From positions 1 to 40,309 of the forward strand of contig JASLLI010000005.1 of the NCBI GenBank assembly GCA_030747125.1: 40,309 bases of DNA, read 5' to 3'. Made by a program: the position numbers and the translations under genes. Of this stretch, positions 1 through 40,309 are shown in pieces (the stretch's first letter is position 1; each line of letters opens with the position of its first letter). The notes under the pieces were generated by a model. That model made no database searches, was not told the origin of the DNA, and worked only from the letters and a program-made list of their open reading frames with translations. Origin of the DNA: Fidelibacterota bacterium (lineage in GTDB: Bacteria > Fidelibacterota > Marinisomatia > SCGC-AAA003-L08 > D37C17).

Positions 1-57
1 GTGTTGGTAGGAGACTAACTCACAGGTCAGTAATATATTATACAACCTAACGTAAAA

Positions 58-95
58 GAAAAAGGGCAGTGGATAACCCATACTGCCCTTTTTTT
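58..95. terminator. Bidirectional intrinsic terminator
   Basis: A 10-bp perfect stem (AAAGGGCAGT pairing with ACTGCCCTTT) has an 11-nt loop. An A-rich run precedes it and seven T follow, so it can terminate in both directions. It would serve the minus-strand lipoprotein gene ending at 127 and any plus-strand gene entering from the left edge. In the two open plus frames such a gene would stop at about position 18 or 48. Confidence 0.85.
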
Positions 96-126
96 ACTGT
101 TGGGGAAAATGGTACTATACCATTTT

Positions 127-1056
127 TTAACCTTTGGTTGAATACCGGTATCGTTTATGTGCCTTCACGGTGAGGGCATGGTGTATCTGGATAATTGTAA
201 TTTGCTTCTCAGTGAGAATTTCCTGATGATTTGATTTTTTAGTCAGCATGAGTTCCACTGATGAACTAATAAAAGAATCGGTATCAATATTACCTTCTTT
301 ATATTGAAGCTGAAGATTTTCCATATCTGTTTTGAAGGTGGTCATCAGAGTTTCAAATTGTTCTAATTGTTCCTCGGATAAATCTAACGCCCTAATTTTT
401 TCTTCTTTAAATCTGTCCGGATTTTTTGCATGTTTTCCGAAATGTCTTTTATCGGATTTCATTTCCTCTTTTTTTGCTTCTAAGAGCTCCTTTTGTTCAT
501 CCGTCAGTAAATTATTTATGGATGCTTTCATAAATAGTCTCAGCGCAAAAATATTAGCTTTGAAAACTTCAAATGTGATTTCTTCATTTTTCCACTGAGT
601 TTCTAATGTCTCTCTACGGGTATTAAAATCTGTAATGATGCCATTAAAAGTTTCCACCTGAGATTCATCTAAAAGTGATTCTAAATATTCAACTTTTTTC
701 TCAAAATGAATTTTATGTTTAGGTTCATGATCCGGGAAGGAATTGAATCCATGGTCATGGAACTTACCCTCCTTAATACCTTCTAACAGTTTAGTTATTT
801 GTTCTTCTGTGAGAATGTCAGCCAATGATGCTGCTAATTTCCACAAACTCCCCGGGTGTGCGTGGAGTTCACGGCTTTCATGCAGGCGGGTCCTTACAAT
901 CGTTTCCTGTGACCGGTCTAATTCTAATTCAGAGTTTAAATCTTCAATAAGGGCTTCCTGATCTGAAAACAGGTTATCTTTATCCGTTAAATTGGCTTCA
1001 CAACCAATGGTTAACAAGGCTGTGATAGAGAAGAGAATGAGAGTTATTTTTTTCAT
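127..1056 (-). CDS. Lipoprotein with three Spy/LTXXQ-like repeats
   Basis: Predicted envelope lipoprotein of 309 aa. The N-terminus is a signal peptide ending in the lipobox LLTIGC, with the lipidated Cys at about residue 19. The rest is charged and helical and contains recurring LTxEQ-like motifs (ILTEEQ at 81, LLTDEQ at 183, LSEEQ at 226, ILTEKQ at 280), as in Spy/CpxP and heavy-metal-sensor proteins. Residues 123-195 and 222-290 align as two copies of one module: a (D/E)xQ start, then Q(W/Y)K, an acidic-I segment, an F, and a closing LLT/ILT-x-EQ. Residues 36-98 look like a more diverged third copy. Spy-family proteins are periplasmic chaperones or stress and metal sensors, and which role applies here is unknown. 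It is divergent from an ECF sigma operon that encodes another Spy-like protein, so shared regulation is likely. Confidence 0.8.
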   Translation of the reverse strand: MKKITLILFSITALLTIGCEANLTDKDNLFSDQEALIEDLNSELELDRSQETIVRTRLHESRELHAHPGSLWKLAASLADILTEEQITKLLEGIKEGKFHDHGFNSFPDHEPKHKIHFEKKVEYLESLLDESQVETFNGIITDFNTRRETLETQWKNEEITFEVFKANIFALRLFMKASINNLLTDEQKELLEAKKEEMKSDKRHFGKHAKNPDRFKEEKIRALDLSEEQLEQFETLMTTFKTDMENLQLQYKEGNIDTDSFISSSVELMLTKKSNHQEILTEKQITIIQIHHALTVKAHKRYRYSTKG

Positions 1057-1175
1057 TTTGTTCCTTTTTTATTTAATTGATTCCCCTAATAGACCGTGAA
1101 GTATAATAAAAGTTAACTGCCAATTTAAATAAATATTTTAACTTATTGATATTTCAGTCGTCATAAAATCAAACA
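1057..1175. promoter_or_regulatory. Divergent promoter region of the sigma/Spy module
   Basis: This 119-nt AT-rich gap separates two divergent starts, the Spy-repeat lipoprotein (minus) and the ECF sigma factor (plus), so it must hold promoters for both. I see no clear pair of -35/-10 boxes that I would assign. ECF operons are often autoregulated, so a non-housekeeping promoter is plausible. The sigma gene has no clear Shine-Dalgarno sequence before its ATG. Confidence 0.5.
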
Positions 1176-1709
1176 ATGGAAGATGATACAACGCTAATAC
1201 ATGGATTTCTGAATGGGGATATTCATTGTTTTAATGAATTAATCAGAAAACATGAAAGCTGGGTTCATGTAATGGTAAATCAAATTGTAAAACACAGGGA
1301 AGACTCTGAAGATATTGCCCAGGATGTATTTGTAAAAGTGTACTTTTCTCTAAAAAAATTTAGATTTGAATCAGAATTTAAAACCTGGTTGTACAGAATA
1401 GTAATTAATCGGATTAATAATTATTTTCGAAAGCAGAAATTACTTTCCTGGTTTGGGTACGAACTATATGAAGATATAACTCCTGAAGCCTCAGAGTCAA
1501 ATAATGAGAGCGACAAGTTATTTTCTCTGGCATCACAATTACCAGCTACGCAGCGGAATATTGTACTGTTGAGGATCTATCAGGATTTACCTTTCAAAGC
1601 CATTGGAAAGATATTATCAATTTCAGAAAATTCAGCAAAGGTATCATTTCATAAGGCAAAACAAAATTTAAGACAATATTGGGAGCAGTCAAATGAACAA
1701 GAAATCTGA
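1176..1709 (+). CDS. ECF-type RNA polymerase sigma factor
   Basis: A 177-aa sigma-70 family protein of the extracytoplasmic-function (ECF) size class, which has regions 2 and 4 only. Region 2 is visible at about residues 10-90, with the DIAQDVFVKVY core and the FKTWLYRIVINRINNYFRK segment that binds the -10 element. Region 4 lies at about 120-170: LPATQRNIVLLRIYQDLPFKAIG followed by a helix-turn-helix ending in AKVSFHKAKQNLR. It should direct RNA polymerase to a small envelope-stress regulon. The gene overlaps the next one by 17 nt, an arrangement typical of sigma/anti-sigma pairs. A Spy-like periplasmic protein follows, so metal or misfolded-protein stress in the periplasm is the likely signal. 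The exact signal cannot be read from the sequence. Confidence 0.93.
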   Translation: MEDDTTLIHGFLNGDIHCFNELIRKHESWVHVMVNQIVKHREDSEDIAQDVFVKVYFSLKKFRFESEFKTWLYRIVINRINNYFRKQKLLSWFGYELYEDITPEASESNNESDKLFSLASQLPATQRNIVLLRIYQDLPFKAIGKILSISENSAKVSFHKAKQNLRQYWEQSNEQEI

Positions 1710-2037
1710 ATTTATACAGGCAGTACATCAAAAAATTAAACAAAAAAAACAACAGCGGGTTAACTTGTTGACTATTGGTACATCTATATTTTTAATAATA
1801 ATCATGATGACAATACACCAGGATGACACATTGTTTTTAACAGAACCCCTGTCTATTTTATCAGACTTTTACGATGTGGAAGTATATACCTGGGAATATT
1901 TGGAAGATATGACGAAGGATGAAATATTTTCCTATTTATTAGAAGATGAATCCGTATATGAATTTATTGACTTTGCTGAGCAAGATGAAGAAATTAAAAC
2001 GATAATAAACTCAATTAATTGGGAGACAACACAATGA
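1693..2037 (+). CDS. Putative anti-sigma factor, single TM
   Basis: A 114-aa protein overlapping the sigma gene by 17 nt. It has a short basic cytoplasmic N-terminus (about residues 1-23, KKQQR just before the membrane), one TM helix (LLTIGTSIFLIIIMMTI, about 25-41) and an acidic C-terminal part of about 70 residues that would face the periplasm. I see no zinc-binding ZAS motif (HxxxCxxC). Position, topology and size fit a membrane anti-sigma factor such as CnrY, whose short cytoplasmic segment wraps the sigma factor. That is an inference from context; the sequence itself matches no family I can name. Its stop overlaps the start of the Spy-like gene (ATGA). Confidence 0.6.
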   Translation: MNKKSEFIQAVHQKIKQKKQQRVNLLTIGTSIFLIIIMMTIHQDDTLFLTEPLSILSDFYDVEVYTWEYLEDMTKDEIFSYLLEDESVYEFIDFAEQDEEIKTIINSINWETTQ

Positions 2038-2498
2038 AAATTTTACTCATAACCCTATGTATGGCAAGCTCTTTTTTAGTAGCGCAGCCCCATCATTTTG
2101 GTCCGGGACATGAAAAAGCCCGCATGATGAAAAAATGGAAACTTATCGAGTATCTTGATTTGAATGAAGAGCAGAGCGAGAAGTTCTTCCTGCGGGTAAC
2201 CACACTTGAAAAGGAATTGAAAGCATTCCATAAGAAGGAAAGAGCTATACGAGAAGACTTACATGATCTCTTAGATGCAGAAGAAGTAGATGGAGAGAAA
2301 GCCAGAAAACTCATAGGTGAATACTTTGACTTAAAGTTGGAAATATCTGAATTATTAAAACATCACCATCAAGGGATAAACGACATATTGTCTGATGAAC
2401 AGCAGATAAAGTATGCCCTATTTGAACATCAGTTTAAAAAGAAGATGAAGGATGAGTGGTTCGACAAAAAGGGAAAATGGGGTAAAGGGAAACCTTAA
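2034..2498 (+). CDS. Small Spy/CpxP-like periplasmic protein
   Basis: The true start is most likely the ATG at 2034, not the TTG at 2019 given by the ORF track. GGGAGA lies 7 nt upstream, the start overlaps the previous stop as ATGA, and the product then begins with a proper signal peptide (MKILLITLCMASSFLVAQ). The mature part (about 135 aa) is charged and helical, rich in His and Lys, with LNEEQSEKFF and ILSDEQQIKYALFEHQFKKKM. These match the LTXXQ pattern of Spy/CpxP and the periplasmic heavy-metal sensor CnrX. As third gene of the sigma operon it could be the sensor that controls the membrane anti-sigma protein, or a stress chaperone made as output. His clusters (PHHFGPGH near the N-terminus, KHHHQG) could bind metal. 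Confidence 0.78.
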   Translation: MKILLITLCMASSFLVAQPHHFGPGHEKARMMKKWKLIEYLDLNEEQSEKFFLRVTTLEKELKAFHKKERAIREDLHDLLDAEEVDGEKARKLIGEYFDLKLEISELLKHHHQGINDILSDEQQIKYALFEHQFKKKMKDEWFDKKGKWGKGKP

Positions 2499-2538
2499 CC
2501 TTGTGTGTAGTCTCCCCTGATAAAGGTTTTAGTATACT

Positions 2539-2697
2539 TTAAAAATAATCCCCATAATTACATGGTCCTGTATGTTTATGAGGCTTCATATCTCGTAATT
2601 GATAACAAGAGCTGTAATAAGAATTGATTCCCAATAATACTTGGTAAACAATAAACAGAATGATTACTGTGTAAAATATCTTCTCGATTTTTTTCAT
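2539..2697 (-). CDS. Small membrane ORF with Cys/His tail (52 aa)
   Basis: Found by reading the gap; it is below the ORF-track cutoff. The minus frame runs from an ATG at 2697 to a TAA at 2539 and encodes 52 aa. A short basic start (MKKIEK) is followed by a hydrophobic stretch (IFYTVIILFIVYQVLLGI) and a polar tail with two Cys and several His (HKHTGPC near the end). This is a plausible single-pass or signal-anchored small protein. The sequence upstream of the ATG is A-rich without a clear Shine-Dalgarno. It is convergent with the Spy-like gene and downstream of the RodZ-like gene. No family recognised; it could be a chance ORF. Confidence 0.4.
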   Translation of the reverse strand: MKKIEKIFYTVIILFIVYQVLLGINSYYSSCYQLRDMKPHKHTGPCNYGDYF

Positions 2698-2831
2698 ACA
2701 TTTTTTTGTTTTTTTTCAATCAAAGTATTAAATGAAAATAATCTAATTTTATAATGTTCCAATTTTAGATTCAGGTTTTTAGATTTAATCTTCAATCTTA
2801 TAGGGAAGTTGGTGTTTCCTCGTTTAAAACA

Positions 2832-3344
2832 CTACCTCCGGTAAAACCCAAGGTATAATTGGGACTTCTCCGCTTCATAAGATCCACGGATGGCGAAACC
2901 ACCATCTGACAGAAAATTATCCATAGGAATTGCATTCAATTGCATACGGATATGCTCTGCACTCCAGAACTCAAAATTAATTGTACTCTCAAAATCAAAA
3001 ATATACTGGTCCCCTTTAGAGACAACCTGATTCATTAACTGGGTTACCTCACCATTCCCTGATTTACTGATATTGACTTTAGTATCTGCTAAAATCTCCA
3101 AAGTGAGGGTATAAGGTGCAAAAAGTTTTATGATTCCTGTAAAATCCCGATCTTTCTTTTCAGGGAGAAAGTCGTTATTATTCAGGGGAAGTTGATTTAA
3201 CAGCAGGGTAGCATGGTTTAATTCTTCAGGAGCAGACGGTTCTGCCGGTGATTGGATTGTTCTAATCGGCTGTGGAGGGACAGCCTCAGTTTCCGGAGAA
3301 GTATCCTCCTCACCTTCAGGAGGTTGAGTTAGGGATTTTTTTTT
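2832..3344 (-). pseudogene. RodZ-like protein, C-terminal part in shifted frame
   Basis: This frame continues the RodZ-like gene after a one-base frame change. It is open from 3344, inside the A-run, to the stop at 2832. A TGA at 3347-3345 blocks it upstream, so it cannot be a longer independent gene. The ORF track shows only the part after a TTG at 3101. It encodes a Pro/Glu/Ser-rich linker, then about 95 residues of beta-rich sequence (from LFAPYTLTLEILADTKV to the C-terminal YLGFYRR). This resembles the periplasmic C-terminal domain of RodZ (DUF4115-like). There is no convincing start codon or ribosome site of its own, so expression would need frameshifting, slippage or correction of a base call. 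Read together with the upstream frame the product would be about 349 aa, a normal RodZ length. Confidence 0.72.
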
Positions 3345-3880
3345 TCAGCAGAGTCCTCAGTTGAGGGGATTGTATCCGCTGAAGGTATATCCTTACTTTC
3401 ATCCTGCAAAGGAGAGGATTGTGTGGTTTTGGGAGGGGTATTGTCAATCTCATCTGACTGTTCATCTGTTATTTTTCCTGCCCAGAACAGGATGAGAAAA
3501 ATACCAATGATGACAGCGGCTCCCGTGGCAATCTGTTTTGGAGAAATCTGGGCAAGGAATGGTTCCGGCGTTTCACTTAACCCTTTTGAAACTGGTTCAA
3601 TTGTATTAGGTTTTACCTCAATTTCAGGAGAAGAAATTTTCCCTGTGGTGTAGAGTTCATAGTCCACCAATGCTTTACCTGAATCAGCGCCAATATATTC
3701 TGTATAGGCACGCAAAAAGAGGCGCATATAAACGGTAGGAAGTACCTGAAAATCTCCTTCCTCAATAGCTTGAATATATTTAGGATTGATTTTGGTGAAT
3801 TCACATATCTCACCAATTTCAATATTTTGGGATTCCCGATGCTGTTTCAGGTGGTCAAAAAATGAATCTGTGCTGGTCAT
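3329..3880 (-). CDS. rodZ: RodZ-like cytoskeletal HTH protein, N-terminal part
   Basis: RodZ-type architecture. There is an N-terminal HTH_25/Xre-like domain (about residues 6-75, with INPKYIQAIEEGDF and YMRLFLRAYTEYIG), a linker, and one TM helix (about 116-135, QIATGAAVIIGIFLILFWAG). An acidic Pro/Ser/Thr-rich periplasmic linker follows, ending early at residue 183. RodZ links MreB filaments to the membrane in rod-shape control. The stop comes six codons after the start of a ten-A run, and the missing C-terminal domain is encoded directly downstream in the -1 frame. The gene starts 14 nt after the maf stop and is the last of the C25 peptidase-maf-rodZ series. The short product alone would keep the MreB-binding HTH and TM but lose the periplasmic domain. 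Confidence 0.78.
   Translation of the reverse strand: MTSTDSFFDHLKQHRESQNIEIGEICEFTKINPKYIQAIEEGDFQVLPTVYMRLFLRAYTEYIGADSGKALVDYELYTTGKISSPEIEVKPNTIEPVSKGLSETPEPFLAQISPKQIATGAAVIIGIFLILFWAGKITDEQSDEIDNTPPKTTQSSPLQDESKDIPSADTIPSTEDSAEKKNP
3336..3345 (-). other. A10 homopolymer at the RodZ frameshift
   Basis: Ten consecutive T on the plus strand read as AAAAAAAAAA in the coding sense of the RodZ-like gene. Frame 0 stops at 3329, and the -1 frame opens only at 3344. The 16-nt overlap of the two frames is therefore essentially this tract, and the frame change must occur here. Adding one A (A11), re-reading one base (-1 frameshift), or losing two A would restore one long frame. Confidence 0.9.
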
Positions 3881-3894
3881 AAGGGGCTGAAAAA

Positions 3895-4491
3895 TTAAGG
3901 TGTTCCTGAAAGACTGTCCAATAGATTAATCCCCAGTTTTTTTAATTCTGCATAAAATCGGGAAAGGGGGAATCCCACTACATTATCGTAGCATCCGGTT
4001 ATTTCTTTTACAAATAGGCAGCTCCAGTCCTGAATACCGTAAGAACCGGCTTTGTCATAGGGTGGGCAGGTATCAATATAATAGGTGATTTCGCTGCGGC
4101 TGTACTCTCTGAACTTTACCATTGTCATTTCTGAAAATTGGTGATGTAATTGCCGGCTGGAGCAGGTGAGGGTAACACCGGTATAAACGGTATGGGTCTT
4201 TCCACTGAGAGATTCTAACATGGAGATCGCCTGTGATCTGTCATCTGGTTTCCCTAATATATGATCATCCAAAACTACAATGGTATCTGCTCCGATAACC
4301 AACGCTTCAGGAAATTGATTTCCCACATCATTGGCTTTCATCTCTGCCAGAATACTACAATATTCTTCCGGGTTGCCATCCGGTGTCAAACTGTCTTCAT
4401 CCACATTGGGGAGAATGATATCAAAGGGATAGTTCAGTCTCTGCAGAAGCACTCTTCTTCTGGGACTGCTGGATGCCAGAATCATTTTCAT
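3895..4491 (-). CDS. maf: Maf-family nucleotide pyrophosphatase
   Basis: Maf/YhdE-type nucleoside triphosphate pyrophosphatase of 198 aa, the usual length. It hydrolyses non-canonical or pyrimidine NTPs to NMP and pyrophosphate. Visible motifs are the N-terminal ILASSSPRRRVLL substrate loop, VIGADTIVVLD, ILGKPDD, SGKTHTVYTGV, and a C-terminal PPYDKAGSYGIQD. The last is characteristic of the dTTP/UTP-specific YhdE branch, though the subtype is inferred from memory of the motif. The start overlaps the stop of the upstream C25 peptidase gene by 4 nt (ATGA), indicating coupling. A second in-frame ATG two codons later would also give a good start (MILASSSPRR). Maf beside a rod-shape gene is a common arrangement in other bacteria. 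Confidence 0.93.
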   Translation of the reverse strand: MKMILASSSPRRRVLLQRLNYPFDIILPNVDEDSLTPDGNPEEYCSILAEMKANDVGNQFPEALVIGADTIVVLDDHILGKPDDRSQAISMLESLSGKTHTVYTGVTLTCSSRQLHHQFSEMTMVKFREYSRSEITYYIDTCPPYDKAGSYGIQDWSCLFVKEITGCYDNVVGFPLSRFYAELKKLGINLLDSLSGTP

Positions 4492-7025
4492 GGAATTTTC
4501 GCTAAAGTATAAATTTCTTCAAATACAGGCTTTCCCTCAGTTTTAGCAACAACATGATACAAGTATGCCCCGCCGGGAATATCTCTTCCGGTAGCATCTA
4601 ATCCATTCCAGGGGATGGCAGTAAATTCCTCCGTTGCAATCTGTTCTATCCGGATAATCTTCTCACCATCCAGGGTGTACACCGTTATGGTTATCTCCGC
4701 CGGCAGATGGGGTACTATCATGGTGAAATGGGTTTTATCTGAAAAAGGATTGGGGATAGGGTACACCTTATTCAAATTGAAAGACTGAGATGGAGTTCTA
4801 TCCAATATATCCCATTGGATTGTTATGTTAGATTGATTGTTCACACCATCCCATGCTTCAAAGTAGAACTGCTGCCTGCCACTGTGAATAGTGGTAGGAA
4901 CAGGAATTGTGAGCCAACCCTTAGAGCAATCTGTATAAGTGAACTCCTCCCCTGGTATAAGGGTCAACTCATCCTCTCCAAAGGCATAGTGTATGCCGTG
5001 CCCCAAGGCTTCCATGAGGTTAATTCCCGACTCATCATATAGTTCAACCTTTATTGGAGCAGAAGGAATAATTGCAGTGCCTTCATGTAATAATGTATTG
5101 TTTTGCCACAGCATAATTTCAGGACCTTCATTATCATTCCTCTCTGAAGAAATTATTGACAGAGGAAGGGAAGGCAAATATTGTATGGCTCCGTTTTTTC
5201 CCTCATCATCCTGATACAGGCGAAGAGATGCGGTGCAGTCTGAACAATATCCTGCATCCAGGGGGACTCTAAAACAGGCATTCCCGTCTTCAAAATGAAC
5301 TTTGGCAAAATTCACGCCTGGTGACGAAAAAAACAGGGTAGAGTCCTCGCCGAAATTGATCTCTTTTTCCTGTGCTTCTACCAGCAATGTGGAAGATACG
5401 GAAATGTTCTCTACCTCAAGAGTATGGTCCTCAATCAGAGAGATAGACTCAGGGTAGGATTTAATGAGAGCATCATCTTTTTTAGGGAAGGGCAGTCTGA
5501 GAGCGGGGTCTCCGAAAGTATGAAATTTATAAAACGCATTATTTTTTGCAAGGCGTACTATTTCCCCTAAACGATAATTGTGACTGTCTTCTACAAATTG
5601 TCTAATCCCGGCGGTGCTGGTAATACCAAAAAGGTTGTTGAGATAGTTACTGTTTTCAGTGTATCCCACAGCGTCTGTGGTTGCCACTACGGCGATAGCG
5701 CCCCCGGTTTCTAGAAGGAGTGACTCCATAAATGAATTTTCTCCGTAATACTTTCCGAATGAACATGTACCGGCTATCCAAATGGGAAATTTATTTTCCT
5801 CAGGTTGGATGAGCTGTAAATCACGAGATTTTGTTATAAGTTTTTCACCTGCCCAGGTTTCAGAATCACCATGCCCAATATAATTAATCATTGCCAGCCC
5901 ACTGTTTAGATTGTGGATGATATCCCTGGTGAGATTGGGGTAGGCACATCCTGACGGAACCTGTTGTAATACATATTGTACTCCATAAAAGGTAGTTACC
6001 GGAAGGAATGGGATCAGGGAGTCATATATATTATCAGAATTGGTGGTATGGCTGAACTCTGAATCATTAAATGCACAACTGCGATACATATCATCTGCTA
6101 CTAATCCCATTCTGCTGCGCCAAATGCCGGGAATTGGATTTAATGTATAACTGCGGATATTTTCCACAATGTTTTCTGCTTCCTGTAGAGTGGATACGGG
6201 TATTCTGCCACTTGCCAGTTGAGGGTTTCCACTGAAAATATTATCCCCGGAAGGTGTACTGTAGAAGTCATCAGAGGGGTAATCATTATTATAGTAAATG
6301 GGTGGAATATCATTTTCGTCCCCAAAGAGTAATAAAAATTTCAAATCCGGTTTTAGATGAATCTGACTTTGAATAAAATTCCTAATATCGTCCCCCGTAA
6401 TTAAATGCCCTAAACTTTCAACCGTAATTACTTCGGTAATCAGTTCAAATCCAGACTCCACTTCATTGGTATGCATATCAGCAAGATTTTGTGCTGCAGA
6501 GAGGAAAGTTTCAGAGGTGATAATAAGGTATTGGGTACTTTCTGCTCTCCTATTGACATGGGTATGAGGTGTATCCAATAGAAAGGGATGAAAGTACTCA
6601 CTAAATTCAGCAGTGTCATAGTGTATCTCTAATTCGCCCTGGGATAAGAATTCTAATCTGCCCTTTTCAATCCGCCAGGGAATAATCTGTATATTAACTA
6701 CAGGGGTATTCTTATGCCACTGAATCGGCGAAATTTGGATGGGTTCAGGAATTTCCATATTTTGCGGTGCAATTCCTATGCTTTCCCATGCAGGGAATTT
6801 AATTTCCAATTTCAGGCTGGATACATCTTTTGTAATAATCTGCCAGTTAAAAATATCAATCTCAATTTTATTAGAAAATAGAGCTGTATTTGAACCTGGA
6901 AATTTCCAATGGATGGAATTCAATTGGGGTTCTTCAAAGGGAGTAAGTGGTAAGAAATGAGACTTTCCAGGAAGCAGTGAAATCAGAAAGATACCGAGGA
7001 GAAGGATTTTTGCCTTGAATAACAC
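4488..7025 (-). CDS. C25 (gingipain-family) peptidase, PorU-like candidate
   Basis: An 845-aa secreted cysteine peptidase. It has an N-terminal signal peptide (about residues 1-22) and a propeptide-like beta-rich region to about 160. The C25 catalytic domain spans about 165-510, with FLLLFGDENDIP, SGRIPV, the catalytic His in NYIGHGDSETW (His385) and the catalytic Cys in WIAGTCSFGKY (Cys421). Ig-like regions follow, and the last 90 residues begin LNKVYPIPNPF and contain ITVYTLDGEKI and WNGLDATGRDIPGGAYLYHV, a FlgD-like/type IX secretion CTD pattern. In Bacteroidetes the C25 member PorU is the sortase that cleaves such CTDs. This protein could be PorU-like or an ordinary secreted peptidase, which only phylogeny can settle. 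It is the first gene of the minus-strand run with maf and rodZ. Confidence 0.88.
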   Translation of the reverse strand: MLFKAKILLLGIFLISLLPGKSHFLPLTPFEEPQLNSIHWKFPGSNTALFSNKIEIDIFNWQIITKDVSSLKLEIKFPAWESIGIAPQNMEIPEPIQISPIQWHKNTPVVNIQIIPWRIEKGRLEFLSQGELEIHYDTAEFSEYFHPFLLDTPHTHVNRRAESTQYLIITSETFLSAAQNLADMHTNEVESGFELITEVITVESLGHLITGDDIRNFIQSQIHLKPDLKFLLLFGDENDIPPIYYNNDYPSDDFYSTPSGDNIFSGNPQLASGRIPVSTLQEAENIVENIRSYTLNPIPGIWRSRMGLVADDMYRSCAFNDSEFSHTTNSDNIYDSLIPFLPVTTFYGVQYVLQQVPSGCAYPNLTRDIIHNLNSGLAMINYIGHGDSETWAGEKLITKSRDLQLIQPEENKFPIWIAGTCSFGKYYGENSFMESLLLETGGAIAVVATTDAVGYTENSNYLNNLFGITSTAGIRQFVEDSHNYRLGEIVRLAKNNAFYKFHTFGDPALRLPFPKKDDALIKSYPESISLIEDHTLEVENISVSSTLLVEAQEKEINFGEDSTLFFSSPGVNFAKVHFEDGNACFRVPLDAGYCSDCTASLRLYQDDEGKNGAIQYLPSLPLSIISSERNDNEGPEIMLWQNNTLLHEGTAIIPSAPIKVELYDESGINLMEALGHGIHYAFGEDELTLIPGEEFTYTDCSKGWLTIPVPTTIHSGRQQFYFEAWDGVNNQSNITIQWDILDRTPSQSFNLNKVYPIPNPFSDKTHFTMIVPHLPAEITITVYTLDGEKIIRIEQIATEEFTAIPWNGLDATGRDIPGGAYLYHVVAKTEGKPVFEEIYTLAKIP

Positions 7026-7173
7026 AGGTGAATTTACATGGTTTTTAATTAACTGCTAAACTGTCAACTTGATGGTATGAAAATAACTCCAATGGAATCC
7101 AGAGGTGATTATTCAATTTTATAACCGCTCTTCTTTTTGGATTGCATAAGTAAACTCTCCTAAATTTATTGTC

Positions 7174-7189
7174 TTTCCCCGACGGGAAA
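7174..7189 (+). promoter_or_regulatory. Short hairpin in the aconitase leader
   Basis: A perfect 6-bp inverted repeat (TTTCCC CGAC GGGAAA) ends 29 nt before the aconitase ATG, in the divergent gap between the C25 peptidase and acn. It could be a leader structure or an operator. No known motif is matched, and a chance palindrome is possible. Confidence 0.3.
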
Positions 7190-7218
7190 AACCACAATAA
7201 CTTCATCAGGGAGAAATT

Positions 7219-9486
7219 ATGACTTTCAATTTTGATTGGATACAATCCTATTACCAGAGCCTGCCACAGAAAATTGATCAACTGAGGCAGTTAATGAACC
7301 GGCCACTTACCCTTACGGAGAAAATTTTATATGCCCATCTTTCTGATGACCTTCGTGAATTTAAGAGAGGGGTTGACTATGCAGAGTTTAATCCTGATCG
7401 GGTAGCCATGCAGGACGCCACAGCTCAAATGGCTTTGCTGCAGTTCATGATGGCAGGGAGAGAAAAAGTTGCCGTTCCTTCAACGGTACATTGTGATCAT
7501 CTCATTCAGGCAAAAGCAGGGTCAGAGGAAGATGTGGCCACTGCTGAGAATACAAACTCAGAAGTGTATCATTTTCTCTCATCCGTATCAAATAAATATG
7601 GAATCGGATTTTGGAAGCCTGGTGCAGGAATTATTCATCAGGTGATCCTTGAAAATTATGCCTTTCCCGGCGGTATGATGATTGGAACGGATTCCCATAC
7701 GGTGAATGCTGGTGGACTGGGAATGGTTGCTATTGGAGTGGGCGGTGCAGATGCAGTGGATGTAATGGCAGGCATGCCCTGGGAATTGAAATTTCCCAGA
7801 TTAATTGGTGTCCGTTTGAAGGGCAAGTTAAGTGGGTGGACCTCCTCAAAAGATGTGATTCTCAAATTAGCAGGAATTCTCACCGTGAAGGGTGGTACAG
7901 GATCCATAGTGGAATATTTTGGTGAAGGTGCAGAAGCGCTCTCCTGTACCGGAAAGGGAACCATCTGTAATATGGGTGCAGAAATCGGAGCCACAACTTC
8001 ATTGTTTGGATATGGACAGAAAATGAGGGATTATCTCATCGCCACAGACCGCAGAGATGTTGCAGATGCTGCTGATGCAGTTGCTGAACATTTACAGGGT
8101 GATGGTGAGGTGTATGCGAATCCTGAATCCTATTTTGACCAGGTCATTGATATCAACCTTGATGAACTGGAGCCTCACCTAAATGGGCCATTTTCTCCGG
8201 ATAAAGCTTGGCCCATCTCTCAATTTAAAAAAGCAGTTGAAGAAAATGATTATCCTGTTACAATGGAAGTGGGGCTTATCGGGTCCTGCACCAATTCCTC
8301 TTATGAAGATATGGATAGAGCTGCATCTCTTGCCAGACAGGCAAAGGATAAGAACCTGACGGTGAAAAGTCAGCTCACAGTCACTCCGGGTTCAGAACAA
8401 GTTCGATTCACCATTGAAAGAGACGGGCAGCTGCAGGCTTTTGAAGATATTGGCGGGCTGGTGTTGGCAAATGCTTGTGGGCCTTGCATTGGTCAGTGGG
8501 CTCGCAGTGGTGCGGAGAAGCAGGAAAAGAATTCCATTATCACCTCCTTTAACCGGAATTTTGCCAAGCGAAATGACGGAAATCCCAACACCTATGCCTT
8601 TGTTGGTTCTCCTGAGATGGTGACAGCAATGGCAATTGCAGGGGAGATGACATTTAATCCCTTAACGGACAGCCTCACCAACGATAATGGAGACGAAGTC
8701 ATTCTTGATCCGCCAGTTGGGGATGAACTTCCTCAGGGAGGATTTGCTGTGGAAGATTTGGGCTACCAGGAACCAGCGGCATCTGGTGCAGGTGTTGATA
8801 TTGAAATCAATCCAGACTCTGACCGTCTGCAGGCATTGACGCGTTTTAACAGTTGGGATGGTCAGGATTATTCTCATCTCCGCCTCCTTATCAAAGCCAA
8901 AGGGAAATGCACTACCGACCATATCTCTATGGCAGGTCCCTGGCTGCGGTATCGTGGGCACCTGGAAAATATCTCCAAAAATTTGCTAATGGGGGCAACC
9001 AATGCCTTTAATGATACGGTAAACCTGGTAAAAAATCAATTAAATGGAAATTATGACAAGATACCCATGGTGGCAGATGCTTACCGGATTGCAGGAGTAG
9101 GCTCCATAGTGATTGGCGATGAAAATTATGGTGAAGGCTCCTCCCGGGAACATGCGGCTATGGAACCACGGTTTGTGGGAGTGAAAGCAGTATTGGTGAA
9201 ATCCTTCGCTCGTATTCATGAAACCAATCTGAAGAAACAGGGCATTTTAGCACTTACCTTTGCTGATAAGTCTGATTATGGTAAAATATTGGAAGATGAT
9301 ACTTTTGAGATCACCGGTCTTACAAACTTTCAACCTGGCGTGCCTCTAACCGTTATAGCTCACCATCTGGATGAAACGTATACCGAAATAATTGCAAACC
9401 ATACCTTTAATGAAAATCAGATTGAGTGGTTTAAAGCCGGTTCCGCATTAAATGGTATTGCACAGGCAACACATCTGACGGAATAA
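7219..9486 (+). CDS. acn: Aconitate hydratase, mitochondrial type
   Basis: Aconitase (citrate to isocitrate, TCA cycle), 755 aa. This is the length of the mitochondrial-type branch rather than the roughly 890 aa of AcnA/IRP1 or the AcnB fold order. The three [4Fe-4S] ligands are clear: Cys357 in [14 protein letters not shown], and Cys420 and Cys423 in [11 protein letters not shown]. They sit within one residue of the bovine mitochondrial positions. Other landmarks are [40 protein letters not shown], and in the swivelling domain [15 protein letters not shown] and [22 protein letters not shown] precedes the ATG at good spacing. An SDR gene follows one base after the stop, so the two are co-transcribed. 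Confidence 0.97.
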
Positions 9487-9487
9487 T

Positions 9488-10192
9488 TTGGCAAAAATTG
9501 CAGTCATTACCGGTGCCTCACAGGGCATAGGAAGATCTCTTGCCCACCAGATAGCAAAGACCGGATATAAAGTTGTTGCAGGAGCCCGATCAATGGATAA
9601 GCTGGAATCCTTAGCTGGGGAAATAAATAATGCAGGTGGTACAGCATTCGCTCTTTCCCTTGATGTGTCTGACTCTTCCTCCATTGACAATTTTAAAAAG
9701 GAAGTTGAAAAGCTTGGCATTCCTTCTATGGTGATAAACAATGCAGGGATAGGCAGGTTTGGCCCCACAGATGAAGTGAGTCGGGAAGATTGGGATATTC
9801 AGTTAAATACTAACCTGAGAGGTGCATTTTTAGTTACCAAAGCCTTTCTTCCAAAAATGAAGAGAGATCAGGAGGGAACGATAGTTTTTATTAATTCAGT
9901 TGCTGGTATCCAACCCTTTTCACACTCTGCAGCCTATGTTGCCAGTAAATTTGGATTGCGGGGATTTGCAGCAGCTTTGCGGGAAGAATTGAGAGAGTAC
10001 AACATAAAGGTTATCTCTGTTCATCCTGGTGCAGTAAATACACCATTTTGGGAATCTATTCCCGGAGAATTTCCTACGGAGGACATGTTGGATATGGATG
10101 TACTTGCTGAGAACATTGTGCACAATATTCAATCCCCGGGAAATCTAACCGTTGAGGAAATGATTATAAGACGGGTCGGTGGAGATTTTTAA
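9488..10192 (+). CDS. SDR-family NAD(P)-dependent oxidoreductase
   Basis: A 234-aa classical short-chain dehydrogenase/reductase. It shows TGASQGIG (Rossmann dinucleotide loop, about residues 8-15), an AGARS segment after beta-2, NNAGIG, a catalytic Ser in INSVAG, catalytic YVASK, and HPGAVNTPF after the active site. The start is a TTG directly after the aconitase stop. A GACGGA a few bases upstream can act as the ribosome site, and the resulting N-terminus (MAKIAVITGASQ) is the canonical place for the family to begin. The substrate cannot be predicted. Proximity to aconitase shows co-expression, not necessarily a shared pathway. Confidence 0.9.
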   Translation: MAKIAVITGASQGIGRSLAHQIAKTGYKVVAGARSMDKLESLAGEINNAGGTAFALSLDVSDSSSIDNFKKEVEKLGIPSMVINNAGIGRFGPTDEVSREDWDIQLNTNLRGAFLVTKAFLPKMKRDQEGTIVFINSVAGIQPFSHSAAYVASKFGLRGFAAALREELREYNIKVISVHPGAVNTPFWESIPGEFPTEDMLDMDVLAENIVHNIQSPGNLTVEEMIIRRVGGDF

Positions 10193-10284
10193 GATGATTG
10201 TAATCAGGTATTTCACTTGCATAGAAAAAATGAACCAGTCTAATTTTGCAGGCTCTGCTTTTACCCCTTTTTTAGGTTTTGGTT

Positions 10285-11598
10285 ATGTTTGAACAGCTTA
10301 ATGACAGATTTGCTCATATAATCAAAAATATAAAGGGTCAGGGGAAGATTTCTGAGAAGAATATTTCAGATTCTCTCCGGGATGTACGCCGTGCATTATT
10401 AGAAGCAGATGTGAACTTTCAGGCTGCAAAATCATTCATCAATCGCGTGAAAGAAAAAGCATCCGGAGAAGAAGTTTTTAATACTGTGACTCCGGGGCAG
10501 CAATTCATTCAGATATTGATGACGGAGTTGAGTGCATTCCTGGGAGGCGAGAATGATGGAATCCGATATAATTCTTCAGGAAAAACCATTATTCTTCTGG
10601 CTGGTTTACAGGGTTCTGGTAAGACAACCACCGCAGCTAAACTGGCATGCTTTTTGAAAAAAAGATGGCAAAAATCCTCTGCGATGATTGCTGCTGACCT
10701 GCAAAGACCTGCAGCCATTAAGCAATTGCAGGTGCTGGGTGAACAAATTCAGGTACCTGTTTATGCAAGGCTGGATTCAAAGGATGTAATATCCGTGGTA
10801 AAAGCAGGTATAGCAGAGCATGTTCAAGCTGAGGTTATTATTATTGACACTGCAGGCAGACTCCATGTAGATGATACTCTCATGGATGAATTAAAACAAG
10901 TTGCAGAACTTGCTAAACCGGATGAAACTCTCTATGTAGCAGACGGAATGACCGGTCAGGATGCCGTTACTTCAGCTGGTGCATTTAATGATGCATTACA
11001 GATTTCCGGTGTTGTATTGACGAAAATGGATGGAGATTCACGCGGTGGTGCTGCCCTTTCAATCAGGGAAGTGACAGGAAAACCCATAAAGTTTATGGGA
11101 ACAGGCGAATCTATGAAGGATTTTGATCTTTTCCATCCTGAAAGACTGGCTCAGCGGATTTTAGGTATGGGAGATGTAGTCTCTCTGGTAGAAAAAGCCA
11201 AAGAAGTGTTGGATGAAAAAAATGCTGCGAAATTACAAGAGAAAATGTTGTCTAACTCTTTTACTTTGGTGGATTTTCAATCTCAATTAGCCCAAATGCA
11301 AAAAATGGGACCTATGTCAGATATGCTGAAAATGCTTCCGGGTGCAGGTAAGCTTGGAAATCTAAATGTAGATGACCGGCAGTTAAAATGGACAGACGCC
11401 ATCATTAATTCAATGACTCCAAAGGAGAGAACTTCACCGGAGATCATTAACGGTTCACGAAGGAAACGCATTGCCCATGGCAGCGGAAGACCAATTCAGG
11501 AAGTGAACCAGTTACTTAAACAGTTTCATCAAATGCAGAAAATGATGAAAAAAATTGGAAATAAAGGAAGAATGAAACTTCCTTTTGGATTTAAATAG
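10285..11598 (+). CDS. ffh: Signal recognition particle protein Ffh (SRP54)
   Basis: Ffh, the GTPase of the signal recognition particle, which binds 4.5S RNA and delivers nascent membrane and secretory proteins to FtsY. The N domain begins MFEQLNDRFAHIIKNIKGQG. The G domain holds GLQGSGKTTTAAKLA (P-loop), DTAGRLHVD, TKMDGDSRGGAALS and MGTGE. The Met-rich M domain at the C-terminus contains SRRKRIAHGSGR and an LLKQFHQMQKMMKKI helix. I place the start at the ATG at 10285, which matches the usual N-terminus; the ORF track begins two codons earlier at a TTG. With this start it is 437 aa, normal for Ffh. It is the first gene of the ffh-rpsP-khpA-rimM-trmD-rplS operon, and the ribosome site of rpsP overlaps its stop. 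Confidence 0.97.
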   Translation: MFEQLNDRFAHIIKNIKGQGKISEKNISDSLRDVRRALLEADVNFQAAKSFINRVKEKASGEEVFNTVTPGQQFIQILMTELSAFLGGENDGIRYNSSGKTIILLAGLQGSGKTTTAAKLACFLKKRWQKSSAMIAADLQRPAAIKQLQVLGEQIQVPVYARLDSKDVISVVKAGIAEHVQAEVIIIDTAGRLHVDDTLMDELKQVAELAKPDETLYVADGMTGQDAVTSAGAFNDALQISGVVLTKMDGDSRGGAALSIREVTGKPIKFMGTGESMKDFDLFHPERLAQRILGMGDVVSLVEKAKEVLDEKNAAKLQEKMLSNSFTLVDFQSQLAQMQKMGPMSDMLKMLPGAGKLGNLNVDDRQLKWTDAIINSMTPKERTSPEIINGSRRKRIAHGSGRPIQEVNQLLKQFHQMQKMMKKIGNKGRMKLPFGFK

Positions 11599-11609
11599 GA
11601 GATATATTC

Positions 11610-12383
11610 GTGGCAGTAAAACTACGATTAAAAAGAATGGGACGGAGAAAGCGTCCGTTTTACCGATTAGTAGCAATTGATTCCCGTAAACGCAGGGATG
11701 GTGCAGAGATAGAAAGACTGGGATGGTTTGATCCTCTTCACACTGATATTGCTGTAGAAATTAAAGAAGACAGAGTGCTACATTGGTTAAACCAGGGGGC
11801 ACAACCTTCAGAAACTGTGGATAATATTTTTAAAGAAATCGGTCTGAATTATAAACGGCATCTCATAGATGAAGGTAAATCTGAAGAAGAAATTGCCACG
11901 CTTTTAACTGAGTGGCAAGCGCGTCAATCTGAGAAAAAGGCTGCCCTTGCTGAAAAGAAAGCAGCCAAGAAAAAAGCTGCTAAAGTATCCGGTGCTGAGG
12001 AAACAGGAAAAGAAGATCACGAAGCAGGAGCAGAAGCCGATGGTAATGAGCAGGAAGAAGTAGCAGAAAGCAGCCAGCAGGAAACCGAAGCTGCGTCCTC
12101 TGAGGAAGCAGAAGCCTCCACTGGAGATACAGATACTAAGGAAGTGGAACCAGAAGAAGGAAATCAGGAAGCAGGAGAAGAGAATCAGGAAGCAGGAGCA
12201 GAAGCTATGGATAGTGGACAGGAGGAAGTAGCAGAAAATAAAGAGCCGGTGGCAGAAGAAGTGGAAGTAAAAGCTGATGAAACTGCCGAAGAAAAAGCTG
12301 CATCTGACGAAGATACCTCTAAAGAAGCTCCTGAAGAAGAAACATCAGAAGAGCCTGTTGAAGAAACAAAAGAAGAAAATTAG
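11610..12383 (+). CDS. rpsP: Ribosomal protein bS16 with long acidic C-terminal tail
   Basis: Residues 1-80 are an ordinary bS16 (MAVKLRLKRMGRRKRPFYRL, ERLGWFDP, LNQGAQPSETV), a 30S assembly protein. Residues 80-110 form a Lys/Ala-rich bridge of the kind seen in FCB-group bS16. The remaining ~145 residues are Glu/Ala/Ser/Thr-rich, strongly acidic, and contain no aromatic residue, Cys or Arg. The total of 257 aa is about three times the classical length. The tail holds internal repeats, for example EAGAEA-x3-QEEVAE twice and a tandem NQEAGEE/NQEAGAE. The start is GTG preceded by AGGAG. The tail is likely disordered and solvent-exposed; its function is unknown. A related tail occurs on bL19 in the same operon. 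Confidence 0.96.
   Translation: MAVKLRLKRMGRRKRPFYRLVAIDSRKRRDGAEIERLGWFDPLHTDIAVEIKEDRVLHWLNQGAQPSETVDNIFKEIGLNYKRHLIDEGKSEEEIATLLTEWQARQSEKKAALAEKKAAKKKAAKVSGAEETGKEDHEAGAEADGNEQEEVAESSQQETEAASSEEAEASTGDTDTKEVEPEEGNQEAGEENQEAGAEAMDSGQEEVAENKEPVAEEVEVKADETAEEKAASDEDTSKEAPEEETSEEPVEETKEEN
12162..12203 (+). repeat. 21-bp tandem repeat in the rpsP tail
   Basis: AATCAGGAAGCAGGAG occurs at 12162 and again at 12183, a 21-bp period encoding NQEAGEE then NQEAGAE. A longer imperfect copy of GAAGCAGGAGCAGAAGC also lies at 12021 and 12189. This suggests the tail grew by slippage or duplication. Confidence 0.75.
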
Positions 12384-12414
12384 GTTTTAAATCCATCAAG
12401 TAAAAGCGGAGAAA

Positions 12415-12651
12415 ATGATGAAAGAGTTATTGACTGACATGATCAAGGCAATCGTTGATAAACCAGATGAAGTGGATATCACTCTCACAGAAAGTGAAAA
12501 CACAAAAATCTATGAATTACGCCTTGGTGACGGAGATGTGGGTAAGGTCATCGGTAAGAAGGGAAAAAATGTTACCGCCATACGCACTTTGTTATCTGCT
12601 GCAACAGCCAAAGAAGGCGGAAAGCGCTCTATTCTTGAAATAATTGAGTAG
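12415..12651 (+). CDS. khpA: KH-domain RNA-binding protein KhpA
   Basis: A 78-aa single KH domain protein (KhpA/YlqC family). The signature GKVIGKKGKNVTAIR holds the GxxG RNA-binding loop, and the protein ends SILEII as usual. KhpA acts with KhpB/Jag as a global RNA binder in several bacteria. The location between rpsP and rimM is the conserved one. CGGAG lies just upstream of two adjacent ATG codons (12415 and 12418); either may be the start. The next gene begins inside its last codons. Confidence 0.93.
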   Translation: MMKELLTDMIKAIVDKPDEVDITLTESENTKIYELRLGDGDVGKVIGKKGKNVTAIRTLLSAATAKEGGKRSILEIIE

Positions 12652-13168
12652 CACTCCTCCTCCTGACTTAGTTCTTATGGGAAAAATATTAAAACCCAGG
12701 GGACTGAAAGGAGAGGTGTGGGCATCCATTTTTAATGAGCGTGATTCAGCATTAAAGAGAGGATGTATAATCTGGCTGCAAAGGGATGATGAACCTGCAG
12801 TCAGATCAGAAATTGAATCACTGAAAATTGCCGATGTAAAGTCCTGGATGAAATTAAAAAAGATTGATTCCAGAACTGAAGCGGAATCTTTACAGGGAAT
12901 GCATATAAGTTTTCCCCGTAGTGAATTTCCTCCCTTAATGGGAGATGATTACTATCTGGTGGATCTCATTGGGGTTACCGTTAAAAATGAAAATGGGAAT
13001 TCCCTTGGGACAATTTCAGATACTATACAGCTGCCGGCACACAATGTAATAGTGGTGATGAGGGATGGAAAGGAATTTTTGGTTCCATTCGTTGATGCTC
13101 ATATTATGCTTTTTGATAAAAAAAATAAAATCCTCATCGTGAAAAATGTGGATGGACTGTTAGAATGA
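12644..13168 (+). CDS. rimM: Ribosome maturation factor RimM
   Basis: RimM, a 16S processing and 30S head assembly factor that contacts uS19. The N-terminal beta-barrel has LMGKILKPRGLKGEV, and the C-terminal PRC-barrel has DDYYLVDLIGVTV, LPAHNVIVV and KEFLVPFVDAHI. The length of 174 aa is normal. The annotated start is a TTG at 12644 that overlaps the khpA stop by 8 nt. An ATG at 12677 lies at the start of the GKI motif and would truncate the first strand, so the TTG is preferred without being proven. The gene ends in a 4-nt ATGA overlap with trmD, so the two are translationally coupled. Confidence 0.93.
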   Translation: MSSTPPPDLVLMGKILKPRGLKGEVWASIFNERDSALKRGCIIWLQRDDEPAVRSEIESLKIADVKSWMKLKKIDSRTEAESLQGMHISFPRSEFPPLMGDDYYLVDLIGVTVKNENGNSLGTISDTIQLPAHNVIVVMRDGKEFLVPFVDAHIMLFDKKNKILIVKNVDGLLE

Positions 13169-13869
13169 TGCAGGTTTACTTTCTGACACCTTTTCCTGAA
13201 ATGGTCACAGCTGTACTTAGTGAAAGTATCCTGGGCAGAGCAGTTAAAAAGGGTGTTGCTGCATTTCATATAAAGAATCTTTTTGATTATGCTGATCCTC
13301 CACATTACCGCATTGATGATTATCCCTTTGGTGGCGGTGCCGGAATGATATTAAAGCCGGAACCTGTATTCAGAGCAGTGGACGACATTAAAAATGTTGT
13401 GGGTGATAACACCAAACTGAGAGTTCTCTTTCCCACACCGGATGGCGAGTTGTTTAGCCATGAGAATGCAGTAGAATTAAGCAAGGAAAGCCATTTAGTT
13501 TTCATCAGTGGACATTATAAAGGAATTGACCAGCGTATCAGGGAAAATTTAGTAACAGATGAGGTTTCAATTGGGGATTTTGTACTCACAGGAGGTGAGT
13601 TGCCTGGGTTAATCATGTTGGATGCTGCCATACGATTGATACCGGGAGTCTTAAACAGCTATGAATCTGCAGAGACTGATTCATTTACAGAACATTTACT
13701 AGATGGTCCCCATTACACCCGGCCGGAGAAGTATCGGGGCATTGGTTCACCCAAAGTGCTGCTTTCGGGAAACCATAAAAAAATTGAAGACTGGAAGAAA
13801 ATCCAGCGTGAAGAAAAAACTAAAATCCGCAGACCGGATTTATGGGAAAAATATAAAAGTTTAGAATGA
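13165..13869 (+). CDS. trmD: tRNA (guanine-37-N1)-methyltransferase TrmD
   Basis: TrmD, a SPOUT-class SAM-dependent methyltransferase that makes m1G37 next to the anticodon and prevents +1 frameshifting. Visible motifs include [11 protein letters not shown] at the start, [24 protein letters not shown], the trefoil-knot SAM site [27 protein letters not shown], and [14 protein letters not shown] in the C-terminal tRNA-binding part. The length of 234 aa is normal. The start overlaps rimM (ATGA) and the end is followed closely by rplS. Confidence 0.97.
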
Positions 13870-13880
13870 TTGGAGAATCC

Positions 13881-14768
13881 ATGAAGATCAGGGAATTTGA
13901 AAACAACAGAATAGGTGATGAAATGCATTTGGAAGAGTATTACCTCATGGCAGAAGATGAAGAGTCTGCTGTGGGTGAAGAACCAAAAGACGGCGAGGAA
14001 GAAACAGCAGCAGAAGGCAGTGATCCGGAGGTAGTTGCCGAGGAAAGTGAGCAACCTGCTGAAGATGGTGAAGCTGAGGATTCAAAAGAATCTGCCGCCC
14101 CCGACCCTGTGGAAGGTGAATCTGTGAAAAAGGAAACTCCTGAAGTATCAGAAGAAACTGACCAGGATAAGGTAGAAGCCGACGAATCTGCAAAGGATGC
14201 AACATCTGAGGAAAAAGCAGAAACTGTCTCCGAAACTGATGATACTCCTGTTGAAGGAGCAAAGGTTGAAGAAGCAGTCGTTGAGGAACCTGAAGATTCC
14301 TCGCAGGAAGCAGCACCAGAAAGTAATGAGCAGACTGAAGAAGAAACTTCAGAAGAATCTCCTGTTGAAGATGCAGGTCCTCCCCTTTCCCCTGAAGAAG
14401 CTGCAGTTTTAGCACAACAAACCAATACTGTTCAAGCCACCTATGCAGACATGCGGAAAGATTTACCTGATTTTCAATCCGGTGATACTGTTGCTGTGGG
14501 ATATCGAGTTGTGGAAGCGGGAAAATCAAGAATTCAGTTGTTTGAAGGTGTGGTAATTAAAATATCCTCCGGTCATGGATTAGATAAAACTTTCACTGTG
14601 CGAAAAATTTCCAGTGGTGTGGGAGTGGAAAGAATTTTCCCCCTTCATTCTCCTAACATTGATTCTGTGAAGGTCTTAAAGCGGGGTAAGGTACGCAGAG
14701 CCAAGCTGTACTATCTCCGTGACAGGGTTGGTAAAGCCACCCGTATAAAAGAACGGACAAATCTCTAA
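13881..14768 (+). CDS. rplS: Ribosomal protein bL19 with long acidic N-terminal extension
   Basis: The last ~105 residues are a standard bL19 ([66 protein letters not shown]), a 50S protein at the 30S interface. It is preceded by ~190 residues: a short start ([20 protein letters not shown]) and then a Glu/Ser/Ala/Pro-rich acidic stretch without aromatic residues, Cys or Arg. Classical bL19 is about 115 aa. I start at the ATG at 13881 because GGAG lies 5 nt upstream; the track's ATG at 13866 overlaps trmD as ATGA and would add five residues. Composition and wording (for example EEETSEE) recall the bS16 tail. It is the last gene before a strong terminator. Confidence 0.95.
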
Positions 14769-14771
14769 CAC

Positions 14772-14801
14772 AAAAACCCCGGCAAGCTACCGGGGTTTTT
14801 T
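14772..14801 (+). terminator. Rho-independent terminator of the ffh-rplS operon
   Basis: An 11-bp perfect stem AAAAACCCCGG/CCGGGGTTTTT with a 7-nt loop (CAAGCTA) ends in six T, starting four bases after the rplS stop. Confidence 0.93.
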
Positions 14802-15083
14802 ATTTGTGACTACACTAACTACGGCCCGTTGTTTTTTCATTACAGAGCAGAATATAACGAAGGATGCCTCTTATACTTACCCATCAAATGCGTCACGAAA
14901 TCCTAATTGGGAATATTCCCTCTTGCCAAAGTAGTAAAAAGGCGTTGTATAAACATATCAACAACATAAAAATTGAATTCTATATTCTGTTGTTCATTTA
15001 AAATAGGTTCAAGAGTCCCGGTATATCAAAGAAAAATGTGTGAATCTACAGAGTAGCCTCCCCCTAAATTATGTCCCCCACCC
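14802..15083. other. Intergenic gap before the MFS gene
   Basis: About 280 nt with no convincing ORF or RNA gene. It contains a long weak inverted repeat around 14958-14995 (AACAACA ... TGTTGTT with an AT-rich loop). A promoter for the MFS transporter must lie here or the gene is isolated. No clear Shine-Dalgarno precedes the MFS ATG. Confidence 0.5.
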
Positions 15084-16217
15084 ATGAGTCAAATTCAGAA
15101 GAATATCATCATTACCAGTATCGGGCATTTTTTGGTACATGCTATGACCATGATTCTTCCGGTGATTCTTGTTATTCTGGAAAATGAATTTTCAGTATCT
15201 CTGATTTATTTGGGGGAACTGGCTACCATTCAGATACTCTTTCTGGGAATTGGCGGATTCCCAGCAGGATTTCTTGCTGACCGCTTCGGTTCACGCATGG
15301 TACTCCTTATGTATTTTCTGGGACTCATCATCGCCTCAATTTGGCTGTTTTTTTCCCATACCTTCACCATGACAGCGCTGGGTTTGGGATTTTTAGGACT
15401 CATCACCGGGCTCTATCATCCTGCAGGGCTTAAAATGGTTAGTCATTCCTCCAATGTTTCAAGGTATATGTCCTACCATGGGGTGTCCGGCAGCCTGGGG
15501 CTTGCAGCAGGTCCCATTTACGGTGCCTGGATGTCAAGCTGGCTGGGGTGGCGGTATGCGTATCTTTTTATGGGAATCCTCGCATTAGCAGCACTATGTT
15601 TCCTTTTAACCTACCATAGGGAAGCAAGACCAGGAAAAGTATCGTTCAATCTGAAAGGGAAATTCAACAGGGCACATATACTTATCATTAGCGTTGCCTC
15701 CCTTTGGGGTTTTGCCCATCATGGGCTTTTTAATTTCCTCCCCTACTATTTTGAAGATGCGGTGGAAACATCTCTGGGAGATGTAATAGGTTCCGGATTC
15801 CTTACAGGGTTTGTCCTTCTCTTGGGTATTATAGGCCAGCTTGGTGGGGGCAGATTAGGAGAAAAGTATCCAAGAAAGAACCTATATATTTGGGTGGTGC
15901 TCCTCAATATCCCTTTTCTCATGGGCATGGCATTTCTAAATGGGTTTTCACTTGTAGTAATAACCGGTATGCTGGGGGCTGTAAATTTCATGTTTCAACC
16001 TGTGAATAACAGTTTGCTGGCAGATGTAACTCCCACAGAAAACCGAGGCATTATATATGGCTTTTCTGCAGGTATCAGTTTTGGGGTTGGGTCATTTGCC
16101 GGGATAGCCGGGGGGTATCTGGGTGAACTTCTCTCCATCAATGCGATTTTCCCAGCTATGGCTGTTGTTTTACTTCCCGCAGGACTCTTCGCAATTCTGT
16201 TGAAAAAATCCATCTAA
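15084..16217 (+). CDS. MFS transporter, Fsr-like
   Basis: A 377-aa major facilitator with about 11-12 hydrophobic helices. MFS motif A is seen after TM2 as GFLADRFGSRMVLL. GLITGLYHPAGLKMVS in the TM4 area, followed by YHGVSGSLGLAAGP, recalls the fosmidomycin-resistance (Fsr) type branch of exporters. A second motif A-like loop is degenerate (GRLGEKYPRKNLY). The substrate is unknown and drug export should not be assumed. The gene stands alone after the rplS terminator and 71 nt before the HD-GYP gene, with no terminator seen between them. Confidence 0.85.
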   Translation: MSQIQKNIIITSIGHFLVHAMTMILPVILVILENEFSVSLIYLGELATIQILFLGIGGFPAGFLADRFGSRMVLLMYFLGLIIASIWLFFSHTFTMTALGLGFLGLITGLYHPAGLKMVSHSSNVSRYMSYHGVSGSLGLAAGPIYGAWMSSWLGWRYAYLFMGILALAALCFLLTYHREARPGKVSFNLKGKFNRAHILIISVASLWGFAHHGLFNFLPYYFEDAVETSLGDVIGSGFLTGFVLLLGIIGQLGGGRLGEKYPRKNLYIWVVLLNIPFLMGMAFLNGFSLVVITGMLGAVNFMFQPVNNSLLADVTPTENRGIIYGFSAGISFGVGSFAGIAGGYLGELLSINAIFPAMAVVLLPAGLFAILLKKSI

Positions 16218-16288
16218 TTCTATTACATTAATACCCCTTTATACCGACGGAATATCATTAAACCATTTCATTTTAACGGAGAAAAAAC

Positions 16289-17917
16289 ATGACCCTGAAA
16301 GAAAAAGTTATCGCATTGGAAGACAGAGTAAAGAGATTACAGGAAATTGGTCTCTCTCTTTCAACAGAGGACGATATTAATGTTATCTTTGAGCTTATCA
16401 TGGAGGAAGCAAAAAATATTACCAATGCTGATGGCCGCACCCTGTATATGATCAGCGAAGACGGCAAAAGTATGAAATTTGAAATTATGCGTACTGACTC
16501 CATGAATTTTGCGCAAGGAGGGACTACAGGTGTAGAAATTTCTATTCCACCCATGCCCCTATTCGATAAAGACGGTAATCCGAATCATTCAAGTATTGTA
16601 ACCTATTCTGCAACCACGGGAAAGACGGTAAATGTGAAGGATGCTTACACAGAAGCAGGGTTTGACTTTACCGGCGCAAAAAACTTTGATAAGACTACCG
16701 GATATCGTACAACCTCTGTTTTATCTGTACCACTTAAAAACCATGAAAATGATATTGTTGGTGTGATGCAGCTTATCAATGCCACAGACAAGAAAAGTGG
16801 TAAGGTAGTCACTTTTTCAAGTGACATGCAGCAGCAGATCGAGTCTTTAGCATCTCAGGGAGCAGTGGCTCTTACCAATAAACGCCTGGTGGCAGAGCTG
16901 AAAAACCTTTTTGAATCTTTTATCAAACTCATTGCTACTGCTATAGATAAAAAATCCCCATATACTGGTGGGCATTGTGAACGGGTCCCTGAAATTGCCA
17001 TGATGCTTGCAGAGGCTGTGGAAAATACAAAGACGGGTAAATATGCAGATTTTGCCATGACGGATGAAGAACGGTATGAGCTTTATATAGCCGCCTGGCT
17101 GCACGACTGTGGTAAAGTGGCAACACCTCCTCATGTGGTAGATAAGGGTATGAAGCTGGAAACAATAACAGACAGAATTGAAACGGTGGATACAAGATTT
17201 GAAGTATTAAAAAGAGATGCAGAAATTTCTATGCTGCGGAAACAGATTGAACTAATGAAGGCAGGGGAGACTAATGGAGCCATTTCTGAAACAGAAGATG
17301 AATTTAATAATAATATCGCTCGATTAATTGATGAAAAAGAATTCATCAGAAAAACTAACAGAGGCGGAGAATTCATGGAAGAAGATGACCAAAAGCGAGT
17401 GGCAGATATTGGAAAATATACCTGGGAGTCTGATGGAGAATTAATTCCCTTCCTGGATGAAAAGGAAGTCCGAAATCTCCAAATACCAAAAGGAACATTG
17501 CTGCCTGAGGAGAGGGAAATCATTAATGATCATATTGTTATCACCATTGATATGCTGGAAAAACTCCCTTATCCGAAAAATTTGAAAAATGTACCTGAAT
17601 TTGCAGGCGGGCACCATGAAAAACTGGATGGAACAGGCTATCCAAAGGGATTAAAGGATGAGGATATGAGTACTCAGGCAAAAATTATGGCAATTGCTGA
17701 TATATATGAAGCCCTCACTGCAGCAGACCGCCCTTACAAAGATGGTAAGAAATTATCTATGGCAATGCGTATTATGGGCTTTATGAAAAAGGATTACGAA
17801 ATTGATAAAGACCTTTTTGAAATATTTGTGAAAGAAGGGGTATATAAACAATATGCGGAAAAATATGTAAAACCTGATCAAATAGACCAGGTAGATGAGG
17901 AGGCTGTTCTGAAATGA
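16289..17917 (+). CDS. GAF + HD-GYP phosphodiesterase with large insertion
   Basis: A 542-aa cytoplasmic signalling protein. A short coiled coil (1-25) leads into a GAF sensor domain (about 25-200, ending VGVMQLINATDKKSGKVV). The HD-GYP domain follows: TGGHCERVPEIAMML at about 227, the HD metal dyad in AAWLHDCGK (272-273), and HHEKLDGTGYPKGL (442-455) with MAIADIYEALTAADRPY. HD-GYP proteins usually hydrolyse cyclic di-GMP. About 125 residues (about 285-408), predicted helical and charged, are inserted between the HD and the downstream helices, much more than the usual spacing. The key metal and GYP residues are kept, so activity is likely. GGAG precedes the ATG. It overlaps the next small gene by 4 nt. 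Confidence 0.92.
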   Translation: MTLKEKVIALEDRVKRLQEIGLSLSTEDDINVIFELIMEEAKNITNADGRTLYMISEDGKSMKFEIMRTDSMNFAQGGTTGVEISIPPMPLFDKDGNPNHSSIVTYSATTGKTVNVKDAYTEAGFDFTGAKNFDKTTGYRTTSVLSVPLKNHENDIVGVMQLINATDKKSGKVVTFSSDMQQQIESLASQGAVALTNKRLVAELKNLFESFIKLIATAIDKKSPYTGGHCERVPEIAMMLAEAVENTKTGKYADFAMTDEERYELYIAAWLHDCGKVATPPHVVDKGMKLETITDRIETVDTRFEVLKRDAEISMLRKQIELMKAGETNGAISETEDEFNNNIARLIDEKEFIRKTNRGGEFMEEDDQKRVADIGKYTWESDGELIPFLDEKEVRNLQIPKGTLLPEEREIINDHIVITIDMLEKLPYPKNLKNVPEFAGGHHEKLDGTGYPKGLKDEDMSTQAKIMAIADIYEALTAADRPYKDGKKLSMAMRIMGFMKKDYEIDKDLFEIFVKEGVYKQYAEKYVKPDQIDQVDEEAVLK

Positions 17918-18183
17918 TGGAAAAAACTCTGATGGAAATGAATCGAGCAGAATTAAAAACCCATATTTTTCATCTTCAGGAATTTATTAATGAGGAGCAG
18001 ACAACAGGGAAAGATGTGGATACCATCTTAGATGAAACGGATATTTTTGATGAATTTGAGGCGGTACTGCCTGATGAAGAATTTCCCATATTTGTCATAA
18101 CTGTTCTGAACGGATTTCAGTCCGATGCAATATTAGACACATTATTAGATGCCATTGAGAAATGTAAAAAAGGGAATGGATAA
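17914..18183 (+). CDS. Small acidic protein coupled to the HD-GYP gene
   Basis: An 89-aa soluble acidic protein with no signal peptide or TM segment and no family I recognise. It is predicted mostly helical, with an amphipathic start (MEKTLMEMNRAELKTHIFHLQEFI) and a Leu/Ile-patterned end (ILDTLLDAIEKCKK). Its ATG overlaps the HD-GYP stop (ATGA), so translation is coupled and the two are probably made in fixed proportion. A regulator or adaptor of the HD-GYP enzyme is a reasonable guess but only that. selA follows after 27 nt. Confidence 0.75.
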   Translation: MMEKTLMEMNRAELKTHIFHLQEFINEEQTTGKDVDTILDETDIFDEFEAVLPDEEFPIFVITVLNGFQSDAILDTLLDAIEKCKKGNG

Positions 18184-18210
18184 CATGAATTTTGATTGGA
18201 ATTTAAACAG

Positions 18211-19605
18211 ATGAGTTCAACGGTCAAAGTCCGGGAGGCTTTTAAAGAAATACCCTCAGTAGATGAACTCATTTTGCATTTTCAAAATGATCTGAATAAT
18301 GCTCCCTACCCTCTGTATTTACAGACGATTCGCAATATTTTAGATACTATACGGGAGAATATCCGCAGCTCCCGTCCCATAGAGAATATTCCCGAATACA
18401 CCAGAGAAAAAGTCAGAGCTGCCTTAACAGAGATTTCAAACAGCAATCTACGGCAGGTGGTCAATGGTACGGGTATCATCCTACACACCGGTTTAGGCAG
18501 AGCACCCCTTTCCCGAAAACTCATTGAAAAAGCAATGCAAGAGGTTGGTCCCTATTCAAATCTTGAGTTGGATATTTCTACAGGAAAAAGGGGGGAACGC
18601 AATAGCCATGTTGCAGAACTTCTAAAAAGCCTCACCACTGCAGAAGGGGTAGTGGTGGTGAATAATAATGCAGCTGCAGTCTTGCTTATGCTAAACGCCC
18701 TTGCTGAAGGAAAGGAAGTCCTCATCAGCAGAGGTGAACAGGTTGAAATCGGCGGGTCTTTCCGCATTCCGGATGTGATCAGAAAGTCTGGCTGCAACAT
18801 GGTTGAAGTAGGGACTACCAATAAAACCCATCTGAAGGATTATGAGGAAGCAATCACCTCAGATACTGGCGCTATTCTGGTTGCCCATACAAGTAACTAT
18901 AAAGTCTTGGGCTTCACCAAGTCAGTAGAACTCAGTGAATTATGTGCATTGGCAAAACGGAAAAAAATTCCATTAATCTTAGATTTAGGCAGTGGTGCCA
19001 TCGCAGATTTTAAGAAATTGAACCTGCCATTTGAACCGGTGGTGAAATCTTATATTTCAGCAGGAGTTGATGTTGTCTCTTTTAGTGGGGATAAACTTTT
19101 AGGCGGCCCTCAGGCGGGAATTATCTGTGGTAAAACCAGGTTCATGAAGAAAATTCATAAAAACCCACTTTACAGGGCATTACGGTGTGACAAATTGAAT
19201 TTTGCACTTTTGGAAGGCATTTTAAGATCTTACCATTCTGTAGAGAAATTCACCTCTGCGAATCTCACATTGGAATTATTCCAACGCAATAGAACGGATT
19301 TAATGAAAACAGGTAAAAGGCTTCTAAAATCACTCACGGCAAAAGTGAGAGGTGAATATGAAATTTCACTTGTTGAGACGGAGGTGGAGGCTGGCAGCGG
19401 TTCTCTCCCCTTAGAAAAATTTCCAAGTATCGCTCTTTGTTTCAAAGGGAAATTTAAGGCAACAGAATTATCCCGCAGGTTTCGAAATGCCACCACTCCT
19501 GTATTAGGGTATATCAAGGGAAACAATTTTTACATTGATTTGAAAGCCATTCCCAAAGAACAGGAGAAAATCTTCATTCAATCATTCATGGAAGTGTTGA
19601 AATGA
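18211..19605 (+). CDS. selA: L-seryl-tRNA(Sec) selenium transferase SelA
   Basis: SelA is a PLP enzyme that converts Ser-tRNA(Sec) to Sec-tRNA(Sec) using selenophosphate. The N-terminal part has IPSVDELILHF, then VNGTGIILHTGLGRAPLS, GKRGERNSHV, NNNAAAVLLML, SRGEQVEIGGSFRIPDV, VGTTNKTHL, and the PLP lysine in SFSGDKLLGGPQAG. I choose the ATG at 18211 over the track's TTG at 18196. It gives 464 aa, the usual length, and puts the PLP lysine at residue 295, the same number as in E. coli SelA. It overlaps selB by 4 nt. No selenoprotein or tRNA(Sec) gene was recognised in the window. Confidence 0.96.
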   Translation: MSSTVKVREAFKEIPSVDELILHFQNDLNNAPYPLYLQTIRNILDTIRENIRSSRPIENIPEYTREKVRAALTEISNSNLRQVVNGTGIILHTGLGRAPLSRKLIEKAMQEVGPYSNLELDISTGKRGERNSHVAELLKSLTTAEGVVVVNNNAAAVLLMLNALAEGKEVLISRGEQVEIGGSFRIPDVIRKSGCNMVEVGTTNKTHLKDYEEAITSDTGAILVAHTSNYKVLGFTKSVELSELCALAKRKKIPLILDLGSGAIADFKKLNLPFEPVVKSYISAGVDVVSFSGDKLLGGPQAGIICGKTRFMKKIHKNPLYRALRCDKLNFALLEGILRSYHSVEKFTSANLTLELFQRNRTDLMKTGKRLLKSLTAKVRGEYEISLVETEVEAGSGSLPLEKFPSIALCFKGKFKATELSRRFRNATTPVLGYIKGNNFYIDLKAIPKEQEKIFIQSFMEVLK

Positions 19606-21476
19606 ACCAGACCGTGATAGGATTATCCGGACATATAGACCATGGTAAAACTGCCCTGGTTCAGGCATTGACAGGGGTGAATACGGATAAGCTACAGGAG
19701 GAACAACAGCGGGGAATGACCATTGATATTGGTTTTGCTTTCCTGAATGAAAATACCACTCTCATTGATGTTCCAGGTCATGAAAAATTTGTTAAGAATA
19801 TGATGGCAGGGGTTTCCGGAATTGATGTTGCTCTGTTAGTGGTAGCTGCGGATGATGGGGTAATGCCTCAGACTCGTGAGCACTTCGAAATATTAAACTT
19901 GCTGGATATACCCCTGGGCTTAATCGCCCTTAATAAAGTTGATTTAGCCGACGAGGATTGGCTTGACCTGGTGGAGTTGGATATCACAGAATTGGTGAAA
20001 GGGTCATTCATGGAAGAAGCTCCCATTATCCGAGTCTCAGCAGTGGAAGGTACAGGCGTAGAAAATTTAAAAAGTTCCCTGGTAGAGATATGTTCAAAAG
20101 CCCCTGACAAACTAAATCGAGGGATTTTCCGAATGCATGTTGACAGAGCATTCAGTATGAAAGGTTATGGTACGGTGGTAACGGGAACTGTGAACTCAGG
20201 GGAATTACACAGTGGTGATAGCATAGAAATTTTACCTGGTGAGATTAAATCAAAGGTTCGGGGATTACAATCCCATAGCCGGGAAGTTGAAGAAGTGACA
20301 ATGGGGGACAGGGCAGCCATCAATTTGCAGGGAATTGACAAAGAGCACATTCAACGGGGCAGTCAGATATCAGAACCGGGATATTTACAAGCCATGACCA
20401 ATATGGGGGTGGCATTGCATCTGCTCAGTTCTTCTAAAAAGAGTATTGAACAAAACCAGAGAGTGCGCATCCATTTGGGAACACAGGAAGTCATGGCACG
20501 CATCGCTCTCACAGGTGCAAAATCTCTACAGCCCGGTAACAAAGGTGCCGCCATGTTGCGATTGGAATCTCCCTTAGTGGCTGCCAGGGGTGATAAGTTT
20601 ATCATTCGCAGCTATTCCCCCATCATCACTATTGGCGGGGGAGAAGTATTAGATGTAGTCATTGAAGAAAAATGGAAAGTTGTAAAAAACAAAATTCAGG
20701 ATTTATTTAATCATTCAGATACAGACCAGATACTTCAACTTGTAAGTCAGGAAGGAGCTAAACCCCTGACTGTTGAAAAATTGAAATTTCGGTTGGGAGT
20801 TTCACCCGAGCAAATTGAAGCGTTAATTAAAGGAATTGAGCCTCTGCAATGGGTACACAATAAACACCATAAATGGTTGGTAACCCGGGAGCAATGGCAG
20901 AATCTGAAATCACAAATTCTACTAATTTTGTCAGAATTCCACAAGAGACGACCTTTAGAATCCGGAGCTCAAAAAGAAGAAATTCGTCAACAATTAAAAT
21001 CTGAAGAATCCCTTTTAGAGTTGTTACTACAGGAACTACAGAAAGAGAATAAGGTAGTTCAAAACGGAAAAGTATGGGCCGATTCACAATTTAAACTCAG
21101 TTTGAATAACGAAGATGATTCGCTGCAGACAGATATCCTGAGTATTTTAGATAAGGAGGGGTTTACCTCCTCCAATCTGGCAGAACTGTCAACTAAAACA
21201 GGTCATCCCAAAGACAAGCTATTGCAGGTTCTCAAGGTTGCTGAGCAACAGGGAAAAATTCTACGCCTGGATGGCAATATCATGTTTACGCGACGGAATT
21301 TTCTGACTCTAAAAAGTAAAATTCAGCAGCATTTTATGAACCATAGTGAACTATCCGTCCCCCAGTTTAAAGAGATCGCACAAACCTCTCGTAAATATGC
21401 TGTACCCCTTCTTGAATATTTTGATAAGATGAAAATTACTTTCAGAGCCGGGAATGCAAGGAAGTTGGTTCAATGA
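19602..21476 (+). CDS. selB: Selenocysteine-specific elongation factor SelB
   Basis: SelB is an EF-Tu-like GTPase that brings Sec-tRNA(Sec) to UGA codons marked by a SECIS hairpin. The G domain is clear: GHIDHGKTALVQALTG, RGMTIDIGFAF, DVPGHEKFVKNMMAG, LNKVDLAD. EF-Tu-like domains 2 and 3 follow (MKGYGTVVTGTVNSG). The C-terminal ~250 residues are winged helices that bind SECIS RNA, ending with the KFKEIAQTSRKYAVPLLEYFD-type last helix. Total 624 aa, normal for the bacterial family. Starting inside the selA stop (ATGA), it completes a selAB operon, which means the organism makes selenoproteins. Confidence 0.97.
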   Translation: MNQTVIGLSGHIDHGKTALVQALTGVNTDKLQEEQQRGMTIDIGFAFLNENTTLIDVPGHEKFVKNMMAGVSGIDVALLVVAADDGVMPQTREHFEILNLLDIPLGLIALNKVDLADEDWLDLVELDITELVKGSFMEEAPIIRVSAVEGTGVENLKSSLVEICSKAPDKLNRGIFRMHVDRAFSMKGYGTVVTGTVNSGELHSGDSIEILPGEIKSKVRGLQSHSREVEEVTMGDRAAINLQGIDKEHIQRGSQISEPGYLQAMTNMGVALHLLSSSKKSIEQNQRVRIHLGTQEVMARIALTGAKSLQPGNKGAAMLRLESPLVAARGDKFIIRSYSPIITIGGGEVLDVVIEEKWKVVKNKIQDLFNHSDTDQILQLVSQEGAKPLTVEKLKFRLGVSPEQIEALIKGIEPLQWVHNKHHKWLVTREQWQNLKSQILLILSEFHKRRPLESGAQKEEIRQQLKSEESLLELLLQELQKENKVVQNGKVWADSQFKLSLNNEDDSLQTDILSILDKEGFTSSNLAELSTKTGHPKDKLLQVLKVAEQQGKILRLDGNIMFTRRNFLTLKSKIQQHFMNHSELSVPQFKEIAQTSRKYAVPLLEYFDKMKITFRAGNARKLVQ

Positions 21477-21575
21477 GAATTATGAATGGGAAATTATTAG
21501 TCAAACCCTTTAGGGTAGATAATCTGGTACTGTAAAATTAATGAAATTCTATTACAGACATTTTAATATTACCTC

Positions 21576-21601
21576 CAGCCATGCCATTAATAGTATGGCT
21601 G
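21576..21601. other. Hairpin between selB and mutS
   Basis: The inverted repeat CAGCCAT/ATGGCTG (7 bp) has a 12-nt loop and lies about 30 nt before mutS. No T-run follows directly, so it is a poor intrinsic terminator. It may be a leader structure or chance. The rest of the 155-nt gap holds nothing recognisable, and no tRNA(Sec) fold was found. Confidence 0.35.
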
Positions 21602-21631
21602 TAGCATATCTTTCCTTTTTCGGAGATATAT

Positions 21632-24220
21632 ATGTCTAAGCCCAAAGGTCCCACTCCTGTGATGAAGCAATTTTGGGAAGCGAAGAAAAAGCACCCGGAT
21701 GCTGTCATGTTGTTTAGAATGGGTGACTTCTATGAGACCTTTGAGGAGGATGCAGTTATTACCGCAGAAATATTGGGGATCACCTTGACAAAACGCTCTA
21801 ATGGTGCTGCATCCACAGTGCCATTGGCAGGCTTTCCCTATCATGCCCTTGATCAGCATTTGTATAAATTACTAAAAGCAGGTCACCGCGTAGCGATTTG
21901 TGAACAGATTGAAGACCCGAAACTTGCCAAAGGCATTGTAAAAAGAGAAGTTGTGGAAGTACTATCTCCGGGAACTGCCATTACTGACCGATATTTAGAT
22001 GAAAAAGAAAATAATTATCTCTGTGCTGTAGTTCTTCAGAAAAACCATTGCGGCATTGCTATTTTAGATAATTCAACCGGTGAATTTAAAGCCTGTGAAA
22101 AACCAATTAGTAAGCTGAGTACATTTTTAAGTCAGTTCAATGTTACGGAAATTATCATTGCTGAAGACCAGGAAGCTGATTTGCATATCATATTAAAGGA
22201 GGACAGTGTATTCACCACGAAAATTCCCGACTGGTGCCGCAATTATGATACTGCCTTAGACTCTCTTACGGATCATTTTAAAGTAAATTCCCTGAAAGGA
22301 TTTGGAATTGATACCCTGTCACTTGCCGTTTCTGCAGCCGGGTCTGCTCTTTATTATGTACATCAGAATTTTAAAGGGAAAATAAAACATATTACTTCCC
22401 TGTCTCATCTTCAGGAAAAAGGGGTGATGGGAGTTGATGCCTTTACCTTTCGTAATCTGGAAATATTCAATTCTCTTTCCACGCAGGGAATTCACGGGAC
22501 CCTCATTGGTACTATAGACAATACCATAACTGCATCAGGCAGCAGAATGCTTAAAAGTTGGTTAAGACAACCCCTCAATAACAAAGTTAAACTGAACAAC
22601 AGACTCAATTGTATCACCGAATGTATGGATGCTCTCTTCCCCTTGGCTGAGGTTCGTGAAAAACTAAAGGAAACTTCTGATTTGGAGCGTATCCTTGCCA
22701 GAGTTGCAAATGGAAAAGCTCATCCCAAAGATGTGGTAAATTTGGGAGTTACTCTGTCAATTCTGGCATCCTTTAAAGAGATCATTCCAAATCAATTAAA
22801 ACAGCTTCGCAGAGTATTAAATGAGTTACAGGACTTAAGTGATGCAATCGCTAAAATTCAGGCTCATATCAAGAAAGAACCTCCGGTGAATATTTCAAAA
22901 GGAGGGTATATTCAGGACGGATTATCTGAGGAATTAGATGAACTTCGCAATATGTCAGCTGATGCAAGCCAATGGATGCGGGATATGCAGATTGAAGAGC
23001 AGAAGAAAACAGGAATTTCGAGTTTGAAAGTAGGGTACAACCGGGTTTTTGGATATTATTTGGAAGTTACCAAAACTCATATAGACAAAATTCCCTCACA
23101 TTATATCCGTAAACAAACTCTTACTAATTCTGAGCGGTATTTTACTGAGGACTTAAAAAATTACGAGGAGAAAATTCTCTCAGCTGAAGAAAAGATCATC
23201 GCTCTTGAGGCAAAAATTTTTAATGAGGTGTGCCATGCCGTCATTCAAGAAGGGCATGCAATTCAGATCAATGCGGGAATAATGGCAACCTTGGATATTA
23301 CAGCTGCTCAGGCAGTATTGGCACAGGAAAAAAATTATAACCGCCCGGAGATCAATACTGACTCTCTTATTTCCATAAAAAATGGGAGACATCCTGTAGT
23401 TGAAGATTTACTTCCCATTGGCGAAGACTTCATTCCCAACGATGTAACTTTGGATAATGCTTCCTCTCAAATTGCTATTATCACCGGTCCTAACATGGCA
23501 GGGAAGAGTACTTACCTTCGCCAGATTGGACTCATAACTATCATGGCACAGGCCGGTTTATTTGTCCCGGCGGAGACGGCGGTGATTGGTTTAGTTGATC
23601 AGCTTTTCACCCGTGTTGGTGCCAGTGATAATCTTGCCGGAGGTGAATCCACATTTCTGGTTGAAATGAACGAAACTGCTAATATTTTAAATAATGCCAC
23701 CAGACAGAGTTTAATTCTGTTAGATGAAATAGGCAGAGGTACCTCCACCTATGATGGACTCTCCATCGCCTGGGCAGTAACCGAATATCTTCACAGTCAT
23801 AAGGATGTTCAGGCAAAGACTATTTTTGCAACCCATTATCATGAATTAGTTGATCTGGCAGAAAAACTTCCCAGAGCAGTAAATTTGAATGTGGCGGTAA
23901 AAGAGTTTGGTGATAAAATTATATTTTTGAAAAAGATAATTCCGGGAGGTGCAGATAAAAGTTATGGGGTGCATGTGGCTGAGATGGCAGGTCTTCCCGG
24001 AACGGTAATACAAAGAGCAAAAAAGTTGTTACAGGAACATAGCTGTGGTGAAAAGGAATATTTACCTCAGGCTGAATTGGATCTTCAACCTCAATTAGAT
24101 ATTTTTTCAGAAAAAGAAAAAGCATTGCAGGATGAACTCAGCACCATAAATGTAGATGAATTAACTCCCATTGAGGCGTTGTCTAAAATAGATGAATTAA
24201 AGAAAAAACATGGATTATAA
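21632..24220 (+). CDS. mutS: DNA mismatch repair protein MutS
   Basis: MutS1 type, 862 aa, which recognises mismatches and recruits MutL. The mismatch-binding Phe-x-Glu motif is present near the N-terminus (MLFRMGDFYETFEEDA). The ATPase domain has GPNMAGKSTYLRQIG (Walker A), FTRVGASDNLAGGESTFLVEM, ILLDEIGRGTSTYDGLS (Walker B) and TIFATHYHELVDLA. CGGAG precedes the ATG at good spacing. The C-terminus overlaps the following outer-membrane protein gene by 11 nt. Confidence 0.98.
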   Translation: MSKPKGPTPVMKQFWEAKKKHPDAVMLFRMGDFYETFEEDAVITAEILGITLTKRSNGAASTVPLAGFPYHALDQHLYKLLKAGHRVAICEQIEDPKLAKGIVKREVVEVLSPGTAITDRYLDEKENNYLCAVVLQKNHCGIAILDNSTGEFKACEKPISKLSTFLSQFNVTEIIIAEDQEADLHIILKEDSVFTTKIPDWCRNYDTALDSLTDHFKVNSLKGFGIDTLSLAVSAAGSALYYVHQNFKGKIKHITSLSHLQEKGVMGVDAFTFRNLEIFNSLSTQGIHGTLIGTIDNTITASGSRMLKSWLRQPLNNKVKLNNRLNCITECMDALFPLAEVREKLKETSDLERILARVANGKAHPKDVVNLGVTLSILASFKEIIPNQLKQLRRVLNELQDLSDAIAKIQAHIKKEPPVNISKGGYIQDGLSEELDELRNMSADASQWMRDMQIEEQKKTGISSLKVGYNRVFGYYLEVTKTHIDKIPSHYIRKQTLTNSERYFTEDLKNYEEKILSAEEKIIALEAKIFNEVCHAVIQEGHAIQINAGIMATLDITAAQAVLAQEKNYNRPEINTDSLISIKNGRHPVVEDLLPIGEDFIPNDVTLDNASSQIAIITGPNMAGKSTYLRQIGLITIMAQAGLFVPAETAVIGLVDQLFTRVGASDNLAGGESTFLVEMNETANILNNATRQSLILLDEIGRGTSTYDGLSIAWAVTEYLHSHKDVQAKTIFATHYHELVDLAEKLPRAVNLNVAVKEFGDKIIFLKKIIPGGADKSYGVHVAEMAGLPGTVIQRAKKLLQEHSCGEKEYLPQAELDLQPQLDIFSEKEKALQDELSTINVDELTPIEALSKIDELKKKHGL

Positions 24221-25151
24221 ACGATTCATTTTCATCAGTGCATTTTTGTTGACGCAGGTATTTTCCTATTCAATTGACGGAGGATTTTTTACTCAGGCAC
24301 AAGGGGCAAAATCTGCAGCTTTAGGGGGATCCGGGATGTTCACTGAGGATGGGGGTAATCCTCAACTTTTACTAACTATGGATAATCCCACTATCGGTTT
24401 TGGAATTGGAAACATATATTCCGGGTTGGTAAAAGGAAATTATTTTTCATCCACGCTGCACATGAATGATATACCACTCTATATTGGCGTCTTTACCCGA
24501 AAAGTCAGTGGAATTCCAGATACCCGTAATGCCTGGCAGGATGATGGTAATACAATTCCTGAACCGGGTGAAATAAATTATTTCAAAATAACTACTATTC
24601 AACAGCAGGAAATTGGTGTAAAAATTGCCAGTGCACAATCATGGAAACAGATTTATTTTAGTACCATGTTAAAACCACATTATCAAGTTCTTGCTGAAAA
24701 TTCACGCTTTGGAATGGGGGTTGATATAAACGCCTCCTATGAAATTACCAGGGGAGTTACCATCGCAGGAAAATTAGAAAATGCCCTTGGAATGTACACA
24801 TGGAATACAGGCAGCATTGAAAAAAATCTGCCACGGTTAAAAATGGGCGGTGTCATGCAATACAACTCAATTCAAGCAGGGGGAGAGTTAGGGAAAGAAA
24901 TAAGGCAAGGTAGTGAACTCTTGTATACTCTAGGAGGTGAAATATTATTGCAAACTAATGTGTTTATTCGAGTTGGAAAATCAAATAATTCTAAAGTGAC
25001 AGCAGGTGTGGGTATCAAATTCCCCTATTTACAATTAGACTATGCCTTTGTTCAACCTGCTGAGGAATTACCTTTCAAGGCGACCCAATTTTTTACTCTG
25101 TCATTTTTTACTAAGGAATTACACCGTTTTAAGGGTAAAATAACGCCTTAA
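24210..25151 (+). CDS. PorV/PorQ-like outer-membrane beta-barrel protein
   Basis: A 313-aa secreted protein with a signal peptide (RFIFISAFLLTQVFSYS). It then shows GAKSAALGGSGMF, the N-terminal pattern typical of PorV/PorQ-family outer-membrane proteins (usual form GARxxALGGA). The rest alternates short amphipathic strands with turns, consistent with a FadL-like barrel, and ends in a strand with FFTLSFFT. In type IX secretion PorV shuttles cargo to the attachment complex and PorQ assists it. Whether this one does so, or is another member of this large family, cannot be told. The start lies inside the end of mutS (11-nt overlap), so it is translated from the mutS message. Confidence 0.65.
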   Translation: MDYKRFIFISAFLLTQVFSYSIDGGFFTQAQGAKSAALGGSGMFTEDGGNPQLLLTMDNPTIGFGIGNIYSGLVKGNYFSSTLHMNDIPLYIGVFTRKVSGIPDTRNAWQDDGNTIPEPGEINYFKITTIQQQEIGVKIASAQSWKQIYFSTMLKPHYQVLAENSRFGMGVDINASYEITRGVTIAGKLENALGMYTWNTGSIEKNLPRLKMGGVMQYNSIQAGGELGKEIRQGSELLYTLGGEILLQTNVFIRVGKSNNSKVTAGVGIKFPYLQLDYAFVQPAEELPFKATQFFTLSFFTKELHRFKGKITP

Positions 25152-25236
25152 GATCTTTGAGTTTACAATTAAAAAGCTGTAGTATATAAATCTTGGATTT
25201 TCGAGGATTGACATTCCAACTCAGGGGAGGATGCAT

Positions 25237-26112
25237 TTGATATTATCAATGACTGGTTTTGGCAGAGCTGAAACACAGAATGATGAGGTTATTTTAGCTG
25301 TTGAAATTCGTTCTGTGAACAGTCGTTATCTGGACTTTTCTCCCCGATTGCCTAAATCATTAATGCCCTTTGAAGATGAGGCACAACGGTTGGTGAAAGA
25401 AAAGTGTATCCGTGGCAGAGTGAGTTTATCAGCCAAAATTGAAAAAAAACCCGGAGTAAAAAACGGGATGGCACTCAACCACGAAAAATTAGCTGAATAT
25501 ATGGCTGTAGTCAAAGAAATTCAGGATTCCTCAAATAGGGAAGATTTACCTTCTATGGGAGATATTCTGAGGCTTCCTGAAATATTTTCAGGAGAAAACA
25601 GAGAGGAAGAAAACAGTTTAAAGGATTTATTTTTAGATTCCCTTAAAAGTGCCATCCATGAGATGAATTTAATACGGGCTGAGGAAGGGGAAAATATAGC
25701 AACGGATTTTGCTTCCAGATTAAAGTATATGGTTGAAGTTACAGGCGTCATCCAAAAGGCAGCTGATGCATCCCGGTCTGATATTGTTCAGCGGTACCAT
25801 CAAAAAATTAAGGACCTTTTAGATGATGTGAGCATTGATGAATCCCGGTTATGTCAGGAAGCAGCGATTTTGGCTGAAAAACGAGATATCACTGAAGAAA
25901 TGGTTAGGCTAAAGAGTCACATTGAACTGTTTAAATCCTATATGGAAACCTCAAAAAATGAGGGAAAAAAATTAAATTTCCTGATTCAGGAAATGGGAAG
26001 AGAGATAAACACCATTGGTTCAAAAACAGATGTTATTGAAATCAGTCATTTGGTAGTTGATCTGAAAGATGAGTTAGAAAAAATAAGAGAACAAGTACAA
26101 AATATTATATGA
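25237..26112 (+). CDS. yicC: YicC/YloC-family endoribonuclease
   Basis: A YicC family protein of about 291 aa; characterised members are RNA-cleaving enzymes. The N-terminus SMTGFGRAE and EIRSVNSRYLDFSPRLP and the C-terminal KKLNFLIQEMGREINTIGSK are the family signatures. The start is best placed at the TTG at 25237. It gives MILSMTGFG, matching the family start MIRSMTGFG, and the strong GGGGAGG ribosome site ends 8 nt upstream. The track's ATG at 25231 is only 2 nt from that site, and the later ATG at 25249 would drop the first residues. It overlaps gmk by 4 nt, as in many bacteria where yicC precedes gmk. Confidence 0.93.
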   Translation: MILSMTGFGRAETQNDEVILAVEIRSVNSRYLDFSPRLPKSLMPFEDEAQRLVKEKCIRGRVSLSAKIEKKPGVKNGMALNHEKLAEYMAVVKEIQDSSNREDLPSMGDILRLPEIFSGENREEENSLKDLFLDSLKSAIHEMNLIRAEEGENIATDFASRLKYMVEVTGVIQKAADASRSDIVQRYHQKIKDLLDDVSIDESRLCQEAAILAEKRDITEEMVRLKSHIELFKSYMETSKNEGKKLNFLIQEMGREINTIGSKTDVIEISHLVVDLKDELEKIREQVQNII

Positions 26113-26690
26113 GTATGGGAAAATTAATTGTATTGTCTGCTCCGTCAGGTACGGGGAAGACTTCTGTGTGTAAGCAATTGCTAAAGAATAACCCAATATG
26201 GAAATTTTCAGTGTCAGCCACAACCCGTCCATTGAGGGAAGGGGAAGTAGATGGGAAAGACTATATCCACATGTCGAATGAAAAATTCGAACATAATGTG
26301 AAATTTGGAGATTTCCTCGAATGGGAATGGGTACATGGAAATAAATATGGAACGCCTATTGGCCCCCTCGAAGATGTGTTGGATGATGGCGGGACCATGC
26401 TTCTGGATATTGATGTAAAGGGGGGAAAGACGGTGATGGAAGAGTTCCCCGAAAATACAGTTGGAATTTTTATTGAGCCACCGGGAGACGATGTACCCGA
26501 ACAGTTGGAGATTTTAGAAGAAAGACTGGAGAGTAGGGGGAATGAGCCTTCCAAGCTAATCAAACAGAGGTTGAAACGATTCCCGGTCGAAATGGAATAT
26601 AAAGAAGATTTTCAATTCCATTTTATAAATGAAGATTTAAAAGAAACAGTGAAAAATATTGAAAAAGTTATAAAGGAGAATATCAAGTGA
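26109..26690 (+). CDS. gmk: Guanylate kinase
   Basis: Gmk phosphorylates GMP to GDP with ATP. 193 aa with the P-loop LSAPSGTGKTS, SATTRPLREGEVDGKDY (GMP binding), FLEWEWVHGNKYGTP and MLLDIDVKGG. It starts with ATGAGTATG overlapping the yicC stop; the second ATG two codons later is also possible. Its TGA overlaps the GTG start of rpoZ. It supplies GDP/GTP, the substrates of the ppGpp synthetase encoded downstream. Confidence 0.96.
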   Translation: MSMGKLIVLSAPSGTGKTSVCKQLLKNNPIWKFSVSATTRPLREGEVDGKDYIHMSNEKFEHNVKFGDFLEWEWVHGNKYGTPIGPLEDVLDDGGTMLLDIDVKGGKTVMEEFPENTVGIFIEPPGDDVPEQLEILEERLESRGNEPSKLIKQRLKRFPVEMEYKEDFQFHFINEDLKETVKNIEKVIKENIK

Positions 26691-26968
26691 ATGTAAAAGC
26701 TATCCCCATGAGTGATTTGTATAAAGTATGTGATGATGTATATGAATCTGTCATGGTTATTGCTCAGCGTGCAAAACAAATCATAGATCAACGGGTAATT
26801 CCAATTGATGAAACAGAAGAAGTAGAAGATTCCATTTTGTATCAGGAACCAGAAATTAAAGTGGATTCTTTAGACAAGCCCATGGTACAGGCTCTGGGAG
26901 AATATATGGAAAACGAATTGGAATGGCGGCAACCATCAGAAGATGATCTCCAGTCCAATGGCTCATGA
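26687..26968 (+). CDS. rpoZ: RNA polymerase omega subunit
   Basis: A 93-aa omega-type protein following gmk, the classical gmk-rpoZ location. The central helix VYESVMVIAQRAKQIID corresponds to the conserved omega helix that embraces the beta-prime C-terminus, and an acidic tail follows. The divergence is large, so the call leans on position as well as sequence. Omega also forms one of the ppGpp-binding sites in some bacteria, and an Rsh enzyme is in the same cluster. The start is GTG inside the gmk stop. The 3' end overlaps the uracil-DNA glycosylase gene. Confidence 0.8.
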   Translation: MNVKAIPMSDLYKVCDDVYESVMVIAQRAKQIIDQRVIPIDETEEVEDSILYQEPEIKVDSLDKPMVQALGEYMENELEWRQPSEDDLQSNGS

Positions 26969-27620
26969 CCCGGAAAAATTATTCGGGTATTTAGAACAGA
27001 CTAAAGAACTTTACGGAAATACCATATACCTGGAAAATCCCACTGCAGAAAATCCCACGGTAAATGCAGAGGGATTAGCTGCATATTACAATGAAATCTG
27101 TAACTGTCAGCTCTGTGATTTAGGGAAAACCAGAACCAAGTTTGTATTTGGGATTGGAAATCCTGATGCTGACATTATTTTTTTGGGTGAAGCTCCCGGT
27201 GAAAAAGAAGATCTTGCCGGGGAGCCATTTGTAGGCAGAGCAGGAAAATTGTTAGATAAAATGCTGGCAGCCATCAATCTTACCCGGGATGATATATATA
27301 TCTGCAATGTATTAAAATGCAGACCCCCTAAAAACCGTGATCCCCTTCCCTCAGAGGTGGAAAAATGTGAGCCTTATCTGAATCAGCAATTATCCCTCAT
27401 ACAACCTAAACTCATTGTTGCCTTAGGCAGAATTGCAGCATGTACCATCTTAAAAACCAAGGAGCCCCTGAAAGAATTACGCAATAAGGTTTTTTCTTAT
27501 AAAGGAATTGATCTGTTAGTTACTTATCATCCTGCTGCGCTCCTGCGCAATCCTAATTTCAAAAGACCGGCCTGGGAAGACTTCCAGATGATCCGGGATA
27601 AATATCTGCTGAAAAACTAA
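26943..27620 (+). CDS. Family 4 uracil-DNA glycosylase
   Basis: Family 4 (Fe-S) uracil-DNA glycosylase, which removes uracil from DNA. Active-site motif FLGEAPGEKEDLAGEPFVGRAG, and the second motif in TYHPAALLRNP. Four Cys for a [4Fe-4S] cluster are seen: C-x2-C in CQLC, and a pair spaced by 16 in KCRPPKNRDP...VEKC, the TthUDGA pattern. About 226 aa. The start may be the ATG at 26943 or the ATG at 26958; both lie within the rpoZ end and neither has a strong ribosome site. Confidence 0.93.
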   Translation: MISSPMAHDPEKLFGYLEQTKELYGNTIYLENPTAENPTVNAEGLAAYYNEICNCQLCDLGKTRTKFVFGIGNPDADIIFLGEAPGEKEDLAGEPFVGRAGKLLDKMLAAINLTRDDIYICNVLKCRPPKNRDPLPSEVEKCEPYLNQQLSLIQPKLIVALGRIAACTILKTKEPLKELRNKVFSYKGIDLLVTYHPAALLRNPNFKRPAWEDFQMIRDKYLLKN

Positions 27621-27621
27621 T

Positions 27622-28983
27622 ATGGCTGAAAAGAAGCAGCCAATGCGTCTCCCCCCCCAATCTGTAGAAGCTGAAGAAGCAGTATTGGGGTGTATGCTGA
27701 TAGATCCCGAAGCCGTACCCAGAGTTCTCCATACTTTAACTGAGAAGAGTTTTTATAAAACAGTCCATGCCCACATTTTTACTGCAATTTCTGCCTTATT
27801 TGAAAAAAATGATACGGTGGATACCATTTCTGTGTCAGATGCTTTGCAAAAATCGGGAAAACTTGAAGAGATTGGCGGTGCTTATTTTCTGACAGGTTTA
27901 TCTTCAAATGCCCCCTCCGCTTCCAATGTTGAATTTTATGCAAAAATCGTAAAGGAAAAAGAAATTCTCCGCTCCATCATTCAGTCTGCAGTACAAATGA
28001 GCACAGAGGCATACGAAAGTCAGGAAGAAACCACTAATATTTTAGATAAGGCAGAACAGATTCTCTTTAACCTGTCACAGGATGCAAACCGTGGTGGCTT
28101 TACGGTGTTGGAGCCGGTTCTGCATGAAGTGTTGGATATTTGGGGAAGCCGTAAAGGAGGAGATCTTACAGGGGTTCCCACTGGCTACTATAAACTGGAT
28201 GACATCCTCTCGGGATTACAAGCTTCGGATCTCATCATTTGTGCGGGGAGACCATCCATGGGTAAAACTGCCTTAGCACTTTCCATTGCCCGAAATGCAG
28301 CTGTAGATTATGGTCATAAGGTAGGGCTATTCAGCTTAGAAATGTCCAACAGGCAGTTAGTGGAACGCCTTATCACTGCTGAGGCCAAGGTGGACAGCCA
28401 TTCAGTTCGTACAGGCAGACTCCCCAAAAAAGATTGGAAAAACCTCTCTAAAGCTGCAGGACCAATTTCCGAAGCGCAGATTTATATTGATGATACTGCA
28501 GGGCTTAACATCATGGAATTGCGTGCAAGAGCCAGACAATTAAAAGCTGAAAAGGATATTGAACTCCTTGTGGTTGACTATATCCAGCTGTTATACTCAG
28601 GAGGAAGAGTGGAGAGCCGGCAGCAGGAAATTTCCTTTATATCCAGGTCATTAAAAGCTCTTGCAAAAGATTTGAATATACCTATTCTTGCACTATCTCA
28701 GCTTTCCCGTGCACCTGAAACCCGTACTGATCATCGTCCCATCATGTCTGACTTGAGGGAAAGTGGTGCTATTGAACAGGATGCTGATGTAATCTTATTT
28801 ATATATCGAAAATATGTGTACAGCAAGAATGAAGAGGACAGGGGATTAGGAGAAATTATCGTTGCCAAGCACAGAAACGGTCCCACCGGAATGGTGGAAG
28901 TTTCCTTCATAGATAAATATGCCCGTTTTGAAAATCTGAGCCGAACTGAACAGGACTTTATTCCTGAAGACCTGCCTGCCTGA
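27622..28983 (+). CDS. dnaB: Replicative DNA helicase DnaB
   Basis: DnaB, 453 aa, the hexameric fork helicase. The N-terminal domain has PPQSVEAEEAVLGCMLIDP. The RecA-like motor has GVPTGYYKLDDILSGLQ, Walker A GRPSMGKTALALSIARNAA, FSLEMSNRQLVERLI, VVDYIQLL (Walker B), ILALSQLSR and SDLRESGAIEQDADVI. No intein interrupts it. It begins one base after the glycosylase stop and ends two bases before rsh, so it is embedded in the cluster. Confidence 0.98.
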   Translation: MAEKKQPMRLPPQSVEAEEAVLGCMLIDPEAVPRVLHTLTEKSFYKTVHAHIFTAISALFEKNDTVDTISVSDALQKSGKLEEIGGAYFLTGLSSNAPSASNVEFYAKIVKEKEILRSIIQSAVQMSTEAYESQEETTNILDKAEQILFNLSQDANRGGFTVLEPVLHEVLDIWGSRKGGDLTGVPTGYYKLDDILSGLQASDLIICAGRPSMGKTALALSIARNAAVDYGHKVGLFSLEMSNRQLVERLITAEAKVDSHSVRTGRLPKKDWKNLSKAAGPISEAQIYIDDTAGLNIMELRARARQLKAEKDIELLVVDYIQLLYSGGRVESRQQEISFISRSLKALAKDLNIPILALSQLSRAPETRTDHRPIMSDLRESGAIEQDADVILFIYRKYVYSKNEEDRGLGEIIVAKHRNGPTGMVEVSFIDKYARFENLSRTEQDFIPEDLPA

Positions 28984-28985
28984 TC

Positions 28986-31184
28986 ATGCTCCTGGATAAA
29001 TTAAAAAATATACTCCCTGGTGATGGGGGTGAATTCCCACCTGATTTTCAATCTATCATTCACAATCTGAATTACGAAAGAGAGAAGGATCAGGATCACA
29101 TCAATTTTATCTGGAATGTGTATCAATTCAGTGCGAATGCCCATGAAGGGCAGCAGCGCAGATCAGGAGAACCCTATTTCACTCATTGCTCATCCGTAGG
29201 AGTTATCCTTTCAGAATGGAAGATGGATGCCAAGACTATCTCGGCTGGATTACTCCATGATGTCATTGAAGACACTGAAGTCACCCGTGGTAAAATGGTG
29301 GAAAAATTCGGAGAAGAAATTACTGATCTGGTGGATGGTGTTTCAAAATTATCGGGAATTAAATTTTCCAGCAGACTGGAAAAACAGGCAGAGAATTTTA
29401 TGAAGATGTTTCTATCTGTTGCCAAAGATTTACGGGTAATCATCATAAAATTCGCTGACAGGCTGCACAATATGAGCACCATTGAGCATCTCCCTCTCAT
29501 AAAGCAGCGCCGCATTGCCATCGAAACGCGGGATGTGTATGCACCTTTAGCACATCGTCTGGGAATGAATAAATTAAAAATTGAGTTGGAGGACTTAGTT
29601 CTTAAAACCCTGGAACCAAATGAGTATAAACAGCTACAGAAAAAAGTTCGTGCATCCCGTAGACAACGGGAAAAATATATTGAGGAGTTTTCGAAGCCCA
29701 TACGCTATGAACTCAATTCTTTTAACATAACAGCAGAAATTTTAGGCAGGGCAAAACATTATTATTCCATTTTTGGAAAGATGCGCCGGCGCCATAAGAA
29801 GTTCGAAGAATTATTTGATTTATTTGCAATTCGCATTGTGGTTGATAAAATTGAAGAATGCTATGCTGTTTTAGGAGTAATCCATCAATTATATACTCCC
29901 CTGCAGGAACGGTTTAAAGATTATATTGCTACTCCTAAATCCAACGGATACCAATCCATTCATACTACGGTTTTTGGTCATAAGGGTAAAATGGTAGAGG
30001 TTCAGATTCGCACCAAAGAGATGGATCGTACCGCTGAAATCGGTGTGGCTGCCCATTGGGTCTATAAAGAACAGGGCTCAGTTAATGCTGAGGGAAAGGA
30101 CATTGACCGCCATATGCGTTGGCTGCGAGAATTAGTGGATGTACTGCAAGGAGAGGATACTAATCCTGATGAATTTCTTAAACTGCTTAAAGTTGATCTG
30201 TTTAAAGATGAAATTTTTGTCTTTACTCCTAAGGGAGATGTAACGCAGCTGCCTGCAAATTCCACACCTATTGATTTTGCATTCCAGGTACATTCGCAGG
30301 TGGGGATTCATTGCATTGGTGCCAAAGTAAATGGAAAAATTGTTCCCCTGAACACGGTTTTGAATAATGGAGATTCCATAGAAATAATTACTTCCAATAC
30401 GCAGAAACCCAGTTATGCCTGGCTGAAATTTGTTCAAACAGGCAAAGCGAAATCTCATATCAAACGCTGGGTAAAAAAGGAGCAGACAGAACAAAGCATC
30501 CGGCTGGGGAAGGAGATATTGGAAAAAACCCTGCGCAGAATGAAACGCATTGCAATTCTCACAGAATTACAAACCAAACCGCAGCTATTAGGATTTAATT
30601 CTGAGGATATGGTGTATTCCGCATTAGCAAACGGACAACTCACTGTGCGTGATATCATTGAAAAATTTGAACCGGTAGTGGAAGAACCGGAAGCAGACCC
30701 TGAAGAACAGTCCCTTACTGAACGGTTTATCAGGCGTGCAAGAAGACAGGCAAAAGGGGTGACTGTTGATGGCGTTCACAACGCCCTGTTGGCATTTGCT
30801 AAATGTTGTAGCCCTATTCCCGGTGACCACATTGTAGGTTATATCACTAGAGGTAGGGGGGTTACCATCCATCGCAACAGCTGCAAAAACATCCCCTTTA
30901 TGGAGGGAGAAGATAGATTTATATATGTGGAGTGGGATGTGCGTTCTGGAAGCTCATTTATCGTTCGACTAAAGATATCATTAGAAGACCGAAAACAATT
31001 ATTAAAAGATATAACGGAAAATATATCGGCCCTAAACATAAATATTACCAGTATTGATATGAAGGCAGCAGAAGGAATTGCTACTGCTATTATTATTCTG
31101 GAAGTACGCGATACCCGACAACTCGAGCGTCTGACAACCCGAATACAGAAAATACCTAACTTTATTTCTATAGAAAGGATGTAA
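28986..31184 (+). CDS. rsh: Bifunctional (p)ppGpp synthetase/hydrolase (Rsh, SpoT/RelA)
   Basis: A 732-aa long RSH enzyme that controls the stringent response. The hydrolase HD domain is intact (LLHDVIEDT at about 90, ADRLHNM), so it should degrade as well as make ppGpp. Synthetase: KHYYSIFGKMRRR, FDLFAIRIVV, RFKDYIATPKSNGYQSIHT, VEVQIRTKEMD and HWVYKE. The TGS domain (about 400-460) follows, then a Cys-containing conserved region (FAKCCSPIPGDHIVGYITRGRG) and a C-terminal ACT domain. It sits in a gmk-rpoZ-...-rsh cluster similar in idea to gmk-rpoZ-spoT of proteobacteria, here with two DNA genes between. Confidence 0.97.
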   Translation: MLLDKLKNILPGDGGEFPPDFQSIIHNLNYEREKDQDHINFIWNVYQFSANAHEGQQRRSGEPYFTHCSSVGVILSEWKMDAKTISAGLLHDVIEDTEVTRGKMVEKFGEEITDLVDGVSKLSGIKFSSRLEKQAENFMKMFLSVAKDLRVIIIKFADRLHNMSTIEHLPLIKQRRIAIETRDVYAPLAHRLGMNKLKIELEDLVLKTLEPNEYKQLQKKVRASRRQREKYIEEFSKPIRYELNSFNITAEILGRAKHYYSIFGKMRRRHKKFEELFDLFAIRIVVDKIEECYAVLGVIHQLYTPLQERFKDYIATPKSNGYQSIHTTVFGHKGKMVEVQIRTKEMDRTAEIGVAAHWVYKEQGSVNAEGKDIDRHMRWLRELVDVLQGEDTNPDEFLKLLKVDLFKDEIFVFTPKGDVTQLPANSTPIDFAFQVHSQVGIHCIGAKVNGKIVPLNTVLNNGDSIEIITSNTQKPSYAWLKFVQTGKAKSHIKRWVKKEQTEQSIRLGKEILEKTLRRMKRIAILTELQTKPQLLGFNSEDMVYSALANGQLTVRDIIEKFEPVVEEPEADPEEQSLTERFIRRARRQAKGVTVDGVHNALLAFAKCCSPIPGDHIVGYITRGRGVTIHRNSCKNIPFMEGEDRFIYVEWDVRSGSSFIVRLKISLEDRKQLLKDITENISALNINITSIDMKAAEGIATAIIILEVRDTRQLERLTTRIQKIPNFISIERM

Positions 31185-31185
31185 G

Positions 31186-31506
31186 ATGAAAAACCTAAAC
31201 TACACACGGGAAGATATTATCCGCAGAACCGGTGACAAGTTAAACCTTACCCGTGATGAAATGAAATTGATTCTGGATACCACTCTGGACACCATGGCAG
31301 ATATGTTAACTGAAAAGAAAAGCAGAATCCGGATTGAATTACGGAATTTTGGCATCTTTGAAGTAAAACCTACTAAAGCCAAACCCAGAGCGAGAAATCC
31401 ACGCACTAATGAGGAAGTTTTTGTACCTCCCCGTAGGAAGATTCATTTCAAACCGGGTAAAATCATTCGCCAGGAACTCCAACAGGAGTGGCATCCCAGC
31501 GATTGA
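31186..31506 (+). CDS. HU/IHF-family DNA-binding protein
   Basis: A 106-aa HU/IHF family nucleoid protein that binds and bends DNA as a dimer. N-terminal helices have YTREDIIRRTGDKL and MKLILDTTLDTMADMLT. The beta-arm region is IELRNFGIFEVKPTKAKPRARNPRTNEEV, with the conserved RNPRT, Pro tip and PRRKIHFKPGKII. AAAGGATG just before the ATG serves as ribosome site. Two bases separate it from rsh, and its end overlaps ruvX. Confidence 0.95.
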   Translation: MKNLNYTREDIIRRTGDKLNLTRDEMKLILDTTLDTMADMLTEKKSRIRIELRNFGIFEVKPTKAKPRARNPRTNEEVFVPPRRKIHFKPGKIIRQELQQEWHPSD

Positions 31507-31916
31507 GCCGGTATCTGGGAGTAGATTATGGTGAAAGGCGTATAGGCTTAGCCCTTTCAGATCCACTGGGGATCATTGCTAAACCTTTCACCATAATAGA
31601 CACCCAAAAAGAATCTCATCCCCAAAATAAAATCGCTGCAATTGCTTCTGAAAATGAGGTAATTGGTATTGTGGTGGGAATTCCCTATACTTTAAAGGGG
31701 ACGGAATCACCACAAACCATTAAAGTCCAAAACTTTATAGAATCGCTTAAACAATCTACCAATACAAAAATCATAGGTGTAGATGAACGCCTCAGTAGTG
31801 TTTCAGCAGAAAAAGCCTTAATAGAACAAGGTGTTAAAACAGGCCACAATAAAGGCAGAATTGATGAGACGGCTGCTGCTATAATTCTGCAGGAATATTT
31901 AGACTCAAAGTCCTGA
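31503..31916 (+). CDS. ruvX: YqgF/RuvX-family putative Holliday junction resolvase
   Basis: RNase H-fold nuclease of the YqgF/RuvX family, implicated in 16S rRNA 5' processing or recombination intermediates. Motifs are LGVDYGERRIGLALSDPLG, VVGIPYTLKG, VDERLSSVSAEKAL and GRIDETAAAIILQEYL, with the acidic active-site residues kept. I favour the TTG at 31503, which overlaps the HU stop (TTGA) and gives MSRYLGVDYGE, the usual family start. The track's GTG at 31488 adds five residues and overlaps its own possible GGAG site. Confidence 0.92.
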   Translation: MSRYLGVDYGERRIGLALSDPLGIIAKPFTIIDTQKESHPQNKIAAIASENEVIGIVVGIPYTLKGTESPQTIKVQNFIESLKQSTNTKIIGVDERLSSVSAEKALIEQGVKTGHNKGRIDETAAAIILQEYLDSKS

Positions 31917-33407
31917 ATGCAAAATAGACGCATCATTTTCCTACTTATCCTCTCTGCTGTATTGACAGGGCTGGCTCAACAACCCTTGCATGTAGGATTT
32001 CTGGCATGGTTCAGTTTAGTTCCCTTTCTCTTTATACTTCAGTCTATTCATAAGTTAAGCAAAGGGGTATGGATCGGTTTTATCTGGGGCTTTTTTTATT
32101 ACCTCTCTACCATTTTCTGGCTTGCAATGAATATTGGAACAACTCCCTTGATCGGGATTATTTCCATGTTGGCGGCTGTCCTGTATTGTACCCTTATCAG
32201 TATTCTCATTTGTATAACTGCGATATTTTTAAAAAAATATTACCCCGATAATTGGAGCGTAGCGTTCCCCTTTATTTGGACATTTATTGAATTTCTGCGA
32301 AACCGGGATATTCTAACCGGTGGACCTTGGACTGCCCTGTCAAATACACAGACAGAATATCTCACTCTGATTCAAAATACTGAAATCAGCGGAATCTATG
32401 GCATCAGTTTATGGCTGGTATTCCTAAATGTATGTATTTTTCGTTGGCTGAACAGACCTTATCCACAGAGAGCTTTCCAGCTCATCATTGTTTTTATTTT
32501 CCCCTGGATAACAGGATTAATACTTACCCCTGAAATTGAAATTAATAAAGGTAAGAGTGTTTCTGTGTCAGTGATACAACCCAATATCCATCTGTCGCAG
32601 AAATGGAAAAGGGGAGCTGCAAAATCCAATATGAAATTGATATTGGATGCCTCTCAGCCAGCTATTAATGATTCTGTAAAATTGGTTGTCTGGCCGGAAT
32701 CTGCCACCTCTGCCTTTATCATGCAGAAAAATACCTATTACCTGAATTGGATTCAATCTCATCTGAATAACTCAAAGTTAATGACGGGAGTTCCTTATTT
32801 TGAAGGGGAAGAACCACATAGAAAGTTTTATAATTCAGCGGTAATGCTTTCAGCCGATTCTGTGTATTCACTTTACCATAAATTAGTACTGGTTCCCATG
32901 GCGGAGCATATTCCCCTCTCAGATATTTACCCTTCCCTGAAGGAGTTGAATTTTGGTCAGGCAAATTTCACCCATGGTTCCTCCTACACCATGTATAAGG
33001 TAGATGGACATGCATTTGCTCCCATGATTTGCTTTGAATCTGTACTGCCCTGGTTAAGCAGGGAATTTATATTAAGAGGTGCGGAAGTGCTGGTGTATCT
33101 GGTGAATGACGGCTGGTATGAAACAGCTCCGGAGCCCCAACAGCATGCCAAGCAGGCAATTTTTCGTGCTGTGGAAAGTCGTCGTCCGGTTATCAGATGC
33201 ACTAATACGGGAATCTCTCTGGTGATAGATCCCGGTGGGAACATCAAAGGGGAGCTGCCGTTAAATGAGGCAGGCGTTATCAATACTGTAATCTATCCAA
33301 AAACAGCCTTAACTTTTTACACTAAATATGGTGATATTTTTGCAGTTATGTCAGGGATTATAATTTTATTATTTATAGCCGTAATACCTTTTAAAAAACA
33401 TGATTAA
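31917..33407 (+). CDS. lnt: Apolipoprotein N-acyltransferase
   Basis: Lnt adds the third acyl chain to outer-membrane lipoproteins, fitting the lipoproteins in this window. 496 aa. About six to seven hydrophobic helices precede a nitrilase-like periplasmic domain, and a last TM helix closes it. The Glu-Lys-Cys triad is visible as VVWPESATS (Glu near 262), YHKLVLVPMAEHIP (Lys near 322) and PMICFESVLP (Cys near 373). The family start (LTGLAQQPLHVGFLAWFSLVPFLF) is present. The ATG follows the ruvX stop immediately and the end overlaps the next gene by 8 nt. Confidence 0.95.
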   Translation: MQNRRIIFLLILSAVLTGLAQQPLHVGFLAWFSLVPFLFILQSIHKLSKGVWIGFIWGFFYYLSTIFWLAMNIGTTPLIGIISMLAAVLYCTLISILICITAIFLKKYYPDNWSVAFPFIWTFIEFLRNRDILTGGPWTALSNTQTEYLTLIQNTEISGIYGISLWLVFLNVCIFRWLNRPYPQRAFQLIIVFIFPWITGLILTPEIEINKGKSVSVSVIQPNIHLSQKWKRGAAKSNMKLILDASQPAINDSVKLVVWPESATSAFIMQKNTYYLNWIQSHLNNSKLMTGVPYFEGEEPHRKFYNSAVMLSADSVYSLYHKLVLVPMAEHIPLSDIYPSLKELNFGQANFTHGSSYTMYKVDGHAFAPMICFESVLPWLSREFILRGAEVLVYLVNDGWYETAPEPQQHAKQAIFRAVESRRPVIRCTNTGISLVIDPGGNIKGELPLNEAGVINTVIYPKTALTFYTKYGDIFAVMSGIIILLFIAVIPFKKHD

Positions 33408-33999
33408 ATACTTAATGATATTATTCAGCACCGCAATCCTCAGCGGAAACCAACCTACATCCTCCTTACCAAAACTGCAGTCTTTGGTGTTGCCGGGGTG
33501 GGGTGAGTTGAGTTTGGGAGAAGAAAAGCGGGCTCAGAGATTTTTCATTCAGGAAGCTGCTCTGTGGATAATGTATTTAGGTGCAAAAAAATCTTCCTCC
33601 TGGTATGAGAGTGATTATCTGGCATTTGCAGAATTGCATGCTGGTGTGGATATGCAAGGAAAGAATTATCTCTATGCAGTGAATATTGGTCACTATGATG
33701 ATTTCGACACCTATAATCAAACCAAAGAACATCAGCGTCTGGTAAAGGAAAAATATGCTTCGGGGCAGGGCTTTGAGTGGCAATGGAATAGTTCAGATAA
33801 TCGAAAAACTTATGATCAGATGCGAATTAATGCTGTCACCTATAATAAATATGCTCGATTTGCCATTGGAGGACTGGTGCTCCACCGCCTTATTTCATTT
33901 ATTGATGTACTCTATTTGGAACGGCAAAACAATTTCAATGTCCAAACTTCTTTGACCCCTGGTCAAACCCTTCAGGTTAACTGCATTTACCACTTTTAA
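33400..33999 (+). CDS. Hypothetical secreted/envelope protein
   Basis: A 199-aa protein with a hydrophobic start (YLMILFSTAILSG) that may be a signal peptide. SLVLPGWGELSLGEEKRAQRFF follows, which recalls DUF5683-like envelope proteins common in FCB bacteria (PGxGq..G... near the N-terminus). The middle is rich in Tyr, Asp and Lys, and one hydrophobic helix lies near the C-terminus (FAIGGLVLHRLISFIDVLY). No catalytic motif seen. It is coupled to lnt by an 8-nt overlap and is the last gene of the long plus-strand cluster. The 216 nt after it hold no recognisable feature. Confidence 0.7.
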   Translation: MIKYLMILFSTAILSGNQPTSSLPKLQSLVLPGWGELSLGEEKRAQRFFIQEAALWIMYLGAKKSSSWYESDYLAFAELHAGVDMQGKNYLYAVNIGHYDDFDTYNQTKEHQRLVKEKYASGQGFEWQWNSSDNRKTYDQMRINAVTYNKYARFAIGGLVLHRLISFIDVLYLERQNNFNVQTSLTPGQTLQVNCIYHF

Positions 34000-34215
34000 T
34001 TTACATCCCCATTAGCCGTCTATAAAATCGGGCTGTTAATTAAATCCTTTTTCCCCTAAATACATTGCCTGTAATTTTCGCGGTATTTTTGAAATTAGGG
34101 GGAGCCGGAGGATGAGGCCCTGACCACCTCAATTCCCTGTATATTTCCCAAAACATCCCTTTTCATTTACTTGTAATTTCATTTCTTATCCTTTCGTAAA
34201 TTAAGTACGGAACGG

Positions 34216-35712
34216 ATGAAAAAATTTTTACTTATACTGCCATTTTTATATTTATTGGGGACTGCCTGTGCACCCTATGTAAAATACCAGCATATTTCTC
34301 AGCAGAAGCCTTCTAAAGCTGCAGAGTACAATATTTCTGTTTATCATGAACTTGATCCCCTGCCTCCCCATACTATCGTTTTAGGTGAAGTTACCATAGA
34401 TAATGCAGTACCTTCCGTAGTAAACTGCAGCTATAAAGATGTTATCCGTTTGGCAAAATGGAAAGCACGGAAAGTAGGGGGGGATGCAATCCACATAACC
34501 CAGATTAATCTACCTGATGAATCCAATAGTTGCTATGGTGTGAATGCAAAGATAATTGCTTTTGATCCCCTGGCACAGATGTTCTGGCCCTCTATCAATT
34601 TGGATGAAAACGATTTCCGGGATTATTATCACTCCAATGTATTAGACGCCATAGAAGGAATCTGGACCATCTCAGAAAATACCAATTGGGAAAATGTGCT
34701 CACCGGTGTAAAGGGAAATAATGAAGTAGCAGGCAAATATGAAGTGGCCATCATTCGGGATGATGATGCATTCAACCGCTACAATGCCTATGTCCTCCAC
34801 AGTAAGGAAGCCGGTTTAAAAAGAGGACAGTTAAAAGCCTACTACACCAAAAGCGGATTTAAACAGACCTACAATGAACATTGGTTCATGGCTGATCATT
34901 CCGAATTGGTCAGAAATATAATATTAGAAGATAGTGGTATTTTCAGAACCACATCCAAGTATTCTAAGTATCCTGTAAATTATGAACGGGAAAATCTGTC
35001 TTTAAAGGTATATCCACCACACTATATGACTGCTCCAGGACTTTCCATGAACACCCAGTTAAAAACCATGGGCAGTGGGTTTGTCATCTCCGGGAATGGT
35101 CTTATTATCACCAATTATCATGTAATTCAGGGTAAAGAAACCATCGAAGTGTACTTTCCCTCCATTGATAAGCATTTTAGTGCTAAAATAGTATTAGAAG
35201 ATAAAAACAATGATATTGCTCTTCTTGCTTTGGATGAATTTCATATTTCTGAATACTTCACTGAAGATATCCCCTTTATAATTTCCAATACTAAAAATCT
35301 CAGATTAGGGCAGGAAATTTTTACTTTGGGCTATCCATTGGGTGAGATTTTGGGAAAGTCAGTTAAACTTTCTACAGGAGATGTAAGCTCTTTGTATGGT
35401 ATTCAGGACGACCCTCGTTTAATTCAAATCAGTAACCCTATTCAACCGGGAAACAGCGGTGGACCTCTGTTAAATGAAAATGGTGAAATTGTAGGAGTAG
35501 TGCTTTCTACCCTGAATGCACGGTACTTTTATGAAAATGAATCAATCATACCCCAAAATGTTAATTTTGCCATTAAAGGAAATTATGTATCTAATCTTAT
35601 ATCCATTCTCCCGGAATATCAGGAATTATCCAAGAGAAAGAATTTGCTCATGGGGAAGAGTCTTGAAGAACAAATTGAGTTGATTACCCCCTTTATAGTC
35701 ACTGTAAAATAG
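34216..35712 (+). CDS. Lipoprotein with C-terminal trypsin-like (S1C) protease
   Basis: A 498-aa predicted lipoprotein (signal peptide with LGTAC lipobox, Cys18). Residues 40-115 form a small domain with CSYKDVIRLAKWKARKVGGDAIHI, similar in style to small lipoproteins with a Cys pair. Residues 135-265 form a beta-rich region I do not recognise (DAIEGIWTISENTNWENV). Residues 280-470 are a DegP/HtrA-like protease domain with His302 (ITNYHVI), Asp333 (NDIALLALD) and Ser414 (PGNSGGPLLN). No PDZ domain follows, unlike DegP, so regulation must differ; the N-terminal domains may bind substrate. The ATG has ACGGAACGG before it. Confidence 0.85.
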   Translation: MKKFLLILPFLYLLGTACAPYVKYQHISQQKPSKAAEYNISVYHELDPLPPHTIVLGEVTIDNAVPSVVNCSYKDVIRLAKWKARKVGGDAIHITQINLPDESNSCYGVNAKIIAFDPLAQMFWPSINLDENDFRDYYHSNVLDAIEGIWTISENTNWENVLTGVKGNNEVAGKYEVAIIRDDDAFNRYNAYVLHSKEAGLKRGQLKAYYTKSGFKQTYNEHWFMADHSELVRNIILEDSGIFRTTSKYSKYPVNYERENLSLKVYPPHYMTAPGLSMNTQLKTMGSGFVISGNGLIITNYHVIQGKETIEVYFPSIDKHFSAKIVLEDKNNDIALLALDEFHISEYFTEDIPFIISNTKNLRLGQEIFTLGYPLGEILGKSVKLSTGDVSSLYGIQDDPRLIQISNPIQPGNSGGPLLNENGEIVGVVLSTLNARYFYENESIIPQNVNFAIKGNYVSNLISILPEYQELSKRKNLLMGKSLEEQIELITPFIVTVK

Positions 35713-35742
35713 ATTCTGACTCAGTCATGTGCCCTGCCAAAA

Positions 35743-36918
35743 ATGAAATTCTCTGATCTGAAGTTTAGAATTTCTCCAAAATACATCTTAAGAGTTGGAA
35801 TTGGAATAGTTTTCAGCATTTTGAACGCTGATGATTGTGGTGAGTACAATGCAATAAATAACACTGAATATAACTGCGAATGTAATGAGGAAACCTGGGA
35901 ATCTTATTATTCCTATATGATCGGCTGCTGGTTGCCTAATGCTGATCTGCAGAATGCAGATTTGAAGTGGGCAAATTTCGAAGGGGCATATCTGGTTGGT
36001 GCAGATTTACGCTATGCACAAATGGTGACTACAAAGCTATCCGGTGCTAACATGGTGAACGCAAATTTGGTAAACGCAAAACTAAATTGGGCTAATTTGA
36101 ATGATGCCAACATGGTTGGTACAGATCTACGCTATGCTGAATTGGAAAATGCAAATTTACAAAGTACCAATTTAGAAGGAGCCAATTTGGTTAATGCAAA
36201 TCTGAAATTGGCTGATCTCAGATTAGCAAATTTGAAAGATGCATCCCTGTTTGATGCTGACCTTTCTTATGCAAACCTTGAAAAGGCAGTTTTAGATGAT
36301 GCCTGGCTCTGGTATGCGAATTTGTCGGAAGCATTTCTCATTGAAGCATCCCTGAAAGTGGCTGATCTGCGGTATGCCAATTTGGTAAAGTCAAAACTCA
36401 TGGGTGCTGATTTTACTGATGCAGGACTATTTGATGCACAATTAATGAATGCAGATTTATCCTATGGTAATTTGCAGGGAGCGAATCTTCAGCACGCTGA
36501 TCTATCCGGTGCTCTGCTTGAAGGAACCCTGCTCTGTGATGTAATTACGGATATGGATTTCAAATTACATGAATGGAAAGGAAATCCAATTTGGGACAGA
36601 GATTGTTTTGGAAAATGTGGGGGAGATATGACAGTTACAAAAGATACATGCGGGGTTTGCGGGGGAAAGAATGAACCCGGCACAGGCCACTGTGACTGTA
36701 TGGGGGTTCCTCATGGAGAAGCTGTCATTGATGCTTGCGGTATTTGCGGAGGCATTGCAGATGGAAGTGACTGCAATTTTGACGGAATTCCCGATGCATG
36801 TGAAGCTATTTATCACATGGGTATGAAGCAGGGTTCCACAACCCCTGATCTAAACTCAGACGGGAAATCCGATATTTTAGATGCAGTTATATTAATTGAG
36901 GGGATTTTAAAGAAATGA
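35743..36918 (+). CDS. Pentapeptide-repeat protein with CxxCGG and dockerin-like tail
   Basis: 391 aa in four parts. (1) A hydrophobic N-terminus (YILRVGIGIVFSILNA), probably a signal peptide, then a Cys-rich bit. (2) About 40 pentapeptide repeats (residues 66-263, A(D/N)Lxx pattern), forming a right-handed beta-helix. (3) Three CGxCGG units (290-337; KCGGD, CGVCGG, CGICGG) with a DGSDCNFDGIPDACE calcium-type loop. (4) A last segment DLNSDGKSDILDAVILIEGIL, a dockerin-like EF-hand. Parts 3 and 4 are hallmarks I associate with Marinimicrobia extracellular proteins. The function is unknown; the role is probably structural or adhesive outside the cell. It ends two bases from a convergent small gene. 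Confidence 0.85.
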   Translation: MKFSDLKFRISPKYILRVGIGIVFSILNADDCGEYNAINNTEYNCECNEETWESYYSYMIGCWLPNADLQNADLKWANFEGAYLVGADLRYAQMVTTKLSGANMVNANLVNAKLNWANLNDANMVGTDLRYAELENANLQSTNLEGANLVNANLKLADLRLANLKDASLFDADLSYANLEKAVLDDAWLWYANLSEAFLIEASLKVADLRYANLVKSKLMGADFTDAGLFDAQLMNADLSYGNLQGANLQHADLSGALLEGTLLCDVITDMDFKLHEWKGNPIWDRDCFGKCGGDMTVTKDTCGVCGGKNEPGTGHCDCMGVPHGEAVIDACGICGGIADGSDCNFDGIPDACEAIYHMGMKQGSTTPDLNSDGKSDILDAVILIEGILKK

Positions 36919-36919
36919 G

Positions 36920-37114
36920 CTATACTGAACAGCCCATGTCATGTCCACAGCATTGAGGAGAATTTATCATTCCAAAACCGTCTGGACATTTTGCAACACC
37001 TACCTTTGTACCATCATCTTTTGCAATATGATTGTGAACTAATTCAGTGCTGCACTTTGCACAATTTAGTCCACTCACGCCCATTCCACAATGTTCACAT
37101 GTAAATTCAGCCAT
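36920..37114 (-). CDS. Small Cys-rich zinc-ribbon-like protein
   Basis: 64 aa with two CxxC pairs at the start (CEHC, CAKC) and a third Cys cluster at the end (CCGHDMGC), plus His residues. This is a probable zinc- or other-metal-binding ribbon. No signal peptide, so cytoplasmic. It converges with the pentapeptide gene (1-nt gap) and is divergent from the methyltransferase 21 nt away; such close divergent starts imply overlapping promoters. Family not named with confidence. Confidence 0.75.
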   Translation of the reverse strand: MAEFTCEHCGMGVSGLNCAKCSTELVHNHIAKDDGTKVGVAKCPDGFGMINSPQCCGHDMGCSV

Positions 37115-37135
37115 TAATTTTCCTTAAATATAAAT

Positions 37136-37879
37136 ATGATTTTTCAAGTTTCTCAGTATATTAAATATAAATTCAATTCAATTCGATCCACATCAATATT
37201 AAATGATGACCTTTTGCAGTTAATTCGTTCTTTAGACAAGTTGGAGTTAAGTCCACATTATCTGGAAAAGTATTTAAAAATTAGACAATCTCTCCTTGAA
37301 AACCACAGCATGATTGAAGTTACGGATTTTGGGAAAGGATCAAAGTTCTTCACATCAAATCAGCGGAAAGTATCCAGCATTGCGAAGGTAGCTGGTATCA
37401 GCAAAAAGAATGGAGAGCAGTTGATAAAATTTGTACATCAATTCCAACCCCAACATATTTTGGAAATTGGAACCTCATTGGGACTGGGCACATCCTGTTT
37501 GAGTTTAGGTAATCCCAATGCAGATATAATCTCTCTGGAAGGCTGCCCGGAAACTGCTACTGTTGCAACATCCCTGTTGCAGGAAAGCGGGCTAACAAAT
37601 ATTGAGATTAAGATAGGTGAGTTTGAAAAAACGCTACCGGAAGTGACGGAAAAAAGAAAATTCGACCTCATATATTTTGATGGCAACCATTCTTATGAAG
37701 CCACTAACCGCTATGTAGAAATTTGCCTAAAAACCAAAACCCCGCATACAATTTGGATATTTGATGATATTAACTGGAGTAAAGGAATGAATTTGTTTTG
37801 GCAGGAATTCAAAAGGAAATCTATTATCAAAAATTATTACGAAAATTGGAATTGGGGTGTGGTACGCTTAGATGGGTAA
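37136..37879 (+). CDS. Class I SAM-dependent methyltransferase
   Basis: 247 aa. An N-terminal helical part (1-95) precedes a Rossmann methyltransferase core. Motif I is ILEIGTSLGLGTSCLS, the acidic end of beta-2 is IISLEGCPE, and DLIYFDGNHSYEAT and IWIFDDINWSKGM follow. It resembles the O-methyltransferase-like proteins (MTF_24 type) seen in Bacteroidetes. The substrate is unknown. It stands alone and is followed by an intergenic region with palindromes. Confidence 0.85.
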   Translation: MIFQVSQYIKYKFNSIRSTSILNDDLLQLIRSLDKLELSPHYLEKYLKIRQSLLENHSMIEVTDFGKGSKFFTSNQRKVSSIAKVAGISKKNGEQLIKFVHQFQPQHILEIGTSLGLGTSCLSLGNPNADIISLEGCPETATVATSLLQESGLTNIEIKIGEFEKTLPEVTEKRKFDLIYFDGNHSYEATNRYVEICLKTKTPHTIWIFDDINWSKGMNLFWQEFKRKSIIKNYYENWNWGVVRLDG

Positions 37880-37921
37880 GAAAGAAACAGAAAGTTGAAA
37901 AACCTCTCCTCTCCCTTTTTG

Positions 37922-37940
37922 TCTCCTCGCAGAGAGGAGA
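37922..37940. repeat. REP-like palindrome 1
   Basis: TCTCCTC-GCAGA-GAGGAGA, a 7-bp perfect stem, 43 nt after the methyltransferase stop. Flanked by pyrimidine-rich CTCTCCTCTCCC. Could act as a terminator-like or REP element. Confidence 0.55.
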
Positions 37941-38017
37941 AATAAAGCTTCCATAATTTGTGATATAGAATATTTACCAACCACCCCAATCTTCGCAAAT
38001 ACCTTTGCTCAGATTTT

Positions 38018-38039
38018 CCCCTCCTTGGCAAAGGAGGGG
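38018..38039. repeat. REP-like palindrome 2
   Basis: CCCCTCCTT-GGCA-AAGGAGGGG, a 9-bp perfect stem with a tetraloop. It is preceded by ACCACCCCAATCTT, and the whole resembles dispersed intergenic REP-like repeats known in many genomes. No T-run follows, so simple termination is unlikely. Confidence 0.6.
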
Positions 38040-38186
38040 ACGGGTCCATCCACTTTTATTACACAAGATTCAAAATAACCATCCATTTCAGAATGGGCAT
38101 CGAAATTTAATTTTTCAAAATGGACACAGGGGAGGTTCGTTATATTATTTCATTCCGCAGGGGCATGGAGAGGATGAGGGATAATG

Positions 38187-39938
38187 CTAATTCTGAGTAT
38201 TAAAATAATCCGCTATAACAGGCAGGACAGAATTTTTAGAATCAAAATAGTGGTCTTCACCCAAATGATTAATAAAGTTTACTTTTTCCAGAACCTTTTT
38301 AATTCGTGGTTTTGCATTAGATACAAGCACCTTAATATCCTGCGCCTCAGCCCCTTTTATGAGATCTTCCAAGGCATAAGCACCGGAAAGATCAATCATA
38401 GTCACATGGCTCATATCCACAATTAACATTTTATGAGTAGGTGCATCTGCATAGGCATTGATTAATGGTTCGATGGATCCAAAAAACAACGGTCCCTGCG
38501 GCTGGAACACATTCACCGGGAGTTTCTCTAACTCATGTAAAGTTTTTTCCTTCAATGCATAATAGGACTGGGCAAAGGGGATATTCTTATGCTGATAGGT
38601 AGTACTCACCTCCTGCACAAAACGGAAAAATGCAAAAATGACTCCAATGGCAATGGCCACCATGAGATCTTCATAGACAGTTACAAACAAAACGATGCCA
38701 AATACCCATAAATCTGTTACAGGCAGCTTTCGCAGTACCGGGAGAATTCGATAATCCAAAATATCAATACCTACTTTAAACAGAATCGCTGCTAAACAGG
38801 CAGTGGGAATGGCAGCCACCAGAAAACCCAAACCGTAAATAATTGCCATAAGAGTGAGTCCATGTACGATGGATGCCAAAGGGGTTTTGCCTCCGAATTT
38901 GATATTAGCCACCGTACGCATGGTTGCTGTTGCTGTGGTAACGCCGCCAATGAGACCGGCAGCCATATTTGCCATACCCTGGCCGAAGGTCTCTCTGTCA
39001 CTGCTGTGGCGGGATCGCGTCATATTATCTGCCACGATGCAGCTCAGTAAACTATCTAAAATGGCAAGACCTGCCAAGGCTAATGCAGGGATTAAAAACT
39101 CACTGAATCGCGAAAAATCCGGAATATACAATTTTAGAATTTCTGATTCTTCTTCACCTCCCATTTTATCACCAATATATGGAATATTCAAATCCAGCAG
39201 ATAGGCAGTGATTGTACCCACAATTAATGCAGTTAATGGTGCAGGGATATGTACCAGTAAGGGAAAACGCTTTATAAGAATGTTCCAACTAAACAATATC
39301 AGCAGGGAAGGAATGGCAACATAGAGCGCTTCCACATTAATATTTTGGAGGGTATAGCCAAAGTTGCTGATAACCAAATGAATATTGTTTTGTGTTTCCA
39401 AACCTACAAAGGCATTGATTTGGGTGAGGATAACAATCACACCAATACCGCACATAAAACCGGCTACCACAGGATAGGGAGTATAATGAATAAAGCGGGA
39501 AATTTTCAGCATGGAAATAGCTACCATAATCAAACCACTTAAAAAGATAATGGAAAATGCCGCCACCAGGTCTGGCTGATTGGTGCTGCCAATGACAAAT
39601 GTGCCCATGAAGGCACCAATCTGAGCTGCTTTCGGAGCTGTGGGACCACTGACTCCCACCATGCAGCCGCCGAAAAGTCCCCCCACAATACCGCCAGCAA
39701 TGGCACCCCAAATACCGGCTATGGGACCCAACTGAGAAATCTCTCCAAAGGCGAGAGCTAATGGTAGTGCAATAACGGCTACGGTAATACCGGCAATGAT
39801 ATCCCCGCCAATATTTGTAGGGAGAGACTTAATATTCTGCCAGGGACTAATTTCTTTCAGGCTGCTATTAATAAATGCAAAAAATGCCCGAAATGAATAT
39901 TTAGATGAATCTGTGTGTCTGTAGTTATTATTGCTCAT
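38187..39938 (-). CDS. SulP-family anion transporter with STAS domain
   Basis: SLC26/SulP membrane transporter. Residues 1-40 are cytoplasmic. The transport domain begins IKSLPTNIGGDIIAGITVAVIALPLALAFG and contains VGVSGPTAPKAAQIG and LDSLLSCIVADNMTRSRHSSDRETFGQGMANM. A C-terminal STAS domain (about 465-575) has GPLFFGSIEPL and LIVDMSHVTMIDLSGAYAL. Substrates of the family include sulfate, bicarbonate and dicarboxylates; none can be chosen here. I start at the ATG at 39938 (583 aa, normal for SulP). The track's start at 40220 adds 94 residues with no resemblance to the family, and a minus-strand terminator overlaps the very beginning of that extension. Confidence 0.93.
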   Translation of the reverse strand: MSNNNYRHTDSSKYSFRAFFAFINSSLKEISPWQNIKSLPTNIGGDIIAGITVAVIALPLALAFGEISQLGPIAGIWGAIAGGIVGGLFGGCMVGVSGPTAPKAAQIGAFMGTFVIGSTNQPDLVAAFSIIFLSGLIMVAISMLKISRFIHYTPYPVVAGFMCGIGVIVILTQINAFVGLETQNNIHLVISNFGYTLQNINVEALYVAIPSLLILFSWNILIKRFPLLVHIPAPLTALIVGTITAYLLDLNIPYIGDKMGGEEESEILKLYIPDFSRFSEFLIPALALAGLAILDSLLSCIVADNMTRSRHSSDRETFGQGMANMAAGLIGGVTTATATMRTVANIKFGGKTPLASIVHGLTLMAIIYGLGFLVAAIPTACLAAILFKVGIDILDYRILPVLRKLPVTDLWVFGIVLFVTVYEDLMVAIAIGVIFAFFRFVQEVSTTYQHKNIPFAQSYYALKEKTLHELEKLPVNVFQPQGPLFFGSIEPLINAYADAPTHKMLIVDMSHVTMIDLSGAYALEDLIKGAEAQDIKVLVSNAKPRIKKVLEKVNFINHLGEDHYFDSKNSVLPVIADYFNTQN

Positions 39939-40206
39939 GTAATGATTATATAGTGAAAAAATTAGCGGGTAATTTACTTTGAATGGATAAGAATTTTGGA
40001 ATAGAAGTGGAAATTGAGTTGGAATATTGAGGGTGTTTTTAAAATAACGGTGTAAATAGTCATTGAAGTATTTGCCCTTTAAGGAAAAACACGGAGAATA
40101 ATATGACCATAAAATAGAACTTTTAGACGAGTTTCTGAATATTAGTGAACATCTGTCGAAGATACTTGTCTCTTTTTGACTACTCTTAATAAAGTTGGTT
40201 TCAACT
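39939..40206. other. Upstream region of the SulP gene
   Basis: About 270 nt without a gene I trust. The SulP frame stays open through it on the minus strand, but its translation is low in family likeness (rich in Ser, Tyr, Phe, Asn). The SulP promoter should be here. No clear hexamers or ribosome site are visible. Confidence 0.5.
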
Positions 40207-40233
40207 AAAAACCCCATCAATTAAGACGGGGTT
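40207..40233 (-). terminator. Minus-strand intrinsic terminator
   Basis: Read on the minus strand: AACCCC, a 12-nt loop, GGGGTT, then further T (TTTTT in all). It would end a minus-strand transcript coming from beyond the right edge. The plus-strand reading has no T-run. Confidence 0.75.
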
Positions 40234-40309
40234 CTCGTTGTTTCTATCGAGTCGAGGTGGCAGTATACATCTACACCACCTATTGGTGGTTACGAAGTAC
40301 TAGTTTGAA
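40234..40309. other. Right-edge fragment with short palindrome
   Basis: Probably the 3' part of a minus-strand gene that is outside the window. All three minus frames stop inside it, so any CDS ends within about 30 nt of the edge. It contains ACCACC-TATT-GGTGGT (40275-40290). No identification possible. Confidence 0.35.

Follow-up and report, generated by a model that had tools for sequence, protein, structure and literature searches.

In the window, the 40,309-nucleotide stretch of DNA analyzed here, rodZ is divided between two reading frames at a run of ten adenines. We put the probability at slightly above one half that this run is a recoding site, at which transcriptional slippage would yield both a short and a full-length RodZ. 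The same kind of split recurs in murG, an essential gene of cell-wall synthesis, throughout the window's genus and widely across the phylum Neomarinimicrobiota (Marinimicrobia), to which the source, an uncultured marine bacterium, and the compared relatives belong. Judging from these patterns of sequence conservation, full-length proteins in these bacteria are very probably made by slipping on the A-run. We infer that the slippage is transcriptional, that it takes place at rodZ as well and that the short RodZ is useful. With somewhat less assurance, we suggest that poly-A slippage could be a permanent feature of how cell-wall genes are expressed across the phylum. In that arrangement murG would lie out of frame behind nine to eleven A's, as would rodZ in the window's genus; the frequency of slipping would set the supply of full-length protein, and short N-domain forms would be made alongside.

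The rodZ gene and its counterparts

The window corresponds to contig C63 in a MAG of 1.7 Mb and 107 contigs (G000), and its rodZ occupies positions 3880-2832 on the minus strand. The first-pass annotation had described a RodZ-like gene split exactly at an A10 tract, with a frame for the helix-turn-helix and membrane segment that stops at 3329, a C-terminal domain in a -1 frame that opens at 3344 just after a TGA, and an overlap of only ten A's across which a one-base slip would restore about 349 residues. All of this is borne out. The 5' part (3329-3880) starts with the ATG at 3880 and encodes 183 residues ending in EKKNP. It contains an HTH_25, the RodZ-type helix-turn-helix, at residues 11-67 (3680-3850; E = 1.3e-15, 57.3 bits against a cutoff of 24.6), a putative transmembrane segment recognized by eye as a hydrophobic stretch at residues ~117-135 (IATGAAVIIGIFLILFWAG; 3476-3532), and the start of a linker. 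The A10 run, our proposed slippage site, lies at 3345-3336 (T10 on the plus strand) in the context GCT GAA AAA AAA AAT CCC TAA, in which the 0-frame stop (TAA, 3331-3329) stands two codons past the run. The 3' part (2832-3344), which holds the remaining linker and the C-terminal periplasmic domain and includes the peptide SLTQPPEGEEDTSPETEAVPPQPIR, is read in the -1 frame, where a TGA sits right at the start of the run (3347-3345). The two frames share only the A-run, and their fusion is 349 residues long.

An independent start of the C-terminal part is ruled out, as the earliest ATG, GTG or TTG in the -1 frame is at 3101, in the middle of the domain and without an export signal. Given that it has neither an earlier start codon nor a membrane segment of its own, the -1 part could work only as a fusion. 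By itself, the A10 run is not improbable; it is the sole run of at least nine A or T within the 40.3-kb window, and a first-order model predicts 3.4 runs of nine or more and 1.2 of ten or more. What goes beyond chance is the exact split of a conserved gene at this run and its recurrence at the equivalent place in relatives.

The next gene upstream of rodZ encodes a Maf-like protein (3895-4491, minus strand; Maf, E = 8.6e-61), in the same order as in a relative, G005 (JACNLQ01, NIOZ-UU87). Upstream of maf follows a C25-family, gingipain-like peptidase (4488-7025, minus strand) with a weak C-terminal FlgD_ig-like match and a homologue at the same place in G005. On the plus strand, positions 1176-2498 hold a cluster of an ECF-type sigma factor, its likely small membrane partner and a periplasmic protein of the Metal_resist/LTXXQ type.

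Directly past the run the linker is not conserved, and the C-domain beyond it (fused residues 230-349; 2835-3194) is under purifying selection. This domain is modeled as an all-beta structure with pLDDT above 95. It is intact over 170 codons, with a dN/dS of ~0.13 between the window's gene and that of L051, a contig of CAJWLO01. Dividing the dN of the C-domain by that of the HTH gives 1.9-3.0 for pairs that include the window's gene and 1.6-3.0 for pairs in which both genes are intact or one is intact and the other is that of G006 (JABHHG01, from another genus). By these sequence measures, selection on the C-domain is not relaxed, which leaves a recent split or a domain that continues to be made. 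The window's C-part alone has no match to Pfam RodZ_C, which is reached by 5 of the 15 homologous C-domains in our alignment A2 (best E = 2.6e-4), and a PDB fold search with the C-domain model gave no informative match.

We compared the run among four rodZ genes, those of G000, G005, L051 and G006, of which two are split and two intact. All four have a run of nine or ten A's at nucleotides 535-554 of the gene. Protein identity of the surrounding linker is 17-43%, most pairs have synonymous sites that are saturated or nearly so, and the chance of a sense run of nine or more in a given 60-nucleotide slot is ~5e-4 per genome. In G005 and L051 the run is A9 and in frame (GAA AAA AAA AGT). In G006, A9 (GTA AAA AAA AAG CCC TAA) splits the gene in the same direction, with the C-domain in the -1 frame and the same CCC TAA as in the window. 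One extra A in the intact genes would lead to a stop four codons on (EKKKSNN* in G005, EKKKSDN* in L051), and in this sense each of the four genes has one full-length frame and a neighboring frame that stops at once. The first-pass annotation proposed that programmed slippage would gain support if relatives kept both an A9-A11 run and the split, and that uniformly intact close relatives would point to an error or private mutation. On this measure rodZ lends partial support, with the run in four of four genes and the split in two of four, and murG lends strong support (six of six species in the genus, 30 species in the phylum); the relatives are not uniformly intact, with G006 split in the same way.

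Other rodZ genes vary more widely. In G019 and G015 (L012 and L013, 2053-2061) an in-frame A9 sits elsewhere in the linker, just before the C-domain, and was left out of the run count; slippage there would also produce a short form. The gene ends shortly after the membrane segment, without a periplasmic domain, in G007, G010, G013 and G017 (L008, L018, L033 and L032, respectively), and an mraZ-like frame follows it in at least L008, L032 and L033. We found no rodZ in G012, in G021 or in G001-G004, which make up four of the six members of the genus; the assemblies of G001-G004 contain no rodZ or maf match anywhere, and their contigs end before the expected place. L051 (CAJWLO010000082.1) carries a genus-type rodZ in a 2.9-Mb bin of another family (G060), whose MurG has the same coordinates as that of G188. 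This contig is probably mis-binned, making the absence of a genus-type murG with it uninformative. In G005 (L211, G005:C66), the dcw cluster, from mraZ to murG, follows immediately downstream of rodZ, which places the two A-run genes ~11 kb from each other on the same strand; the window's genome has them on different contigs.

The murG junction in the genus and the phylum

In the window's genus, all six species carry a single-copy murG that is divided at A10, with the shift in the same direction as in rodZ; each of the other 17 family members has one intact MurG. At the junction a leucine codon (CTC or TTG) is followed by AAA AAA AAA A, a run of exactly ten. In the window's own assembly it is found at C22:14097-14106 (L061, 1498-1507); the relatives' sites are L181-L193, L215-L216 and L221-L249. 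The two halves score 121 and 159 against TIGR01133, below its cutoff of 250.25, and meet at model positions 161/156. The fused protein scores 291 and passes. The C-terminal part includes NVIFAGNPVR, and a search of G000 found no MurG other than the split one.

Codon differences among the six species indicate which frame is under selection past the run. There, the -1 frame has 74 synonymous and 20 nonsynonymous differences, compared with 2 and 91 in frame 0. By this comparison the -1 frame is the conserved coding frame immediately past the run. Its conservation is already apparent ahead of its first ATG, which argues that MurG must be made across the two frames. We also considered fission of murG into two subunits, as in Alg13/Alg14, and rejected it on the basis of start codons and frame conservation: in 21 of 29 split genes the C frame contains no ATG, GTG or TTG before the GNPxR motif.

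The split extends well beyond the genus. In another family of the same order, murG of G029 and G033 is split at the same codons after TTA and A10. We searched 245 Neomarinimicrobiota genomes for ten A's followed by the GNPxR motif of MurG and obtained matches in 32, from 14 genera; the reversed control had none. Twenty-six of these genes are split and five are in frame (G042; G132, G135 and G141; G195). The remaining one, L237, is a chance match in a genome whose real MurG is intact. Four genomes with a two-piece MurG and no ten A's, in which the gene was located through its synteny with rodZ, are all split at the same codons after nine A's. Altogether, 30 species from 14 genera and nine families have murG split at these codons, always at A9-A11 and always into the -1 frame, in a census that left out the two-piece genomes G047, G067, G082, G083, G097, G115, G118, G119, G128, G129 and G213. 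In most split murG genes the run is preceded by a codon ending in TT, which places a -1-frame TAA at the start of the run (TTAAAAAAAAAA; for example L221-L223, L226-L227, L231-L236, L238-L239, L246, L247 and L249). The window's rodZ has a TGA at this position.

The run is retained as nucleotide sequence and not for the protein, since intact genes without it do without the three lysines (YLNKTALL, YFPDNWIF, YLSGNLIK, YLSGDIRT). AAG makes up ~30% of the other lysine codons in the split genes and is never used at the run, even above 50% G+C. The split genes have 38-54% G+C and come from environmental MAGs. One A separates the run of G042 (A10, in frame) from that of its tree neighbor G052 (A9, split), and a quick MurG tree places at least four changes of state on well-supported branches, with a sampling biased towards run-bearing genes. 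Across these sequences the phase toggles while the run persists, in murG as in rodZ.

How the frame might be crossed

Every split, in both genes, needs the same change: one added A or a -1 shift of the ribosome. According to our proposal, RNA polymerase would slip on the rodZ A10 and add one A in some transcripts. Faithful transcripts would produce the 183-residue protein of HTH and membrane segment, ending two codons past the run, while transcripts with the added A would produce the 349-residue RodZ with its periplasmic domain. In G005 and L051 the proportions of the short and full-length proteins would be reversed. The same slippage would supply full-length MurG in the genus and much of the phylum. 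Single-nucleotide insertions are the main transcription error that bacteria make in A/T runs, and their frequency climbs exponentially as the run lengthens (PMC5574713); nine or more A's is the classic length for slippage (PMC1088944). Some observations count against this reading: a genome-wide survey in Buchnera saw no frame-restoring transcription error (PMC5574713), the relatives that lack the C-domain and the four genus members in which rodZ was not found would also fit erosion of the gene, and the 0-frame context of the run also fits -1 frameshifting.

Ribosomal frameshifting would give the same two products if the ribosome re-read one A on A_AAA_AAA. In murG the run contains A_AAA_AAA or A_AAA_AAG in frame, as it does in rodZ of G000 (A_AAA_AAA), G006 (A_AAA_AAG) and G005, and a CCTCCT/AGGAGG stem can be read ~12 nucleotides past the rodZ run of G000. 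However, this stem is absent from G005, L051 and G006, and no 3' structure or upstream SD-like element is common to the six murG or the four rodZ sites. Seven A's would also suffice for the heptamer, yet 9-11 unbroken A's are found in 30 of 30 split murG genes. Because of the length of these unbroken runs and the missing shared stimulators, we favor transcriptional slippage over -1 ribosomal frameshifting by roughly three to one, and consider frameshifting at rodZ rather improbable.

Alternatively, rodZ of this species might normally be in frame and the split might be a private mutation or an assembly or base-call error. The data come from a MAG, long A-runs are error-prone in both sequencing and replication, and rodZ of G005 and L051 is in frame. 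To set against this, we classified all runs of at least nine A or T in G000, G005 and G006, ~56 of which lie well inside genes. Intact in-gene runs number 10 in G000, 18 in G005 and 24 in G006, and the only split genes are murG (G000 and G005) and rodZ (G000 and G006). Three further apparent splits (L113 in G005; L104 and L151 in G006) proved by eye to be neighboring genes. G006 has one non-murG split among its 25 in-gene runs, and random placement would hit rodZ once in 25. Furthermore, the murG run of G000 is A10, as in five other assemblies. There is no reason why errors should pick out murG and rodZ in particular, and an assembly error or a private mutation of rodZ is unlikely. Among the causes that the first-pass annotation had listed without choosing (error, mutation, phase variation and slippage), slippage is the one we favor.

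Phase variation, in which replication slippage alters the length of the run and switches cells between short and full-length RodZ, is also quite unlikely. Poly-A can serve as a phase-variation repeat (PMC3711429), some relatives have the rodZ run in frame and others have it off by one, and murG behaves likewise in G042 and G052. Nevertheless, all six species of the genus have murG in the same phase, an off phase of this essential gene would be lethal without slippage, and neither RodZ nor MurG is a typical surface-exposed contingency product. Early decay of rodZ, with the run hit first and the periplasmic domain on its way to being lost, is very doubtful: it fits the four relatives without the C-domain and the six genomes in which rodZ was not found, but not the intact, constrained and confidently modeled domain of the window's gene, whose dN ratios match those of intact pairs.

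Under transcriptional slippage, the benefit could differ between the two genes. The short RodZ may be useful, because the two sides of E. coli RodZ are separable and four relatives keep only the HTH and membrane segment. For murG, a ratchet is an alternative: once the gene was out of frame, the run would have become indispensable as slippage supplied the enzyme, and the short form would bring no benefit.

Comparison with known recoding systems

Programmed slippage on A-runs is established for few bacterial genes, above all dnaX and genes of insertion sequences. Our literature search, which covered the murG literature in part, returned no report of such slippage for murG, rodZ or Marinimicrobia. 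Obligatory slippage for an essential peptidoglycan enzyme across a phylum would therefore, if true, be new in scale and target, and one rodZ gene would give two products, with and without the periplasmic side. Automatic annotation of these genomes likely calls MurG missing or fragmented.

E. coli dnaX uses -1 ribosomal frameshifting at A_AAA_AAG, stimulated by an SD-like element and a stem-loop. The sites described here resemble it in their -1 shift within A-rich sequence and in the stop that closely follows. They differ in having unbroken runs of A9-A11 instead of a heptamer, with no shared stem-loop or SD-like stimulator found.

Also similar are the dnaX genes of Thermus thermophilus, with A9, and of Chlorobi, with A10 and two ORFs, which work or are proposed to work by programmed transcriptional slippage (PMC1088944, PMC3711429, PMC5009743). 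These genes share with ours nine or ten A's, two product lengths and stops of the 0 or shifted frame near the run, and in Chlorobi the long product also lies in the shifted frame. As at sites of the Thermus dnaX type, our runs have at least nine A's (A10, with A9 in relatives) and are conserved in homologues, and in murG the shifted frame is under selection directly after the run. In contrast to dnaX, the proposed targets here are rodZ and murG, with roles in cell shape and peptidoglycan synthesis. In addition, it is the full-length MurG that is essential, and the short MurG has no known use.

In Blochmannia and Buchnera, genes frameshifted at poly-A/T are rescued by slippage (PMC3017870). Those genes likewise have a single frameshift in an A-run and are otherwise intact, selected and conserved between species. 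Unlike these host-restricted, very AT-rich symbionts, the genomes studied here are environmental MAGs from nine families, with 38-54% G+C in murG.

For RodZ itself, truncations in E. coli show that the cytoplasmic and periplasmic sides have separable functions, with the cytoplasmic side controlling the curvature preference of MreB and the periplasmic side required for shape and polymer number (PMC6052060). The RodZ described here resembles it in its HTH_25, putative membrane segment and predicted all-beta periplasmic domain. It differs in that its periplasmic domain lies behind a proposed recoding site, and the window's C-domain falls below the Pfam RodZ_C threshold that relatives reach.
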